This document shows positions 1 to 64,000 of a stretch of DNA of 64,000 nt, one piece after another. The stretch is taken from contig JAIPBE010000014.1 in assembly GCA_021738725.1 (NCBI GenBank), forward strand, positions 1 through 64,000, read 5' to 3'. The position numbers were made by a program, and so were the translations under genes. Every line of letters starts with the position of its first letter. Position 1 is the stretch's first letter. The notes beneath the pieces are model-generated. The model saw nothing but the letters and a program-made list of their open reading frames with translations. It had not been told where the DNA came from and did no database searches. Origin of the DNA: Saprospiraceae bacterium. GTDB lineage: Bacteria; Bacteroidota; Bacteroidia; Chitinophagales; Saprospiraceae.

Positions 1-510
1 GGATGTCAGTTGTGCCGGAGCGTCAGACGGCAGCATCCAACTGACCGTGACCGGAGGGACACCAGGATATACCTATCTGTGGAGCACAGGTGCGACGACA
101 CCAGATCTGTCTGGCTTGAATGCCGGCGTATACGCCGTGACAGTGACCGATCAGAATGGCTGTACCAAAACGGGTTCTTATCCGATCAATGAGCCCAGTG
201 CCCTGATTCTGAGCATAACCAAGACGGATGTCAGTTGTGCCGGAGCGTCAGACGGCAGCATCCAACTGACCGTGACCGGAGGGACACCAGGATATACCTA
301 TCTGTGGAGCACAGGTGCGACGACACCAGATCTGGCGGGCTTGAATGCCGGCGTATACGCCGTGACAGTGACCGATCAGAATGGCTGTACCCAGACCGGA
401 TCCTATCCGATCAACGAGCCCAGTGCCCTGATTCTGAACATAACCAAGACGGATGTCAGTTGTGCCGGAGCGTCAGACGGCAGCATCCAACTGACCGTGA
501 CCGGAGGGAC
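1..510 (+). repeat. 225-bp tandem repeats within the adhesin gene
   Basis: The block starting GGATGTCAGTTGTGCCGGAG recurs at 1, 226 and 451, an exact 225-bp period (75 codons). The units at 1-225 and 226-450 differ at only a handful of bases; the third copy stays near-identical to about 510 and then diverges into older SprB repeats. The array continues upstream beyond the window, so copy number cannot be counted. Confidence 0.95.
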
Positions 511-2404
511 TATTCCATATACATATACGTGGAGTAATGGAGCCTCCAGTAAGGATATACAGAACATATCTGGTGGAACCTATGCAGTGACTGTCTCAGA
601 TGGGAATGGATGTTCTAATTCTAAGACCGTTGTAATAGATGAGCCAACACCTATCAGCCTGACAATTGTAAGTAGTGACCCGGATTGTATTGGTGGCAAC
701 GATGGTTCAACGGAGGTTACCGCCACTGGTGGTTCCGCACCATATACCTATTTATGGAACGACCCTGCACAACATACCACTGCTCTTTGTTCCGGTCTAG
801 GTATGGGGGTTTACAGCGTCACCGTTACGGATCAACATGGTTGTACGGCTGTTGAAGAGGTTACGATATCGGATGGTCAGGATGACTGTCAGATTGACAT
901 TGGAGATTTTGTCTGGCTGGATAGTGATCGGGATGGAATTCAGGATTCAAACGAATACGGTGAAAATGGGATTCTTGTAAAATTGGTTCAAACCGGGCCT
1001 GATGGTGATTATGGCACCTGGGATGATCTGGTTATAGATAGCGTATATACTTCCGGATTCGGGTTCAACACGGGGTATTATCTGTTTACAGATGTGCAGC
1101 CGGGGACATATTCGATCTGTTTTGTCATTGACACATCGGCATTCCAGTTCACCCTTATGGATGAAGGCGGGGACGATGGGAAGGACAGTGATCCGCATCC
1201 GGGCACAGGATGTATTGAAGCATTCACGATTCTCCCGGATTCAAAAGATAATCTGACATTTGATGCGGGAATCCATGCCCGATGCGTAAACGTCACATCG
1301 GGCGGATCGATCGGCTATGATGAGGTACTTTGCAAACCAGGAGCTGATCCTGAAAACATCCAGAATATCATTTCTCCTGCAGGAGGTCTGGGTCAGATGG
1401 AATACCTCTGGCTGCAATCAGATTCTGATCCCATGTATTACCCAGGTAATCCACAATGGGAGGCCATCCCAAATTCAAATTCTCCGGAATTTGATCCTTT
1501 GACAATTGATGTTACCACCTACTTTATTCGATGTGCCCGTCGAGAAGGATGTTTGAATTATCCGGGTGAGACCAATATCGTCACGAAAACAATAGAAGAT
1601 CCTTTAGCAGAGATTTCAGGCCCATCTGGACCGTTGTGTGTCGATGAAGGGTATTTTTTCATGGCAACCAGTAATGGCCCTAATGCCACCTACGAATGGG
1701 ATTTTGGTCCTCATGGACATCCCCAAACGGCTAGTGGTCTCGTTGTAAACAATGTCAGCTGGGATATCAGTGGTATTCAGACGGTTACGCTGACAGTGAC
1801 AGTTTCTGGTTGTGAGGCATCCATTAGTACTCCGTTTGAAATTGAAGCTTGTGGAGGGAAACATGTTATCCAATCATTCTCTGCGTATGTCAATATCAAT
1901 CACGATGTCGATCTGAAGTGGTTTTCTGAAAAATATCAGGATGAACATGTATTCGTCATCGAACGATCGATCGATGGAGTGGATTTTCAATACGTTGCAA
2001 CTGTCAAGGGTGAAGTGAATCAGGATTTGTGGTATCCTTATAGAGACGAAAACCCAATTTGGGGTGAGAATTATTACCGCCTTCGGATGGTATCCATCCA
2101 AGGTGTGATGGCTATCTCCGAAGTTAAAAGAGTGGTAGTAAAAGAAGTGGATATGTTCAATGTATCTATCTTCCCCAATCCAGCATCTACCCAATTTGAG
2201 ATTCGATTACTTGAGACAAGACCTCAGGAAGCACGCGTCATTTTTTATGATCTATTAGGTCGCGAAATCCATTCTACAACGATTGAACCAGGACAGAAGT
2301 CCGTATTTGTCAATTGCCAGGATTGGCCAGATGGATTGGTCATTGCCTGGGTCATTCAGGAGGGAAAACGGCCGTTCAGTATTCCACTCCAAAAGATAAA
2401 ATAG
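2..2404 (+). CDS. SprB-repeat surface adhesin with T9SS sorting domain (5' partial)
   Basis: The reading frame is open from the window edge, so the true start lies upstream. From the N-terminal side of what is visible come four to five SprB-type repeats of about 75 residues (motif C-x-G-x-x-D-G-S-I followed by TGG-x-x-PYTY-x-W), then an SdrD B-like collagen-binding-type domain around residues 295-420 (motif IGDFVWLDSDRDGIQD), a PKD-like segment (TYEWDFG), a linker rich in FN3-like strands, and a C-terminal type IX secretion sorting domain beginning at FPNPAS. Proteins of this build are exported by the T9SS and anchored on the cell surface; SprB itself is the gliding adhesin of Flavobacterium. 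Adhesion or gliding is an inference here, because the full length and any partner genes are not in view. The first repeats are nearly identical at DNA level. Confidence 0.88.
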   Translation, partial: DVSCAGASDGSIQLTVTGGTPGYTYLWSTGATTPDLSGLNAGVYAVTVTDQNGCTKTGSYPINEPSALILSITKTDVSCAGASDGSIQLTVTGGTPGYTYLWSTGATTPDLAGLNAGVYAVTVTDQNGCTQTGSYPINEPSALILNITKTDVSCAGASDGSIQLTVTGGTIPYTYTWSNGASSKDIQNISGGTYAVTVSDGNGCSNSKTVVIDEPTPISLTIVSSDPDCIGGNDGSTEVTATGGSAPYTYLWNDPAQHTTALCSGLGMGVYSVTVTDQHGCTAVEEVTISDGQDDCQIDIGDFVWLDSDRDGIQDSNEYGENGILVKLVQTGPDGDYGTWDDLVIDSVYTSGFGFNTGYYLFTDVQPGTYSICFVIDTSAFQFTLMDEGGDDGKDSDPHPGTGCIEAFTILPDSKDNLTFDAGIHARCVNVTSGGSIGYDEVLCKPGADPENIQNIISPAGGLGQMEYLWLQSDSDPMYYPGNPQWEAIPNSNSPEFDPLTIDVTTYFIRCARREGCLNYPGETNIVTKTIEDPLAEISGPSGPLCVDEGYFFMATSNGPNATYEWDFGPHGHPQTASGLVVNNVSWDISGIQTVTLTVTVSGCEASISTPFEIEACGGKHVIQSFSAYVNINHDVDLKWFSEKYQDEHVFVIERSIDGVDFQYVATVKGEVNQDLWYPYRDENPIWGENYYRLRMVSIQGVMAISEVKRVVVKEVDMFNVSIFPNPASTQFEIRLLETRPQEARVIFYDLLGREIHSTTIEPGQKSVFVNCQDWPDGLVIAWVIQEGKRPFSIPLQKIK

Positions 2405-2420
2405 CCATTTATACTGCCTA

Positions 2421-2476
2421 ATTAAAGTAAAGCGGCTGGGAATAAAATTATTCTCAGCCGCTTTTTTACTTTAATT
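2421..2476. terminator. Intrinsic terminator after the adhesin gene (bidirectional form)
   Basis: A long hairpin pairs ATTAAAGTAA-AGCGGCTG with CAGCCGCT-TTTTTACTTTAAT around an AT-rich loop, 17 bases after the adhesin stop codon. A T-run follows the GC core on the plus strand and an A-run precedes it, so it could act in both directions. Confidence 0.85.
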
Positions 2477-2683
2477 GATAAATCATAAGTGACAGTAATA
2501 CAGATAAGTATAAATTCGGTTAATGAATTATCCGTAAAATATTATGCTTCAAGTGTTTTTGTATGTAATATTCCTTTAATACCTTAGAGCTGTCGAGAGA
2601 CATTCGGATTGATCCCATGGGCGTTTAAGACTACCCATTTTTTTATTCCAATCCGATTTCCATCCCAGAAACCGCAATTTCCC
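2477..2683. other. AT-rich intergenic sequence, nothing recognised
   Basis: This is the remainder of the 320-bp gap between two convergent genes. It has no ORF with coding character, no tRNA-like fold and no repeat that I can see. Confidence 0.6.
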
Positions 2684-2726
2684 AAAACAGGGCCTTCAGG
2701 AGAATATCCATTGAGGGCCTTGTTTT
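2684..2726 (-). terminator. Probable terminator hairpin of the photolyase gene
   Basis: AAAACAGGGCCTTCA pairs with TGAGGGCCTTGTTTT (15 bp allowing two G-U pairs) around a 13-base loop. It sits on the stop codon of the minus-strand photolyase and ends in a short T-run on that strand. Confidence 0.6.
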
Positions 2727-4065
2727 ATTTATGGGCATTCAGACCCGATCGATAGGTCTGCAGACATCTTTCTCTGGCAAATGCATGATCTACCAATGGC
2801 ACTGGATAGGCGGGTGTCCCCCACTCTTCTATCCAGGTCTTGATGTACTGACAATCTGGATCAAATTTCTTTTGCTGGGTGGTCGGATTAAAGATCCTGA
2901 AATATGGGGCTGCGTCTGTACCACATCCTGCTGCCCATTGCCAGCCACCATTATTACTGGCTAGTTCAAAATCTAATAGCTTTCGAGCAAAGTAAGCCTC
3001 TCCCCATCGCCAGTCGATTAGCAAATGTTTGGTCAAAAAACTGGCTGCCACCATTCTTACCCGATTGTGCATATATCCAGTGGCATTCAATTGACGCATA
3101 CCGGCATCCACAAGTGGATATCCAGTTTTGCCTTCACACCATTTTTGAAATGCATCCTCACTGTTTATCCACTCGATCTGATCGTATCCCGGTCGGAAAG
3201 ATGAGGTCACAACCCCCGGAAAGTGAAAGAGGATCATAGCATAGAATTCACGCCAGATCAATTCATTGAGATAGGTTTCATTCAAATGGAAGGCTTTTCG
3301 CGCAATAGCCCGAATACTGATCGTTCCAAATCGCAGATGCATCCCCAGTTTTGACGTCCCATGAACAGCAGGGAAATCCCTGTTTTGGTCATACTGCTCG
3401 ATCAGGGTCCGGGGGACCTCCTTTTCGGGGTAGGATGTATCGGTTGAAACAAAGCCCATATCAGCCAGCGCTGGAATGCGGTCACTTTGTCCTTGTCTCC
3501 AACCGCCAATCCTTTCTGAAGTATATGCCATCATGCATCTTGGAGTGCCTTCCGGGTCAGTGCCACTATCCATCAGGCATTGTTTCCATTTTCTGGCATA
3601 AGGCGTAAAGACGGTATAAGGCTTACCATCTGGCTTCAAGACCTCTGATCGTTCAAATATCAAGTGATCCTTGCAGGTGTGAAAGGCAATACCTTTCTGC
3701 TCACAATATTGTTGAATGTGCAGGTCTCGTTGGCGTCCATAAGGATCTTCATCATGATTGGTATAGATCGCTGCAATGTGATACGCCTGGAGGATCATCG
3801 GGATCTCTGTTTCCGGTTTACCATACCTCACCAGAAGCTGCCCACCTTTGCGCTGGATCTCTTTTTGCAGATCCTGCAATCGCTGATGAATGAATGTGAC
3901 TCTGGCATCATCTCTGTCTTCCAATCGATCCAGAATATGGGGATCAAATATGAAACACCCCACCACCGGATTTCCACTTTTCAACGCAAGGGCTAATCCA
4001 TGATTGTCATCTAATCGCAGATCTCTTCGGAACCAGAATAGAGAATGGCTTTCGGGTGTATTCAT
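2725..4065 (-). CDS. phrB: Deoxyribodipyrimidine photolyase / cryptochrome family protein
   Basis: This is a class I CPD photolyase-type flavoprotein that would use FAD and blue light to repair cyclobutane pyrimidine dimers. The N-terminal Rossmann domain starts with LFWFRRDLRLDDN and is followed by the helical FAD domain. The C-terminal region has the photolyase signature: GYMHNRVRMVAASFL, the LLIDWRWGE segment, and NNGGWQWAAGCGTDAAPYFR with the conserved Asn and Trp near the FAD and substrate. The length (446 aa) is normal. The ATG at 4065 is chosen; a TTG nine codons upstream would add residues not expected in the family. The gene stands alone, divergent from a lipoprotein gene. Confidence 0.95.
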   Translation of the reverse strand: MNTPESHSLFWFRRDLRLDDNHGLALALKSGNPVVGCFIFDPHILDRLEDRDDARVTFIHQRLQDLQKEIQRKGGQLLVRYGKPETEIPMILQAYHIAAIYTNHDEDPYGRQRDLHIQQYCEQKGIAFHTCKDHLIFERSEVLKPDGKPYTVFTPYARKWKQCLMDSGTDPEGTPRCMMAYTSERIGGWRQGQSDRIPALADMGFVSTDTSYPEKEVPRTLIEQYDQNRDFPAVHGTSKLGMHLRFGTISIRAIARKAFHLNETYLNELIWREFYAMILFHFPGVVTSSFRPGYDQIEWINSEDAFQKWCEGKTGYPLVDAGMRQLNATGYMHNRVRMVAASFLTKHLLIDWRWGEAYFARKLLDFELASNNGGWQWAAGCGTDAAPYFRIFNPTTQQKKFDPDCQYIKTWIEEWGTPAYPVPLVDHAFARERCLQTYRSGLNAHK

Positions 4066-4129
4066 CTGTCCAAAATGGTGAAACGGGGACAAATGTTCAG
4101 TTCCTGTACTTCTTTGAAATGGAAGCGTC

Positions 4130-4137
4130 TACTTTTG
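4130..4137 (+). promoter_or_regulatory. Bacteroidota -7 promoter box (TACTTTTG)
   Basis: TACTTTTG matches TAnnTTTG exactly and lies 16 bases before the ATG of the TPR lipoprotein gene. I do not see a clear -33 TTG at the expected distance. Confidence 0.4.
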
Positions 4138-4153
4138 CAAAAAAGAATCTTTC

Positions 4154-5011
4154 ATGAAGTTGCTTTTGACCCCATTATTTCTGCTTCTGTTCATTGGATG
4201 TCAACCATCTACACAGGAAGGTCAGTTTCCCGATCTGGATATGATCCAAACCTTGCCTGACCTGAAGCGGGCGGAAACAGAAGTGGATAGCATCCTCCAG
4301 GAGGATCCCTCTCTTGATCCAGGTCTGGCATATGGTCAGTTGGCAGCAAAGGCGTTTACTCTTTCCAGATTGCTGGATTCAGAGCGATTGTACCAAAAGG
4401 CCATTCTCCTTGGGCCGGAAAGTCCTGAGCGGTCTGCAAACCTCCACTGGCTCGCCAGTCTATACCGCGTCCAGTTGAAGTTTGAGACAACTTCAGAGAT
4501 GATCTGTTGTGCCGTCCAATCTGGTGAAGATCGGCAAGGTGAAGCGTCGTGTTGTCCGGCGACATTTCCTGCGCCCGACAGTGTCCACCAATTGCTGCGT
4601 GATCGGATCGTCGTCGATTCATTGGGCGAGTTCTCCCGCCAAGCTGGCCGGGAGTATATTGCTTTTTGTCAATCCTACGCGTTGCTTTTTCCGGATCAAG
4701 CCAAGTCTGCAGTCTATTTGAATGAAGGTGCAAAATTGGCAGCCAGTATGCGTATGCCTTCCGTAGCAGTAAAACTCTACCAGTGGATCTACACTTTCTT
4801 TCCAAAGTCTGAGATCGCGCCCAAGGCAAGATTCCTGGAAGGATTTACACAAGAGAATGAATTGAAGGATCTCGAAGCGGCAAGGGCTTCATATGAAGGG
4901 TTTTTGGAGGAATATCCGAATGATGTATTTGCAAAGGACGCCAGGATCTTGTTACAGAATCTCGGAGTGGATCCAGAGGAATTGATCCGGCAGTTCCAGC
5001 AGCAACAATAG
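4154..5011 (+). CDS. TPR-repeat lipoprotein
   Basis: The 285-residue protein begins with a lipoprotein signal (hydrophobic stretch ending LLFIGC, predicted lipidated Cys16), so it is probably attached to a membrane on the periplasmic side. The rest is helical with tetratricopeptide-like units, clearest near the C-terminus (KARFLEGFTQENELKDLEAARASYEGF, given here only as the region around residues 225-250). TPR proteins are protein-interaction scaffolds; no partner is evident from the neighbours, which are all on the other strand. A pair of adjacent Cys (SCCPA) in the middle is unusual for a TPR. No specific function can be assigned. Confidence 0.8.
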   Translation: MKLLLTPLFLLLFIGCQPSTQEGQFPDLDMIQTLPDLKRAETEVDSILQEDPSLDPGLAYGQLAAKAFTLSRLLDSERLYQKAILLGPESPERSANLHWLASLYRVQLKFETTSEMICCAVQSGEDRQGEASCCPATFPAPDSVHQLLRDRIVVDSLGEFSRQAGREYIAFCQSYALLFPDQAKSAVYLNEGAKLAASMRMPSVAVKLYQWIYTFFPKSEIAPKARFLEGFTQENELKDLEAARASYEGFLEEYPNDVFAKDARILLQNLGVDPEELIRQFQQQQ

Positions 5012-5014
5012 GCG

Positions 5015-5482
5015 TCACCGGAGGTGTAATTCATCCAGGTTGACCTGTTTCACGATGGGTAGTGCCGCGCCTTGAATGGAAGTTGTGATTTCCAAATAGA
5101 AGTGTGAATGCAGATTCTCAATCCAGGCCAAACCAGCGGTGAATGGTTGCAGGATCGGCTTTTTTCTCCACCTGTCGAATGGACTGCTAACAGGTTGGTA
5201 GGCCAGATCGATCTCCAATACGACAGGTAGGCCTGGCGTGATCTTCCAGGGACCGTTTTTTTGGGTGGCCCCCAGAAGAAAGGTCTGTTTCTTCTTTCGC
5301 GTCCATCGCCCGCGGCTATACACCTCCTTTAATGAAATCTCCATTTTTGAGATGGTTCGCTCTTCGTGTGTGGTCCATTTGAGTACCAGCGGAAGATAGT
5401 TGCCTCCGGAAGAAGGTGCCAGGACATGCACTTCCAGGTCCAGGGCCTGCACACCGATGAACGTCTTGATCTGCCTTAACAT
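5015..5482 (-). CDS. Conserved hypothetical protein, beta-rich
   Basis: A 155-residue protein starting MLRQIKTFIGVQ. I do not recognise the family with confidence. The sequence alternates short hydrophobic strands and charged turns, suggesting an all-beta fold; an arrestin or Spo0M-like fold is conceivable but unproven. It has no signal peptide or membrane segment. An in-frame TTG-started extension to 5611 is rejected because it would translate straight through the terminator hairpin at 5550-5587. It sits 3' of htrA on the same strand but is separated from it by that terminator, and it converges with the TPR lipoprotein gene three bases away. Confidence 0.65.
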   Translation of the reverse strand: MLRQIKTFIGVQALDLEVHVLAPSSGGNYLPLVLKWTTHEERTISKMEISLKEVYSRGRWTRKKKQTFLLGATQKNGPWKITPGLPVVLEIDLAYQPVSSPFDRWRKKPILQPFTAGLAWIENLHSHFYLEITTSIQGAALPIVKQVNLDELHLR

Positions 5483-5549
5483 ACAAGTAAGGTATCGGTT
5501 TTCCGGAGGTCCGTCAAAGGTATTCGATGAAACAATGGGGTCCTTCGAT

Positions 5550-5587
5550 AAAAGCCCCTCCGAGTCGTACTCGGAGGGGCTTTTTTT
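5550..5587 (-). terminator. Strong intrinsic terminator 3' of htrA
   Basis: A 16-bp perfect stem (AAAAGCCCCTCCGAGT / ACTCGGAGGGGCTTTT) closes a 3-base loop, just past the htrA stop codon. It is nearly symmetric and could work in both directions. Confidence 0.9.
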
Positions 5588-5607
5588 AGTTGCTGATTCA
5601 TGTTGGA

Positions 5608-7125
5608 TCACAATCCAAAGGCATAATAATAGGTTTCGCCAGGTTTGGATTCATACATCCCTTCCAGCATGACACCTCCCTGGTTGCCATTAAGACGATT
5701 TTCCAGGTCCTCCGGATCTTTCACAGCCTTGCCATTCACCCGTAGAATGATAAAGCCTTCTTGAATAGTGGTCTGTTTTCGCAATACGCCCGGCAGCAAT
5801 TTTTTAATCTGCACACCGCCCTGGATATCTAATTTTCGGGCTGTTGAACTGCTGACAGCGGCTAACTCTGCACCCAGAAGAGACTCCACTTTTTTAGGCG
5901 ATTCTTTGACAACTCTGGAAGTATCCCCATTCTTGTTGTTGAGGGTGACTACAAAATTCTTCATCGTGCCTTTACGGTCAACTGTCAGGTTGAGCTTGTC
6001 GCCAGGACGATGCCTGGCAATGGTTTCCAGCAGGGCAGATGAATTATTGACAGTATTCCCGTCAATGGAGGTGATAATATCACCCGGCTTGATTCCAGCT
6101 GCCTCCGCACCGCCATCACTGACCAGGCTATCTACATAAACACCTTGTACGCGTTCAAGGCCCTTTTCACTGGCGAGGGATTGGTCGACACTCCGGATCA
6201 TGGCGCCAATGAAACCACGTTGCACAGTTCCAAATTCAAGCAGGTCTTCGATGACCTTGCTGACGATATTGGATGGAATGGCAAATCCATAACCGGAATA
6301 GGACCCGGTAGGACTGGCAATCGCCGTGTTGATCCCGATCAGGTTTCCTTCGAGGTTGACTAGCGCTCCCCCGCTGTTGCCCGGGTTAATCGCGGCGTCG
6401 GTCTGGATAAATGACTCGACAGCGAACTGTTCCCGAAGGATATTGATATTTCGTCCTTTGGCAGAAACAATTCCCGCGGTGACGGTAGAGTTCAGATTGA
6501 ACGGATTTCCCACTGCCATCACCCATTCGCCTACTTGTACAGCATCGGAATTCACCAGTGCCAGGGAGGGAAGATTGCCCACATCGATCTTTAACAGGGC
6601 CAGGTCGGTAGTCGGATCCATACCGATCAGCTTGGCTTTGTAACTGCGATTATCATGAAGGGTGACCTCGATATCGGTCGCTTCCGCAATCACATGATTA
6701 TTTGTCACGATATACCCATCCGGTTGGATCACCACGCCGGATCCAGTTCCTACACGCATCTCCGGTTCCTGGGGTTGTTGATTTGGTGACTGTGAACGGT
6801 ATTGAGGGCCAAAAAACCGCTCAAACAGATCATCACCAAAATAGTCATCCATCGGATTTGAACGACGGGCAACGCGGGGGTCCATCGCTTGCGTGGATTT
6901 AATGTGAACCACTGCATCCATGACTTTGGACGCAGTCTTCGTGAAATCCAGCGGGATTACTTCACCGTCATCATTCAGGGTATACATGGCACCCTTGACT
7001 GGCAGATCATTGACATGTTCCACCTTTACAGTATTGGTATGCCAACCAAAGAAATATGCCGTGGCTAACAATGCACCAATGACTGTAATGGCAGTCAGGG
7101 CACTGACAAGGATATACTTTTTCAT
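5608..7125 (-). CDS. degP: HtrA/Deg-family periplasmic serine protease
   Basis: This is a Do/HtrA-type protease and chaperone that degrades misfolded envelope proteins in the periplasm. It has an N-terminal signal or anchor (residues 4-27), a trypsin-like domain with the catalytic triad His144 (TNNHVI), Asp174 (TTDLALLKID) and Ser251 (GNSGGAL), and two PDZ domains, around residues 290-385 and 410-500. The length of 505 aa is typical of the family. The gene is monocistronic, ends in a strong terminator, and has two inverted repeats upstream that could bind a regulator. Whether it corresponds to DegP or DegQ cannot be settled from sequence alone. Confidence 0.95.
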   Translation of the reverse strand: MKKYILVSALTAITVIGALLATAYFFGWHTNTVKVEHVNDLPVKGAMYTLNDDGEVIPLDFTKTASKVMDAVVHIKSTQAMDPRVARRSNPMDDYFGDDLFERFFGPQYRSQSPNQQPQEPEMRVGTGSGVVIQPDGYIVTNNHVIAEATDIEVTLHDNRSYKAKLIGMDPTTDLALLKIDVGNLPSLALVNSDAVQVGEWVMAVGNPFNLNSTVTAGIVSAKGRNINILREQFAVESFIQTDAAINPGNSGGALVNLEGNLIGINTAIASPTGSYSGYGFAIPSNIVSKVIEDLLEFGTVQRGFIGAMIRSVDQSLASEKGLERVQGVYVDSLVSDGGAEAAGIKPGDIITSIDGNTVNNSSALLETIARHRPGDKLNLTVDRKGTMKNFVVTLNNKNGDTSRVVKESPKKVESLLGAELAAVSSSTARKLDIQGGVQIKKLLPGVLRKQTTIQEGFIILRVNGKAVKDPEDLENRLNGNQGGVMLEGMYESKPGETYYYAFGL

Positions 7126-7156
7126 ACGTCTGATGTATTGTGATCAGACAAATAAC

Positions 7157-7220
7157 GTTTGTCCGGACAAACCGTAAAAAGAAAGCTATGATTTTGACAA
7201 ATTATTAACGTCAGCGTTAA
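7157..7220 (-). promoter_or_regulatory. Two inverted repeats upstream of htrA (candidate operators)
   Basis: A perfect 16-bp palindrome, GTTTGTCCGGACAAAC, occupies 7157-7172, 31 bases before the htrA ATG. A second inverted repeat, TTAACG-TCAG-CGTTAA, lies at 7205-7220. Both are in the htrA 5' region and are too short for terminators, and neither is followed by a T-run on the minus strand. A binding site for a dimeric stress regulator is an inference. Confidence 0.45.
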
Positions 7221-7307
7221 ATGCATGAGGTCATCAATCGTTCTTATAGGCAAGCAATGCCAGATCAACCGTCAGCGAAAAAGTCGGAAATAAATCTACT
7301 GCGAAAG

Positions 7308-7811
7308 TCAGCTGACGCTGGAAAGAGGCTTGATCCAGGAGGCACTGATCGGAACGACCCATCGCTCTTTCCAAGCATCCAACTGTTGGATGGTCTGATC
7401 CAGCATCAATGTATCAGATTTCAATTCACCGGACGCGAGATCTCGAAGAATTGCCTTTTTTGATCGAAATGTGATCTCATCGTTAATCAACAGCGGAATA
7501 CTGAGTCGATCAAAGAAATCTTTGCACAATTGTTGTCCGAGAGCGGCAATGGTCTGATGTAAAGAATCCAGAGAACAACCGGTGGCATGGTGACCTTCCT
7601 GGTCTATGGAGATGACCAGGATATGCTGAAAATAGATCCCAAAAGTGGCAGTCAGTTGCATTTGGTGGGCTGTCCACTCCTCCATGAACGCTGTCAATCG
7701 ATCGTTGATCACCTGAAGGTCTGCAGGTGACAGATGTTCGGTAGTTTGAAATATCCAGGTCCGGCTTTGGGGCGCAAAGTCCTTAAAGGGTGTTGTATCC
7801 AGCGTTACCAT
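7308..7811 (-). CDS. Conserved Bacteroidota protein next to Fe-S cluster genes
   Basis: A soluble 167-residue protein, often labelled 'ABC transporter ATPase' in Bacteroidota genomes although it has no Walker motifs; I see none here either. Internal features are a hydrophobic core (FGIYFQHILVISID) and a helical C-terminal half. The start codon overlaps the stop of the upstream Fe-S protein gene by 7 bp, so the two are probably co-translated. Its constant neighbourhood with this Fe-S pair suggests a linked role, but the function is unknown. Confidence 0.75.
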   Translation of the reverse strand: MVTLDTTPFKDFAPQSRTWIFQTTEHLSPADLQVINDRLTAFMEEWTAHQMQLTATFGIYFQHILVISIDQEGHHATGCSLDSLHQTIAALGQQLCKDFFDRLSIPLLINDEITFRSKKAILRDLASGELKSDTLMLDQTIQQLDAWKERWVVPISASWIKPLSSVS

Positions 7812-8593
7812 TTGTTGTTTTTTACGATCAGTTCAGCCAGATCAAAGACCATGACATCATCCTGTTTGTCCTCTGCCTTGATCCCATCGCTCATCATGGT
7901 GAGACAAAACGGGCAGTTTACAGCAACGGTTTTTGCGCCTGTCTGCAGGGCTTCCTGTGCGCGTTCCACGTTGATCCTTTTGTCGCCTGGCTCATCTTCT
8001 TTCCACATCTGGCCTCCGCCGGCTCCGCAACACAAGCCGTTGGATTTGATCCGGTTCATTTCAACGATCTCCCCCTTGAGATGTTCAAGGACCTGTCGAG
8101 GTGCATCGTATTCGCCATTGATACGTCCCATATAACAAGAGTCATGGTAGGTGATCGGTCCGGAAGATTCATTTGCGGCCATATTCAGTGCACCGGATTG
8201 CAGCAGGTGATTGAGGAGCTGGGTATGGTGCACTACCTCATAGGTTCCACCCAGTTCGGGGTATTCGTTCTTCAGGGTGTTAAAACAATGAGGACAAGTC
8301 GCCACGATCTTGGTGACTCCATAGCCATTCAGTGTTTGAATATTCTGTAAGGCCAACATTTGAAAGACAAATTCATTGCCGGCACGCCGGGCAGGGTCCC
8401 CCGTGCAGGCTTCCTCATTGCCGAGGATCCCAAAGGTGACGCCTGCGTGGTAGAGGATCTTACAAAAGTCAATGGTCACCTTCTGCGCTCGGGCATCGTA
8501 GCTCCCGGCACATCCTACCCAGAAGAGGTATTCGGGTCGCTCACCAGCGGCTGACCAATCAGCCAGGGTTTTTATATGTAATTGTTCTTCCAT
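7805..8593 (-). CDS. (Fe-S)-binding protein with two CCG cysteine-rich domains
   Basis: The 262-residue soluble protein belongs to the HdrB/GlpC/LutA-type cysteine-rich family. Two CCG modules can be seen: VGCAGS...CPHC in the first half and CCGAGGG...CPFC in the second, the ligands of the non-cubane or heterodisulfide-type clusters in HdrB. It lies directly downstream of a membrane ferredoxin-type subunit (33-bp gap), and together they resemble a split HdrDE/GlpC-like electron-transfer complex. The electron donor and acceptor are not known; in Bacteroidota such pairs are often proposed to link ETF or lactate-type oxidation to quinone. Confidence 0.85.
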   Translation of the reverse strand: MEEQLHIKTLADWSAAGERPEYLFWVGCAGSYDARAQKVTIDFCKILYHAGVTFGILGNEEACTGDPARRAGNEFVFQMLALQNIQTLNGYGVTKIVATCPHCFNTLKNEYPELGGTYEVVHHTQLLNHLLQSGALNMAANESSGPITYHDSCYMGRINGEYDAPRQVLEHLKGEIVEMNRIKSNGLCCGAGGGQMWKEDEPGDKRINVERAQEALQTGAKTVAVNCPFCLTMMSDGIKAEDKQDDVMVFDLAELIVKNNKW

Positions 8594-8626
8594 GATCGTT
8601 GTTCGATTACCTGGTTGCGAATAAGA

Positions 8627-9988
8627 TTACATCTCTCGGGTCCATTGATCCCGGTCCTGGGCGATCTGCCATGCGGAACCTGCATTTTCCAGACTGTTGA
8701 AAAGTGGCAGCCAGTCGGCAGGACCGGCTGATAGGGTCAAGATTTCATACCGGCGAAGTTTCAGGATCGGTTCCAACGGATTGATCAACACTGGACAAGC
8801 TTCCACGCATGCATTGCACGTTGTACAGGCGTGAATTTCTTCCGGTGAGATCAGATCGAACAGACTTTTCCCGTCATCAAAATTTTTCGCAGCGAGTGAA
8901 ACACCTTCTCCCCTGAATTCCGCTTTGATACAATCTGGATCGCCCTTCCTGATCTTCTCACCCACCTCTTCCGCGCGATCTCTGATGGACATTATTACCT
9001 TGCGGGGGGACAATTTTTTACCCGTCAGATTGGCCGGACACACTGCCGTACACCGACCACATTCTGTGCAACTATATGCTTCCAGCAGATTTCGCCAGGT
9101 GAGGCCGGTGATATCGTTGGCTCCAAAATCAGGCAACTCGCCTGACATATCCCCTTCTCCAGTAGCCTCTCCAAGTCCCATCATGGATTTGACCTCGTTC
9201 ATGATAGCAGGCATATTTTCCATTTGTCCTCTGGGTGTCAATGGAGCGAAATATGTATTCGGAAAGGCGAAGAAAACATGCAGGTGCTTGGAGAACGGGA
9301 GGTACATGATAAATCCGAAGACTACCAGCAAGTGCAGCCACCAACCACCTCTCTCCACGATGTGTAGCGTGGCCGTATCAAGGGATCCAAACAGCCATGG
9401 CCCCAACCAGGAACTGATCGCCAATGTTCCGGTCGATGGATAATGTCCTGGATCCAGTGATTGCAACAATGTGTCTGCTCCATTCATCGAGAAAATACCT
9501 GTGATCAGCAGGATCTCTCCCAGGAGGATCAGATTGGCATCGCGCGTTGGCCATCCCTTCATTTCAGGCTTTTGGAATCGCGCCACTTTTAGCACATTTC
9601 TGCGGAGGAGGAAAATGACTGTCGCCACAAACGCCAACAAAGAAAGTATTTCAATAAAGGAGATCAGAAAGGTATAGAAGTTGCCCAGAAACGGGGCGAA
9701 CAAACGATGATGCCCCGTAAAACCATCAGCGATGATCTCAAGAAGTTCGATCTGGGTCAGGATGAAAGCCAGATATATGAACAGATGGAGAATGGCCGGG
9801 ATCCAATTTTTGAACATTTTTTTCTGACCGAAAGCCACAAAAGCCATGTTTTGCAATCGCTGCAATCGGTTGCCGGTGATCTGTTCATCCAGCCCCAGTC
9901 GGATATTTTGGATGATGCGTCCATATTGCCGATAGGATATCCAGACCGTAAAGGCGAAGAGAAGTGTAAAAATCAATGGTGCAGCCAT
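8627..9988 (-). CDS. Membrane-bound (Fe-S) oxidoreductase subunit
   Basis: A 453-residue protein with an N-terminal membrane domain of about five to six helices, similar to heme b or NarI-like subunits, followed by a cytosolic 2x[4Fe-4S] ferredoxin domain with CTECGRCTAVCP and CTTCNACVEACP. The fused layout is that of a quinone-interacting electron-transfer subunit, with the CCG protein encoded next as its soluble partner. The ATG at 9988 fits the beginning of the first helix. The operon order is membrane subunit, CCG subunit, conserved protein. Confidence 0.85.
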   Translation of the reverse strand: MAAPLIFTLLFAFTVWISYRQYGRIIQNIRLGLDEQITGNRLQRLQNMAFVAFGQKKMFKNWIPAILHLFIYLAFILTQIELLEIIADGFTGHHRLFAPFLGNFYTFLISFIEILSLLAFVATVIFLLRRNVLKVARFQKPEMKGWPTRDANLILLGEILLITGIFSMNGADTLLQSLDPGHYPSTGTLAISSWLGPWLFGSLDTATLHIVERGGWWLHLLVVFGFIMYLPFSKHLHVFFAFPNTYFAPLTPRGQMENMPAIMNEVKSMMGLGEATGEGDMSGELPDFGANDITGLTWRNLLEAYSCTECGRCTAVCPANLTGKKLSPRKVIMSIRDRAEEVGEKIRKGDPDCIKAEFRGEGVSLAAKNFDDGKSLFDLISPEEIHACTTCNACVEACPVLINPLEPILKLRRYEILTLSAGPADWLPLFNSLENAGSAWQIAQDRDQWTREM

Positions 9989-10037
9989 CAGTGGTTTGGT
10001 TTTGCGCGGCTTATCTTAGCCGATGAATTGCCCCGAC

Positions 10038-10538
10038 ATGGTAAAAATATTGAATGACAGACAGATCGCCCAGAAAATCCAACGATTGGCGATCGAGATC
10101 ACTGAAGAGAACTGGGAGTCCAGGGAGCTCTACCTGTTGGGGATCAATAATAATGGACTCCATTTTGCTTCCATCTTGCGTGAAGCGATACTGGCCTATC
10201 ATCCCGAATTTGATATTCGGATGTTCAATTTACGGTTGAATCCTGCCGATCCTCTGGAAGGTCCTGCTAGGTGTGATGCTCCTATTGAATCATTCATAGA
10301 TAAAGCTGTGATACTGGTGGATGACGTGGCCAATACAGGCCGCACGCTGTTCTATGCTTTCAAACCATTGATGGATGTGATGCCAGCCAAAGTGCAGATT
10401 GCTGTTCTGGTAGAGCGACATCACAAAACCTTCCCTGTTCACGTCGATTATGTAGGCATCCGGCTTGCTACGACCCTCCATGAACATATCCAGGTTGACT
10501 TGCAGAAAAAAGGAAAACGGGCAGTCAATCTGGATTGA
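10038..10538 (+). CDS. Phosphoribosyltransferase, PyrR-like
   Basis: A 166-residue type I PRTase. The PRPP-binding loop VILVDDVANTGRT is intact (two acidic residues then TGRT), preceded by a family-typical N-terminal helix and an NNNGLHFAS substrate loop. PyrR proteins have uracil phosphoribosyltransferase activity and, in Firmicutes, attenuate pyr operons; no pyr gene is adjacent, so a regulatory role is not supported here. The ATG at 10038 is preferred over one five codons upstream, since the family usually begins near ILNDRQI. It is divergent from the Fe-S gene cluster. Confidence 0.85.
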   Translation: MVKILNDRQIAQKIQRLAIEITEENWESRELYLLGINNNGLHFASILREAILAYHPEFDIRMFNLRLNPADPLEGPARCDAPIESFIDKAVILVDDVANTGRTLFYAFKPLMDVMPAKVQIAVLVERHHKTFPVHVDYVGIRLATTLHEHIQVDLQKKGKRAVNLD

Positions 10539-10553
10539 GTCTGTCGATCAGCA

Positions 10554-12791
10554 CTAGTTCGAACGTAAGACCGGTTGTGCTATGATTTGACCATCTGCAG
10601 TAAGTCCTTGCACCCAATACATGCCGGCTGAACTACTCTGGAGATCTATGATCCAATCGAGGCCATCAGCTGCCTCTGTTACAATACCGATATTTCGACC
10701 TAATACATCCAGGATACGCACGGATTGCAGTACCGTCTCTGAATGCAAATAACAGATATCTGTCACTGGATTCGGGTACAGGCTCCAAATGATCTCTTCC
10801 GGTTGCTCAATACTGTTGAGTTGATCAATATCCTGTAGATACCGAGGCATGATCTGGTAATCCTCCAGATAAGGGCTGGTTTCATCAAATTGAGTCCCTA
10901 GACCGGTCACGTGGAAGACGCCGGAAGGTGCTGGTTGACCAAATAGGTCCACATCCGAATCGATCCTCATGATCATCGTATCTGTACCTGAAAAGATACG
11001 CACATTAAAGCCGAACCCGGAGTTGGTCCATTCAGATGCATCCACCAGCTGTGCAAACTGTACCTGTATCAATTGTGATTCAACAGATTCAGAGAAGGTA
11101 GTCACTACTTCTGGATTGAATAACATCTCATTCGAGCCGATCTGCCAAACAGTGTCAGGCAGTATTTCTGCCAGCCCGTTGTATTGAATGATCCGGCCCT
11201 GGACGATGATCCGGTCCCCTTCCGTGACGCCATATCCAAAATCATTTGCTGAAAAGACGGAGATACCATCATTGAGATCATCGATCAGGGTAAATTGCAA
11301 ACCTCCGGGCCGCAAATTCCCTCCATAAACAACACCTTCCAGTTGGCACTCGGTCTGGACAGAATCCAGAATACCTACAGCATTGATGGTGGTGACCTGA
11401 CCGATATCGTAGATCGGATAAATTTTAGGACAAATGACCGTTATGAACGCGGTTGCTGTATCACAACCATCCTGATCACACAACCGATAGGTCAATTGAT
11501 CCGGGCCGCAATAGTCTGTATCGGGTGAATAGGTAATGGCCGTTGAATTGGAGATCATGGCAGACCCATGATCTGGAAGTTCAAGGAGCTCAAAGGTCAG
11601 GATAGGATTGGGTTTGAAGTCGTTGGCCTGCACCTGGATCTCCAGAGACTTATTCTGGTCTGTACTCACGTAATCATCATTGGCTACCAGGACGATAGTA
11701 CCGTTCGGGTCATAGGTGCCAACAGGGAATGGAGTAGGCGCCCCCTGGTTTGTCGGTGATCCTTTGAGGGCATTCAAACCACTGTAGATCCAATGGTCGG
11801 GTTCGAAGGTAGATCCATCGGGACCTGTACCATTTACCCTGTAGACCCATCCATCCAAGTACTCCCAGGGTTTCCCCGTGCCATCTACATTGATATCACC
11901 AAATACATCAATGACCACTGCATTCTCAAAGACCTCTATGGCATCATCACCATTGATATTGACGGCTTGCGATGTGAAGTCGGCTTTGAAACCGAAAAAG
12001 TCATGAAATAATGCGCTGTCAACGGCGATGTAATAGAATGTTCCAGCAGTGCCAGCTATTGCGGGGAAGGTAAATTCAACACCATTCGAGCCGTTTCCAT
12101 TGTTCGCCGAGCCGATGCCATACAAGCTCAGGTCTGTGACATCCTGGCGTAAGAAGACCTCGACGCCTTTCGCGCCGGCATTCATCGGCTGTGCATCAAA
12201 TACGCCTGTCAGGATCAAAGCTTTTTCATCAGCTGTGGAACAATCGGAAGCGGCAAGTGGATTGGCTTTCAACTCAATGCCATTGATGAAAATACCTGTG
12301 GGGGTTGAAGCGGCCTGCCAATTGGCAGGGTCATTATGATCGCCGAAGACATCACACAAAACCAGACTGCTTCCATTCCCATCGGTTGGCAGACCGGGCC
12401 AACCACCCTGGTCGGAGTAGCTGACGGAATCTACAGTTTGACCCTGTGCATTGATGAGTATGACCGTTTCTCCAGAGTTGTCAAGACTTCCTGTCGCCCA
12501 TTCATAGGCAGTCAATCCAAACACCGCTGAAAAACGGATCGAATCCTTACAGATTACTGTGTATCCATAAGCTGGCAATAGGATGGAAGGAAAATTATAC
12601 ACGACGCCCGCACTAAACGAATATCCCGTTAAATCGACAGGGATGTCCGTCAAATTGACCAGTTCAAGATATTCCAGAGTATCTGTTCCAGGCTCGGGTG
12701 GATTATACATGATCTCCTGAATAGCAACTTGACCTGACAGGGTGGTTGCCAACAGAAAAGATCCAAATAGGAGGGCGTAAAAAGTTTTCAT
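10554..12791 (-). CDS. Lamin-tail-domain secreted protein with T9SS sorting signal
   Basis: A 745-residue secreted protein. It has a signal peptide (residues 1-20, ending SGQ), a lamin-tail (LTD) domain starting VAIQEIMYNPPEP, a large beta-rich middle, a cadherin-like or Ig-like segment (VLVANDDYVSTDQNKSL), a region resembling OB-fold DUF5689-type domains, and a C-terminal T9SS type A sorting domain starting LYPNPVTD. Such proteins are exported across the outer membrane and attached to the surface or released. There are no catalytic residues I can name, so substrate and role are unknown. Confidence 0.85.
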   Translation of the reverse strand: MKTFYALLFGSFLLATTLSGQVAIQEIMYNPPEPGTDTLEYLELVNLTDIPVDLTGYSFSAGVVYNFPSILLPAYGYTVICKDSIRFSAVFGLTAYEWATGSLDNSGETVILINAQGQTVDSVSYSDQGGWPGLPTDGNGSSLVLCDVFGDHNDPANWQAASTPTGIFINGIELKANPLAASDCSTADEKALILTGVFDAQPMNAGAKGVEVFLRQDVTDLSLYGIGSANNGNGSNGVEFTFPAIAGTAGTFYYIAVDSALFHDFFGFKADFTSQAVNINGDDAIEVFENAVVIDVFGDINVDGTGKPWEYLDGWVYRVNGTGPDGSTFEPDHWIYSGLNALKGSPTNQGAPTPFPVGTYDPNGTIVLVANDDYVSTDQNKSLEIQVQANDFKPNPILTFELLELPDHGSAMISNSTAITYSPDTDYCGPDQLTYRLCDQDGCDTATAFITVICPKIYPIYDIGQVTTINAVGILDSVQTECQLEGVVYGGNLRPGGLQFTLIDDLNDGISVFSANDFGYGVTEGDRIIVQGRIIQYNGLAEILPDTVWQIGSNEMLFNPEVVTTFSESVESQLIQVQFAQLVDASEWTNSGFGFNVRIFSGTDTMIMRIDSDVDLFGQPAPSGVFHVTGLGTQFDETSPYLEDYQIMPRYLQDIDQLNSIEQPEEIIWSLYPNPVTDICYLHSETVLQSVRILDVLGRNIGIVTEAADGLDWIIDLQSSSAGMYWVQGLTADGQIIAQPVLRSN

Positions 12792-12883
12792 ATCGCAATA
12801 GTAAAAGGGTGGCTTGGCAAGTTACCAATATACGGAAATCAAGCAGTGCGGCAAGAGTTGAAAATGGAGAATGAAAACAATGA

Positions 12884-13807
12884 TCAGCCTGGCAGAAAGA
12901 CTTCAGCCATCATGCATCGCGCACTCCCACCCCCGATTCGTTCGATGGTCCATAACGGGATATCCAGTAAGGTGGCGTGGGCAGATAGTCGTCTGACCTG
13001 CTCAGGCAGCAAGGATTGGCGGGCTTGTTCAGACATGATCAGATAGGGCTGGCCTTCCTGATTCAATACCTGAAGCATATTGCCCGCAAAATGATTCATC
13101 TGATCGAATGAAATATCCACTACCTCCTTTCCTGAATCAGCCAATTGATCTGTTACCAACTGACGTTCTCTGGCGTCTGGAATGCTGTCCAGACAGATCA
13201 CGGCATATCCGTCACCCAGCGCCATCATGACATTCGTGTGATAGATCAGCTGACCATTTTCATCTGCTGCTGTAAAGGGAATAGCCATATATCCGAGTTG
13301 CCCGGCCCAATCCGCAAACAAGGATAGATCTGTTCGGGGACTGATGCAGGCGTAAGCAATGCGTTGAACGCGATCGAGGATCAAACTTCCGGTGCCCTCT
13401 AGAAATGGGCCTGTAGGATATTGTTGGTCAAGGGACAGAGCCTTTGTGTACCCCCACTTTGTTCGAAACTGATTGACCAGATCCATGCGCACTTCAGCAC
13501 GGCGGGCCTTTGCCTGCATCGGATAAGTGACCAGGGTGCCATCATTATGGAAGGAGATCCAGTTATTTGGAAATATTGCATCCGGTTTTACAGGAGATGC
13601 CGTGTCCTCGACAACCTCTACCTCTATCCCAGCTTGCCTCAGAGTAATGACCATCAGGTCAAATTCCTGGAGGGCCAATTTGGAGATGTCCTCGGGTGTG
13701 GTATGGGTGTCTTCCTGTTGGAATGCATTGCTTTCTGCCGTCTCAGAATTAAATCCAAAATGGGAAGGCCTGATCATCAAGATCTTATGTGTACTGACTG
13801 AAGTCAT
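12884..13807 (-). CDS. ctlX: Citrulline utilization hydrolase CtlX-like amidinotransferase-family protein
   Basis: The 307-residue protein has the pentein (amidinotransferase / arginine deiminase) fold signature. It starts with ILMIRPSHFGFN and a TAESNAFQ segment characteristic of the CtlX group, contains PDAIFPNNWISF with the Asn/Asp substrate-binding motif, and ends with the catalytic Cys region SARCMMAEVFLP. Members hydrolyse citrulline or related guanidino/ureido compounds. The specific substrate is inferred from family resemblance. It is monocistronic. Confidence 0.85.
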   Translation of the reverse strand: MTSVSTHKILMIRPSHFGFNSETAESNAFQQEDTHTTPEDISKLALQEFDLMVITLRQAGIEVEVVEDTASPVKPDAIFPNNWISFHNDGTLVTYPMQAKARRAEVRMDLVNQFRTKWGYTKALSLDQQYPTGPFLEGTGSLILDRVQRIAYACISPRTDLSLFADWAGQLGYMAIPFTAADENGQLIYHTNVMMALGDGYAVICLDSIPDARERQLVTDQLADSGKEVVDISFDQMNHFAGNMLQVLNQEGQPYLIMSEQARQSLLPEQVRRLSAHATLLDIPLWTIERIGGGSARCMMAEVFLPG

Positions 13808-13893
13808 GTGAATTTTTTTCTTTTGAGGAATGGGTTTTTGGAACAGTGTTTGACTTAGAGAGTATAGGTTTTTGATGTACTATGAGAAGGCGG

Positions 13894-13926
13894 ACTTAAG
13901 GCTGATCTTAACGGATCGGCCTAAGT
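13894..13926 (-). terminator. Imperfect hairpin 3' of the queuosine-precursor transporter gene
   Basis: ACTTAAGGCTGATC pairs with GATCGGCCTAAGT with one bulge. The T-tract is weak on the minus strand, so termination is only a possibility. Confidence 0.4.
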
Positions 13927-13930
13927 TCTT

Positions 13931-14740
13931 TTAGCCCTTCACCATCGCTGTTTTCTTCAGCTCCTCGGCCAGTTCATGACCCAAATATCGGTCGATCACA
14001 ATATGTGCCAGGTACAATAACGGGGTCAATCCGACAGCTACAATGAATTTGTAGATGTAATTGACGACGCCAATCGCCAGCACCAGCCGAATATCCCACC
14101 CTGCACCAATATAGAAGGCTACAAATAGGACCACAAAGCTGTCAATAAACTGGCTGATCACTGTCGACCCGGTCGCCCGTAGCCAGATCCACTTTTCTCC
14201 TGTTTTCTCTTTGATCCAGTGAAAGGTATAGACATCGATCAATTGTCCCAAAAGAAAAGCGATCAAGGATCCAATGATGATCCAGAGCCCCTGGCCAAAG
14301 ACCAACCGAAAGGCAGCGTTATAGTTCCCTACCTGACTGCGCATCTGTTCCTGCATTTCTGAGCTCCAGTCGGGTTTGATATGTGAAGTTGGCCAGAAGT
14401 CAGCAGGTGGGAGAACAATCCCCAACGAGAACATAATGAAGGCATAGGTAATCAGGCCAGCTGCGAGGTAGGATAATAATCGGACGCCCTTCCGTCCAAA
14501 ATATTCATTGATGATATCTGTCATAATGAAGACCACTGGCCATAGCAACACCCCGGTGGTGAGATTGAAGGACAAGCCGTCCTGATTGAACAAGCTCCAG
14601 TTGAGTGGCTCCATACCGAAGCATCGCTCCAACGAAAAGATCTTTACTCCGATGAATTCTGCTATCAGGGCATTGGCAATAAAGAAGCTTCCCAGGATGA
14701 GAAACAGACGCGTTGCCTTATTATTGACGAGGTACACCAT
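13931..14740 (-). CDS. yhhQ: Queuosine precursor transporter (YhhQ/VUT family)
   Basis: A 269-residue integral membrane protein with about six to seven helices. It carries the family segments VFIMTDIINEYFGRKGVR and GSLIAFLLGQLIDVY, and a conserved GSTVISQFIDSFVVLF stretch. YhhQ proteins import queuosine precursors (preQ0/preQ1) for tRNA modification. No queuosine synthesis genes are adjacent in this window. It is divergent from the Hsp70 gene with 67 bp between them. Confidence 0.9.
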   Translation of the reverse strand: MVYLVNNKATRLFLILGSFFIANALIAEFIGVKIFSLERCFGMEPLNWSLFNQDGLSFNLTTGVLLWPVVFIMTDIINEYFGRKGVRLLSYLAAGLITYAFIMFSLGIVLPPADFWPTSHIKPDWSSEMQEQMRSQVGNYNAAFRLVFGQGLWIIIGSLIAFLLGQLIDVYTFHWIKEKTGEKWIWLRATGSTVISQFIDSFVVLFVAFYIGAGWDIRLVLAIGVVNYIYKFIVAVGLTPLLYLAHIVIDRYLGHELAEELKKTAMVKG

Positions 14741-14807
14741 GAAATTGCTATAAACAATTGAACTTTGTGCGTGTTGCCTCTACTGAATCCAAGAGACAAA
14801 AAAACCT

Positions 14808-16655
14808 ATGGCCAAGATAGCGATCGACCTGAAATCAGGATCCATTAAAAAAGAAGATAACCTGATCGTGGGGATTGACCTTGGCACGACCAACAGCCTG
14901 GTTGCCTATATCCAGGACGAACAACCTGTGATCGTCAGGGATGCAGAGGGCAGGTCAGGCCTGGTACCGTCCCTGATCTATTTTGCTTCCGATACAGAGG
15001 TAATGGTGGGTGATGCTGCCCGATCGCACCTTGTCGATGATCCTGGTCGGACCATTTTCTCGGTCAAACGTTTGATGGGAAAATCATTTTCTGATCTGGT
15101 CGACTATACCCATCAGTTGGGATACCAGATCTTACAAGACGACAAGGATCGTCTGGTCAAGATTCGGATCGGTGATACATTCTATACCCCAATCGAATTG
15201 TCAGCGCATATCCTGCGTGAGCTCAAGAAAAGGGTGGAGTCTGAATTGGATCGAACGGTAGACAAAGCGGTCATCACCGTTCCGGCATATTTCAATGATG
15301 CTCAGCGTCAGGCAACCCGGGATGCTGGCAGACTGGCTGGTCTGGATGTTTTGCGAATTGTCAATGAGCCAACTGCGGCCAGTCTGGCCTACGGCATAGG
15401 CCTTTCGCGAGAAGACTCGAAAACAGTTGCCGTATATGACCTCGGAGGAGGGACCTTTGATATTTCCATTCTCCGCATTGAAGACGGTGTATTTGAAGTG
15501 ATCGCCACCAATGGAGATACCTTTTTGGGTGGCGATGATCTGGATCAGGCCATTGTTTCTCACTGGAAAGACCAGTTTGAGCTGCAGATCAACTCGGCCT
15601 CCGAAGGACAGGTGTTGCGTTTGGAAGCAGAACGAGCAAAGAAGGCACTTTCGGCAAGTCTGGATTTCAGTGGACATTTCGGATCGGTACCTGTATCGCT
15701 TTCCCGTTCGGAGTTTGAAGTATTGATCCAGCCAATGATCGCCAAAACCATGATCTGTTGTCAGGCAGCGATGAAGGATGCACGTTTAGATCCCCAATCG
15801 ATCAACGAGGTGATCATGGTCGGCGGGTCCACACGAATACCATACGTGAAGAATACGGTATCCCAATATTTTGGTCGTCCGGTTCATTGTGAATTTGATC
15901 CGGACGAAGTTGTTGCTGCAGGTGCTGCGATCCAGGCAGATATTCTGGCGGGTAACCGGAAGGACCTCCTTTTACTGGACATCACTCCCCTATCGTTGGG
16001 GATCGAAACTGTCGGCGGACTGATGGATGTCATCATTCCAAGGAATACAAAGGTCCCATGTGGATATGCTCGGCAGTACACCACTTCTGTGGATGGCCAG
16101 AAAAACCTGAAAATCGGTGTTTTTCAAGGAGAACGCGACCTGGTTGCAAACAATCGGAAGCTGGCAGAATTCATCCTTTCCGACATCCCTCCCATGCCGG
16201 CCGGGATCCCCAAATTGGAGATTCGGTTCCAGTTGAATGCTGATGGTATCCTCCAGGTGGTGGCGAAGGAGTTGCGTTCAGGCACCTCACAGTCCATCAT
16301 GGTGAAGCCCCAATATGGTATCGATGAAGAAGAAATGGGGCGCATGCTCCTCGATTCGATCCGACATGCCGAGGAAGATATGCAACAGAAGGCTCTTGCC
16401 GAAGCCCGGAATGAAGGGAATATGATGGTACAGTCGGCCGGCAAGTTCATTCTACAGAATAAAGCCTGGCTTTCACCGGAGGAGGTTGCGCAGATCGAAG
16501 ACCTGGCCCTCCAATTATCAAATGCGATCGAGGAGGATTCAAAAGATATCATCCAAACCCGGATCGAATCGCTGAATGCATTCACAACACCTTTAGCGCA
16601 CAAAGCTCTGGAAGTGCATGTGGCGGGAGCCATGAAAGGCCAGGCCATTAAATGA
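14808..16655 (+). CDS. hscA: Hsp70 chaperone, HscA-like
   Basis: A 615-residue Hsp70. The nucleotide-binding domain shows VGIDLGTTNSLVAYI, AVYDLGGGTFDISIL and MVGGSTRIPYVK, and the substrate-binding domain starts at DITPLSLGIET. The N-terminal extension before the first phosphate loop (MAKIAIDLKSGSI) and the overall length are like the HscA branch in Bacteroidota, which assists iron-sulfur cluster assembly, rather than the main DnaK. No isc/hscB genes are next to it, so the HscA assignment is by sequence style. Its stop overlaps the start of the next gene in ATGA. Confidence 0.8.
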   Translation: MAKIAIDLKSGSIKKEDNLIVGIDLGTTNSLVAYIQDEQPVIVRDAEGRSGLVPSLIYFASDTEVMVGDAARSHLVDDPGRTIFSVKRLMGKSFSDLVDYTHQLGYQILQDDKDRLVKIRIGDTFYTPIELSAHILRELKKRVESELDRTVDKAVITVPAYFNDAQRQATRDAGRLAGLDVLRIVNEPTAASLAYGIGLSREDSKTVAVYDLGGGTFDISILRIEDGVFEVIATNGDTFLGGDDLDQAIVSHWKDQFELQINSASEGQVLRLEAERAKKALSASLDFSGHFGSVPVSLSRSEFEVLIQPMIAKTMICCQAAMKDARLDPQSINEVIMVGGSTRIPYVKNTVSQYFGRPVHCEFDPDEVVAAGAAIQADILAGNRKDLLLLDITPLSLGIETVGGLMDVIIPRNTKVPCGYARQYTTSVDGQKNLKIGVFQGERDLVANNRKLAEFILSDIPPMPAGIPKLEIRFQLNADGILQVVAKELRSGTSQSIMVKPQYGIDEEEMGRMLLDSIRHAEEDMQQKALAEARNEGNMMVQSAGKFILQNKAWLSPEEVAQIEDLALQLSNAIEEDSKDIIQTRIESLNAFTTPLAHKALEVHVAGAMKGQAIK

Positions 16656-17560
16656 TGAGTACGACTGAGCCGGATAGCAAAGTGCAGTTCGATCAGGACA
16701 ACTATTGTATTATATCCAATCCCTTTGCCGGAGGGCGATCCAAGAAACGCCTCCTTCAATCCATTGAGGATGCCTTCGGTGCAGAGAATTGTCTGTTCCT
16801 CTATACATCCGGAGATGGGCAAGCGAAAGACGCCATTCAATCAGGCCGAGCGGCTGGGTTGAGTCGTTTCATTGCCGTGGGTGGGGATGGCACCATTCTA
16901 GCAATTGCACCTTATCTCAACCCGGATCAGGAAACTTTGGGGTTGATCGCGGCAGGATCAGGAAATGGATTTGCCTCCTATTTCGGCTATCGACGAAATG
17001 TCCATCAGAACCTGGCCATTCTGAAACGGAACCGGATCAAATCAGTGGATACCCTCAAGGTGAATGGTCAACCTTTTGTCAATCTGGCGGGTGTCGGTTT
17101 TGATGCCCATGTGGCAGCCGAGGTGCGATCCAGTCAACGACGCGGGTTTCAGGCCTATTTTCGAGCCGTCTTGAAATTGTTGGCAGGATCTATCTTCTGG
17201 AAGGGGAAAGTGATAGCAGATGGCAAGGAGATACATGGAGAGTTTCTCACGGTAGTCGTTGCGAATGCGGCTATTTTCGGGTACGGTTTCCATATCGCCA
17301 GGCGTGCACTTGCAGATGATGGTCTATTGACGGTCGTGGTGGTTCGCCGAGTTTCACTTTGGCGTTATCTGTTTGCCATCCCATTTTTCCTTATCGGGAC
17401 GACCTATCGATTCTCCTGGATGACCGAAATGACTGCCAAGGAAGCCAGCATTCACCCGGATGTGACTACTCTGCTCCAAGCAGATGGAGAGTTGTTTCCC
17501 AGCGCCTCCTCCTACACATTCCAAATAGAACCCCGATCTTTATCCCTGATTATCGCCTGA
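16652..17560 (+). CDS. Diacylglycerol/lipid kinase, YegS/BmrU family
   Basis: The 302-residue protein has the DAGK catalytic domain: NPFAGGRSKK near the N-terminus, the GGDGT nucleotide-binding motif (AVGGDGTILAIAPYL) and GSGNGFASYFG. Family members phosphorylate diacylglycerol or other lipids with ATP. The start ATG overlaps the hscA stop (ATGA), implying translational coupling, although a functional link between the two is not obvious. A second in-frame ATG follows immediately. Confidence 0.9.
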   Translation: MMSTTEPDSKVQFDQDNYCIISNPFAGGRSKKRLLQSIEDAFGAENCLFLYTSGDGQAKDAIQSGRAAGLSRFIAVGGDGTILAIAPYLNPDQETLGLIAAGSGNGFASYFGYRRNVHQNLAILKRNRIKSVDTLKVNGQPFVNLAGVGFDAHVAAEVRSSQRRGFQAYFRAVLKLLAGSIFWKGKVIADGKEIHGEFLTVVVANAAIFGYGFHIARRALADDGLLTVVVVRRVSLWRYLFAIPFFLIGTTYRFSWMTEMTAKEASIHPDVTTLLQADGELFPSASSYTFQIEPRSLSLIIA

Positions 17561-17562
17561 CC

Positions 17563-17910
17563 ATGGGAAAACAGAAAAAAGGACGCTATGGCGTCGTGTA
17601 CTCTACAGATCCACAGTACAACTATACAGAGAAGGAAACTTACTCTGCTGTCACACTGGAGCCAGCTCGACAGAAGTTGCGGGTTCATTTGGATAAAAAA
17701 CAACGCGGTGGGAAGGAAGTCACACTGGTCACCGGGTTTGTCGGAACGAAAGAAGATCTGGAATCCCTGGGTAAAACCCTGAAAAACAAATGTGGTACCG
17801 GCGGTAGTGCCAAGGATGGTGAGGTCCTGGTTCAGGGGAATCAGAGAGAAAAAGTGATCAAACTCCTGCTCGAGATGGGGTTTTCTGACACCAAACCAGC
17901 AGGTGGCTAG
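17563..17910 (+). CDS. SUI1/eIF1-like translation factor (YciH type)
   Basis: A basic 115-residue protein with the SUI1 fold: a disordered lysine-rich N-terminus, VHLDKKQRGGKEVTLVTGF, then the conserved KNKCGTGGSAKDGEVLVQGN loop that carries the initiation-fidelity residues in eIF1. Bacterial homologues (YciH) bind the 30S subunit and affect start-site selection. The start lies two bases after the stop of the lipid kinase gene, so the three genes from hscA form an operon. It converges with prmC, overlapping it by 4 bp. Confidence 0.9.
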   Translation: MGKQKKGRYGVVYSTDPQYNYTEKETYSAVTLEPARQKLRVHLDKKQRGGKEVTLVTGFVGTKEDLESLGKTLKNKCGTGGSAKDGEVLVQGNQREKVIKLLLEMGFSDTKPAGG

Positions 17911-18743
17911 TTGGACCAGGTAGCAGAGAGTATCCGGTCCAGGCCCTGAAGATCCTGATGGATAATGACATCCAGATAGCCTGCGTTTTCAAAAATCTGA
18001 CCCACTTGTCCAGCAGTATAAGTGGAGCATTCCATCATTACTTTGCCGCCCGGATTCAGTTTCTGAACACCCTGAACAGCCAACGTTCGATAAAATATCA
18101 GTGGATCAGGGCCAGGTGCGAACAGGGCATCATGTGGTTCAAACGCCAGGACATCTGCGCCCATTTGTTCGCGTTCATTTTCGGCGATGTACGGTGGATT
18201 ACTGATGAGCAGATCCAGCGCTTCTACAGCCTGCCAGCTCTCCGTTTTGAGCGCGTCACATTTCTGGAATGACAGGTTCGCTTCCAGTAGCCGGGCATTC
18301 TGTCGGGCCACTTCCAGAGGACCGTCCGAATGGTCCCAGGCGACGATCTTTCTATCGGGGCAGGCCTTTGCTATGGAGATGGCAATACATCCACTGCCGG
18401 TACCGACCTCGAGAATGGCATGTCTAAGCGGATGGACTTTCAACCAACGGATGGCCATATCCGTCAGTTCCTCCGTTTCCGGTCGAGGGATCAATGTCGC
18501 CGGTGTGACGATTAACTGATGCCCATAGAAATGAGCAACACCAGTGACATATTGAACGGGTTTCCCTGACTTCAGCTCTCTGAGCGCACCCTCCAGCCAA
18601 GCTGGATAGGATGTGTGTTCTGTAGGCATGGAGCTATCTTCCAACAAGGCCCTAACCACCCACTCCCGAGAGCGCTCGTCTGGGATGTATGACTTTAACT
18701 CAGCGCGTATATGTGACTTGTAATGAATCAATTCTGCACTCAC
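17907..18743 (-). CDS. prmC: Peptide chain release factor N5-glutamine methyltransferase
   Basis: PrmC methylates the Gln of the GGQ motif in release factors RF1 and RF2 using S-adenosylmethionine. The SAM-binding motif EVGTGSGCIAI and the hallmark NPPY (LLISNPPYIAENE) are present, and the 278-aa length is normal. The start is GTG, overlapping the stop of the upstream decarboxylase gene in GTGA, which points to translational coupling. Another start would be hard to justify because the N-terminal helical domain requires this length. Confidence 0.93.
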   Translation of the reverse strand: MSAELIHYKSHIRAELKSYIPDERSREWVVRALLEDSSMPTEHTSYPAWLEGALRELKSGKPVQYVTGVAHFYGHQLIVTPATLIPRPETEELTDMAIRWLKVHPLRHAILEVGTGSGCIAISIAKACPDRKIVAWDHSDGPLEVARQNARLLEANLSFQKCDALKTESWQAVEALDLLISNPPYIAENEREQMGADVLAFEPHDALFAPGPDPLIFYRTLAVQGVQKLNPGGKVMMECSTYTAGQVGQIFENAGYLDVIIHQDLQGLDRILSATWSN

Positions 18744-19879
18744 GAAAGCCGATTCTTGAAATCTTCATATGTGAACGTACGGAATATTCTGGCTTGTTGA
18801 TCAGCCGTCCACATGGCGATACTCGGGTGCTTCACTCCATTGAACGTAGTGGTTTTGACCATGGTGTAATGGATCATATCCTCCAGAATGAGCTGATCTC
18901 CCGGGTGGAGAGCTTTGGGGAAAGAGTATTCAGAATGATAATCACCAGCCAGACAACTGGTACCGCCCAAGCGGTAGGTCGGCATTCCCATTTGTGGGTC
19001 AGAGGCTCCCGTAATGACCGGTCGATAGGGCATTTCCAAGGTATCTGGCATATGAGCGGTGAAGGATACATCCAGCATGGCGGTTTTGACGCCATTATTC
19101 TCCACAATGTCTACGATGGTGGTCAGGAGGTTGCCTGTCTGCCAGACAAATGCACTTCCCGGTTCCAGAATGATATGAACATCATGTTTTTGACGAAATG
19201 CACGGAGCAGCCCGATCAAATGGTCGATATCATAGCCCTTTCTGGTCATGAGATGTCCCCCACCCATATTGACCCATTTTACATGTGGGAGCAAATGTCC
19301 AAAACGGGTTTCCAGATTTTCCAACACGTGTTCGAGGGCATAGGAGTCTGACTCGCAGAGGGTATGAAAGTGCAAACCCTCTACTCCATCCGGAAGGCCA
19401 TCCTGGAGATGCTCTGCCGTCATGCCCAACCGGGAATAGGGCGAAGCAGGATTGTACAGGTCGGTTTTGACATCCGAGTACTCTGGATTCACTCTGAGCC
19501 CTGCAGATACAGGTTTGTTTGATCGGGGTAGTTCAGATTTGAACTGATCCCACTGCGACAGTGAATTGAAGGTGATATTACTGGCATAAGACATCAATTC
19601 ACCGAATTCATTCCGCAGGTAGACTGGAGCATAGACGTGTGCCCGCGTCTTCATTTCCTCGTAACATAAACGGGCCTCATGCAGGGATGATCCGGTAGCG
19701 CCTCCGATATACTCCCGAATGATGGGAAAGGCCTTCCACATAGCGAAAGCCTTGAAAGCCAGGATGATCTCTATGCCCGCTTCATTCTGCACACGATGAA
19801 TGAGAGCCAGATTACGACGGAGTTTTTCCTCCTCCAGAATAAAGCAGGGCGAAGGAAATTGGCTATAGTCTACGGGCAT
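18740..19879 (-). CDS. nspC: Carboxynorspermidine (carboxyspermidine) decarboxylase
   Basis: A 379-residue PLP-dependent fold III decarboxylase of the alanine racemase/ornithine decarboxylase superfamily. The PLP lysine is in ILAFKAFAMWK, and the active-site region GTSCLAGDYHSEYSFP is characteristic of NspC. The enzyme decarboxylates carboxyspermidine or carboxynorspermidine, the last step of the carboxy-polyamine route. It lies 4 bp downstream of the dehydrogenase that makes its substrate, and overlaps prmC at its 3' end. Confidence 0.93.
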   Translation of the reverse strand: MPVDYSQFPSPCFILEEEKLRRNLALIHRVQNEAGIEIILAFKAFAMWKAFPIIREYIGGATGSSLHEARLCYEEMKTRAHVYAPVYLRNEFGELMSYASNITFNSLSQWDQFKSELPRSNKPVSAGLRVNPEYSDVKTDLYNPASPYSRLGMTAEHLQDGLPDGVEGLHFHTLCESDSYALEHVLENLETRFGHLLPHVKWVNMGGGHLMTRKGYDIDHLIGLLRAFRQKHDVHIILEPGSAFVWQTGNLLTTIVDIVENNGVKTAMLDVSFTAHMPDTLEMPYRPVITGASDPQMGMPTYRLGGTSCLAGDYHSEYSFPKALHPGDQLILEDMIHYTMVKTTTFNGVKHPSIAMWTADQQARIFRTFTYEDFKNRLS

Positions 19880-19883
19880 GATT

Positions 19884-21077
19884 TTACAGTTCGAGGTCGA
19901 TCCCAGTTTTTTCGTGCCAGGGCAGGCCGTCCAGCTGGAGGCGCTCCATGAACGGATCCGGGTTGAACTCTTCTACATTGAAGACTCCCTGGCCCTTCCA
20001 TTGTCCGGTCATGATCATTCGGGCCCCGATCATCGCTGGAACCCCCGTTGTATATGAAACTCCTTGCGTTCCGGTCTCCGCATATGCATCCTCATGCTTG
20101 CAGTTATTCCAGACATAGTAGGTTTTTTCCTGCCCACCTTTCACGCCTCGGATCCGACAGCCGATGGATGTCTCACCGGTATAATTTTCGCCGAGATCAC
20201 CTGGATCCGGCAGGACTGCCTTGAGGAACTCGAGAGGCACGATATCCATGCCTTTAAACTTGACTGGTTGAATACCGGCCATGCCAATATTCTGGATCAC
20301 ACGCAAGTGGGTCAGATATTCATCTCCGAACGTCATCCAGAAACGTGCCTGCTTCAGGCTGGGGAAATTCTTGACCAGGGACTCCAGTTCTTCGTGATAA
20401 ATGAGGTATGATTTCTTTGGGCCAATACCGGGATAGGTCAGCATTTTGCCGATCTCATGCGGTTCAGTCTCCACCCACTGGCCATCCTTCCAGTATTTCC
20501 CTTTTTGCGTGACTTCGCGAATATTGATCTCTGGATTGAAGTTGGTAGCAAAGGCTTTGCCATGATCTCCGCCATTGCAATCCACGATGTCGAGCATGTG
20601 GATCTCGTCAAAATGATGCTTTACAGCATGTTTGGTAAAGATGCTGGTTACACCAGGGTCGAAGCCACAGCCCAACAAAGCCATGATGCCCGCTTCTTTA
20701 AAGCGATCATGATAGGCCCACTGCCATTTGTATTCGAATTTGGCTACATCCTTGGGCTCATAGTTCGCTGTATCCATGTAGTTGACGCCTGTCTCGAGGC
20801 AGGCATCCATGATGGTCAGATCCTGATATGGCAAGGCTACATGCAGGACCAGATCGGGCTGAAAGTCCTTGATCAGGGCAACCAGTTCTGGAACGTTGTC
20901 TGCATCAACACGTGCGGTTTTGATCCGATTACCGCCAATGGCTTCTGCGATTTGATCGCACTTGGATTTTGTGCGGCTGGCCAACATGATCTCCTCAAAA
21001 ACTTCTGGATGCTGCGCACATTTGAATGCGACAACCCGGCCGACTCCTCCTGCCCCGATAATCAGTACTTTCCCCAT
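19884..21077 (-). CDS. Carboxynorspermidine (carboxyspermidine) dehydrogenase, saccharopine dehydrogenase family
   Basis: A 397-residue NAD(P)-dependent enzyme with the Rossmann start VLIIGAGGVGRVVAFKCA, a LLGCGFDPGVTSIF substrate-domain motif, and homology to saccharopine dehydrogenases. In this context it reductively condenses L-aspartate semialdehyde with putrescine or diaminopropane to give carboxyspermidine or carboxynorspermidine. The start at 21077 is used; a TTG- or GTG-style extension to 21176 would run over the divergent agmatinase promoter and start. It forms an operon with nspC and prmC. Confidence 0.9.
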   Translation of the reverse strand: MGKVLIIGAGGVGRVVAFKCAQHPEVFEEIMLASRTKSKCDQIAEAIGGNRIKTARVDADNVPELVALIKDFQPDLVLHVALPYQDLTIMDACLETGVNYMDTANYEPKDVAKFEYKWQWAYHDRFKEAGIMALLGCGFDPGVTSIFTKHAVKHHFDEIHMLDIVDCNGGDHGKAFATNFNPEINIREVTQKGKYWKDGQWVETEPHEIGKMLTYPGIGPKKSYLIYHEELESLVKNFPSLKQARFWMTFGDEYLTHLRVIQNIGMAGIQPVKFKGMDIVPLEFLKAVLPDPGDLGENYTGETSIGCRIRGVKGGQEKTYYVWNNCKHEDAYAETGTQGVSYTTGVPAMIGARMIMTGQWKGQGVFNVEEFNPDPFMERLQLDGLPWHEKTGIDLEL

Positions 21078-21132
21078 AACTCGTTTGTGGTTTGAATTCG
21101 CCAAAAGTAGCGAAAAAGGATAATTTCGTCTT

Positions 21133-22188
21133 ATGGATAGAAAGGCACAAAGAGCGATTCGGCTCCGACAGTTCAACCCGAATGGTGTTGGATTGCGAAA
21201 CGGAAGATTTATTGGTTTACCCTTTCATGAAGAGGAAGCAGAAGTAGTGGTACAATCTGTTCCATGGGATGTCACGGTTTCTTACGGCGGCGGCGCAGCA
21301 TTGGGACCGGGAATGATTTTGGATGCTTCCGGTCAGTTGGACCTCGAAGATCCAATAGTCCCAGAGGCCTGGACCCTGGGTGTTTTTGTCCGTTCTCCAG
21401 ACGATGCGTTGTTGGAACGATCTACTGTATTGCGTGAAAAGGCCGAATTTCACATTGGGACCCTGGAGGTCGGCATGAAAACTGACAGGAGTATTGCCAT
21501 TCTGGAGGAAGTCAATGAGGCTTGTGCGCAGCTTCATGAAGAGGTCTATCAGGACAGTTTACAGATCATCCGAAATGGGCAAATTCCTGGCCTAGTGGGG
21601 GGTGATCACAGTACCCCGTTCGGTCTGATCCGTGCTTTGAATGAGACCTACCCGCAGATGGGAATCCTTCAGATCGATGCGCATATGGACCTTCGTCGGG
21701 CATATGAGGGGTTTGCCTGGTCTCACGCCTCCATTTTCTACAACGTGATGAACCGGCTGGATATCCAACAACTTGTCCAGGTAGGCATTCGTGATTATTG
21801 TCAGGAGGAGTGGCAGAATGCGCTGTCAGATCCGGATCGGATCAAGGTGTATCGTGATCGGGATATCCGGCAGGCACAATTCGATGGTGCATCCCTCTCT
21901 TCGATCTGGCAGGAAGTGGTGGATCACCTCCCTTCTGAAGTGTATATCAGCTTTGATATTGACGGCCTGGACCCATCTCTGTGCCCGGGAACAGGAACGC
22001 CTGTGCCAGGAGGACTTTCCTTCGCTGAGGCCAATGCTTTGTTGGAACAGATTGTCAGCAGTGGCCGTCAGATTATCGGATTTGATCTCTGTGAAGTTGC
22101 CGGCGATCCCGATTGGGATGGCAATGTCGGTGCCCGCCTGGTATATCGACTGGCGACCCTTGCCGGCTATTCCCAAAATCGATTTTAG
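21133..22188 (+). CDS. speB: Agmatinase/arginase family ureohydrolase
   Basis: A 351-residue ureohydrolase with the binuclear manganese motifs GGDHS (GGDHSTPFGLI), the DAHMD metal site (QIDAHMDLR) and the SFDIDGLDPS site. The N-terminal part (FNPNGVGLRNGRFIGLPF) is the type seen in Bacteroidota agmatinase-like proteins. Agmatinase hydrolyses agmatine to putrescine and urea, and putrescine is the input for the dehydrogenase/decarboxylase pair transcribed divergently 55 bp away. Arginase or guanidinobutyrase activity cannot be excluded. The 3' end converges with the next gene with a 4-bp overlap. Confidence 0.88.
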   Translation: MDRKAQRAIRLRQFNPNGVGLRNGRFIGLPFHEEEAEVVVQSVPWDVTVSYGGGAALGPGMILDASGQLDLEDPIVPEAWTLGVFVRSPDDALLERSTVLREKAEFHIGTLEVGMKTDRSIAILEEVNEACAQLHEEVYQDSLQIIRNGQIPGLVGGDHSTPFGLIRALNETYPQMGILQIDAHMDLRRAYEGFAWSHASIFYNVMNRLDIQQLVQVGIRDYCQEEWQNALSDPDRIKVYRDRDIRQAQFDGASLSSIWQEVVDHLPSEVYISFDIDGLDPSLCPGTGTPVPGGLSFAEANALLEQIVSSGRQIIGFDLCEVAGDPDWDGNVGARLVYRLATLAGYSQNRF

Positions 22189-22733
22189 GCACCTTCCAGG
22201 CCGGGAGGACCCAGTAGGACCTGATGGTCGATCTCCCAATGATCCTGATGATGTTTCAATCTGGAGATATGCCGACACGGCCATTCAAAATGGAGTCCCA
22301 GGTTTTGAAAATAGGCCAGTGCCAACGGATATATCTTCGGGTCCAGGTCTCTGAACGCCAGTGTGACATGAGGTCGATAGCTGTGATGCTTTATGCGATG
22401 ACCGGGACATTCCTCTCTGAATGCAGCATCCAATCGGTGTTGGAGGTCGACCAGCTCTTGATGCTCAACAACATCGGCGTAGATGACCCTGGATGAGAAA
22501 CCTTTCACGCCGTCAATCTGGAGAATAAAAGGGGCGGCTTGTAAGGCTACAGATGCGATCCTGCGTTCAATCTGTTGACAAGCCTGGTCAGTAAGTCTGA
22601 CGGGTGGGATAAGGGTGATATGAGCCGGTGAACGCAAGGCTCGCTGGCTTTGAAATTCATCCCGTGCGATATGTTTCAAGCTGGTCAACCGGGATTGCAA
22701 CTCCCCTTCAGCAACCAATGCCCAGAAATACAT
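22185..22733 (-). CDS. 2'-5' RNA ligase family (2H phosphoesterase) protein
   Basis: The 182-residue protein has the two H-x-T/S-x motifs of 2H phosphoesterases, HITL (residues around 39) and HVTL (around 123), each on a strand in a two-lobed fold. Bacterial ThpR-type members have RNA 2',3'-cyclic phosphodiesterase or ligase activity in vitro with an uncertain biological role. It is followed upstream by pyrC on the same strand with a 30-bp gap. Confidence 0.85.
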   Translation of the reverse strand: MYFWALVAEGELQSRLTSLKHIARDEFQSQRALRSPAHITLIPPVRLTDQACQQIERRIASVALQAAPFILQIDGVKGFSSRVIYADVVEHQELVDLQHRLDAAFREECPGHRIKHHSYRPHVTLAFRDLDPKIYPLALAYFQNLGLHFEWPCRHISRLKHHQDHWEIDHQVLLGPPGLEGA

Positions 22734-22763
22734 AGGATGATCGATGATATCCGACTTTTAGGA

Positions 22764-24107
22764 TTAGGATAAAGGTGTAAAGGCTAATCGCATTCCTGCT
22801 GTTTCAGAAACGATCTTGCCGCGGTCATAAACAAGTTCTCCATTCACATACGTTTGCATGACCCTGCCTTTCATCTGGACACCTTCCAGGGGCGACCATT
22901 TGCATTTGTAAAGCAGATCTTCCTGACGTACTGTCCATTCAGTTGATGGATCCACGACGACCAGATCGGTGAAAGCACCTTCATCCAGATAGCCGCGATC
23001 GGGTATGCGAAAGCAATCAGCCGGAGCATGACACATTTTTTCTACCATTTTTTCAAGTGTCAAGCGTCCGGTATGTACCTTTTGCAGCATGAGTACCAGC
23101 GAATGTTGGACCAGTGGAAGCCCGGAGGGAGCGTGCATATAATTTCCCTGTTTTTCCTCCCAGGTGTGGGGCGCATGATCTGTGGCTATGATATCCAGTC
23201 TATCCTCCAATAACCCTGTCCACAAGGCCTCTCGATCCTGTGCAGATTTGATCGCCGGATTGCATTTGATCAATGCACCCAATGCCGGGTAATCTTCATC
23301 ACTGAAATGAAGGTGGTGGACACAGACCTCTGCCGTGATCCGCTTTTGGGTCAATGGTGTTTGGTTGTCAAAAAGCTCCAGTTCACGGGCTGTCGTCAGG
23401 TGTAAAATGTGGAGCCGGGTGCCGTGTTCTTTTGCCAGTTCTACTGCGGTAGACGAAGAAAGAAAGCAGGCTTCGTGACTGCGGATCTCCGGGTGAGCGG
23501 TGAACGGGATGTCGTCTCCATATTCTGCCTCGTAGCGGGCCAGATTTTGATGGATGGTCTGTTCGTGTTCGCAATGCGTGGCGATCAACATATGGGAACG
23601 GGAAAAGAGATTGTCCAGGGTCCGGCGATCGTCGACCAGCATGTTCCCTGTACTGGATCCCATGAAGATCTTGATGCCACAGACGGTATTCGGATCTGTC
23701 CGCAGGACTTCCTCCAAATTATCATTGGAGGTCCCCATAAAGAAGGAATAATTGGCGATCGAATCACGAGAAGCAGTCTGGTATTTTTTCTCCAGCAGTT
23801 CCTGGGTCAGTGCCGGCGGTTTTGTATTTGGCATTTCCATGAAGGAGGTGACGCCACCTGCCACCGCGGCCCTGGATTCGGTATACAACTGGGCCTTATG
23901 GGTCATTCCCGGCTCACGAAAATGGACCTGGTCATCGATGATGCCAGGCAGAACAAGCAGGCCGCCGAGATCAATTTCTTCTACCCTACCAGATACCTGG
24001 AGGCTTGGTCCGATACGTTCGATACGACCGTTCCTGATCAGGATGTCACCTTCCAGGATCTGTCCACGATTGACGATTTGTGCATTCCTGAGGATCCGTT
24101 GGCTCAT
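22764..24107 (-). CDS. pyrC: Dihydroorotase
   Basis: The 447-residue amidohydrolase cyclises carbamoyl-aspartate to dihydroorotate in pyrimidine synthesis. Features include PGIIDDQVHFREPG, the metal-bridging Lys region GIKIFMGSSTGN, and the late TDHAPHTWEEK motif. In the first metal motif the usual D-x-H-x-H-x-R reads D-D-Q60-V-H62-F-R, so one metal-ligand His is Gln; the same DDQVHFREPG string is, to my memory, common in Bacteroidota dihydroorotases. The ATG at 24107 is chosen; a TTG-started extension to 24185 would overlap the purK promoter. It is divergent from purK. Confidence 0.88.
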   Translation of the reverse strand: MSQRILRNAQIVNRGQILEGDILIRNGRIERIGPSLQVSGRVEEIDLGGLLVLPGIIDDQVHFREPGMTHKAQLYTESRAAVAGGVTSFMEMPNTKPPALTQELLEKKYQTASRDSIANYSFFMGTSNDNLEEVLRTDPNTVCGIKIFMGSSTGNMLVDDRRTLDNLFSRSHMLIATHCEHEQTIHQNLARYEAEYGDDIPFTAHPEIRSHEACFLSSSTAVELAKEHGTRLHILHLTTARELELFDNQTPLTQKRITAEVCVHHLHFSDEDYPALGALIKCNPAIKSAQDREALWTGLLEDRLDIIATDHAPHTWEEKQGNYMHAPSGLPLVQHSLVLMLQKVHTGRLTLEKMVEKMCHAPADCFRIPDRGYLDEGAFTDLVVVDPSTEWTVRQEDLLYKCKWSPLEGVQMKGRVMQTYVNGELVYDRGKIVSETAGMRLAFTPLS

Positions 24108-24170
24108 GATCATTCCTTTCATGCAAACATAAAGACTGGAGTCCGAATCGTCCGTTAACTGCAGAGGGTT

Positions 24171-24178
24171 TATTTTTG
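24171..24178 (+). promoter_or_regulatory. Bacteroidota -7 promoter box of purK (TATTTTTG)
   Basis: TATTTTTG matches TAnnTTTG and lies 18 bases before the TTG start at 24197. It makes the alternative TTG at 24176 unlikely as a start, because that codon is inside the promoter box. Confidence 0.5.
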
Positions 24179-24196
24179 CGCTCAAACAGAATTCAT

Positions 24197-25345
24197 TTGA
24201 AGCAATTTATCAATCAAAAGATCGGTATCCTTGGTGGTGGCCAACTGGGGAAGATGCTCTGTCAGGCCGGATCTCGCTGGGGTCTGGATTTGTCTATACT
24301 GGATGAACGGAGTGATTTTCCTGCTGGTCAGGTCTGTCCGCAATTTGCAGTCGGCAGTTTTCGAAAAGAAGATGACGTATACCAATTTGGTCGGCTGATG
24401 GATGTGCTCACCATCGAGATTGAGCATGTTTCTGTGCCTGCTCTGGACCGTCTGGTACAGGAGGGTGTTGCAGTTTACCCGTCCCCTTCTGTGTTGCGGA
24501 TCATCCAGGATAAGGGATTACAGAAGATTTTTTACCGGGATCATCATATTCCAACGTCTCCCTTTCAATTGATGGACGATGCGACATCCATCCGAAAAGC
24601 GGTGGAATCTGGCACACTCCTATTTCCTTTCGTCCAGAAGATCAGAGAAGCAGGCTATGATGGCCGTGGCGTAGCGATCATTCGAACAAGTGATGATCTG
24701 CCCAAACTCCTGGAAGGTCCTTCCCTGATCGAGGATATGGTGCCTATGACAAAGGAACTGGCGGTTGTCGTAGCGAGGGATGTTCATGGCCAATGCAAAG
24801 CCTTTCCGACAGTTGAAATGGAATTTCATCAAGAAGCCAATCTGGTAGAATTCCTCAGTTGTCCGGCAGACATTACTGCAGATCAGTCAGCAGCCGCTGA
24901 AGCCTTGGCGATAGAAGTCGCACAGGCATTTGGTACAGTCGGTCTTTTGGCCGTCGAACTTTTCCTGACCACGGAGGGACAACTGCTGGTCAATGAAGTG
25001 GCACCTCGCCCGCATAACAGCGGACACCATACAATCGAATGCTGTGAAACATCTCAATATGAACAGCATCTGCGTGCGATCACCGGACTACCTTTAGGCG
25101 ATACACACCTGGTTCGTCCAGGTGTCATGCTGAACCTCCTGGGTGAAGAGGGATTTACAGGTCCGGCGGTCTATCGTGGATGGGATGAGTGTATTGCGTG
25201 GCCAGGTGTTCATGTACATTTGTATGGAAAGGCGGAGACCAGGCCCTACCGGAAGATGGGTCATGTCACTGTTGTTGCTGATACGCTTGAAGAAGCACGG
25301 GACCGGGCCCGCATTGTCCGGGATCAATTGAAAGTCATCGCATGA
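24197..25345 (+). CDS. purK: 5-(carboxyamino)imidazole ribonucleotide synthase
   Basis: An ATP-grasp enzyme of purine synthesis that carboxylates AIR on N5 with bicarbonate. It begins KIGILGGGQLGKML, a standard PurK phosphate loop, and contains KIREAGYDGRGVAI and LLVNEVAPRPHNSGH. There is no ATG ahead of the conserved N-terminus; TTG at 24197 gives the family-typical length (382 aa) and fits the promoter box upstream. The stop overlaps the purE start in ATGA, so the pair are translationally coupled and act in sequence. Confidence 0.9.
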   Translation: MKQFINQKIGILGGGQLGKMLCQAGSRWGLDLSILDERSDFPAGQVCPQFAVGSFRKEDDVYQFGRLMDVLTIEIEHVSVPALDRLVQEGVAVYPSPSVLRIIQDKGLQKIFYRDHHIPTSPFQLMDDATSIRKAVESGTLLFPFVQKIREAGYDGRGVAIIRTSDDLPKLLEGPSLIEDMVPMTKELAVVVARDVHGQCKAFPTVEMEFHQEANLVEFLSCPADITADQSAAAEALAIEVAQAFGTVGLLAVELFLTTEGQLLVNEVAPRPHNSGHHTIECCETSQYEQHLRAITGLPLGDTHLVRPGVMLNLLGEEGFTGPAVYRGWDECIAWPGVHVHLYGKAETRPYRKMGHVTVVADTLEEARDRARIVRDQLKVIA

Positions 25346-25863
25346 AAAACCCCCTTGTCAGTGTCATTATGGGATCCGATTCAGATCTGCCCATCATGGC
25401 ACCTGCCGCCGAATTTCTCGAGAGTATGGGCATCCCTGTAGAGGTAACTGTTGTCTCGGCACATCGGACTCCCGAACGGATGGTCGACTTTGCACGTCAC
25501 GCGCACGAACGCGGGATTCGAGTCATCATTGCCGGTGCGGGTGGTGCGGCGCATTTACCTGGGATGGTAGCCTCCATGTCGCCTTTACCAGTGATCGGAG
25601 TGCCGGTCAAATCCTCCAACTCCATAGACGGGTGGGATTCCATTCTATCCATTCTACAAATGCCGAATGGTATCCCGGTCGCCACGGTGGCTTTGAATGC
25701 GGGCAAGAATGCCGGAATTCTTGCAGCACGTATCCTGGGCAGCGCGGATGAAGCCCTTAGAGACAAATTGGTCACGTATATGAAAGACCTGGAATTGCAG
25801 GTGATGCAGAAAGCTGCTCAAATGGAACAGTCCGGATATAAGGATTACCAGCTGCCGGCCTGA
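25342..25863 (+). CDS. purE: 5-(carboxyamino)imidazole ribonucleotide mutase
   Basis: The 173-residue class I PurE converts N5-CAIR from PurK into CAIR. It carries the GSDSDLPIM phosphate-binding motif, SAHRTPERM, and the GAGGAAHLPGM loop. Gene order purK-purE with a 4-bp overlap is consistent with a two-step unit. The end of the gene contains one arm of the terminator shared with the convergent ompA-like gene. Confidence 0.95.
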   Translation: MKNPLVSVIMGSDSDLPIMAPAAEFLESMGIPVEVTVVSAHRTPERMVDFARHAHERGIRVIIAGAGGAAHLPGMVASMSPLPVIGVPVKSSNSIDGWDSILSILQMPNGIPVATVALNAGKNAGILAARILGSADEALRDKLVTYMKDLELQVMQKAAQMEQSGYKDYQLPA

Positions 25864-25886
25864 GCCGACCGCTGGTAATCGTTCTA
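25843..25886. terminator. Bidirectional terminator between purE and the OmpA gene
   Basis: GATTACCAGC at 25843-25852 pairs with GCTGGTAATC at 25871-25880, followed by a short T-rich stretch. It lies between two convergent genes and overlaps the last codons of purE. Confidence 0.55.
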
Positions 25887-27632
25887 TTTGAGGTACATGA
25901 TAAATTCGACCCGGCGATTCATGCGCCGGCCCTCCTCTGATTTATTGCTCGTGATCGGTCTGGTTTCGCCAAAGCCGGAAGGCAGCATGCGTGAAGGCAC
26001 GACGCCTCTTGAGATCAGATAATTGTAACAGGCTTTTGCACGCTGTTCAGACAGGGCCAGGTTGGTCGATGGACGGCCGACATTGTCGGTATGTCCATTG
26101 ATGATCAGGTAGTAGTCAGGATATTTGAGGAGAACATCGGCAACCTTGTCCAGTGTGAGGTACGAATCCGGAAGGATGGTCGCCGATCCTGTTTCAAATT
26201 GCACATTTCGCATAGCCAACTCCAGTGCTGACCGATCCTCTGCTGTAATGATGGGACACCCATCGTTGCTTGCTGGGCCTGCTCGATCAGGACAACGATC
26301 TTTGGGGTCGACAACTCCATCTCCATCCCGGTCCGGGCAACCGTTGATCGATCCGGCCAGCGTGGGACATAGATCTTTTGAATCAGGGAATCCATCACCG
26401 TCCTGGTCTCCCTCAGGTGGGCAACCTTTCAGTTCTGGAATTCCAGGTACCGATGGGCAGGCATCCTGGTCATCCATAATTCCGTCTCCGTCAGAATCGA
26501 CCGGTGGTGGGCATCCGTTCAAATTCGCCAAGCCAGCGATATCCGGACAGGCATCATCCAGATCGGCGATACCATCGCCGTCACGGTCCGGGCAGCCCTT
26601 AGCAGGACCAGGAGTCTGTGGACATCTGTCTCGATTGTCGGGAACACCATCTCCATCACTGTCGGTCGTCACAGGACATCCACCATCTTCAGCAAGGCCT
26701 GGCTCATCCGGACATTCATCCAATGAGTCGATGACCCCGTCATCATCTCTGTCGGGACAGCCACCATTCGTAGCCAGTCCTGATTGTTCCGGACATTGAT
26801 CCACATTATCGGTCAATCCGTCACCATCCGTGTCCGGACAGCCATTCAGCGCAGGTGGTCCAGCCAGTTCGGGGCATTCATCTTCGGCATCTGCAACTCC
26901 GTCATCATCCTGATCGGGGCAGCCTTTTGCTTTGATCGTGCCAGGGATTTCAGGGCACAGGTCTTCTGGATCGGCCACACCATCTTTATCGGTATCCGGA
27001 CAACCCTTAAACTCAGGCAGTCCGGGCAGCGCGGGACATCGATCGTCCGGATCCAGGATGCCATCCAGATCAGAATCAACAGGGATCTCGATCTTTTTCA
27101 AACCGGGTACATACAGAAATCCCAACCCGTATTGGAGATTGTCCTTACCACTGGCCATCGATTTTCTGAATTCTGCCTGCACATTGAGATAGAAGTCATG
27201 AGCCATCCGGATATTCAACCCGGCTCCAAAGGGAAATTGGATATTGGATTCGGCATAGTCTTCCAGGACCAGTCCTCCTCCGGCGAAAAAGTAGGGGGAG
27301 GCCAGTTTGTCCGGATCGAAGAAAGAACCTTGCAGCAGAAGGTCCAAACTGGTAAATCGAATATCCTGCTGGGCATTTGGAAACTTTGCCACAGCAAATT
27401 TGAGTGGAAGGACAATGTTGAGGTATTTCCACCCAACGTTGCGATGGTAATTGATCTCAATACCATTACTGATCTTCTGCGGCTCCGCATTGTCATAGAT
27501 ATTGGGTGTGTAGTGATCCAACAACAGGAATCGGGCACCTATACCATCTGGATGGAGGGGAGTTTGAGAAAAGGCTACAGAAGTGAAGACCACCCCGCAA
27601 AGGATGAGGGACAGGCGAAGCACACGGGTCAT
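25884..27632 (-). CDS. OmpA-family outer membrane protein with ten thrombospondin type 3 repeats
   Basis: A 582-residue protein: signal peptide (ending VAFSQ), an outer-membrane beta-barrel-like domain (about residues 25-190), ten calcium-binding TSP3 repeats of D-x-D-x-D-G-x-x-D-x-x-D-x-C-P type, and a C-terminal OmpA peptidoglycan-binding domain (NGHTDNVGRPSTNLALSEQRA). The last part anchors the outer membrane to the cell wall; the TSP3 array is a rigid calcium-loaded spacer. The start at 27632 gives a clean signal peptide; a longer ORF to 27692 is not preferred. Confidence 0.92.
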   Translation of the reverse strand: MTRVLRLSLILCGVVFTSVAFSQTPLHPDGIGARFLLLDHYTPNIYDNAEPQKISNGIEINYHRNVGWKYLNIVLPLKFAVAKFPNAQQDIRFTSLDLLLQGSFFDPDKLASPYFFAGGGLVLEDYAESNIQFPFGAGLNIRMAHDFYLNVQAEFRKSMASGKDNLQYGLGFLYVPGLKKIEIPVDSDLDGILDPDDRCPALPGLPEFKGCPDTDKDGVADPEDLCPEIPGTIKAKGCPDQDDDGVADAEDECPELAGPPALNGCPDTDGDGLTDNVDQCPEQSGLATNGGCPDRDDDGVIDSLDECPDEPGLAEDGGCPVTTDSDGDGVPDNRDRCPQTPGPAKGCPDRDGDGIADLDDACPDIAGLANLNGCPPPVDSDGDGIMDDQDACPSVPGIPELKGCPPEGDQDGDGFPDSKDLCPTLAGSINGCPDRDGDGVVDPKDRCPDRAGPASNDGCPIITAEDRSALELAMRNVQFETGSATILPDSYLTLDKVADVLLKYPDYYLIINGHTDNVGRPSTNLALSEQRAKACYNYLISRGVVPSRMLPSGFGETRPITSNKSEEGRRMNRRVEFIMYLK

Positions 27633-27688
27633 GCCATCGGTTTTTATTGGGTTCGTCAAAGATAGGAGAAAAACAGGCAAGAAATGGG

Positions 27689-28135
27689 TCAACTCATGAT
27701 GACAACTTCTAATGCGTCTTTTAACCGTTCCATATTCCGGATTTGGTATTTCCGAATTGTTTTTGCCAGAAAAGGCAGACAGAGTGAACCCCAGAAACTA
27801 CGGGGCATCAGCACCAGCTGACTTTGGAGTTTGGACTGGCCTGCGGCCTCTTCAGTCACATCAAAGGAACGGTGCATTTGCAGGATAGAGTTACTCCAGA
27901 TTATGTCCAGGGTTTGATCATCGACATAATTGATGATCTCCTGCTTCATTTTGAAGGAATAGGACCCATAAGTGAGATGTACCCAACTGGTGGAGCCGAT
28001 CTCGCCTTCTTCTCCGGTCAGCGGTTCAAAACGCTTGAATTCAGTGATCCATAAAGGGAGGTTCTCCCAGGCATACAGAAAGGGAAAAATTTCCGACGGA
28101 GGTTTACTGATATCCTGGCTGGATGAACATTCCAT
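27689..28135 (-). CDS. SRPBCC-family protein
   Basis: A 148-residue START/polyketide-cyclase-type protein. The SKPPSEIFPFLYAWENLPLW start is the typical first helix of the helix-grip fold, followed by antiparallel strands (STSWVHLTYGSYSFKMKQEI) and a long C-terminal helix (IRNMERLKDALEVV). Such proteins bind hydrophobic ligands; the ligand is unknown. It lies on the same strand as the CotH genes, 72 bp downstream of the nearest one. Confidence 0.75.
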   Translation of the reverse strand: MECSSSQDISKPPSEIFPFLYAWENLPLWITEFKRFEPLTGEEGEIGSTSWVHLTYGSYSFKMKQEIINYVDDQTLDIIWSNSILQMHRSFDVTEEAAGQSKLQSQLVLMPRSFWGSLCLPFLAKTIRKYQIRNMERLKDALEVVIMS

Positions 28136-28207
28136 GAATGGGCGGATTGCCTGGAATCAAAAATAACCAGAATTTTCTTCTGACCCAAATCAAAATGGCG
28201 AACAGAC

Positions 28208-29803
28208 TTACTTGATTTGCAAAGGCCGGAAGGATGCCGTTTTGGGAACGATGGTTGCCCGATCTTCATTTTCAGCAACGATGTAGTACTCCACCGTCTG
28301 TTCTACTCCTTCCAGGGTATTCGTAAATGTCCGGGAAGCTCCGGGCTTCAAAGGCGCAGGGGCCTGAAGCGCCATATTGTGGAAGACGTGGTCTCCTTTT
28401 TCTCTCCAGTATAACGTTACGGTATCCGCGTTGTTGGCTACACAAGAAAAGAAGATGTGTTGACTGGTATCGCGCACAGCCACAGGTAATTCGACATCAG
28501 GCGTGCCCCGGCTGAAGATCCAGTGTTCTTTGATCGACTTGATCCTGCCTTCCATGAGTTCGGAAATACCGATGGTGGTTTGATTACCAATTGTGACAGA
28601 TTTCTTTCTATTCTGCTCGAAAAGATCAAAGGAATACAGAGGCATCTGCTCTGCCTGCACAGCTGATCGGATGAGTGCATGCCATTGATCCATCAATTTG
28701 AGATAGCGACCATTCAAAAAGAAATCATCCATGATGGTCTGAATATGGGCGATATAGATCTTCTCGTAATGCGGATTCTTGAGGAGCTGATGGATCAGTG
28801 GGCGCCGAGGATTGTCCATATGCAGCATTGGATCCAGATCCTTCATTGCCTGATCATCGAGATTGGCCCGTTCTGCTCTTCTGAATCCACCAAAGGAGAG
28901 GTTCAGATCCCAGATCAATGGCACAAAACGGCCATCTTTTCTCTGATAGAGATAGAAATTATGGCAGAGTAGTCCAGAATAACTATCTAGATTGACCAAC
29001 ACATTGTTAAAGGCCAACATCCATAAAGTCAAGTCAATATCGAGGATGCTGTCCAGTTGGACCGTGGGATTGTTCAACTGGTGGACCAGTTGGATCAAGG
29101 ATTCCCATCCGGTATCCGATTTCATCTCATATCGGCCATCATAGCACTTGATATCCGGTCCCAGATCTTCCAGACTACAATTCTGACCTTCTCGGCATCC
29201 ATCCAGCTGGACTACCTCATCCCAGTCCGGGTCACATTTGAAAAAGACGCCCTTCTTTTCATCAAACCAGCTGTCCAGGAAATACTTGTCTATATCCTGG
29301 GTCAACGTGTAGACACCGAAGTATTCATTGTTGACGTATACCCGAGCCATGGCGCTTTCCGGGGCGGGCATATATTCTCGGGCAATAAAATAGGAAAGAA
29401 TATCCCTCAGGTAGCTGGGATCCCGAAAACCATTGGATAATTTCAGATGATCATAACCGATCGGAAATTGGGCATCCTTAATGAACTCACCCGCATCCAA
29501 ACTGAAGGGCAACTTTCGGCTGCCCTGATTTTTAACGTTGTTAAAGGAACTGTTCCCTTTGAATCGGATACCCACACTGTCCAGTTTGATGTTATCAAAC
29601 CAGATGGTGGCAGATATTTTATCCCGCCGATCAGTTGACTTATAGGCCTTGAGTCTATTCTCCCAATGTTTGTCATCAAACTGGATCCGTAGTTCATACA
29701 AATGAAACGGATCCAGACCTGTAGCCTTTTCTTGCGCCAAGACGGGTGAGGTGGTCAAACACCACATACAAGTGACCCATCCTAGGAGTAAAACTCCCTT
29801 CAT
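28208..29803 (-). CDS. CotH kinase-family secreted protein (second copy)
   Basis: A 531-residue secreted protein: signal peptide ending VLAQ, an N-terminal beta domain (FHLYELRIQFDDKHWENRL), then the CotH atypical kinase core with RFKGNSSF, HNFYLYQRKDGRF and IWDLNLSFGGF, and a C-terminal beta domain (VELPVAVRD...). CotH of Bacillus phosphorylates spore coat proteins; here the catalytic WDxD-type site reads WDLN, so kinase activity is uncertain. The ATG at 29803 overlaps the upstream stop in TGATG. It is a paralogue of the next gene (29803-31440), sharing order and motifs. Confidence 0.85.
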   Translation of the reverse strand: MKGVLLLGWVTCMWCLTTSPVLAQEKATGLDPFHLYELRIQFDDKHWENRLKAYKSTDRRDKISATIWFDNIKLDSVGIRFKGNSSFNNVKNQGSRKLPFSLDAGEFIKDAQFPIGYDHLKLSNGFRDPSYLRDILSYFIAREYMPAPESAMARVYVNNEYFGVYTLTQDIDKYFLDSWFDEKKGVFFKCDPDWDEVVQLDGCREGQNCSLEDLGPDIKCYDGRYEMKSDTGWESLIQLVHQLNNPTVQLDSILDIDLTLWMLAFNNVLVNLDSYSGLLCHNFYLYQRKDGRFVPLIWDLNLSFGGFRRAERANLDDQAMKDLDPMLHMDNPRRPLIHQLLKNPHYEKIYIAHIQTIMDDFFLNGRYLKLMDQWHALIRSAVQAEQMPLYSFDLFEQNRKKSVTIGNQTTIGISELMEGRIKSIKEHWIFSRGTPDVELPVAVRDTSQHIFFSCVANNADTVTLYWREKGDHVFHNMALQAPAPLKPGASRTFTNTLEGVEQTVEYYIVAENEDRATIVPKTASFRPLQIK

Positions 29804-31440
29804 CAATTCAGTTCTTCCAGGGTGATTGTGAGAGGCGTCTGGCGATATCCATTTGGATAGAAGGAAACGGCAGCTGTATTTTCAGCCACGACGTAGTATT
29901 CCAAGGCTATGTTTCCATCGGAAGGTTTGATCTTGGAAACAAAACGGCCTTCTCCATTCCCCAACTTGTCATCCGGTTTTGGTTCCATCAGAACAGATGT
30001 ATAGGGAAGGTCCTTATCAAATCGATAATACAAGTGAATGCGTTTGGGCAGTTTCCCTGCGATCACGGAGATGGTAAAACTGTTGATATCAACGGTCTCA
30101 TATTTTTTCCTTTTCAAGACGTCAACAGAGATCACTTCCGGTTCGACAACCGTAAACGCATCCAGTCGCTTCAAGTAGCTGACCCGTTCTTCCATGTATT
30201 CGGCCAGTCCGGGGATCTGGCTCCTTGTGCCAACGGTCTTGTCCAGGCTTTTGGTGAAATCGTCCAGGGTATAATATCCGTTCTTCTCTTTTTCCACGAA
30301 TGGTTTGAGACGCGTCATAACGTCCTCACATCGCTTGCGGAAACTGTCCCTGCGGAAATGTTCGTGCATCAGTTGCCGCATATGGGATACATAGACTTTT
30401 TTGTAAAAGTCATTTGACAACAACTGGCTGATCAGCGGTTTGGTAATATTGTCAGCATTGAGGAAAGGATCCAGTTCGATCATTTCCTGGATACTCAGAT
30501 CCGAACCCTGGCCGGTATTTTTAAAGCTACCGAAAGCCAGGTTCAGATCCCAGATGACGGGGCTGAACAGCCCGGCTTGATCCCTGTAGAGGTAGTAGTT
30601 GTGACTGTGTTGTCCAGAATAACTGCTGAGGTTGCCGGTCATATTATTGAATGCGTGCATCCAGAGAGTGGCATCTACATCCAGGACTGTTTCAATGTTT
30701 TCCGGTTCCAGGTTGAGAATCCTGGCCAATTCCATCAGATATGGCCATCCATCACCTTCCTTGAGGCGATAGTTGTAGAGGTAACAGTTAGCATCCTCTT
30801 CATACTCGAGATTGCTAAAGACGTTCTTTTTACAATTTTCCGGGCCGCCATCCTCCACCAGGTCAGGGCTGCATTTGAACAGGGAGGTCCAGGCTTCACC
30901 CATCCGTCTTTCGAGGAAGTGAGCATCTACGGGTTCAATATTGACATAGATCCCAGCATAGGTGTTGTTGACATAGAGTCGTACAAAGTTGGCTTCGGGA
31001 ACATCCATGTAGTTTCGAGCAATCGAAAAGCCCATGTACTCTCTGAGGTAGCTGGGATCACGAAGAGCATTGGACAAGGTATATGATCGGTATCCCTGGT
31101 GATTCTGATCTGGATGGATGTAGTTCAATTCGATCTGATAGGGATTTTTATCACCGTCATATGTGTAGGAGGTCTGACCACGGTACCGAATGCCCACATT
31201 GGGGTACTTGATGCCATCGATCTCAGCGGCACCTACGATCATTCCTTCACCGGATATCTTCATAGAGTCCAGTACGTGAGACCAGTTCGCCTGACGAATG
31301 GTCAAGCGCATTTCCGGAATGTGGTCAGTGCCAAAAAGCGCATTGACATTTTGAGCACTTGCAGATCCACTGACCAGGGCGAAGGCCATCAACATGCAAA
31401 CGTTCGCAAGGAAGGATTTCATAGGTGTATTGCTTGACAT
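29803..31440 (-). CDS. CotH kinase-family secreted protein (first copy)
   Basis: A 545-residue paralogue of the downstream gene: signal peptide ending SASAQ, N-terminal domain with RLTIRQANWSHVLDSM, RYRGQTSY, then SHNYYLYRDQAGLFS and IWDLNLAFGSF, and a C-terminal Ig-like domain. An alternative start at 31422 (ATG, six codons later) would give an equally good signal peptide. The overlap of its stop with the second copy suggests a bicistronic unit and probable joint export to the periplasm or surface. No T9SS tail is visible. Confidence 0.85.
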   Translation of the reverse strand: MSSNTPMKSFLANVCMLMAFALVSGSASAQNVNALFGTDHIPEMRLTIRQANWSHVLDSMKISGEGMIVGAAEIDGIKYPNVGIRYRGQTSYTYDGDKNPYQIELNYIHPDQNHQGYRSYTLSNALRDPSYLREYMGFSIARNYMDVPEANFVRLYVNNTYAGIYVNIEPVDAHFLERRMGEAWTSLFKCSPDLVEDGGPENCKKNVFSNLEYEEDANCYLYNYRLKEGDGWPYLMELARILNLEPENIETVLDVDATLWMHAFNNMTGNLSSYSGQHSHNYYLYRDQAGLFSPVIWDLNLAFGSFKNTGQGSDLSIQEMIELDPFLNADNITKPLISQLLSNDFYKKVYVSHMRQLMHEHFRRDSFRKRCEDVMTRLKPFVEKEKNGYYTLDDFTKSLDKTVGTRSQIPGLAEYMEERVSYLKRLDAFTVVEPEVISVDVLKRKKYETVDINSFTISVIAGKLPKRIHLYYRFDKDLPYTSVLMEPKPDDKLGNGEGRFVSKIKPSDGNIALEYYVVAENTAAVSFYPNGYRQTPLTITLEELN

Positions 31441-31497
31441 AATAAAATGCAGTGTTCAAACCAGGATGATCGCTTGATCATTCTTGTTTGACACCAT

Positions 31498-32025
31498 TTA
31501 ATCGAGTATTCGTTGCAGATCCGACCCTGTTTCCTGACGGATCTCTTCAAAATTACCTGTTTTCCTGTTTTTAACGACTTGATTCCAATGGAAGTAGCGG
31601 CCGTTCATCACAATGTAGACACCCGGGTCTAATGCCTGTGCAAAAGCAAGAGCACTGCCCAAATTGAAGAACCCATCGGATGAGTTGCCAAAAGCATATG
31701 GAATCATGGCGCCCGTCAGGACAATGGTTTTGTTCAATATCCTGGCTTCTGCCAGTGCTTTTGCGGTTTCCACCATCCTGTCTGTACCATGGGTAATGAT
31801 GATCTCAGAAGCAGAGGATTTATGGCAATTATGAATGATGATATTTCGGTCTTCATCCGACATTTCCAGACTGTCGACCATCATCAACGTCTTGATATCT
31901 ATATCCAGGTTACATCGTCCACGATCGAACATCTTGGGTAGATGAGTATCCTTGAAGAATAGCTCCCCGGTGATGAGGTTGTATTCCTTGTCAAAGGTGC
32001 CGCCTGTAACGAAGATCTGGATCAT
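31498..32025 (-). CDS. Short asparaginase-domain protein
   Basis: The 175-residue protein contains only the N-terminal domain of type I/II L-asparaginases: IFVTGGTFDKEYN with the first catalytic Thr and the IITHGTDRMVETAK segment with the second catalytic Thr-Asp. The usual C-terminal dimerisation domain (about 120 residues) is missing, which is a known short variant in Bacteroidota. The ATG at 32025 replaces a TTG four codons upstream. Activity on asparagine is plausible, not shown. Confidence 0.8.
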   Translation of the reverse strand: MIQIFVTGGTFDKEYNLITGELFFKDTHLPKMFDRGRCNLDIDIKTLMMVDSLEMSDEDRNIIIHNCHKSSASEIIITHGTDRMVETAKALAEARILNKTIVLTGAMIPYAFGNSSDGFFNLGSALAFAQALDPGVYIVMNGRYFHWNQVVKNRKTGNFEEIRQETGSDLQRILD

Positions 32026-32077
32026 GAACAGGTTCAATCAATAATCAGCCACGAATATAGCGATTGATTCCGGCTGC

Positions 32078-32578
32078 TCACACTACTTTGTCTGCACAAC
32101 TGGAGGAAGCGAATGCATCGGGTTTCATTTTGAAAGCAAAGCCCATTCCCATGATATAACCCATAGCCTCTTTCAAGGCGAGGTTTGATTTGAAATGGGG
32201 ATCCGTATTGATATCAGCATGTACTTCCAATTCTACGTGGTATCTGTCCAAAAGGTCACAAAGTTGGTAAGCTATTTCGACGGATCGTGCGACCTCCAGG
32301 ATCATACGTTCGCGTATGCCCATGAGCTGATTCATCTTTTCATTCCGAATGAACATAAACCCGCCCTTCCCCTGGCGAAGGAACACGATCACGGTGGCAA
32401 ATTCAACAATTTCACCTCTCACCTGGGAGTCTGTTCCAATACAAACCTTCAGGTGATTACCAAGCTTCTTTTCTCGTTTCAGGGTTCCTTCAACCGCTTC
32501 GAGGAGGGGAAGGTCAATTCGATCACCATTCAGTCTTCGCCAGTACATGTCAGGTAAGTTTCCTGAAGATATGGACAT
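32078..32578 (-). CDS. YkuK-like (DUF458) RNase H-fold protein
   Basis: A 166-residue protein with the DUF458 pattern: KVCIGTDSQVRG, FATVIVFLRQGKGG, LEVHADINTDPHFKSN, and the C-terminal SSSCADKVV. The acidic residues (GTDSQ, HADIN) suggest an RNase H-like fold. In Bacillus this family is associated with sporulation genes, but the biochemical activity is not established. It is apparently monocistronic between asparaginase and ftsE. Confidence 0.75.
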   Translation of the reverse strand: MSISSGNLPDMYWRRLNGDRIDLPLLEAVEGTLKREKKLGNHLKVCIGTDSQVRGEIVEFATVIVFLRQGKGGFMFIRNEKMNQLMGIRERMILEVARSVEIAYQLCDLLDRYHVELEVHADINTDPHFKSNLALKEAMGYIMGMGFAFKMKPDAFASSSCADKVV

Positions 32579-32675
32579 CTGGAAGATTATGACGCCATTC
32601 TCATGTAAAGAATGTGTGAATACAAATCAGGCTTCGATCTGGATTGAACGCACCGATCAACCATCGCTGCCAGGT

Positions 32676-33377
32676 TCAGGTACCCTCAGTGCTTTGGGGC
32701 AGACGATCTACTCGGGTGAGCACGCCATCCGCACAGTGCAGGATAGGTGATGGAAACCGTTCGATCAGTCGGTAGTCATGCGTGGCAAACAACACAGCTG
32801 TTTGATGATGACGCGCGAGATTTCGGATCAGTCTGGTGATCTCATCACTGGTTTGAGGGTCAAGATTCCCGGCTGGTTCATCTGCAAGGAGCAGTCTCGG
32901 TTCATTGAGCAGGGCGCGGGCAATGGCCAGGCGTTGCTGTTCGCCTCCTGAAAGCTCTGCCGGGTATCGAAATCCATAAGCACTGAGACCTGTCTCATCC
33001 AGGACCTTGGCAATGCGAATGTTGCGCTCCTTTCTGAATCGCCATCCTGTTGCTTGCAGGACGAATTCCAGATTTTCATAGACGGTACGCTCTCTCAGTA
33101 GAAAGAAGTCCTGGAAGATAATGCCCAGTTTGCGACGCAGTTTGTGAATACGTTTTTTCGGGAGACCCACCAGGTTGAACCCGGCGATCTGAACAGCACC
33201 ACTTTCCCAGGGCCATTCACCATACAAGGCTTTGATCAGAGAAGATTTGCCCGCCCCGGTCTTTCCGATCAGGTACAGGAATTCTCCCGGGACCATATCG
33301 AGCTGGATATCCCGGAGGATGGTGGTTCTTCCCCGAATGATCCGTCCCTGGTCAATATGTAATACCCGTTCTTGCAT
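32676..33377 (-). CDS. ftsE: FtsE-like ABC transporter ATP-binding protein
   Basis: A 233-residue ATPase: Walker [11 protein letters not shown]-loop [20 protein letters not shown], signature [13 protein letters not shown], Walker [13 protein letters not shown], and the H-loop ATHD. The short length and the phrase [11 protein letters not shown] are typical of FtsE, which with FtsX activates cell-wall hydrolases at the division site. No ftsX permease is adjacent. The ATG at 33377 is used; the longer TTG-style frame runs into the divergent ccmE region. Confidence 0.85.
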
Positions 33378-33451
33378 CGGAATGTGTGGAGAATAAAGGT
33401 AGGAAACATCTCTGCCAGGTCGGTTGTTAATAGGGAACGATTCGAATCCTG

Positions 33452-33459
33452 TACATTTG
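33452..33459 (+). promoter_or_regulatory. Bacteroidota -7 promoter box of the ccm operon (TACATTTG)
   Basis: An exact TAnnTTTG match 18 bases before the ccmE ATG, with a TTG 25 bp further upstream as a possible -33 element (spacing slightly long). Confidence 0.5.
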
Positions 33460-33477
33460 CACATCAGACACGTCCAC

Positions 33478-33870
33478 ATGAAAAAGATCTATATCATAGC
33501 CGGAGTTTTGATTCTCCTGGGCATTGGCCTGCTGATCTCCGCCGCCGGAGATATGAGCACCTACAGTACTTTCCGAGAAGCTGCCCGGATCGAGGCAAAG
33601 GTGAAAGTCGTTGGTAAATTGGCCAAGGACAGGGAGATGTACTACAATCCGACCGAAGACCCGAACTATTTTTCTTTCTATGTTTCAGATAATGAAGGCG
33701 AAGTACGCAAGGTCATACTTCGTGGAGCTAAACCTCAGGACTTTGAATTGTCTGAACAGATCGTAGTCACAGGCAAAATGGATGGAGGTGATTTTCTTGC
33801 ATCAGAACTCCTGATGAAATGCCCGTCCAAATACAAGGACGAAGAGGTTTTCCTCCAAAAGGAAAGCTGA
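33478..33870 (+). CDS. ccmE: Cytochrome c maturation protein CcmE
   Basis: A 130-residue membrane-anchored heme chaperone: one N-terminal helix (residues 4-24) and an OB-fold domain. In proteobacterial CcmE the heme attaches to a His in a His-x-x-x-Tyr motif; here the C-terminal region (KYKDEEVF) has no such His, which is common outside the classical System I. It is the first gene of an operon with ccmF. The assignment rests on size, topology and neighbour. Confidence 0.8.
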   Translation: MKKIYIIAGVLILLGIGLLISAAGDMSTYSTFREAARIEAKVKVVGKLAKDREMYYNPTEDPNYFSFYVSDNEGEVRKVILRGAKPQDFELSEQIVVTGKMDGGDFLASELLMKCPSKYKDEEVFLQKES

Positions 33871-33886
33871 CCTCAGAATCAACAAC

Positions 33887-36721
33887 ATGCAAGAACTCCA
33901 GTATTTTGGTGAACATCTGTGGCCTGGCAGAGTAGGTCATTTCAGTATCATCCTCTCCTTTGTCGCCGCATTGCTGGCTGCTTTCGCCTACGGTCGACAT
34001 TCCAGAAACAGTGACGCTACAACTGGATGGTTGAAGTTGGGGCGATGGTCATTTCTTCTGCACAGTGCAGCCACTTTAGTGACCATCGCAACCCTGTTCT
34101 ACATTATGTTGAGCAGGTACTATGAGTACCAGTATGCCTGGGCACACGTCTCGGATGATCTGCCCTTTGCCTATATTTTTTCAGCCTTCTGGGAAGATCA
34201 GCCGGGCAGTTTCTTGCTGTGGGCCTTCTGGCACGTGGTGCTGGGGATCATTCTGATGCGGACGGCTCGCGAGTGGGAAGGTCCCGTACTGGTGGTCATG
34301 TCGCTGCTGCAAGCGTTCATCATGTCCATGCTTCTTGGATTATACCTGTTGCCGGATAGTGATGCGATCAAGATCGGATTCAATCCGTTCCTCTTGTTGC
34401 GAGACACGATGGATGCGCCCATCTTTGCTAATGCAGACTACCTCCAGCTGATCACTGGTAAAGGGCTCAATCCATTGTTGCAGAACTATTGGAACACCAT
34501 TCACCCCCCCACTCTGTTTCTCGGATTTGCCAGTGTTTCAGTTCCCTTTGCCTTTACCATGGCTGCGCTCGCCAAACGGGAATACAAAGCGTGGATCAAA
34601 CCGGTCCTTCCCTGGGCGCTCTTCAGTGCCTCCATTCTGGGGATCGGAATCTTGATGGGCTCTGCCTGGGCCTATGAAGCGCTTTCATTTGGGGGGTATT
34701 GGGCCTGGGATCCTGTAGAGAATATGTCTCTGGTTCCCTGGATTGTTCTTGTGGCAGGCATCCATACCAACCTGATCGCCAAAAGCACAGGTCATTCGAT
34801 CCGCAGTACCATGGTGTTCTATGCCATCGCTTTATTGCTGGTCTTGTTTTCAACGTTTCTCACACGTAGCGGGGTACTACAGGACTCTTCGGTGCATGCA
34901 TTTACAGAGTTGGGCCTGGAGTGGCAACTGGTCCTGTTCATCCTCGTTTTCTCCGGTTGGTTTTTGTGGATCTATTTGAGACGATACCGCGATATTCCGG
35001 TAAAGGAGGAGGAAGAACCCACTTCCAGCCGTGAATTCTGGATGTTTATTGGCAGCCTCGTACTCTTTTTCTCTGCCTTGTTGATCACATTTACAACGGC
35101 TATTCCGGTTTACAACAAGCTCGCAGATGGACTCGGATGGCTGACCGGACAGGATTTGACTGGATGGCACAGGTCTATGCCTGTGGATCCCATCACCCAT
35201 TACAACAGGTATCAGTTTTGGATCGCAGTCTTCATTGCCGTTTTGAGTGGAGGCACGATCTTTTTACGATATGGCAGATCGCTGGCGTCAGGGGCTGTGC
35301 GGGCTTTATTAACCAGGATGGGATTACATGTGATTCTCGCAATGGTGATGACCACTCTTACCTGGTGGTGGCTGGACTATGCGGGATGGGTCTATCATGT
35401 GCTGGTTCTGGCCAGCTGGTTTAGCGTCATTTCCAATCTGGATTATCTCCTGTTCTTCTTGAAAGGCCGGTTGAAGCAGGGCGCCTCTACCCTCTCCCAC
35501 GTAGGATTTGGACTGATGATCATCGGGATCGTTGCCTCGGGCTTGAAAAAGGAACACATTTCTTATAATCGCTTCGCCATGGAGGGATTATTGAGTCGCG
35601 ATATGATCGACCGCAATGTCTTGCTCTTTAAAAACTCACCCCTCTTCATCAAAGGCTACGAGGTGACGTATTTGTCAGATACCCTGATCGGTCATACCCG
35701 AACCTATGCTATCGATTATATCCAGCGGGATGAGGAAGGCCGGGTCATTGATGAATTCACTGTTCAGCCAAGTATCCTCTTTGACAGGGAGTTTAAGAAG
35801 CAAGCCGCTTCTAATCCCAGTACGAAGCGATACTTCACAAAAGATGTGTTTTCCCATATTGCCGGACTGCCAAACGAACAAGCGGATGTAGAACGCGCAA
35901 AGGTAAAAGAGGACAGCCTGCGATATCTCCTGTATTCAGTTTTGCCAGATTCCGTTCGATCTGCTGGTCGATTATCCATTTCCCTGCAGAACTGGTCTGA
36001 TCAGGCGGTTCATCCTGACTATACGCCGGAAAAAGGCGATCAGGTGATTGCCGCCAGACTCCAGATTCGTTCTGAAGATCTGGATTCGACCCTGACCTGC
36101 ATGCCAATGATCGTCCTCAGGGACAATCTGGTATATTCCTATCCTGTCAAAGTGGATCGCGTTGGAGCAAAAGTCCGTCTGACCGATGCAGTTTTCTCCG
36201 GGTTTTTGATGCCAGACGATTCATTGTACTATCGCCCTGTAGAACTTGGTGCGGGCGATTCCTTTGATTTTGGAGGATATACCATCACCTTGGATGGATT
36301 TGATAAATCGCCTCAGCATGTTCAGTTTGAATCTGAGGAAGGTGATATTGCGGTAGCAGCCAATCTGTTGATCCAGACCCATTCTGCAGCGGGCTATCGC
36401 GAAACCCAATCACCGATCTTCCTGGTACGCGGGAATCAACCATATAATATCAAGAGCTATTCTCCGGCCACGGGCATCCATACCCGATTCGTCAAGCTCA
36501 ATCCGGAAAATGGGAAGGTGACGATATGGGTAGCTCAACAGCCTGATTTCGAAGGATTGACCTTCGAGGTTGCAGACAATTATGAACGTGAGGATTATAT
36601 CGTTCTGGAAACGATTCTCTTTCCCCTGATCAATCTTTTCTGGCTGGGGGGTCTCTTGTTGATGCTCGGATTGGGTCTGGCTGCCTGGAACAAGCGATAC
36701 CGGAAAAACGAACTATCATGA
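33887..36721 (+). CDS. ccmF: CcmF/CcsA-type heme lyase for cytochrome c biogenesis
   Basis: A 944-residue polytopic membrane protein with more than ten helices and the tryptophan-rich heme-handling motif GGYWAWDPVENMSLVPW, plus NTIHPPTLFLGF. It ligates heme to apocytochromes c at the outer face of the inner membrane. The long C-terminal hydrophilic part is periplasmic, and a final helix (residues about 912-935) follows. It sits 16 bp after ccmE, and its stop overlaps the DUF2520 gene in ATGA. Confidence 0.93.
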   Translation: MQELQYFGEHLWPGRVGHFSIILSFVAALLAAFAYGRHSRNSDATTGWLKLGRWSFLLHSAATLVTIATLFYIMLSRYYEYQYAWAHVSDDLPFAYIFSAFWEDQPGSFLLWAFWHVVLGIILMRTAREWEGPVLVVMSLLQAFIMSMLLGLYLLPDSDAIKIGFNPFLLLRDTMDAPIFANADYLQLITGKGLNPLLQNYWNTIHPPTLFLGFASVSVPFAFTMAALAKREYKAWIKPVLPWALFSASILGIGILMGSAWAYEALSFGGYWAWDPVENMSLVPWIVLVAGIHTNLIAKSTGHSIRSTMVFYAIALLLVLFSTFLTRSGVLQDSSVHAFTELGLEWQLVLFILVFSGWFLWIYLRRYRDIPVKEEEEPTSSREFWMFIGSLVLFFSALLITFTTAIPVYNKLADGLGWLTGQDLTGWHRSMPVDPITHYNRYQFWIAVFIAVLSGGTIFLRYGRSLASGAVRALLTRMGLHVILAMVMTTLTWWWLDYAGWVYHVLVLASWFSVISNLDYLLFFLKGRLKQGASTLSHVGFGLMIIGIVASGLKKEHISYNRFAMEGLLSRDMIDRNVLLFKNSPLFIKGYEVTYLSDTLIGHTRTYAIDYIQRDEEGRVIDEFTVQPSILFDREFKKQAASNPSTKRYFTKDVFSHIAGLPNEQADVERAKVKEDSLRYLLYSVLPDSVRSAGRLSISLQNWSDQAVHPDYTPEKGDQVIAARLQIRSEDLDSTLTCMPMIVLRDNLVYSYPVKVDRVGAKVRLTDAVFSGFLMPDDSLYYRPVELGAGDSFDFGGYTITLDGFDKSPQHVQFESEEGDIAVAANLLIQTHSAAGYRETQSPIFLVRGNQPYNIKSYSPATGIHTRFVKLNPENGKVTIWVAQQPDFEGLTFEVADNYEREDYIVLETILFPLINLFWLGGLLLMLGLGLAAWNKRYRKNELS

Positions 36722-37497
36722 ATTCGGTCAGCCTGATCGGTACGGGGAATGTCGCCTGGAATCTGGCTCATGCTTTTCATCATGCAGGCATCCCGATCAA
36801 CAAGATATGGTCCAGGACTGCAGACCATGCCGTTCAACTATGCCAGGAGACCAGTGGTATGGCCGTCAGTCATATCCATGACCTGCAGGAAGATCCAGGA
36901 CTGATCATGATCTGTGTTCCAGATCACGCTATTGCGGAAGTGGTTCAGCTATGCCAGACATCCGGCCTGAAGAATCCATTGATCTGCCATACTTCGGGGG
37001 CGACTCCATTAGATGTTTTTCCTGCAGAATGGACAATGACTGGTGTATTCTATCCATTGCAGACGTTGACAAAGGGGCATCATCGCGATTTTCAGGATAT
37101 TCCTATTCTTCTATCCAGTCGTTCAGACGAGATGAACGACAAGCTTTCCAGGTTGGCGCGTCAATTGAGTGAAAAGACAACAGTGGTGACAGATGAGGCC
37201 CGCCAGCGGTATCATCTGGCAGCAGTGATGGTCAATAACTTTGTGTATCACTTGTGTGATCAGGCCTTTACCCAGGTGGAAACGCATCGATTAGATCCCC
37301 GTGTATTATTTCCATTGTTGAAGGAAACTGTAGAGAAGCTGATCCACCTGCGAGGTGATCGAGTGCAGACGGGGCCGGCCATCCGGGGTGATGTGAACAG
37401 TATCCATGCCCATCTGCGGCTCCTGGCCGGAGAACCGGCGTTGGCAGCCCTCTATCGTCAGTTATCCCTTTCCATCAATCCTGGTCTAGACCTTTGA
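36718..37497 (+). CDS. Rossmann-like and DUF2520 domain protein
   Basis: A 259-residue protein: N-terminal NAD(P)-binding domain beginning SLIGTGNVAWNLAHAF and a C-terminal helical DUF2520 domain containing the VMVNNFVYHL segment. It resembles pyrroline-5-carboxylate reductase/6-phosphogluconate-type oxidoreductases, but its substrate is not known. It is translationally coupled to ccmF (ATGA), which is probably an operon convenience rather than a shared pathway. Confidence 0.85.
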   Translation: MNSVSLIGTGNVAWNLAHAFHHAGIPINKIWSRTADHAVQLCQETSGMAVSHIHDLQEDPGLIMICVPDHAIAEVVQLCQTSGLKNPLICHTSGATPLDVFPAEWTMTGVFYPLQTLTKGHHRDFQDIPILLSSRSDEMNDKLSRLARQLSEKTTVVTDEARQRYHLAAVMVNNFVYHLCDQAFTQVETHRLDPRVLFPLLKETVEKLIHLRGDRVQTGPAIRGDVNSIHAHLRLLAGEPALAALYRQLSLSINPGLDL

Positions 37498-37500
37498 TCT

Positions 37501-37767
37501 ATGAGAGTCGTCGGTGAAATACCTCATCCAGTTTACAAGATCACATTATTTCATTATCAGGACCGGTGGACTCTCCAGGTGGCGAACGGACCCTACCAGT
37601 TTCGAACCAGTATGGTCCAGGGCCCTGGATTGGAAACAGTGGAGGACATGCAGACATTCATCGATCAGACCTTCCTGCAGGAAGCACGGGATCTATTCGA
37701 AAAAATGCATCAAGCCACTCGTGCACGTATTGCAAGGATCGTTGAAGAGAACGCTGCAAAAGATTGA
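37501..37767 (+). CDS. Small conserved hypothetical protein
   Basis: An 88-residue soluble protein following the DUF2520 gene by three bases, so part of the same operon. It has a beta-rich first half (YKITLFHYQDRWTLQVANG) and a helical second half rich in charged residues. I do not recognise the family, and there is no signal or metal-binding motif. Confidence 0.65.
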   Translation: MRVVGEIPHPVYKITLFHYQDRWTLQVANGPYQFRTSMVQGPGLETVEDMQTFIDQTFLQEARDLFEKMHQATRARIARIVEENAAKD

Positions 37768-37770
37768 TTG

Positions 37771-38469
37771 TCAAGTGTTGTCGTTCGGTTGAGAATCCGG
37801 ATGTAGATGACCATCATCCAACCAATGACGGATATACCGCCGGATCACATCCAATCCCACATCGAATTTTCGATTGTTGTTGATGATCACATCACAATCA
37901 TCGATATAAGGTTTGATAAACTTTTCAAAGGTTGGTAAGACATGGTGTTGATACCGGTAGAGTACATCATCCAGGGGGTAATTCCGTTCTACCTGATCGC
38001 GCCGGATCCTGCGGATCACTTTCAAATTGTCCTTGGCATGGAGGAAAATGCTCAGGTCGAGCAGCTTTCTGATCTTGGTGAAATGGAGGACGAACAAGCC
38101 TTCGACGATGATCACCGGAGCCGGTAGAAATTCGAGTGTCCTGGCCTCTTGTAGATCGTTGTTAAATGTGTATTCAAGTCGCTGCACAGGTTCACCATGC
38201 AACAATCGGAGGATATCCTGGTGGAATGCTTTTTTATCGATGGATTTTGGACGATCAAAATTGGCAATACCCTGTCTGTCTATTTGTTGCTGATCTCTGG
38301 GTAGATAATAGTCGTCCTGGGAAATGATGCAGACTTCTTTTTTGGAGTATGTCTTCTTCAATTCCTGAATGAAGGATGTTTTTCCAGATCCGCTACCACC
38401 GGTTATTCCAATTAAAAGGTGCCGTTTTTCCACGAGGACGAAGGTAGTACGTTTTCCATTTTCCACCAT
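37771..38469 (-). CDS. udk: Uridine kinase
   Basis: A 232-residue P-loop kinase of the uridine kinase/phosphoribulokinase family: Walker A GGSGSGKTSF, QDDYYLPRDQQ, NFDRPKSID and the APVIIVEGLFVLH strand. It phosphorylates uridine/cytidine in pyrimidine salvage. The ATG at 38469 is chosen over a GTG five codons earlier. It is divergent from a nucleoside transporter gene, a sensible pairing with salvage. Confidence 0.9.
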   Translation of the reverse strand: MVENGKRTTFVLVEKRHLLIGITGGSGSGKTSFIQELKKTYSKKEVCIISQDDYYLPRDQQQIDRQGIANFDRPKSIDKKAFHQDILRLLHGEPVQRLEYTFNNDLQEARTLEFLPAPVIIVEGLFVLHFTKIRKLLDLSIFLHAKDNLKVIRRIRRDQVERNYPLDDVLYRYQHHVLPTFEKFIKPYIDDCDVIINNNRKFDVGLDVIRRYIRHWLDDGHLHPDSQPNDNT

Positions 38470-38580
38470 GTTCACTCGTATCACTTTCTGATGGAGGAGC
38501 AGAAGGCAATGGGATTCATGGGAATAGGCTATTTTGGCAATCGTATTGATCTTACGATGGACGTATAAGGAGATTCGAAT

Positions 38581-39885
38581 ATGGAATGGTTGATGGATTT
38601 TAGCAGAGGCATCCTGGGCCTGGCAGTACTATTGGGCATTGCTTTTCTGCTAAGCCGGGACCGGCGAGCGATCAACTGGCGCCTGGTGGGAGTGGGTGTT
38701 TTATTGCAAGTTTTGGTCGCCGTTGCTATCCTGAAAGTGCCCATTATCAATACGATGTTCGATTATGTGGCCAAATTCTTTCAGGCGGTCCTTACATTCA
38801 GTTCAGCGGGGGCTAAATTCCTTTTTGGAAACATCATTTCGGACCTGAATACCTTCGGATACATCTTCGCCTTTCAGGTTCTCCCGACGATCGTCTTTTT
38901 CTCCGCGCTATCTGCCATCCTCTACTATTTCGGGATCCTGCAAAAGATCATTTTCGGGATGGCCTGGGTCATGAAAAGAACCATGCATCTATCCGGTTCT
39001 GAAAGTCTTGCAGCTGCAGCCAATGTGTTCATTGGTCAGACAGAGGCGCCGCTGGTGATCAAGCCATATCTGGAAGGGATGAGTCGGTCCGAATTGTTGT
39101 GCCTGATGACTGGCGGGATGGCCACCATCGCCGGTGGTGTCTTTGCTGCCTATATCGGTTTTCTCGGAGGAGATGACCCGGTGATGCAGCAATATTTTGC
39201 CAAACACCTGCTGACAGCTTCTATCATGTCGGCACCAGCCGCCGTGGTAGCTGCCAAAATGCTGTTTCCTGAGGCAAAGGAAAAGGCTCTGGAAGAACAA
39301 ATGAAAATGTCGGGTGATGTCGGCGACAATTTATTGGATGCTATTTCCCGGGGGACGACAGACGGATTGAAATTGGCCATCAATGTAGGAGCGATGTTGC
39401 TGGTCTTTACGGCGTTGATCTATATGGCCAATGAGATGCTATCCGGTTCGATCGGTGAATGGACAGGTTGGAATGAACGTATTCGCATTGCCACCAACGG
39501 CCGTTTTGAAGGGTTTACATTTACATACCTCCTCGGGCTTCTGTTTGCCCCGGTCGCCTGGATATTGGGGACACCCAATCAGGATATGCTGGTCATAGGC
39601 CAGCTCCTGGGGCAGAAAACTGTCCTGAATGAGTTCTTCGCCTATGCGGAGTTGAAATCATTGCGGGATGCGGGGATCGTCCTCCATCCCAAATCGTTAA
39701 TCATTGCTACCTATGCCTTATGCGGGTTTTCCAATTTTGCCTCGATTGGCATCCAGATCGGAGGGATCGGCGTACTGGCACCGGGGCAGCGCAAGGCCTT
39801 GACTGAGTTGGGCCTGTTGGCCCTGGTGGGCGGGACAATCGCCTGTTTTATGACTGCCTGTGTGGCGGGATTCCTGGTCTTATAG
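38581..39885 (+). CDS. nupC: Concentrative nucleoside transporter (NupC/CNT family)
   Basis: A 434-residue membrane protein with about ten helices. CNT signatures include NVFIGQTEAPLVIKPYL, GGMATIAGGVFAAYI and the late GFSNFASIGIQIGG. It would import nucleosides with sodium or protons. It is divergent from uridine kinase, so uptake and phosphorylation could be co-regulated. The 3' end converges with the DinB gene with a 6-bp overlap. Confidence 0.92.
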   Translation: MEWLMDFSRGILGLAVLLGIAFLLSRDRRAINWRLVGVGVLLQVLVAVAILKVPIINTMFDYVAKFFQAVLTFSSAGAKFLFGNIISDLNTFGYIFAFQVLPTIVFFSALSAILYYFGILQKIIFGMAWVMKRTMHLSGSESLAAAANVFIGQTEAPLVIKPYLEGMSRSELLCLMTGGMATIAGGVFAAYIGFLGGDDPVMQQYFAKHLLTASIMSAPAAVVAAKMLFPEAKEKALEEQMKMSGDVGDNLLDAISRGTTDGLKLAINVGAMLLVFTALIYMANEMLSGSIGEWTGWNERIRIATNGRFEGFTFTYLLGLLFAPVAWILGTPNQDMLVIGQLLGQKTVLNEFFAYAELKSLRDAGIVLHPKSLIIATYALCGFSNFASIGIQIGGIGVLAPGQRKALTELGLLALVGGTIACFMTACVAGFLVL

Positions 39886-40422
39886 GTTCTTTTTGATTCG
39901 CTTGATTTGGCGGATATGATGCCGGATATGCCAGGTGAAGAACCAGAACATACCATCGAGGTCCATCCGTCCGACGATCGGGTGTTTGTACACCATTCCT
40001 TTCGTTGCGTTTGCAGGGAGATGTTGAATAAACTGGATCATTTCTTCCTGATTGGCTACGAGGCCCACCATTGTATCCTGAATGTCTTCTTTTTTGGGAA
40101 ACTGAGATGTAGAGACCATGCCAGGTGCTTTGTACCGAAACGGGCTGGCGAGGTAGAGGTATAATGCGGCTTTTCGAAACGGATATCCCATGTCGCGTTT
40201 GGGAATTCGGGATGGATCCAGGGTCTTTTTCTTCAGATATTTCAGTGAAAGCTGCTCTGATAAGCCAAGATGTTGGATGACCTGTTGAATAGACCACCCT
40301 CCTCCTGTTGGTGTTTTGTTGATCTGATGATCAGAAAGTTCATTCAGTTGCAAGCGCAGATTGTCCCAGGCATCCTGCCAGGCTTTATTCGTCTTTTGGT
40401 TGGGGATGTTTGTTCTGGTCAT
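39880..40422 (-). CDS. DinB-superfamily protein
   Basis: A 180-residue four-helix bundle protein. Typical DinB features are the GGWSIQQVIQHLGLSEQ helix with a metal-ligand His, and a C-terminal HIRHHIRQIKRI helix with further His residues, predicted to bind a divalent metal. Related proteins act as thiol-dependent transferases (bacillithiol or similar). The ATG at 40422 is preferred to a TTG six codons upstream. Confidence 0.85.
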   Translation of the reverse strand: MTRTNIPNQKTNKAWQDAWDNLRLQLNELSDHQINKTPTGGGWSIQQVIQHLGLSEQLSLKYLKKKTLDPSRIPKRDMGYPFRKAALYLYLASPFRYKAPGMVSTSQFPKKEDIQDTMVGLVANQEEMIQFIQHLPANATKGMVYKHPIVGRMDLDGMFWFFTWHIRHHIRQIKRIKKNL

Positions 40423-40509
40423 TCCTCTATTTTTATCCAATATTGATGCTCAGCCGAAACAAGCTGTTGAGGTCCGGGTTATATTCTTGAAAGTATACAA
40501 AATTACAAT

Positions 40510-41493
40510 ATGGAATATCGTTATCTGGGCCGATCCGGCCTGCAAGTAAGTGCATTGTCCCTGGGAAGCTGGTTGACCTTCGGGAAGCAGATCGAGGATG
40601 GTACTGCCGAACGATTGATGTCAATCGCCTATGAGCAAGGGGTCAATTTCTTTGATAATGCAGAGATCTATGCTCGTGGCCAATCCGAAATCGTCATGGG
40701 TCAAATCCTGAATAAGTTGAAGTGGGATCGCAGCAGCTATCTGGTTTCTTCCAAGGTCTTTTTCGGCGATGGTAGCAAGCTGCCCAATCAAACCGGATTA
40801 AGTCGCAAGCATATCGTCGAAGCCTGCGACGCCGCTCTGCGCCGTCTACAGGTGGAGTATCTGGACTTGTTCTTTTGTCATCGTCCAGACAAGAACACCC
40901 CGATCGACGAAACCGTCAGAACGATGAATCATTTGATCGCGCAGGGCAAGATCCTTTATTGGGGAACGTCTGAATGGTCTGCCCAGGAGATCACTGAAGC
41001 GCATATGGTCGCCAGGGAACATCATCTGATCGGGCCGGTGATGGAACAACCCCAATACAACCTTTTTCACCGCGAAAAGGTGGAAAATGAGTTCAGCCAG
41101 TTGTACCAGACCGTTGGACTGGGCACGACGATCTGGTCACCGCTTGGAAGCGGCGTCCTCACCGGGAAATATCTGGACCGATTCCCGGAAGGTACGCGTC
41201 TGGGTATGGAGGGCCTGGAGTGGTTGAAAGAGCGGAGCATGGATGAGGTCAAGCTGGCAAAAGTGCATGCTTTGAAGGAAGTTGCGGATGACCTCGATGT
41301 GTCCCTACCCCGTCTGGCGATTGCCTGGTGTTTGAAGAATCCACATGTATCGACAGTGATTCTGGGGGCGAGTCGTCCCGAACAGTTGGAGGAGACCCTG
41401 ACTTCATTGGAAGTGGTCGACCACCTGACGCCGGGGGTTCTCGACAGGATCGAAAAGATCGTGGACAACCAACCGGTGCCACCGGCTTTCTAG
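40510..41493 (+). CDS. Aldo/keto reductase, Kv-beta-like
   Basis: A 327-residue TIM-barrel NADPH-dependent reductase. It starts MEYRYLGRSGLQVSALSLGSW, has the catalytic Asp-Tyr region NFFDNAEIYARGQSE, and the FFCHRP strand. The sequence style is that of voltage-gated potassium channel beta-subunit-like AKRs. The carbonyl substrate is unknown. It is followed by a strong bidirectional terminator shared with ilvE. Confidence 0.92.
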   Translation: MEYRYLGRSGLQVSALSLGSWLTFGKQIEDGTAERLMSIAYEQGVNFFDNAEIYARGQSEIVMGQILNKLKWDRSSYLVSSKVFFGDGSKLPNQTGLSRKHIVEACDAALRRLQVEYLDLFFCHRPDKNTPIDETVRTMNHLIAQGKILYWGTSEWSAQEITEAHMVAREHHLIGPVMEQPQYNLFHREKVENEFSQLYQTVGLGTTIWSPLGSGVLTGKYLDRFPEGTRLGMEGLEWLKERSMDEVKLAKVHALKEVADDLDVSLPRLAIAWCLKNPHVSTVILGASRPEQLEETLTSLEVVDHLTPGVLDRIEKIVDNQPVPPAF

Positions 41494-41500
41494 TGAAATA

Positions 41501-41531
41501 AAAAAGGCGCTGATCACTCAGCGCCTTTTTT
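41501..41531. terminator. Bidirectional terminator between the AKR gene and ilvE
   Basis: A 13-bp perfect stem (AAAAAGGCGCTGA / TCAGCGCCTTTTT) with a 4-base loop lies between two convergent genes, with T-runs in both orientations. Confidence 0.92.
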
Positions 41532-41532
41532 G

Positions 41533-42609
41533 CTATACCAATTCGGGTTGCATGATCGGGACGATCCAGTTGTGCCGATCCGGCAGACGTCCTGAGCGCA
41601 TTCCGTTGATCTCTTTTTTGACCATTTCGCCAATATGTCGGTCTTCCATGGCAGGCAGCTCCATAATCAGGTCATCATATTTGATGCGGGATACATGGGC
41701 TACAACAGCTGCGGTACCAGCGCCAAAGGCTTCCTGGAATTTGCCGGCTTTATGTGCTTCGACAATTTCGTCAATGGAGATACGTCGTTCTTCTACATCA
41801 TACCCTTTTTCTTTCAAGATGGTGATGATGCTGTCTCGGGTGATTCCTTTGAGGATGGTGCCCAATGTTGCGGGTGTGATCACTTTTCCATCGATCACAA
41901 AGAAGATGTTCATTGTGCCGACTTCCTGGGCGTATTTGAACTCCTTGGCATCCAACCAAAGGACTTGATCATACCCCTGTTTCTGTGCATTCAATGCAGG
42001 CAGAAGTGCCGCACCATAGTTACCAGCTGCTTTCGCTTCGCCGGCTCCTCCCATGGCGGCGCGAACGTAATGTTGTTCGGCGATCAGGGATACGGGTTTG
42101 GCGTAATAGGGCCCCACCGGTCCGGTGAAGATGATCATCTTGTAGGTGTCGCTCGGGCGGACACCAAAAAATTCTGCGTTGGCAAACATCAGCGGACGTA
42201 AATACAATGCAGAACCTTCTTCTTTCGGGATCCATTCTCGATCGAGATAGACGAGATTTTGAATGGCTTCAACAAAAAGGTCTTCCGGAAAATCGGGCAT
42301 GCACATCCGAGCGGCTGACCGGTTAAATCGTTTGGCGTGTTGTTCCGGACGGAATAAAAAGGGTGTTCCGTCATTGGCCCTGGACGCTTTCATGCCTTCA
42401 AATATGCATTGGCCATAATGCAAACCCATGCAAGCGGGATGGATGGGAAAATGTCCAAAAGGAACGATCTGCAGGTTTTTCCACTCGCCATCTTGATAGT
42501 CTGCAACGAACATGTGGTCAGAAAAGACCCTACCAAATGGAATGTGCGCAAAATCAACTGTATCGAGTCTGGACCGATCCGTTGAGGTCACCTTAATGTT
42601 ATATTTCAT
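41533..42609 (-). CDS. ilvE: Branched-chain amino acid aminotransferase
   Basis: A 358-residue fold IV PLP enzyme of the eukaryote-like long BCAT type. The PLP Lys is in GEAKAAGNYGAALLP, and the substrate loop EVGTMNIFFVID plus the TLGTILKGITRDSI phosphate-binding segment are standard. It interconverts branched-chain amino acids and their 2-oxo acids with glutamate. Monocistronic, with its own terminator; no leader peptide with branched-chain codons is seen upstream. Confidence 0.93.
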   Translation of the reverse strand: MKYNIKVTSTDRSRLDTVDFAHIPFGRVFSDHMFVADYQDGEWKNLQIVPFGHFPIHPACMGLHYGQCIFEGMKASRANDGTPFLFRPEQHAKRFNRSAARMCMPDFPEDLFVEAIQNLVYLDREWIPKEEGSALYLRPLMFANAEFFGVRPSDTYKMIIFTGPVGPYYAKPVSLIAEQHYVRAAMGGAGEAKAAGNYGAALLPALNAQKQGYDQVLWLDAKEFKYAQEVGTMNIFFVIDGKVITPATLGTILKGITRDSIITILKEKGYDVEERRISIDEIVEAHKAGKFQEAFGAGTAAVVAHVSRIKYDDLIMELPAMEDRHIGEMVKKEINGMRSGRLPDRHNWIVPIMQPELV

Positions 42610-42723
42610 AGCGACGGATTTGTGTAAAGTTAATTATTTTGAGTCAAATATTCTGCTGGTCGTCATGATTTTACCATTTCTCGGAAGAATATTTGCCATC
42701 ACTTGCAAAAGCAGAATAATATA

Positions 42724-43173
42724 ATGAAGTCTGACGAAATTTTACCTTCGGTAGTTCTCCTGCCAGAATCGTCGCCGGGATTTGAACAAATCGATAATCC
42801 CGCAGTTTCGATTCTTATCCTCCTCCCTGAATCGAATCAATGGGATGAAGAAAAGACGTACTTGTCCAAAATGTTCGAAGCGGCCCATAAGGAGGTTGAC
42901 AAGGACATCATAATCCAGCAACTAGCCCCTGAGAGTATCGTTTCATTCCAAGAGATGATCCGGCAAACATCCATCACAGATGTCTATTTATTCGGCATTG
43001 AAGCCAGCCAGATCGGCCTTCAATCGTCTCTCCCCTTTGGCTATTCGGTGCACATTGGAAACATCTTTCTTTATCGAACAGACTCACCCTTGAAAGTAAG
43101 CAAAAATGCGGAAATGAAAAAGAGGATCTGGGATCTTTTTCAGAAAAGATACCTCCATGACCAACCAGCCTGA
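42724..43173 (+). CDS. Hypothetical protein upstream of rdgB
   Basis: A 149-residue soluble protein with no motif I can name. It has mixed alpha/beta composition, no signal peptide, and overlaps the rdgB start by 17 bp, suggesting co-translation. An in-frame TTG seven codons upstream is not used. It could be a lineage-specific replisome or nucleotide-metabolism accessory protein, but this is speculation from position only. Confidence 0.6.
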   Translation: MKSDEILPSVVLLPESSPGFEQIDNPAVSILILLPESNQWDEEKTYLSKMFEAAHKEVDKDIIIQQLAPESIVSFQEMIRQTSITDVYLFGIEASQIGLQSSLPFGYSVHIGNIFLYRTDSPLKVSKNAEMKKRIWDLFQKRYLHDQPA

Positions 43174-43762
43174 TCCTGCTTTCCAACTCCTCTTTGCCAC
43201 CAATAACGCCCATAAGGTCGAAGAGGTCAAGGCAATACTGGGTCCATCCTGGAACATTCATGGCCTCGCAGAGTCTGGTATCGATGTAGAACTGCCTGAA
43301 ACAGGTCCTACATTACAGGCGAATGCCATTGAGAAGGCAAGTTATATCCACGATGACCTGCACAGGGACTGTTTCGCAGAGGATACAGGCCTGGAAGTGG
43401 ATGCACTGGACGGAGCTCCGGGTGTCTATACTGCTCGTTATGCGGGTCCAGGTGCTGATGCCACTGCGAACAATCAAAAATTGCTGCATGCCCTGGAAGG
43501 CAACCCGGTTCGAACAGCGCGATTTCGCGCAGTGATCGCGTTATGGTGGCAAAATGAGCTCCATCTATTTGAAGGCGTGATCGAGGGGCGCATCGCCTTC
43601 TATCCAGCAGGTAAGGACGGCTTTGGCTACGACCCTCTCTTCATTCCGAATGGTTACGATCAGCCTTTTGCAGTGTTGCCCATGGAAGTCAAATCCGGTA
43701 TTTCACATCGGGCACGTGCTGTACAGCAGATGGCTGCATTCCTGCATGCATCCATCGGCTAG
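43157..43762 (+). CDS. rdgB: Non-canonical purine NTP pyrophosphatase (RdgB/HAM1)
   Basis: A 201-residue HAM1-family enzyme hydrolysing ITP, dITP and XTP to protect DNA from deaminated purines. It shows FATNNAHKVEEVKAIL, the DTGLEVDALDGAPGVYTARYAG motif and KDGFGYDPLFIP near the end. Length is normal. It overlaps the preceding hypothetical gene and converges with the M1 peptidase gene (4-bp overlap). Confidence 0.95.
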   Translation: MTNQPDPAFQLLFATNNAHKVEEVKAILGPSWNIHGLAESGIDVELPETGPTLQANAIEKASYIHDDLHRDCFAEDTGLEVDALDGAPGVYTARYAGPGADATANNQKLLHALEGNPVRTARFRAVIALWWQNELHLFEGVIEGRIAFYPAGKDGFGYDPLFIPNGYDQPFAVLPMEVKSGISHRARAVQQMAAFLHASIG

Positions 43763-45630
43763 TGAACCAAAAAGATATTATTGCTGCGGTCGATATCTGC
43801 CATGCGTTGAGTTGGATCAATACTCACTTCCAAACCAGTCGTCTGCCAACTTCCAGGAATAATCAATTCATATGATTCAAAGGTCCAGGGCCAATCCGGG
43901 GCCACGCTATCCGGCGTGAAATACTGATCCACTCTTTTTTCACCGCGCTGGATATCCAGGGGAATGGTCACTCGGGTCACAACTCCATCCGGAGACTTGA
44001 CAGCCAGGTCGACAGGCATAGGCATGGTTCCATATTGGCGCAGAAGGACGTGCAGTTGGCTCTCTTTTGTCCATACTGAGTCTATTCCATAATCAATAGT
44101 GCGAGTCGTATTGATCCAGAATTCCTGATACCAGTCCAGCTCCTGATCGGCTTCTCTTTCGGCGACTCGAACGAAATCTGTGGGAGTAGGATGCTTGAAT
44201 TGCCATTCTTTGAAATACCGCAACATCGTGCGATCCAGTGCTTCCTTTCCAATGATATAGCCCAGCTGGTGTAAAAAGATATCCCCTTTGCTGTATGCAC
44301 TCGTCCCGTAACTGAAACTGGATAGATAATAGTCAGCGTGAGTGGTCAGTGGTTCTTGGAGGCCAGAACGGACCAGACCGTAATAACCCTGATAGGATCC
44401 CATGTGGGCATTTAACGGGCTGACTTGTGAGAACAGACGACTGATCACTTCAGATTCGGCATACGAAACAAATCCTTCATCCATCCATGGATAGAGGGAT
44501 TCATTGGTCGACAGCACCATGGGATACCAGGTATGCATCAGTTCGTGGATGGTCACACCGACCAAACTCCGCAATCCCCTGTTTCCAGAGATCAAGGTAG
44601 CCATCGGATATTCCATTCCGCCATCACCTCCCTGAATGACACTGAACTGTCGATAAGGATATGGACCAAATGTCGCATTGATAAAGAGCAGGGCCGAATC
44701 CACATACGCAGGCAGAGCGGCCCAGGCTTTTTGGTTGTCCGCGGTTTTCAAATAGAGAAAGTGGAACTCCGTACCATCCTGCATGACCTGTCTGGTATGG
44801 GTATAATCCGGATCGGCAGTCCAGACAAAATCATGGACATTGGGGGCAATGAAGTGCCAGGTCTTTTGGGCAGCATTCGACCTGATCAGTGGTCGGGAAG
44901 GATCTTCGTATCCGCCACCGGCTTCCTGGGGATTTTGCAGATAACCTGTCGCACCCAGAATAAAGGAAGAGTCGATGTGGATGGTCACATCATAATCACC
45001 CCAAACACCGTAAAATTCACGCTGCACATAGGGATTGGCATGCCAACCCTTATGGTCGTACCCGCAAATCTTGGGATACCACTGAGACATGGAATAATCC
45101 ACGCCTTCGGCATTAAACCGTCCGGATCGACGTACCTGCCGGGGCACCTGTCCATCGAAGAGCATATCCAGAATGGCAGATCGCCCTGGAGGTATGGGCG
45201 TTGGCAATCGGACCTCCAACACGGTTCGATTTTCTTTAAATGGCAAAGGATCTCCGTTCATCTGCAGGGATCGGACATGCAGATACCCCTCCTCCTCGGG
45301 AGTAATCCCGGTCAGGCCATTTGTGATCCGGGGATCGGGATCCGGAATCCGCGACCGCCAGGCATCCATCTCACTGCCCACCCGAAAGGCATTGGGATAC
45401 AAGTGAAAGAACAAATGCTTTAAGGTGTCTGGTGAATTGTTCTGATAGACAATGCGTTGTGATCCGGAATACTGATGTTGGATATGATTGAAATCCACAT
45501 CTATTTCATACGAAACCCGCTGTTGCCAATAGGGCTCCTGTGCAGCCAGGGGCCAATTGAATAAAACCAGATAAAAGAAGAAGAGTACACGCAAAAGATC
45601 AGGAGTTTGATTGAGGTAAGGATTCTTCAT
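43759..45630 (-). CDS. M1-family metallopeptidase (gluzincin)
   Basis: A 623-residue secreted or periplasmic peptidase with an N-terminal signal (ending WPLAAQ). The zinc site is TIHELMHTWYPMVLSTNE..., the HExxH-(18)-E pattern, followed by the DEGFVSYAESEV segment; the exopeptidase GGMEYP (residues near 345) is the GxMEN-like motif of M1. The start at 45630 overlaps the upstream CPBP gene by about 32 bp; an ATG at 45648 is also in frame. Substrate is unknown; such enzymes trim peptides outside the cytoplasm. Confidence 0.88.
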   Translation of the reverse strand: MKNPYLNQTPDLLRVLFFFYLVLFNWPLAAQEPYWQQRVSYEIDVDFNHIQHQYSGSQRIVYQNNSPDTLKHLFFHLYPNAFRVGSEMDAWRSRIPDPDPRITNGLTGITPEEEGYLHVRSLQMNGDPLPFKENRTVLEVRLPTPIPPGRSAILDMLFDGQVPRQVRRSGRFNAEGVDYSMSQWYPKICGYDHKGWHANPYVQREFYGVWGDYDVTIHIDSSFILGATGYLQNPQEAGGGYEDPSRPLIRSNAAQKTWHFIAPNVHDFVWTADPDYTHTRQVMQDGTEFHFLYLKTADNQKAWAALPAYVDSALLFINATFGPYPYRQFSVIQGGDGGMEYPMATLISGNRGLRSLVGVTIHELMHTWYPMVLSTNESLYPWMDEGFVSYAESEVISRLFSQVSPLNAHMGSYQGYYGLVRSGLQEPLTTHADYYLSSFSYGTSAYSKGDIFLHQLGYIIGKEALDRTMLRYFKEWQFKHPTPTDFVRVAEREADQELDWYQEFWINTTRTIDYGIDSVWTKESQLHVLLRQYGTMPMPVDLAVKSPDGVVTRVTIPLDIQRGEKRVDQYFTPDSVAPDWPWTFESYELIIPGSWQTTGLEVSIDPTQRMADIDRSNNIFLVH

Positions 45631-46582
45631 TAGGGAATACAATTTCATCAGGTCTGGCTGTAATCATAGGAGAGCTGAGCTTCGTCCAGGCAGCCCAGCC
45701 ATATTTTTTTGATGCAAGAAGGAGAAAGATGGTTGCTGACAGAACCATCAGCAAGAGCATGATCTGTACGTTGGGGACATCCAGATGGATCAGTGCCGGT
45801 GTTTGCAGGGCACTGCCTTCGAAGGTGATGAGGATGGATCCGTACAGATTGGTGGCGGTATGTACGCCCATGGCCAGCTCAAGTCCGTCATCCATAACGG
45901 TGATGATGGCCAGGAAGAGGCCCACCAGGACGTAATATGCGACCATCGTTGTCAAACCAAATTCAGAGATCTCGGGATTCATCAGGTGTAATCCAGCGAA
46001 CAGAAAGCTGGTAGCCACCATGGCGATCACCCGGGAATGGGTGCCCAGTCCGATCCCCTGCATCAGGTATCCGCGCACAAACAGTTCTTCGAAGCTGGCC
46101 TGAAAGGGGATCAACACCAGGGCGATGACGAGTAGCATGAAAAAGGAACCGGCTTCAAACTGTAGGTGGTAAGCCTCTGGATTGATGATCCAGGAGACAC
46201 CTTCTGCGACAATGCCGAGAACCAACCAGATGCCGGCACCCCACAGAAATCGAGACCACCGGATCTTTCCCAGATGGTTGATCAAGCTGAGAAAAGGGCG
46301 TTGATGCAAGTATCGAATGACGATCCACAATCCGAGCAGAGCCCCCAGAAACATGGTTAGTGCCAGGGCAAATCCAAGATTGGGATCCAGGCCTAAAACG
46401 GAAAAATCCATAGTGACTGCAAACTCTTGTACAAGTGACAGGTCACCTTGTTTTTCTGCTGCCCATAAGGTGACCACGCCAAGGGGAACCTGTCCCAGCA
46501 GATAGCCCAGTGCTACGATCACGATCCCAAACAAATATTGCCACCAGGAATTGGAGCCGTTTGCGGCTGCTTGAAAGAACAT
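45599..46582 (-). CDS. CPBP-family intramembrane metalloprotease
   Basis: A 327-residue polytopic protein with about eight helices and the three CPBP/Rce1-like motifs: FEELFVRGYLMQG (EExxxR), FLFAGLHLMNPE (FxxxH) and VHTATNLYGS (HxxxN/B). Members of the family include prenyl-protein and bacteriocin-immunity-type proteases; the substrate here is not known. The gene overlaps the start of the M1 peptidase gene and likely shares its transcript. Confidence 0.9.
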   Translation of the reverse strand: MFFQAAANGSNSWWQYLFGIVIVALGYLLGQVPLGVVTLWAAEKQGDLSLVQEFAVTMDFSVLGLDPNLGFALALTMFLGALLGLWIVIRYLHQRPFLSLINHLGKIRWSRFLWGAGIWLVLGIVAEGVSWIINPEAYHLQFEAGSFFMLLVIALVLIPFQASFEELFVRGYLMQGIGLGTHSRVIAMVATSFLFAGLHLMNPEISEFGLTTMVAYYVLVGLFLAIITVMDDGLELAMGVHTATNLYGSILITFEGSALQTPALIHLDVPNVQIMLLLMVLSATIFLLLASKKYGWAAWTKLSSPMITARPDEIVFPNEESLPQSNS

Positions 46583-46638
46583 ATACGTAGTTTAAAGGCG
46601 AAAATAGCGAATGCTACCCAAGCTTGATCTTTTCATCC

Positions 46639-46646
46639 TACCTTTG
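46639..46646 (+). promoter_or_regulatory. Bacteroidota -7 promoter box (TACCTTTG), near-leaderless
   Basis: An exact TAnnTTTG match only 5 bases before the ATG of the DUF6580 gene, implying an almost leaderless transcript. No -33 TTG at the standard distance. Confidence 0.35.
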
Positions 46647-46651
46647 CACCT

Positions 46652-47227
46652 ATGAAGAATGCGACCAAAACCCAGAATCAGTGGCTCCTGGCATTGGGCC
46701 TTATTGTGGCCGCCGCCATGACACGCCTCCTCCCCCATCCGTATAATTTTACGCCAATCGGTGGAATGGCCTTGTTTGCAGGCGCTATTTTCAGGAAACA
46801 CTGGTTTACCTTTCTGATTCCATTTCTGGCATTGTGGGTCAGCGACCTGCTCTTGAACAATCTGGTTTATGGCCAGTATTTTGAGTCCTTCAGTTGGTTT
46901 GGGAACACGGGTACATACCTGGGATTTGCGGCCATTTTTCTGCTTGGACGATATATCCTCGGACGGGTTGCCCCCGGGAAACTGGTCAAAATGTCTCTCA
47001 TCGGTTCTGCGGTGTTCTTCCTGATCAGTAATGGACTGGTGTGGTTGCAGGGTTCTGTCGGAATGCCCATAGCCTATCCTATGACTCTCTCTGGATTGAT
47101 GGCCTGTTATGCCGCCGGGCTTCCATTTTTTGGTGGCACATTGGCTGGCGACCTGTTTTATAATACCGTACTTTTCGGCACCTGGTATTGGGTGCATCGC
47201 AATCAAGCCACCTGGCAGGTGATCTGA
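46652..47227 (+). CDS. DUF6580 family putative membrane transport protein
   Basis: A 191-residue protein with about five to six transmembrane helices and the phrase NFTPIGGMALFAGA that marks this family; related in architecture to ECF transporter S components. A ligand cannot be named. It stands alone and converges with moeB four bases away. Confidence 0.85.
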   Translation: MKNATKTQNQWLLALGLIVAAAMTRLLPHPYNFTPIGGMALFAGAIFRKHWFTFLIPFLALWVSDLLLNNLVYGQYFESFSWFGNTGTYLGFAAIFLLGRYILGRVAPGKLVKMSLIGSAVFFLISNGLVWLQGSVGMPIAYPMTLSGLMACYAAGLPFFGGTLAGDLFYNTVLFGTWYWVHRNQATWQVI

Positions 47228-47231
47228 TCCC

Positions 47232-48377
47232 CTAATACTGCGGAATAGAGGCATCGATTTCCTTGCCATAGGCCAGGATACCTCCTTTCAGATTATACAG
47301 ATTATCAAAGGGTTCCAGGGCTTGTAATTCCCGGATCGCTCGCGCACTTCGGACTCCGCTTCTACAGTAGATAATGACGGGCTTGTCGCGGGCTATAAAG
47401 GGCAGGAATGAAGTGATCTGTCCGACAGGTATCAATTCTCCTCCGATCTGAGCAATGGCATATTCGTAGGGTTCGCGTACATCAATGAGTTGATAGGGCC
47501 TTCCAGAAGTGCGCAATTCCTCCCATTCCACCACACTCATTTCAGTCACAGGCGTTTCAGGCAGATCCAAGCCGCAGAATTGCTGATAATTGATGAGGCT
47601 TTCGATCTTCAATGCCTCATTCTTGCGGATCTTCAGGAAACGTGTGTGAAAGGAAGCCGCATCAAACAGGAAGAGCTTTCCGGCCAGGGGCTCACCGATA
47701 CCGGTGATGACTTTGATGACCTCCAGCGCTTGCATGCTGCCAATGATCCCGGGCAGGACGCCAAGGACACCTCCTTCGGAACAGTTTGGTACTAAACCAG
47801 GGGGAGGTGGCTCGGGAAAAATATCCCGATAATTGGGTCCTCGTGTTCCATCCGGAAGCAGAAAATTGAATACAGACACCTGACCTTCAAACTGGAATAT
47901 GGAGGCATACACATTGACTTTTCCTTCCAGTACACAGGCATCATTGACCAGGTAGCGCGTCGGGAAGTTGTCTGTTCCATCGGCCACGATATCGTATTGC
48001 CGGATCAACTCGCGGGCGTTGGATGGATCCAGCCGTGTTTCATGGACCGTCACTTCGATATAGGGATTCAGGGCGCGCAGGCGTTGCTGGGCCTGTTTTG
48101 CCTTACTCTTGCCGATATCCTCTGTGGTAAACAGGACCTGTCGTTGCAAATTGCTGTCATCCACAGTATCGAAATCGACAATACCGATATGTCCGACGCC
48201 GGCGGCGGCCAGATACAACAGACTGGGGCTGCCCAAGCCTCCGGAACCGATCACAAGGACACGGGCATTCTTCAGAGCCGATTGTGCTGTCAGTCCAAAC
48301 TCAGGGATAATGATATGCCGGGAATACCGGGCATATTCCTCCGGCGAAAATGTGGCGCCCTGGTTATCTGTCTGCAT
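47232..48377 (-). CDS. moeB: MoeB/ThiF-type adenylyltransferase with C-terminal rhodanese domain
   Basis: A 381-residue E1-like enzyme: ATP-binding GSGGLGSPSLLYLAAAG (residues 44-60), Arg finger SNLQRQVLF, PGIIGSMQALEVIK, and a rhodanese domain from about residue 285 with active-site Cys338 (IIYCRSGVRSAR). It would adenylate the C-terminal Gly of the adjacent sulfur carrier and load sulfur by means of the rhodanese, as MoeZ/MOCS3 do. The zinc-binding CxxC pairs of classical MoeB are mostly missing (YRDIF instead of YRCLF, and no CPxCG later). The start ATG overlaps the 3' end of the carrier gene by 14 bp. Confidence 0.9.
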   Translation of the reverse strand: MQTDNQGATFSPEEYARYSRHIIIPEFGLTAQSALKNARVLVIGSGGLGSPSLLYLAAAGVGHIGIVDFDTVDDSNLQRQVLFTTEDIGKSKAKQAQQRLRALNPYIEVTVHETRLDPSNARELIRQYDIVADGTDNFPTRYLVNDACVLEGKVNVYASIFQFEGQVSVFNFLLPDGTRGPNYRDIFPEPPPPGLVPNCSEGGVLGVLPGIIGSMQALEVIKVITGIGEPLAGKLFLFDAASFHTRFLKIRKNEALKIESLINYQQFCGLDLPETPVTEMSVVEWEELRTSGRPYQLIDVREPYEYAIAQIGGELIPVGQITSFLPFIARDKPVIIYCRSGVRSARAIRELQALEPFDNLYNLKGGILAYGKEIDASIPQY

Positions 48378-48675
48378 GATCCGAAGATAAGTCAAGGTCA
48401 GGAATACCGCCTGCAATGGCGGGAACAATGCTGATCACGGTCTGATCATCAACTGCAGTATCAGGTCCATCCAGCTCAGCATAATCTGTATCGCCGACAA
48501 ATATTCGGACAAATGAGCGAATCTGGTCGTCTTTGTCAAGGAGGTGGTGCTGTAAGGAAGGATACAGGTGGATCAGTTGATCGATCGCGCTTTTCACCGT
48601 GATGGAGGCGGCCTCCAGAGTGGATCGCTGCTCAGTGAATTTGCGCAAGGGTGTGGGGATCATAATCGTTGCCAT
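48364..48675 (-). CDS. cysO: MoaD/ThiS-family sulfur carrier protein, CysO-like, with C-terminal tail
   Basis: A 103-residue ubiquitin-like protein with the CysO pattern: MATIMIPTPLRKFT at the start, RIFVGDTDY in the middle, and ISIVPAIAGG with the Gly-Gly at 89-90. CysO of Mycobacterium ends exactly at its Gly-Gly; here 13 residues follow (IPDLDLSSDHADR). The tail reads in frame to a TAA and overlaps moeB. Thiocarboxylation needs a free C-terminal Gly, so the tail must be cleaved, plausibly by the JAMM protein encoded just upstream. It would then donate sulfide to the cysteine synthase. Confidence 0.87.
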   Translation of the reverse strand: MATIMIPTPLRKFTEQRSTLEAASITVKSAIDQLIHLYPSLQHHLLDKDDQIRSFVRIFVGDTDYAELDGPDTAVDDQTVISIVPAIAGGIPDLDLSSDHADR

Positions 48676-48687
48676 GGAACATTGTAT

Positions 48688-49104
48688 TTAATGGGTGATG
48701 AATTCTTCAGAAAATGCTGGTCTGACATCATCCAGGCGAAAACTGCGGATTTCCTTGACCTCTTCCGGAAATACAGAGACGATCACATAGGAAAACCACG
48801 GCATAGCCTGGGCCAGGTCATGTTCAGAAGCGATGGCTGAATGAAGCGGATGAGAATGATAGATACCGACCAATTGGGTATCCCATTCCATTGCCTGCTG
48901 TTCAGCCCGGATGTAATCCAGTGGGTCAATTGCGAATCGGCGGCGTTGATCGCCCTCTTTCCCATTGTTCACCGGTTCGTACCGTTCGATGATTCTTTGG
49001 CCCTTTTCAGTGCCATACAGGAACCCACAGCACTCGTTTGGAAAATCTGCCAGGGCGTGGTCGAATATGCCCGTCATGACATTCTTCTTGATCTGTACAA
49101 TCAT
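48688..49104 (-). CDS. mec: JAMM/MPN metalloprotease, Mec-like
   Basis: A 138-residue Mov34/MPN/JAB1 zinc hydrolase. The JAMM ligands are present: Glu24 (FPNECCGFLYG) and H83-x-H85-x7-S93-x2-D96 (HSHPLHSAIASEHD). Mec of Mycobacterium cuts the cysteine off the CysO-cysteine adduct; related QbsD/HcyD proteins instead trim residues after the carrier's Gly-Gly. With a tailed carrier next door, both roles are possible. The ATG at 49104 is chosen: it lies 4 bp after the cysteine synthase stop; a longer frame to 49254 would lie inside that gene. Confidence 0.9.
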   Translation of the reverse strand: MIVQIKKNVMTGIFDHALADFPNECCGFLYGTEKGQRIIERYEPVNNGKEGDQRRRFAIDPLDYIRAEQQAMEWDTQLVGIYHSHPLHSAIASEHDLAQAMPWFSYVIVSVFPEEVKEIRSFRLDDVRPAFSEEFITH

Positions 49105-49108
49105 GGTA

Positions 49109-50047
49109 TTAAAGTATTTGTGATAGAACTTCGCTGTATTTATCCCCATTATCTGGCAGTAAGGTGACCACTCTGCTTTTACGCGTTGTGGCCGCCACTT
49201 TCTGCGCGCCAAGAAGATTGGCTGCGGCTGAAGGGCTAATGATAAGTCCTTCATGTCGAGCGATAAAACGGATCAGGTCAAAGGCTTCTCCGGTATCGAT
49301 GGGTAAGATTTCATTTGCCAGACCCGCGTCATAGATACCGGGAATGCGGGCTGTTTCCAGATGTTTCCAGCCCTCCAGGCCATGCATAGCACTTTCTGGC
49401 TGTAGCCCGATATTGCGAATCTTCGGGTTGAGACATTGCAATCGTCTTGCGGAACCGGTGAAGCTGCCGGTGGTTCCGAGTCCGGTGACAAAGTGTGTAA
49501 CCCGCCCGGAGGTCTGTTGATAGATCTCTGGTGCGGTGGTGTGAAAATGAGCCTGCCAATTCCGGGGGTTGTTATATTGATCAGCATAATAGTAGACTCC
49601 GGGTTGGTCTGCCGCCAGGTGAGCGGCTGTTTTTTGCGCACCATCTGTACCCTCCATTCGGGAGGTCAGGATCAGTTCAGTGCCCAATCCTTTGAGGATC
49701 TGGATCCTTTCCTTAGAGGCATTTTCAGGTAGGCACAGAGTGAATGGAATCTGGAGGACAGCACATATTGTCGCATAAGCGATGCCCGTATTGCCACTGG
49801 AAGCATCGAGTAATTTCTGACCCGGGGTCAATCGTCCGGTAGTAATGGCATATTTCAGGATATGGTAAGCCGCCCGAGCTTTCACACTTCCTCCGAATTG
49901 AAGCCACTCCAACTTGCCAAATATCCGAGCATGCGGATAAGGCGCCAGGGAAGCAAACTCATATAGTGGCGTGTTTCCGATCCGTTTGCTCAGTCCGGAC
50001 AGTCGTCTGACGTTGATGACCGGAGCAGTGTAGGTATGTTGAATCAT
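49109..50047 (-). CDS. cysM: PLP-dependent cysteine synthase, CysM-like
   Basis: A 312-residue fold II PLP enzyme. The start after the attenuator is KRIGNTPLYEFASL, the PLP Lys is K56 (QFGGSVKARAAYHIL), and the phosphate-binding loop is SSGNTG at 83-88, with GLGTTGSF later. The consensus NPxGSVKDR around the Lys reads QFGGSVKAR, a divergence that may relate to substrate choice (O-phosphoserine or O-acetylserine with protein-bound thiocarboxylate). The family member in mycobacteria uses CysO-COSH. Start at the ATG 50047, 13 bases beyond the terminator hairpin; an in-frame extension reaches 50182 through the hairpin and is rejected. Confidence 0.9.
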   Translation of the reverse strand: MIQHTYTAPVINVRRLSGLSKRIGNTPLYEFASLAPYPHARIFGKLEWLQFGGSVKARAAYHILKYAITTGRLTPGQKLLDASSGNTGIAYATICAVLQIPFTLCLPENASKERIQILKGLGTELILTSRMEGTDGAQKTAAHLAADQPGVYYYADQYNNPRNWQAHFHTTAPEIYQQTSGRVTHFVTGLGTTGSFTGSARRLQCLNPKIRNIGLQPESAMHGLEGWKHLETARIPGIYDAGLANEILPIDTGEAFDLIRFIARHEGLIISPSAAANLLGAQKVAATTRKSRVVTLLPDNGDKYSEVLSQIL

Positions 50048-50060
50048 GCATGGTGTATTG

Positions 50061-50094
50061 AAAGAAAAAGGGCCAGTCTGTTTCCGACTGGCCC
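50061..50094 (-). terminator. Attenuator terminator A, upstream of cysM
   Basis: On the minus strand GGGCCAGTC pairs with GACTGGCCC (9 bp, 7-base loop) followed by TTTTTCTTT. It lies 13 bases before the cysM start, after leader ORF A. A possible antiterminator: TCCGGCGG (50139-50146, last codons of leader A) with CCAGTCGGA (50083-50091, 5' arm and loop), 8 pairs with one bulged A; drawn by eye. Confidence 0.8.
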
Positions 50095-50132
50095 GTGAAT
50101 GTGGATTGTTTCTATGAGAAGACATACCGCTA

Positions 50133-50210
50133 TCAGGTCCGCCGGAGGCGAAGGAAGCAACAACAGCAATATGCTGGAGCAAAAGTGATATGGGTTTCGA
50201 CTGAGTTCAT
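50133..50210 (-). CDS. Poly-cysteine leader peptide A (25 codons)
   Basis: A short ORF from ATG 50210 to TGA 50133. Codons 15-18 are TGC TGT TGT TGC (50157-50168), four Cys in a row, with mixed codons rather than a simple repeat. The final six codons are basic (FLRLRR region). Located between terminator B and terminator A on the transcript of the cysteine operon. Read as a leader whose translation senses Cys-tRNA supply; ribosome arrest at the Cys run would free the antiterminator segment. Confidence 0.75.
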   Translation of the reverse strand: MNSVETHITFAPAYCCCCFLRLRRT

Positions 50211-50236
50211 TTGATCAATTCAACATATGGCAAAAC

Positions 50237-50268
50237 AAAAAGGCCATTCCGGAGGGAATGGCCTTTTT
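50237..50268 (-). terminator. Attenuator terminator B, between the two leader ORFs
   Basis: A 14-bp perfect stem (AAAAAGGCCATTCC / GGAATGGCCTTTTT) with a 4-base loop. A possible antiterminator for this unit: GGAGTGG (50294-50300, last codons of leader B) with CCATTCC of the 5' arm (50255-50261), seven pairs including one G-U. It is nearly symmetric, so it might also act on the plus strand. Confidence 0.85.
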
Positions 50269-50290
50269 GTCAAGATCACCAGGGATCATG

Positions 50291-50356
50291 CTACCACTCC
50301 TTCCCTTTTGGGAACGTGCAGCAACAACAAACATCCTGGAATGAATTCCTATTCAT
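50291..50356 (-). CDS. Poly-cysteine leader peptide B (21 codons)
   Basis: A short ORF from ATG 50356 to TAG 50291. Codons 10-13 are TGT TGT TGC TGC (50318-50329), followed seven codons later by GAG TGG TAG. A small hairpin TTCCC-AAAA-GGGAA (50301-50314) sits just after the Cys codons and could pause RNA polymerase or pair alternatively. The ORF starts about where transcription from the promoter at 50361-50391 would begin, so it may be leaderless. Confidence 0.75.
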   Translation of the reverse strand: MNRNSFQDVCCCCTFPKGKEW

Positions 50357-50360
50357 GCCA

Positions 50361-50391
50361 CAATGTTAATCCCTTTTTCTTCCTTTGTCAA
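50361..50391 (-). promoter_or_regulatory. Probable promoter of the cysteine operon
   Basis: On the minus strand TTGACA (50386-50391) is followed after 17 bp by TAACATTG (50361-50368), which matches the Bacteroidota TAnnTTTG box with one difference. Transcription would begin near 50355, at or next to the ATG of leader B. The only other gene nearby is divergent. Confidence 0.55.
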
Positions 50392-50409
50392 GAGACAACG
50401 GAAAGACAA

Positions 50410-50601
50410 ATGTTTTTTATGAGATGGAGGTGGAAAAAGAAAGTTGATCCTGAACCGGAAAAGGACCAGCCCCTCGAACCCGGGAGGGATTACTATGAAG
50501 AGCATGGCAGGATGGTTTTTACAGCCGAATTCCTGTTGAGGCGGGGTTATTGCTGCCAGAGTGGTTGCCGGCATTGTCCCTATTCCTTCGAGGAGGAGTA
50601 A
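50410..50601 (+). CDS. Small Cys-rich DUF5522-type protein
   Basis: A 63-residue protein starting MFFMRWRWKKK (ATG 50410, or ATG 50419), with the family core DYYEEHGRMVFTAEFLLRRGYCCQSGCRHCPY. Its C-terminal GYCCxSGCRHCPY motif has four Cys and may bind metal. The apparent ORF beginning at 50227 is rejected because its first half is terminator B and leader B antisense. The gene is divergent from the cysteine operon and shares its control region. Confidence 0.85.
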   Translation: MFFMRWRWKKKVDPEPEKDQPLEPGRDYYEEHGRMVFTAEFLLRRGYCCQSGCRHCPYSFEEE

Positions 50602-51153
50602 TCAGACTTTAGGCTCCCATTTGATCTCTTCGACCTGGAGATCATGTGCCAGTTTGCGGGCCAGCATAAAGAACAGGTCGGAAAGCCGGTTGAGATAGAT
50701 CACGATATCCGGAGAAACCTCTTCTTTTCTGGCCAGACTGATTACCCGCCGTTCTGCCCTGCGACAAACACATCGGGCCAAGTGGGCCTTGCTGATCACC
50801 GGATGACCACCGGGTAGAATAAAATTCTTGAGCGGAACAAGTTGCGCATCCCACTCATCCATCTGCTTTTCCATAATTCCGACCTTTTCAATCGGCAACT
50901 CGGGCAGATGGAGGGATTTTCCAGGCACTGTAGCCAGATGAGACCCGATCACAAAAAGGTCATTCTGGATTTGGCGGAGGAAGTCAATGATCGCTGGAGG
51001 ATCTACTTCATCGGCTAGCATACCTACGACGGCATTTAATTCATCGATGGTCCCATAGGCTTCGATGCGAAAATCATCCTTGGGAAGGCGCGTTCCGCCA
51101 AAGAGTCCGGTATCCCCCTTATCGCCTGTCTTGGTATATATTTTAAAGGCCAT
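50602..51153 (-). CDS. Cob(I)alamin adenosyltransferase, PduO type
   Basis: A 183-residue ATP:cob(I)alamin adenosyltransferase. The ATP-binding N-terminus KTGDKGDTGLFGGTRLPKDD and the conserved VCRRAERR helix are present. It makes adenosylcobalamin for B12-dependent enzymes. It starts 10 bp downstream of the ABC ATPase gene on the same strand and ends next to the convergent DUF5522 gene. Confidence 0.93.
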   Translation of the reverse strand: MAFKIYTKTGDKGDTGLFGGTRLPKDDFRIEAYGTIDELNAVVGMLADEVDPPAIIDFLRQIQNDLFVIGSHLATVPGKSLHLPELPIEKVGIMEKQMDEWDAQLVPLKNFILPGGHPVISKAHLARCVCRRAERRVISLARKEEVSPDIVIYLNRLSDLFFMLARKLAHDLQVEEIKWEPKV

Positions 51154-51162
51154 TCAACGAGT

Positions 51163-51849
51163 TTAGTTGATCTTTTCATCTGACTCTACGACCCCATCGA
51201 TGAGCTTGATGATCCGTTTGGTTCGTTCCGCAATATCGGGTTCGTGGGTCACAACAATGATGGTATTTCCCAGATCATGCAAATTATCGAAGAGGTCCAT
51301 AATCTCGTTAGAGGTTTTGGAGTCGAGGTTTCCAGTCGGTTCATCGGCCAGAATAATGGACGGGCCATTGACCAGGGCTCTGGCCACAGCCACACGCTGT
51401 CTTTGCCCACCGGATAATTCGTTAGGTCGGTGATCCATCCGGTCGCCGAGACCGACAGATTCCAGGGCGTGGCGTGCTTTTTCCAGTCGATCCTTTCGAC
51501 CGAGTCCTGCATATACGAGGGGCATCGCCACATTATCCAGGGCAGATAGCCTGGGCAACAGGTTGAATGTCTGGAAAACAAACCCGATTTCCTTGTTGCG
51601 GATTTCCGCAAGTTCATCATCATTGAGATCGGCGACATTTGTCCGATTGAGCTGGTAGATGCCGGAAGAGGGTGTGTCCAGGCAGCCTAACAGGTTCATC
51701 AAGGTCGACTTTCCGGATCCGGACGGCCCCATCAGAGCCACATATTCATTTCTGGAAATATCCAGATTGACCCCATTGAGTGCATAGATCGTTTCAGATC
51801 CCATGCGGTATAACTTCTTCAGGTCTTGAACTTTGATCATTGTATCCAT
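51163..51849 (-). CDS. ABC transporter ATP-binding protein, MacB/LolD-like
   Basis: A 228-residue ATPase: Walker [18 protein letters not shown]-loop [13 protein letters not shown], signature [13 protein letters not shown], Walker [14 protein letters not shown]-loop VTHEP. The sequence style is LolD/MacB (type VII, mechanotransmission or lipoprotein release). No permease is adjacent, so the partner must be elsewhere. The start ATG at 51849 (or 51840) is used because the longer frame to 51945 has no family support. Confidence 0.88.
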
Positions 51850-52057
51850 AGGCGAACGCAAGGCTGTTCGGGTTCTGCTGTAAGGTCGGAATTCCCTGAC
51901 TTCCTGTACCGATTTTTCGATAAGTGGCCCGAAAGATCGGGCCAATCCTATGCTTTTGCGGGATGGACCTCACGAACACAATTACCCAGAAGTGGGTAAG
52001 TCGGTCTTTGTGGCAAATGGATTACCTTGGACGTTTTATTCACGGAAACTTCTGCAG

Positions 52058-52690
52058 ATGACCAAAACGGCCATCAAACATGTTGCAGTGGCTGGCAACA
52101 TTGGCTCCGGAAAAACCACGCTTTCCGAACAACTATCCCGGCATTTTAACTGGGATGTCCACTATGAGTCCACGGATAACAACCCTTATCTTAGTGACTT
52201 CTACGTCGATATGCACCGTTGGTCTTTCAATTTACAGATCTACTTCCTGCATCACCGTTTTCAACAGATTCTGCAGATCCACAATGGAGACCGGACTGTG
52301 ATTCAAGATCGGACGATCTACGAGGATGCCCATATTTTCGCCCCTAACCTCCATGAAATGGGGTTGATGAGTACCCGGGATTTTCGCAATTACCTCTCCC
52401 TGTTTGAATTGATGACCTCACAGATCAAACCACCGGATCTGTTGATCTATCTGAAAGCCAGCATCCCTACGCTTGTCAGTCATATCCACAGTCGCGGCCG
52501 GGAATATGAAGGCAATATGAGCCTGGATTACCTGAAGCGATTGAATGCCAAATATGAAAAATGGATCGACTCCTACACGGATGGCCAGCTGCTGGTGATC
52601 ACTGTGGATGATCTGGATTTCAAACAGAACCAGGAAGACCTGGGCGGCATCATCGAAAAGGTGAATACCCAGATCTACGGATTGTTTTAG
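52058..52690 (+). CDS. Deoxynucleoside kinase
   Basis: A 210-residue dNK/dGK-type kinase with VAGNIGSGKTTLSEQL (P-loop), the DRTIYEDAHIFA motif that contains the DRS-like catalytic region, and the lid segment SRGREYEGN. It phosphorylates purine or pyrimidine deoxynucleosides for salvage. The ATG at 52058 begins the family-typical N-terminus; an in-frame longer ORF is not supported. It overlaps the 3' end of the convergent methyltransferase by 4 bp. Confidence 0.9.
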   Translation: MTKTAIKHVAVAGNIGSGKTTLSEQLSRHFNWDVHYESTDNNPYLSDFYVDMHRWSFNLQIYFLHHRFQQILQIHNGDRTVIQDRTIYEDAHIFAPNLHEMGLMSTRDFRNYLSLFELMTSQIKPPDLLIYLKASIPTLVSHIHSRGREYEGNMSLDYLKRLNAKYEKWIDSYTDGQLLVITVDDLDFKQNQEDLGGIIEKVNTQIYGLF

Positions 52691-53499
52691 ACTGGTCTTC
52701 GGGCGGTTGCCTGAATAAAGGAATAGTAAAACACTGCTTCGGGATTGCGGATCAAGTCCCGCATATCTGCTTCTGCATTTTGCCATCTGTCCATGGTGGT
52801 GTATCCGGCCTGTAATGTTTCATGCAAAGCACTACGCATCAGATTCAGCCAATATGCGAGCATGATGGCTCTTTCCTCCGAACGCGTCTGATCCAGAAAA
52901 AAGAGATGGGGTGTCGTTTGAATGTCCTCAAAACCAGCATCCGCCAACAGATTGGCCAAATACAGACCGACGGATGGATCGCCTCCCAGTGCCCGTTGAT
53001 AGCGCAGGGTGTCTTCCCAATATTCCTGAATAGCAGTAGATGCAGGCCACACCTGAAAGCTGGGATGGTAGACCTCGGTGATCCAAATCGGGGCGCCCTC
53101 CGGTAGCCATGAACAGGTGTTTGCCAACAAGGCTCCAGGAGACGGCACGTGTTCGAGAACCCAGACCATAAATGCTCCGTCCACAGGTGTTGTGAAGCGT
53201 GGCTTTATCCTGGTGGCGTCCTCTTCGATCAGGGTAAAGCGTCCTGTGAAGGAAGGGAAATGATCCAGATGCGTTTTCGCCCGCTGCAATTGTTTGGACG
53301 AAAGTTCTATCCCGGTCAGATGGAGATGGGGATATTGATGCAGGACGGTGATCATTTGGGCGCCCACACCGCATCCGATTTCCACCAAATGATGAAAAAG
53401 TGAAAAATCCTGGTGTTTGTAGATATAGGGAGCCAGAACCTCATTCTGGCGGAGCAACCGATTTTGTTCCTCCTCCGAAAATCCGTGGATATAAGTCAT
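52687..53499 (-). CDS. Class I SAM-dependent methyltransferase
   Basis: A 270-residue methyltransferase with motif I VEIGCGVGAQM, LTGIELSSKQLQRAK (motif II) and the VWVLEHVPSPGALL motif post-I/III. The substrate cannot be told from sequence. Upstream of it is the 270-bp control region of the TonB receptor gene, on the other strand. Confidence 0.85.
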   Translation of the reverse strand: MTYIHGFSEEEQNRLLRQNEVLAPYIYKHQDFSLFHHLVEIGCGVGAQMITVLHQYPHLHLTGIELSSKQLQRAKTHLDHFPSFTGRFTLIEEDATRIKPRFTTPVDGAFMVWVLEHVPSPGALLANTCSWLPEGAPIWITEVYHPSFQVWPASTAIQEYWEDTLRYQRALGGDPSVGLYLANLLADAGFEDIQTTPHLFFLDQTRSEERAIMLAYWLNLMRSALHETLQAGYTTMDRWQNAEADMRDLIRNPEAVFYYSFIQATARRPV

Positions 53500-53731
53500 T
53501 CTGACAAGTTGATTCTCATGATATTAAAGATATGTGGAATTCTACTGCATCAGTTGCAGTGCCTTCATTCATTGGTGTATTTCTTCCAGTAAGGTGTGAA
53601 TGTTCCTCATCACCAGCAGGTTGCATATGATAAATGGTGTAAATGTGGATAAAACTTTCTTCGGTATACCCGTGCTTTTTCGTTGATTTGCAGTACCCGG
53701 CATATTTAAGAGTCTATTAACATTCGTCGGT

Positions 53732-53739
53732 TACCTTTG
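53732..53739 (+). promoter_or_regulatory. Bacteroidota -7 promoter box of the TonB receptor gene (TACCTTTG)
   Basis: An exact TAnnTTTG match about 33 bases before the ATG at 53772. A clear -33 TTG is not seen at the standard distance; TTTAAG lies about 21 bp upstream. Confidence 0.5.
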
Positions 53740-53771
53740 CTGTGCAATGCTTTAACCTAACCTATTCTACT

Positions 53772-56700
53772 ATGAGAAATGTATTACTAAGACTGTTCGG
53801 TCTGATGTTGGCAATAGCTACCATCCAGATCGGTGCCCTGGCTCAGGGCACTACGACGGCCTCCATGACTGGCCAGGTCGTTGATCAAGCCTCTGGTGAG
53901 ACCCTGATCGGGGCGACAGTAGTGGCTATTCATACCCCTTCCGGGACGTCTTACGGGACGATCACCAACGAGAACGGGTACTATCGTATGTCTAACCTCA
54001 GAGTAGGTGGACCTTATTTTGTGAAGGTTTCCTATACAGGGTATGGGGATATCGCACTGGAAGGGGTCAACCTGCGTTTGGGAGAAACGCGGAAGTTTGA
54101 TTTCAAAATGGAAAGCTCTGCCACAGAGCTGACCACTATTGAGATCACAGCTGGTGCCGGTACTGCAGGGGAATCAGCAGGAGCCAGCACACAGATCTCC
54201 ACACAAGCGATCGAGAACATGCCGACGCTGAACCGGAATCTGGGCGACTATGTCAAATTGACTCCTCAAGGAGGATCATATGGCACGGAAGGAGGAACTG
54301 CATTTGGCGGAGTCAACAACCGCTATAATGCGATCTACATTGATGGTGCCATCAACAATGACGTATTCGGACTGGCTGGATCAGGCACAAATGGTGGACA
54401 AACCGGGATTGCACCGTTCTCGATCGACATTATTGACCAGTTTCAGGTTGTCCTCTCTCCGTATGACGTTACGATGGGAGGATTTGCCGGTGCCGGTATC
54501 AACGCGGTTACTAAATCCGGAACAAACAATTTTGAGGGAACAGCCTATTATTTTTTCCAGAACCAGGGTATGGTCGGAAAAACAAATGGCAAATTGACGG
54601 AGCGGACAGGCAATGACGCCACGAAGGTGGATGATTTTACAAAGTCAACCTATGGCGCATCTCTGGGTGGCCCGATTATTCGGGACCGCGTATTCTTCTT
54701 TGTGAATGCTGAGATCCAGAAAGATGAAGTACCGGCTCCCTACGATATTGACACGTATGGCGGTAACTCCAGCATTGCAGATCTGGAGAATTTACGTGCT
54801 AATTTGATTTCGAATTATGGATATGATCCAGGTACATTCGGGAATACGGCAGATCAATTGGATGGTTTGAAGCTTTTTGGAAAGATCGACTTCAACATCA
54901 ACAAGGATCACCGATTGACGATTCGCCATAACTATACGAAGGCGGAGCAGTATGACCGGTATGCCGGTTCCGGGAATACCATCAATTTTTCCAACAATGG
55001 TATCTATTTCCCGAGTACGACCAATTCTACAGCACTTGAATTGAACAGCCGTTTTGGCAACACCATGTCAAACAATCTGATCCTCGGATATACAACTGTT
55101 CTCGATGACCGGGACGGGTTTGGTGACTTCCCTTACCTTTTTATAGAAGATGGCGGTTCAAATGTGATCCGATTAGGAACGGATGAATTCTCTACAGCGA
55201 ATAACCTGGATCAGAAGATCTTCACGCTGACCGACAACTTCAAAATCTACCGGGGGGCACACACCATTACTTTGGGTACGCACAACGAATTCTATGATAT
55301 CTACAACCTGTTCATCGGACAGAACTACGGTACATATCGTTATGCGAGCCTTGCAGATTTCCTTGCCGGTAATCCTGCGAAGGAATATGACAGACTCTAT
55401 TCACTGGTTGACAACAAGACAGGTGACGGTTCCGCTGCCGCAGCTGATTTCAAGGCTATGCAGCTGGGTTTCTATGTTCAGGATGAATGGGTGGTGTCTC
55501 CCCGATTCACACTGACAGGTGGCCTGCGTGTTGATATTCCGATCCTGAGTACTGATCCGGATATTCATCCTTCATTTAACACGACCACCCTACCCCTTCT
55601 TCAAGCAAAGTATGATGTGGCCAACAATATTGAAGGTGGAACTGCACCTGATGGGCAGTTGATGTTCTCGCCCCGACTTGGCTTCAGCTATGACCTGATG
55701 GGTGATAACAAGACCACTCTCCGAGGTGGCCTGGGTATTTTCACCAGCCGGATCCCCTTTGTATGGCCAGGTGCGATGTACAACAACAATGGTCTTACGG
55801 TGGGTCGTGTGGATGAAAACTCTGCAGGTGAAACGATTCTTTTCCGTCCAAACGTGAATAATCAATACACAAATGCCGACTTCACGGTTCCATCCGGTGA
55901 TATCAACATTTTCACCAAAGATTTCAAATACCCTCAGGTATTCCGCGGGAATCTGGCTGTTGACACAGAATTGCCAGGTGGCATCACAGCGACTTTGGAA
56001 GGGATCTATACCAAGACCCTGAACAATGTATTGTATACGAATGTCAATTCCGATCCAACTGTCAAGCACAACTGGATCGCAGGAGGAGATGATCGTCCGG
56101 TGTTTACCCGCAGTAACATTGACAATACATACAGTGCGGTTTACGTGGGATCGAACACCAGTGACGGGTATACTTACAGTGTGACGGCCTCTCTGGCCAA
56201 GAAGTTTGACTTCGGTCTGAATGCCACTCTTGCATATACCTATGGTGATGCCCAGGCTGTTAGTGAAGGAACTTCTTCTCAGAACTCCTCACAGTGGAGA
56301 GGTCAGGTGAGCATCGATGGTCGGAACAATCCAGTTTTGGGTCGCTCTGATTTTGCCCTTGGCCACCGGTTGATTTCCTCGTTGAATTATAAGATCAACT
56401 GGACTCGTGATCAAACCTTCGCTACCAATTTCACGCTGTTCTACGACGGCATGGCCGGAAGCCCTTATTCTTATATCATTGGAGGCAGTAATGCCCGTAA
56501 CCTGAACAATGAAACTGGTAGTACCAGCCGCAACAGGAGCCTGATCTGGATCCCTGCCGATGCATCAGAGATCAATCTGGTTGATTATATTTCGAATGGG
56601 GTAACTGTGACAGCTGCAGAGCAGTGGGCGAATCTCAATGCATTCATCGAAGATGATCCATATCTGAGCGCGAATCGCGGTGGATACGCAGAGAAGAACT

Positions 56701-57026
56701 CCAATTACATGCCCTGGACGAACTTCCTCGATTTCTCCGTCCGCCAGGACTTTGGGATCCGGGCTGGTGGCAAGACACACAAACTCCAGGTTTCCTGGGA
56801 CGTGTTTAATTTCCTCAATCTCCTGAACAGCGATTGGGGTGCTCGCTACAACGTCGTTGGCGACTTCAACAATTTCTTCTTGTATCAGTTGGAGACCAAT
56901 GCAAATAATGCAACGCCAGAGTTTACCTATCGCTTGGGTGACAAAAAAGGAAAGGATGCGCTGGATGTCAGTGATTATTCTTCCCGTTGGCAGATGCGTC
57001 TTGGATTGCGTTATATTTTCAACTAA
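53772..57026 (+). CDS. TonB-dependent receptor, Oar-like
   Basis: A 1084-residue outer membrane protein: signal peptide ending GALAQ, a carboxypeptidase-regulatory-like beta-sandwich (TGQVVDQASGETLIGATV), a plug domain (NLGDYVKLTPQGG), and a long beta-barrel ending in an aromatic (GLRYIFN). Oar-type proteins are non-SusC TonB receptors common in Bacteroidota, implicated in uptake or adhesion; no SusD partner is present. The ATG at 53772 gives a clean signal peptide; a GTG ten codons upstream is not used. Confidence 0.93.
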   Translation: MRNVLLRLFGLMLAIATIQIGALAQGTTTASMTGQVVDQASGETLIGATVVAIHTPSGTSYGTITNENGYYRMSNLRVGGPYFVKVSYTGYGDIALEGVNLRLGETRKFDFKMESSATELTTIEITAGAGTAGESAGASTQISTQAIENMPTLNRNLGDYVKLTPQGGSYGTEGGTAFGGVNNRYNAIYIDGAINNDVFGLAGSGTNGGQTGIAPFSIDIIDQFQVVLSPYDVTMGGFAGAGINAVTKSGTNNFEGTAYYFFQNQGMVGKTNGKLTERTGNDATKVDDFTKSTYGASLGGPIIRDRVFFFVNAEIQKDEVPAPYDIDTYGGNSSIADLENLRANLISNYGYDPGTFGNTADQLDGLKLFGKIDFNINKDHRLTIRHNYTKAEQYDRYAGSGNTINFSNNGIYFPSTTNSTALELNSRFGNTMSNNLILGYTTVLDDRDGFGDFPYLFIEDGGSNVIRLGTDEFSTANNLDQKIFTLTDNFKIYRGAHTITLGTHNEFYDIYNLFIGQNYGTYRYASLADFLAGNPAKEYDRLYSLVDNKTGDGSAAAADFKAMQLGFYVQDEWVVSPRFTLTGGLRVDIPILSTDPDIHPSFNTTTLPLLQAKYDVANNIEGGTAPDGQLMFSPRLGFSYDLMGDNKTTLRGGLGIFTSRIPFVWPGAMYNNNGLTVGRVDENSAGETILFRPNVNNQYTNADFTVPSGDINIFTKDFKYPQVFRGNLAVDTELPGGITATLEGIYTKTLNNVLYTNVNSDPTVKHNWIAGGDDRPVFTRSNIDNTYSAVYVGSNTSDGYTYSVTASLAKKFDFGLNATLAYTYGDAQAVSEGTSSQNSSQWRGQVSIDGRNNPVLGRSDFALGHRLISSLNYKINWTRDQTFATNFTLFYDGMAGSPYSYIIGGSNARNLNNETGSTSRNRSLIWIPADASEINLVDYISNGVTVTAAEQWANLNAFIEDDPYLSANRGGYAEKNSNYMPWTNFLDFSVRQDFGIRAGGKTHKLQVSWDVFNFLNLLNSDWGARYNVVGDFNNFFLYQLETNANNATPEFTYRLGDKKGKDALDVSDYSSRWQMRLGLRYIFN

Positions 57027-57049
57027 CGTACTGTTAGAAAACCTTTTCA

Positions 57050-57085
57050 TTGGGCCTGCCGTCTTTCGGCAGGCCCAATTTTTTT
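57050..57085 (+). terminator. Intrinsic terminator after the TonB receptor gene
   Basis: A 12-bp stem (TTGGGCCTGCCG / CGGCAGGCCCAA) with a 5-base loop and a run of seven T. Confidence 0.95.
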
Positions 57086-57129
57086 CCGTCCGGAGAGGAG
57101 GGTTACCTTTGATCAAAACCCATTTCATC

Positions 57130-57798
57130 ATGGTCGACCTCCTCCAACTTCAATCCTCGGTCAAATCTGCCGGAGCTCGATTGATCGCCGTATCCAAGAC
57201 CCATTCAACATCCGAGATCAAGACCGTCTATGATCAGGGTGTCCGCGATTTTGGTGAGAATAAGGTCCAGGAATTACTGGAAAAGGCACCTGAGCTGCCC
57301 AATGACATCCAATGGCATCTGATCGGCCATCTACAGACCAATAAGGTCAAGTATATCGTACCCTTCGTCCACCTGATCCATACGGTTGACTCCCGGAAGT
57401 TGTTGAAGGAAATTCAGAAACAAGCCGCCCAAATTGACCGAACCATCCAGGTGCTCTTTCAATTTCATATCGCCCGGGAAGACAGCAAATTCGGGATACA
57501 CCCCGATCAAATGGATTGGCTTCAGGAATTTAATCCTGTAGATTATCCGAATATTCACCCCCGAGGCGTCATGGGTATGGCCACCTTTACAGATGAAGAG
57601 GCCTTGATCCGAAAGGAGTTTCGATCATTGATAGACATCTTTCGCAAGCTGAAGGAAGCTCCCTTTTGTCATCAGGATGGATTTTCGGAGATCTCTATGG
57701 GGATGTCATCCGACTACCAGATAGCTCTTGAAGAGGGGGCAACCATGGTGCGAATCGGGAGTCTGATCTTCGGGGCTCGGGATTATTCCACTCAGTAG
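57130..57798 (+). CDS. yggS: YggS-family PLP-binding protein (PLPBP)
   Basis: A 222-residue TIM-barrel PLP-binding protein: LIAVSKTHSTSEI with the PLP Lys, FGENKVQELLEKAP, WHLIGHLQTNKVKYI and SMGMSSDYQIALEEGATMVRIGS. It has no known enzyme activity and maintains PLP homeostasis. It follows the TonB receptor but is separated from it by a strong terminator. It converges with the FG-GAP gene with a 7-bp overlap. Confidence 0.93.
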   Translation: MVDLLQLQSSVKSAGARLIAVSKTHSTSEIKTVYDQGVRDFGENKVQELLEKAPELPNDIQWHLIGHLQTNKVKYIVPFVHLIHTVDSRKLLKEIQKQAAQIDRTIQVLFQFHIAREDSKFGIHPDQMDWLQEFNPVDYPNIHPRGVMGMATFTDEEALIRKEFRSLIDIFRKLKEAPFCHQDGFSEISMGMSSDYQIALEEGATMVRIGSLIFGARDYSTQ

Positions 57799-60053
57799 AT
57801 CACCACTTTTTCGGTTCGGCGCATCGAACCCGACCATACGGTCACAAATACAACAGAACTCATCCAGTGGGCGGTATTCACGCGAACAGTGGTTTTCAAC
57901 GCTCCAGTGGCCAGTTTCCGCCCGAGCATATCTGTGACCATATAGGTCAGGGGTTCCGAGACTGTCAGGTCGGATGCAATGAGCAATTCAGCTCTGCTGC
58001 GGTCAAATGCCGCCCAGAACCGAAGTTGATCGGACTGTGGTATCTGGAGTGGTGTGGACAGTGTTTCCAATGGGGTTTGATAGGCCGTCAATCCACCTCT
58101 CAGATTGCCAATGATGATCTCCAGCAAGCCATCCTGATCCAGGTCTTCCAAAACAGGCTGCGTATGGAATCCATCCCGATACCCAGTGTAGAGTGAATCA
58201 AGGACAAGGAAGGTGGCATTGGGATTATTGACATCTACCTCATACCGTCGGATCTCGCCGCTGTTGGAGCCAATGACCATGGCCTTGCCTTCTTTAGTTA
58301 TGTACATCCAGGGCGAAGAATAGCCGGACAGAAATCCCTTCTTTCGCATATCGATCTTGCCATAGACCGATGAGTTGGGTGCCTGTGTGGCATCGTTGAC
58401 AAATACCGGTGTGCCTGGAACCCCTTGGTTCTGAAAATAGTTCATGTTGCCGATCTTCTCCCCGACCAGGAGGTCCATGAGGCCATCATTGTTGACATCG
58501 ATGATCTGAGGTGCGCTGAATGAACCGATCCCAATGCCTTGATAGTTTGCTAACGGGGCCGAAAAGTTGACCGGATTTCCCGGGCCGGCAAGATTCTCCA
58601 GAAAGAAAAGGGTGCCATTGAACTCTCCAATGACCAGGTCGATATCGCCATCGCCATCCAGGTCGCCACTGGCAGGTGCCAGACCAAAGACGAAGTTTTG
58701 ACCAAACGCACTCATGCCCTGGTAATCCAGGTCCATGACCTTGAATGCAGGAGCTGTTGCGGTACCGATGTTTCGAAAGTAGATCAGGGCCGGCAACAGA
58801 TTGATGCCAGGGGTGAAAAACCCGGTGTTTCCTACGAGCATGTCTTTCAAACCATCTCCATCTATATCCAGGAAGCAGGGGCGGGCGCCTGTACCCATAT
58901 CCAGCATGTTGTCGACAAAGGCTTCCTTTTCCTGTAGTTTGAAGTCAGGCATGTTCTCTGTGCCAAAGTTTTTATAGTACCACACATTCGCTGTGTCCTG
59001 AGAACCGGAATCCGAATTCGGGGCGATCAACAGGTCACGGATACCATCGTGATCGACATCCGCACGGTAGCAAGCCGGAAAAATGGGCATGTAGGCAGGG
59101 ATATCCGTTTTTGGAAAAAAGGTATCCTGCGATATCATCCATGCCTGATTGATATTGCCACCATTGGTCAATCGATTGATATTTGAAAAAGAGATATCTC
59201 CCAGGAGGAGTTCCTTGTCTCCATCAGCATCCATATCCAGGGTCAGCAAGGTGCTCCCCGCATGCCGCAATGAGGCTGTTGGTTCATCTTCTCCGACGAG
59301 ACCATTTTTACAATTGGAAGGATTGGTACTCAAATCAACCCATTCTCCCAAGCCGCTCTCATAAAATTTACCCCAGCAACTTTCTACCAGATTGTAAATC
59401 AAGCTATCTGAACCCCATCCTTTCTGGACGGAGAGATTCTTATAATACTCGACATATCCCCCTCCAGGCGAGAAGGTCAAGATGTCCATATCTCCGTCAT
59501 TGTCAATATCATCAATGGCGGGAATGTCATCGAAGGCGATGTAGATCTGTGTCTTTGTCCCATTCTGGAGAGGAAAGAGGATCACATCAGAAGAGGAACC
59601 CGGTACCAGGTTCAGATCAAAATGGAGGGTGTCGTTCTGGTATCGCCCATGGAAAGACCGTAAGCCGTTGATGGCGGGATTGGAGCTCCAGGTGAATAAA
59701 TCCGAGATACCATCTTTATCGTAGTCTCGAAATAAGCCCCAACTGGTATAAGGTGGGATATAGTCAGCATAACTTCTGGCAAATTCAAAACGGAAGCTGT
59801 TCCCATCCGGAAGGCGTAGATATGGCAGGATAATATCTCCTGCCCGATCAAAGATGATCAGATCTTGTATCCCATCATTATTGAGGTCGGCTTCCTGAAA
59901 TTGTGGTGCATTCAATCCTCCTCGAAAGGGCTCTTGCAAAATCTGGCCATGCCAGTGTACCGGACAATCGAATGCAGGAAGTCGATCCTGGGCAATCAGG
60001 TCTTGCAAGCCGACGAACATCCACAATACCACAACTATCTGTATGCTTTTCAT
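57792..60053 (-). CDS. FG-GAP/VCBS repeat protein, probable T9SS substrate
   Basis: A 753-residue secreted protein with signal peptide (ending DLIAQ), followed by many FG-GAP repeats with D-x-D-x-D-G-x-x-D calcium sites (DLNNDGIQDLI, DIDNDGDMDIL, DLDGDGDIDLV, DVNNDGLMDLL, DLDQDGLLEII), which form a beta-propeller. The C-terminal about 90 residues look like a T9SS sorting domain, but the usual NP start motif is absent (residues near 670: LRFWAAFDRSRAEL). Surface adhesion or ligand binding is an inference. Confidence 0.85.
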   Translation of the reverse strand: MKSIQIVVVLWMFVGLQDLIAQDRLPAFDCPVHWHGQILQEPFRGGLNAPQFQEADLNNDGIQDLIIFDRAGDIILPYLRLPDGNSFRFEFARSYADYIPPYTSWGLFRDYDKDGISDLFTWSSNPAINGLRSFHGRYQNDTLHFDLNLVPGSSSDVILFPLQNGTKTQIYIAFDDIPAIDDIDNDGDMDILTFSPGGGYVEYYKNLSVQKGWGSDSLIYNLVESCWGKFYESGLGEWVDLSTNPSNCKNGLVGEDEPTASLRHAGSTLLTLDMDADGDKELLLGDISFSNINRLTNGGNINQAWMISQDTFFPKTDIPAYMPIFPACYRADVDHDGIRDLLIAPNSDSGSQDTANVWYYKNFGTENMPDFKLQEKEAFVDNMLDMGTGARPCFLDIDGDGLKDMLVGNTGFFTPGINLLPALIYFRNIGTATAPAFKVMDLDYQGMSAFGQNFVFGLAPASGDLDGDGDIDLVIGEFNGTLFFLENLAGPGNPVNFSAPLANYQGIGIGSFSAPQIIDVNNDGLMDLLVGEKIGNMNYFQNQGVPGTPVFVNDATQAPNSSVYGKIDMRKKGFLSGYSSPWMYITKEGKAMVIGSNSGEIRRYEVDVNNPNATFLVLDSLYTGYRDGFHTQPVLEDLDQDGLLEIIIGNLRGGLTAYQTPLETLSTPLQIPQSDQLRFWAAFDRSRAELLIASDLTVSEPLTYMVTDMLGRKLATGALKTTVRVNTAHWMSSVVFVTVWSGSMRRTEKVVIY

Positions 60054-60276
60054 CTCTATTATTCTGCTGACTTATTCTCGGTTACGGGCCTAAAAGTACA
60101 TTGCATTTTATCCGATTGCCTGTTTAGGGGCAGGACAACCGGAATCAGTTTTGTCAAGTGTCCGCCACTCATGTTACATTATGTGTAAACAAACTGATTC
60201 TCTATAGAATAAACCACAAGTGTCAATAACTTGTTCTGACCAAACAGTTCTCCCTGATATTCATTGAAGAAATGAT

Positions 60277-60867
60277 ATGAGAGATCCATCGTTTCGATTT
60301 CACCCGCATCATGTTATGCTTTCCCTCCTGTTGATGGGCCTGAGCATGCTTTTTCTAGCGTTGTCTGTTGCCTATATCTATTCAAGGGTGCAACACGCGC
60401 TTCCGCCTATTCGTCTTCCATGGTTATTCGGTGTGAACACCCTGATCCTTCTGACAAGTAGTTGGACACTCATCCGGGCGGAGAAGGCCTATATAAATGA
60501 CGAGACCTCCGCTTATCAACGCCAGTTGACAGCGACCCTGGTATTATCTGTACTTTTTCTGGTCATGCAAATGATGGCCTGGTATCAGCTGTTCCAACAG
60601 GATATCTTCATGCAGTCCAATGTAAGCAGTGCGTATGTGTATGCCTTGTCTATCCTGCACTTTATACATGTGATCGGGGGATTACCATTTCTGACCTGGT
60701 TTGTGATCCAGGCCCACCAAAAGATGAAGGAACCCGTATCTGTGCTCCTTTATTTTTCAGATGTTGAAAAGCGTTCCTCTCTGAAGTTACTCACGAGGTA
60801 CTGGCATTTTCTTGACCTGATCTGGATATTTCTCATCCTCTTTCTGGGCATCAATATGCTCTTTTGA
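60277..60867 (+). CDS. Heme-copper oxidase subunit III-like protein (orphan)
   Basis: A 196-residue protein with five predicted helices, containing SILHFIHVIGGLPFL and the C-terminal YWHFLDLIWIFLILF, typical of cytochrome c oxidase subunit III. Subunits I and II are not in the window; the neighbours are unrelated. It may be a second, stand-alone CoxC copy. Confidence 0.8.
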   Translation: MRDPSFRFHPHHVMLSLLLMGLSMLFLALSVAYIYSRVQHALPPIRLPWLFGVNTLILLTSSWTLIRAEKAYINDETSAYQRQLTATLVLSVLFLVMQMMAWYQLFQQDIFMQSNVSSAYVYALSILHFIHVIGGLPFLTWFVIQAHQKMKEPVSVLLYFSDVEKRSSLKLLTRYWHFLDLIWIFLILFLGINMLF

Positions 60868-61197
60868 GGATCTGAAGATCAGGGAGGGTTCGTCGTTTCA
60901 GTTTGTGAATGTAATTTTGCGGTCCGAACCGATCAGGTCTGAATCTTTCCGCTGAACACCAGCTGGTCTAATTCAGATCAGTTCAAGGAGTAAGTGAACA
61001 AAGGTGAAAAACCGGAAGAGCTTCGATCAGAGGATGTTGAATGGCCTTGCAACGAAATTCAGAGGGATTACGTACACCAGAATTCGCTTTGGCGCGTTCC
61101 ATTCATATTTGAATGGAAGATGCCCTGCTGGAAGTTCCGGCACCAAGAAGACAACTTTAAGTTAACGTGGACATACAGAAATGCAAATTTTGATTTT
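60868..61197 (+). other. 330-bp intergenic region with an 18-bp inverted repeat
   Basis: The only structure I see is CCATTCA-TATT-TGAATGG at 61099-61116, about 82 bp before the TlpA gene ATG, which could be a regulator site. The frame upstream of that ATG is open back to a GTG at 60994, but the sequence lacks family support and is not annotated as coding. Confidence 0.4.
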
Positions 61198-62310
61198 ATG
61201 AAACGAATGAAGCTCATTTTAGTGGTTTTGGTTGGTATGCTGGCAGGATTAACGGCTTGTAATTCTGGCAAGCCATCCATCAGTGGAACGATTGATGGTG
61301 CAGAAAACATGACCATCTTTCTGGATCAGATCAAACCGGATGGATCCAACGAGGTCGTAGATAAGACTGAAATCAGTTCGGGTGGACAATTTGAGATCTC
61401 CTCTGAAACGCCTTTCAAACAAGGTATCTATCGTCTACGCATCGGCGCGGAAGCTATTTTCTTTGCACTGGAGGGTAATGAAGGACGTGTGACATTCGAC
61501 GGTCCCCTGGCAAACTTCAAGAACTTTGATATGAAGGTCAGTGGGTCTCCTCTAGCTGAAGAGTATGTCCATACCGTACACGATATGGTTGCTGCCGGTG
61601 GATCTTCCGAGGATACCAAAAAGGCGGTGTCGGCTGTTTCCAATCCACTGGTTGCCATGCATATGGCACAGATGATATTCCGGAATGACCCCACTTATCT
61701 GGATTTGCACCGCAATATTTTTGAACGCTTGCGCCAGCAGTATCCAGACTCTGAGTATACAACCTATTATGCTACTTATCTGGCAAAGGTCGAGAAGACC
61801 TATGCCCGCCAGGTCTCTATGGAAAAGGTCCAGATCGGGCAGGAAGCACCCGATATTGAACTGCCCAGTCCTTCTGGTAAAACCTACAAGCTGTCGGATC
61901 TCCGTGGCAAAGTCGTTTTACTTGATTTTTGGGCGAGTTGGTGTGGCCCTTGCCGGAAGGAAAACCCGAATGTCGTCGCTATCTATAACAAGTATAAATC
62001 TCAGGGATTTACTGTTTTCAGTGTTTCGCTGGATGGATTGGACGAGAAGACCATTAGTCGGTTCAACGGAGACCAGAAGCTGATTGATGATCGGATAAAG
62101 ATGTCAAAAGAGAAGTGGGTGCAAGCTATCCAGGCCGACGGTTTGTCCTGGGAGACACACGTCAGTGACTTGAAGAAGTGGGATTCGTACCCGGCCAGTC
62201 TGTATGGAGTGAATTCGATTCCCAAGACGTTCCTGATCGACCGTGATGGAAAGATCGCCAGTATCGAAACCCGTGGCGTGCTGGAAAAAGAGCTCTTGAA
62301 ACTCCTATAA
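61198..62310 (+). CDS. DUF4369-TlpA-family thiol:disulfide oxidoreductase lipoprotein
   Basis: A 370-residue envelope protein: lipoprotein signal (LAGLTACNSG, predicted lipidated Cys21), an N-terminal DUF4369 beta domain (SGTIDGAENMTIFLDQIKPDG), a helical linker, and a thioredoxin domain with WCGPC (Cys249, Cys252) and cis-Pro region SIPKTFLIDRDGK. Such proteins reduce disulfides, often for cytochrome c maturation, which could connect to the CcmE/CcmF genes at 33-37 kb but is not proven. It overlaps the 3' end of the convergent methyltransferase by 6 bp. Confidence 0.9.
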   Translation: MKRMKLILVVLVGMLAGLTACNSGKPSISGTIDGAENMTIFLDQIKPDGSNEVVDKTEISSGGQFEISSETPFKQGIYRLRIGAEAIFFALEGNEGRVTFDGPLANFKNFDMKVSGSPLAEEYVHTVHDMVAAGGSSEDTKKAVSAVSNPLVAMHMAQMIFRNDPTYLDLHRNIFERLRQQYPDSEYTTYYATYLAKVEKTYARQVSMEKVQIGQEAPDIELPSPSGKTYKLSDLRGKVVLLDFWASWCGPCRKENPNVVAIYNKYKSQGFTVFSVSLDGLDEKTISRFNGDQKLIDDRIKMSKEKWVQAIQADGLSWETHVSDLKKWDSYPASLYGVNSIPKTFLIDRDGKIASIETRGVLEKELLKLL

Positions 62311-63072
62311 TTTTCGAGCTGATTTCCGATCGGTAATCAGTTGCATCAGGATCCCGGCAGCCATGGCTACATTCAACGATTCCGCCCGGCTGCCGGGATT
62401 TTTGTGTATACACACTCGGTTCCATTGGACGGATGTCGGTTTCAGTGTCAATCCATGTGATTCGTTGCCCATCACCAGAATACCCTTATCCGGCCATTGG
62501 ACAGACGTTGCATCTGTGCCAAGCATATCAGCAGCAAATAGAGGGTGATTTGGCCAACGAGTCTGCACATCCTCCAGGGTCAATTCCAGACAGTTTATAC
62601 GAAAGATGGAGCCCATCGAAGCCTGTATCACTTTGGGATTTTGCACGTCGACACAACCGGGTCCCAGTAAGACGGTCGTATATCCAAACCAGTCCGCCGT
62701 CCGTAGAATGGTACCCATGTTTCCCGGGTCTCGAACGCCATCCAGGAAGATCATCCAGGGATCAGTGCCGGTGGAGATGACTGTTGGCGAAACATTGTTT
62801 ACAACGGCGATGATACCCGGTGGTGTCTGTAGGCTACTGAGCAATGCCATGGAGTGTTCATCTGTTTCGATCCATGAAATTGATCCGGAAACCGGAAACT
62901 GATGCCTCTCAAATTGCCCAGAAACAGCAATGATGGATTCGATCTGATCGGGGCATTCAAGAAGTGCTTCGCGTACGATCTTTTCACCTTCAACGGTGAA
63001 TTTCTGATACTTTTGTCTATGCTTCTTTGTTTGCAGCGCGCGGATCGTTTTTAACTGGCTTCTGGATAACAT
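62305..63072 (-). CDS. TrmH/SpoU-family RNA 2'-O-methyltransferase
   Basis: A 255-residue knotted methyltransferase with an N-terminal substrate domain (KYQKFTVEGEKIVREAL) and the SpoU motifs LDGVRDPGNMGTILRTADWFG, VMGNESHGL and NVAMAAGILM. It methylates a ribose in tRNA or rRNA; the target is unknown. The ATG at 63072 is chosen. In Bacteroidota this gene is often next to the tamL-type gene, as here (divergent). Confidence 0.92.
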   Translation of the reverse strand: MLSRSQLKTIRALQTKKHRQKYQKFTVEGEKIVREALLECPDQIESIIAVSGQFERHQFPVSGSISWIETDEHSMALLSSLQTPPGIIAVVNNVSPTVISTGTDPWMIFLDGVRDPGNMGTILRTADWFGYTTVLLGPGCVDVQNPKVIQASMGSIFRINCLELTLEDVQTRWPNHPLFAADMLGTDATSVQWPDKGILVMGNESHGLTLKPTSVQWNRVCIHKNPGSRAESLNVAMAAGILMQLITDRKSARKL

Positions 63073-63115
63073 GAGATTGACCGGTTTCACACGAAGATAT
63101 ACATCAATATCCCGA

Positions 63116-64000
63116 ATGGGATGGCTCTATCTGATCGGGAGCATAGGATGCTGTCTTCTTGTATCCAGCTGTCGCACGTATTCCTATCTCCCTATAGATG
63201 CCCATCTGGTTTCTCGCAACAAAGTGAATCTTACCACCCCTCCCGGTATAACCAACAAGAAAGAGTTGAAGGTTCAGGCAGAAAGCCTGATCAGCAGAAA
63301 ACCGAATACCAAGGTGCTGGGACTGTTCCATACCTACCTGTGGTTCTACTACAAAACCTCATCTCCTGATGATACCACCCGTTGGGACAAGTTTGTGCAG
63401 GGCAACTTGGCAGAAGAGCCGGTCTATGAAGATCAGGCAGAGATTCAGAAGAATTTGAACAATATGCTCGGATTCCTGCGAAATCGCGGTTTCTTCCAGG
63501 CAGAAGGGTCTTTCTCCGTCAAAGAAGATGAGGTTGAGCCGATAGCAGAGGTTACGTACAACCTGCGTTCAGGGCAACCGATGATGATCGAAACCTTCAC
63601 CATTACCTCTGAGGATCCGGACCTCATTCCCCTCCTCCCATCATTGCAAAGACGAACACTAATCAAACCAGGCAAAGTCCTGGATTCGGACTTGTACTAT
63701 AAAGAAGCCAACCGTATCACCAGATATCTGCGAGAGCATGGTTACGCTTTTTTCTTTCTTAATCAGGTTTCGCCCGCGCGGATAGATATTGCCGATACGC
63801 TCGACCACCGTGTCAATGCGTTCGTAGAACTACTGTCAGACCCTGGTGGCCGTCCCGCCAAACCAGTCCGGGTCAAACAAGTCAGTATCCTCAGTTCTTC
63901 TGGTGGAGAACAGTCATTGGGCGTAGATACGACCTATCGTTCCATACGGATACGCGATGAACGATCTGAACCCTTTCTGCGCCCGGAAGTGCTCTATCGC
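63116..64000 (+). CDS. tamL: TamL-type lipidated Omp85 outer-membrane protein (3' partial)
   Basis: The first 295 codons of a longer gene that runs off the window. It starts with a lipoprotein signal (CCLLVSSC, lipidated Cys20), then POTRA-like beta-alpha-alpha-beta segments (for example NMLGFLRNRGFFQAEGSFSV and RITRYLREHGYAFFFL). The expected C-terminal Omp85 barrel is outside. TamL is the Bacteroidota lipoprotein relative of BamA/TamA that partners TamB in envelope assembly. It is divergent from the TrmH gene with 43 bp between. Confidence 0.85.
   Translation, partial: MGWLYLIGSIGCCLLVSSCRTYSYLPIDAHLVSRNKVNLTTPPGITNKKELKVQAESLISRKPNTKVLGLFHTYLWFYYKTSSPDDTTRWDKFVQGNLAEEPVYEDQAEIQKNLNNMLGFLRNRGFFQAEGSFSVKEDEVEPIAEVTYNLRSGQPMMIETFTITSEDPDLIPLLPSLQRRTLIKPGKVLDSDLYYKEANRITRYLREHGYAFFFLNQVSPARIDIADTLDHRVNAFVELLSDPGGRPAKPVRVKQVSILSSSGGEQSLGVDTTYRSIRIRDERSEPFLRPEVLYR

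Follow-up and report, generated by a model that had tools for sequence, protein, structure and literature searches.

The window analysed here is a stretch of 64,000 nucleotides from the genome of a Saprospiraceae bacterium (contig JAIPBE010000014.1). Its minus strand carries four adjacent genes, encoding a cysM-like cysteine synthase, a JAB-domain protease, a ThiS-type sulfur carrier and a ThiF-rhodanese protein, a combination that identifies a CysO/CysM/Mec+ cysteine pathway operon (Table 1). The same gene set makes up the CysO-dependent cysteine pathway known in mycobacteria. The order of the genes is conserved in nearly all relatives for which enough DNA was available. In the CysO-like protein (48364-48675, minus strand) the Gly-Gly is followed by a 13-residue tail, IPDLDLSSDHADR, which the adjacent JAB protease might trim prior to sulfuration of the carrier. 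No match to the NIR_SIR profile (PF01077) was found in the window's genome (G000, 98% complete), and assimilatory sulfite reductase seems to be absent from it. The organism therefore probably relies on sulfur that is already reduced, and the cysM operon may be its main sulfur entry point.

Table 1. Features of the cysM operon and its tandem leader in the window.
Feature	Positions	Strand	Details
Promoter	50361..50391	-	TTGACA, 17 nt, TAACATTG (TAnnTTTG-like -7 box); box ends 4 nt 5' of the ORF B ATG
Leader ORF B	50291..50356	-	21 codons, MNRNSFQDVCCCCTFPKGKEW + stop
ORF B Cys codons 10-13	50318..50329	-	TGT TGT TGC TGC; segment 1; partner in the ribosome-free fold is the ORF tail/stop
ORF B tail	50293..50300	-	GGAGTGGT; segment 2; pairs with the 5' arm of terminator B
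Terminator B	50237..50268	-	AAAAAGGCCATTCC-CTCC-GGAATGGCCTTTTT; 14-bp stem (17 pairs in RNA fold), then T-rich tail; kept in relatives
Leader ORF A	50133..50210	-	25 codons, MNSVETHITFAPAYCCCCFLRLRRT + stop
ORF A Cys codons 15-18	50157..50168	-	TGC TGT TGT TGC; segment 1
ORF A tail	50139..50146	-	TCCGGCGG; segment 2; pairs with CCAGTCGGA, one bulge
Terminator A	50070..50094	-	GGGCCAGTC-GGAAACA-GACTGGCCC; 9-bp stem; T-run down to 50060
cysM-like cysteine synthase, operon gene 1	49109..50047	-	PF00291 (PLP-dependent); TIGR01138 top but below cut-off
JAB-domain (Mec+-like) protease	48688..49131	-	PF14464; longer frame possible, to 49254
ThiS/MoaD-type sulfur carrier (CysO-like)	48364..48675	-	PF02597; Gly-Gly then 13-residue tail
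ThiF + rhodanese protein (MoeZ-like)	47232..48428	-	PF00899 + PF00581; PRK07878 top but below cut-off

Upstream of cysM, a promoter-like element, ORF B, terminator B, ORF A and terminator A follow one another in the order and at the positions given by an earlier sequence-only reading, which proved correct base for base. The cysM ATG (50047) lies approximately 12 bases downstream of the T-run of terminator A. The window's genome (4.18 Mb) contains 19 TGYx4 sites; only two of them are found in a short ATG ORF with a terminator, and both are the leaders described here. Folding of the leaders, which the earlier reading had proposed as a check, gave structures that beat 200/200 dinucleotide shuffles for each of the two stretches (z -5.8 and -2.7). 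The leader RNA had no Rfam match at gathering score, and neither the leader RNA nor the leader peptides matched NCBIfam or Rfam. A DUF5522 gene (PF17653, with a Cys-rich C-terminus) is located at 50386-50601 on the plus strand, divergent from the leader, and its frame is open back to 50227 (a 124-aa ORF), antisense to leader B. Gene callers and annotation may overlook the leader ORFs, given this opposite-strand ORF across leader B.

To determine how widespread the arrangement is, we searched the 900 nt upstream of cysM for units, defined as a short ORF (60 codons or fewer, three Cys codons within five) with a G+C-rich hairpin and a T-run no more than 130 nt downstream. At least one unit was present in 68 of 98 cysM upstream regions, and two or more in 22 of the 98 loci. 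Cultured Bacteroidota that carry a unit include Reichenbachiella agariperforans DSM 26134 (L052, one unit) and Flavitalea sp. BT771 (L058). The background was 19 units in the remaining 1.41 Mb of sequence (0.012 per 900 nt). Units were absent from all 490 shuffled upstream regions and from the 12 loci of the CysK paralogue, and nine other codon pairs entered into the same finder each gave at most 8/98 regions. Several of the 19 background units are the same system one gene farther upstream. Those at L014, L017 and L061 are followed by a peroxiredoxin gene and then by cysM, and those at L105 and L110 lie ahead of sulfite reductase operons leading into cysM. Among 30 sulfite reductase loci, all from the same order (L200-L229), 19 have units and at least six of these are tandem; assimilatory sulfite reductase operons with an upstream poly-Cys unit also occur at L105, L110 and L181. 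The association with a cysM operon that the sequence-only reading described is thus borne out, but the arrangement is not exclusive to cysM: it spans the phylum, mostly as a single unit, and precedes sulfite reductase as well. Poly-Cys runs elsewhere in 13 genomes, which showed an apparent enrichment over a reversed-pattern control, were considered as further units; 39 of the 40 sites inspected were rejected as other frames of longer genes or as lacking a start and a terminator, the sole exception being L181, ahead of sulfite reductase.

The Cys clusters are conserved in relatives and the remainder of the ORF is not. Across relatives the leader peptides share the Cys cluster only, with length and all other residues varying freely. 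ORF B has a homologous leader in L002, L003 and L005, and ORF A has a counterpart in L002, where both window units are kept at a CysM identity of 80%. Mapped onto a CysM tree of 92 rows, which includes some near-identical genomes, the tandem state required 5 changes compared to 15.5 when shuffled, and it is common among Saprospiraceae. In four Balneolota loci (L086, L100, L109, and L111) a poly-Cys ORF precedes cysM with no recognisable classical terminator. The Cys run of these ORFs (e.g., ...CCACCCCCCR) ends at the stop codon and a short ACCGG-type inverted repeat is present; these leaders perhaps use another output mechanism. Most Acidobacteriota cysM loci have no unit, although two do (L124 and L129), each with a short CCC leader ORF and near-perfect pairing of 10-11 bp between the tail and the terminator arm (TCCGGCGGTGG with CCACTGCCGGA). 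Mixed Met/Cys runs (MMCMCCC, MMGCCCCMM, MCMCCC) were observed in leaders at L110:423-507, L225, L226, L086 (minus strand) and L100 (minus strand). They precede sulfite reductase or sulfurtransferase operons and possibly sense both sulfur amino acids.

The mixed synonymous codons of the Cys runs had been read as evidence against repeat slippage. This interpretation holds across the units, with 21 homogeneous runs observed against 21.3 expected under independence; codon choice is as mixed as independent draws, and we rejected slippage as the origin of the runs. The two ORFs had also been described as unrelated and not recently duplicated. The former is supported, as their 5' parts are no more alike within a locus than between loci (p = 0.63), but the latter stands only in part: terminators from the same locus are more alike than others (18.2 vs 14.8, p < 0.001), which would fit either a duplication long ago or a base composition common to both.

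The promoter match TTGACA-17-TAACATTG is not by itself above chance (3 found in a local scan vs 2.9 expected). Within the window's genus, however, all five genomes have the same element with the same 4-nt spacing. Of 56 first units that match TAnnTTTG well, 15 have the box ending exactly 4 nt 5' of the ATG, those of the genus included. A -7 box at a leaderless distance was found for only 1 of 21 second units, consistent with a single promoter. In Flavobacterium psychrophilum, the -7 box is placed at -12 to -5 and leaderless transcripts account for 5.5% of mapped mRNAs, according to PMC9723704. At that distance, the +1 position would fall on the A of the ORF B ATG. ORF B is therefore probably leaderless, as predicted from promoter spacing, and ORF A is probably reached only via read-through of terminator B.

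The sequence-only reading had pointed out that the end of each ORF can pair with the 5' arm of the terminator that follows, as in classical amino acid attenuation. Comparative analysis confirmed that this pairing is specific. Over 86 non-redundant units, the stretch between the Cys run and the terminator gave a pairing sum of 1411 with its own arm, compared to 1099 +- 25 with foreign arms (0/2000 permutations). The result was replicated in an independent set at sulfite reductase loci (29 units, mostly from the same order), with 464 vs 359 +- 14 and 0/5000 permutations. For 21 non-redundant tandem loci, the pairings X1:arm1 and X2:arm2 were both significant (0/3000 each). All of these permutation p-values are optimistic, as the units are phylogenetically non-independent. 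We do not claim cross-pairing between tandem units, with X1:arm2 being borderline (p = 0.048) and X2:arm1 absent. Pairing between tail and arm is strong for most units but weak or absent in a minority (second unit of L005, L016, L063, L082). Compensatory changes, which the earlier reading had suggested looking for in relatives, were found within the genus, where three strands co-vary between L001 and L003: the tail changes from GGAGTGG to GGGGTGG, the 5' arm from CCATTCC to CCATCCC and the 3' arm from GGAATGG to GGGATGG. The distance from the Cys run to the tail pairing (median 14 nt) was considered as a ribosome footprint and rejected, as the offset differs little with foreign arms (median 15 against 14).

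We modelled the RNA left exposed by a ribosome on the last Cys codon, which folds with a mean of -14.5 kcal/mol compared to -10.6 kcal/mol when its middle is shuffled (86 units, p = 9e-12). With the ribosome at the stop codon the mean is -1.4 kcal/mol, partly because less RNA is exposed. In the window, the stalled-state fold of unit A reaches -18.7 kcal/mol (shuffled, -13.1 +- 2.5), and its antiterminator and terminator are equally stable (-18.7 and -18.4). The antiterminator of unit B is weaker than its terminator (-13.8 vs -19.6). Terminators mostly outrank antiterminators in stability across the units, and the switch must therefore be kinetic. The pairing scheme of the sequence-only reading is supported for the tail and 5' arm but incomplete, as it had missed a 1:2 pairing of the Cys codons with the ORF tail. 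In ribosome-free RNA this pairing, which involves the ORF tail or stop, is present in both window leaders (z about -1.4 to -2.2), and as a protector it is a moderate tendency across the whole set (median z -0.7 to -0.85). The leaders combine an ORF with codons for the end product, a predicted intrinsic terminator before the gene and a conserved alternative antiterminator pairing, three features of leader-peptide transcription attenuators.

The anatomy of the leaders, their conservation, their specific pairing and their co-variation are established by sequence comparison. We consider it very probable that the cysM-Mec(JAB)-CysO(ThiS)-MoeZ(ThiF) operon is controlled by a pair of ribosome-mediated transcription attenuators placed in series, each of which reads the supply of Cys-tRNA(Cys). 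One promoter would give rise to a probably leaderless transcript beginning at ORF B. When Cys-tRNA is plentiful, the ribosome would reach the stop codon and cover the ORF tail (segment 2), allowing the terminator hairpin (3:4) to form and halt RNA polymerase. When Cys-tRNA is scarce, the ribosome would stall in the Cys run (segment 1), leaving segment 2 free to pair with the 5' arm of the terminator (2:3), and polymerase would proceed to ORF A and face an identical second test before transcribing cysM-mec-cysO-moeZ. If the leader is not translated at all, the Cys codons would hold segment 2 and the terminator would form. Because the units are in series, their read-through fractions would multiply, giving less leak and a steeper response. 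The scheme presupposes tight transcription-translation coupling in Bacteroidota; translation of the leaders, stalling, termination, the response to cysteine and the multiplicative effect are what we infer.

Four other explanations were weighed. It is unlikely, though the least so of the four, that one unit alone is active and the other is a decaying duplicate. The interchange of tandem and single states on the tree (5 changes) and the resemblance of terminators from the same locus are in line with decay, but both first and second units have kept pairing between their own tail and arm at the 21 non-redundant tandem loci, and L002, at a CysM identity of 80%, retains both window units. Slightly less likely is that slow Cys decoding is sensed as a consequence of redox stress, with sulfide or persulfide damaging tRNA(Cys) or its synthetase, and does not reflect cysteine supply itself. 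A leader ahead of a peroxiredoxin gene (L008, L014, L017, and L061) and the mixture of Met and Cys in some leaders (L110, L225, and L226) would suit such a signal, but genes for cysteine or for sulfite reduction make up most of the regulated set, as would fit supply.

Translational attenuation of the mycobacterial style, in which a ribosome stalled in the Cys run uncovers the start of the downstream gene and the hairpins serve translation or RNA stability and not termination, is improbable. It has precedent in the mycobacterial poly-Cys leaderless ORFs, which affect how the downstream gene is translated (Canestrari et al. 2020, as cited in PMC13236596); the first ORF of the window likewise looks leaderless, and the Balneolota leaders do without a classical terminator. 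It does not account for a G+C-rich hairpin and T-run after each ORF, with an ORF tail that co-varies with the 5' arm, and a second complete unit makes little sense if control of cysM is purely translational. We give least credence, and very little, to the Cys-rich peptides being products in their own right (e.g., binding metal or persulfide), co-transcribed with the operon and followed by ordinary terminators. Conserved Cys runs beside an operon that handles sulfur would be expected of such peptides; however, they share nothing beyond the Cys cluster, the nucleotide pairing of each tail with its own terminator is left unexplained, and a terminator behind each ORF would switch the operon off.

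Transcription attenuation by tandem Cys leaders resembles the trp/his/leu-type attenuators of enterobacteria, in which a short leader ORF rich in codons for the regulated amino acid, present as a run, is combined with 1:2, 2:3 and 3:4 pairings and with an intrinsic terminator ahead of the biosynthetic operon. It differs from them in the amino acid (cysteine), the phylum (Bacteroidota), the probably leaderless first ORF and the presence of two complete attenuators in series. That poly-Cys leader ORFs occur at mycobacterial sulfur genes, as the sequence-only reading had stated, is documented: poly-Cys leaderless uORFs have been reported in mycobacteria (PMC4633059), acting on translation (Canestrari 2020, as cited in PMC13236596). 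Like the window's leaders, they sit at the 5' end of sulfur or cysteine operons or close to it; they are leaderless, as is predicted from promoter spacing for ORF B. Unlike them, they have no intrinsic terminator and control translation of the next gene, whereas in the window a predicted terminator follows each ORF and is paired by the ORF tail. Cys leader ORFs without terminators have also been described upstream of actinobacterial cys operons (Seliverstov 2005, PMC1262725). These comparisons suggest that mycobacteria and Bacteroidota have both come to possess leaderless poly-Cys ORFs, coupled to output mechanisms that differ. The uORFC-8-2 motif of Rhodobacterales cysS, for which transcription attenuation is predicted (PMC8632094), also places the Cys codons of a uORF inside a stem followed by an intrinsic terminator; it has two Cys codons and one unit and is confined to cysS in Alphaproteobacteria. 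Two leader ORFs within one leader RNA are known from Salmonella mgtCBR, where the tandem attenuators respond to different signals, ATP and proline (PMC3641672); here, the amino acid run is the same in both ORFs, and every ORF is served by a separate terminator. Leader-peptide attenuators of flavobacterial amino acid operons, mentioned without detail in PMC9723704, share the phylum and the class of mechanism, and the main text of that paper has no Cys leader or tandem arrangement. Tandem poly-Cys leaders in Bacteroidota had been thought undescribed, and our literature search, outside which most subscription journals lay, found no report of them, of any Cys leader in Bacteroidota, or of two attenuators for the same amino acid in series. 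Both the phylum-wide Cys system and the same-amino-acid tandem pairs appear to be new.

The genes downstream of the units make cysteine or reduced sulfur. We regard it as somewhat better than an even chance that sulfur assimilation in Bacteroidota, comprising the cysM-CysO and sulfite reductase operons, forms a regulon of attenuators reading Cys-tRNA, repeatedly stacked as same-signal pairs of which the first is often leaderless, and whose multiplied read-through gives a steep, low-leak response to cysteine. If true, transcription attenuation by cysteine would extend across an entire phylum and to two sulfur operons that are unrelated to each other, and this would be the first case known to us of stacked attenuators for the same amino acid, an arrangement that offers a natural means of making a response sharper. 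Attenuation by leader peptides works only with ribosome and RNA polymerase running closely together, and these leaders therefore provide a test of coupling in Bacteroidota, a phylum in which Shine-Dalgarno sequences rarely serve for initiation. Should the regulon reading be correct, the coupling of transcription and translation would be tight in this phylum, for all that Shine-Dalgarno initiation is seldom used there.
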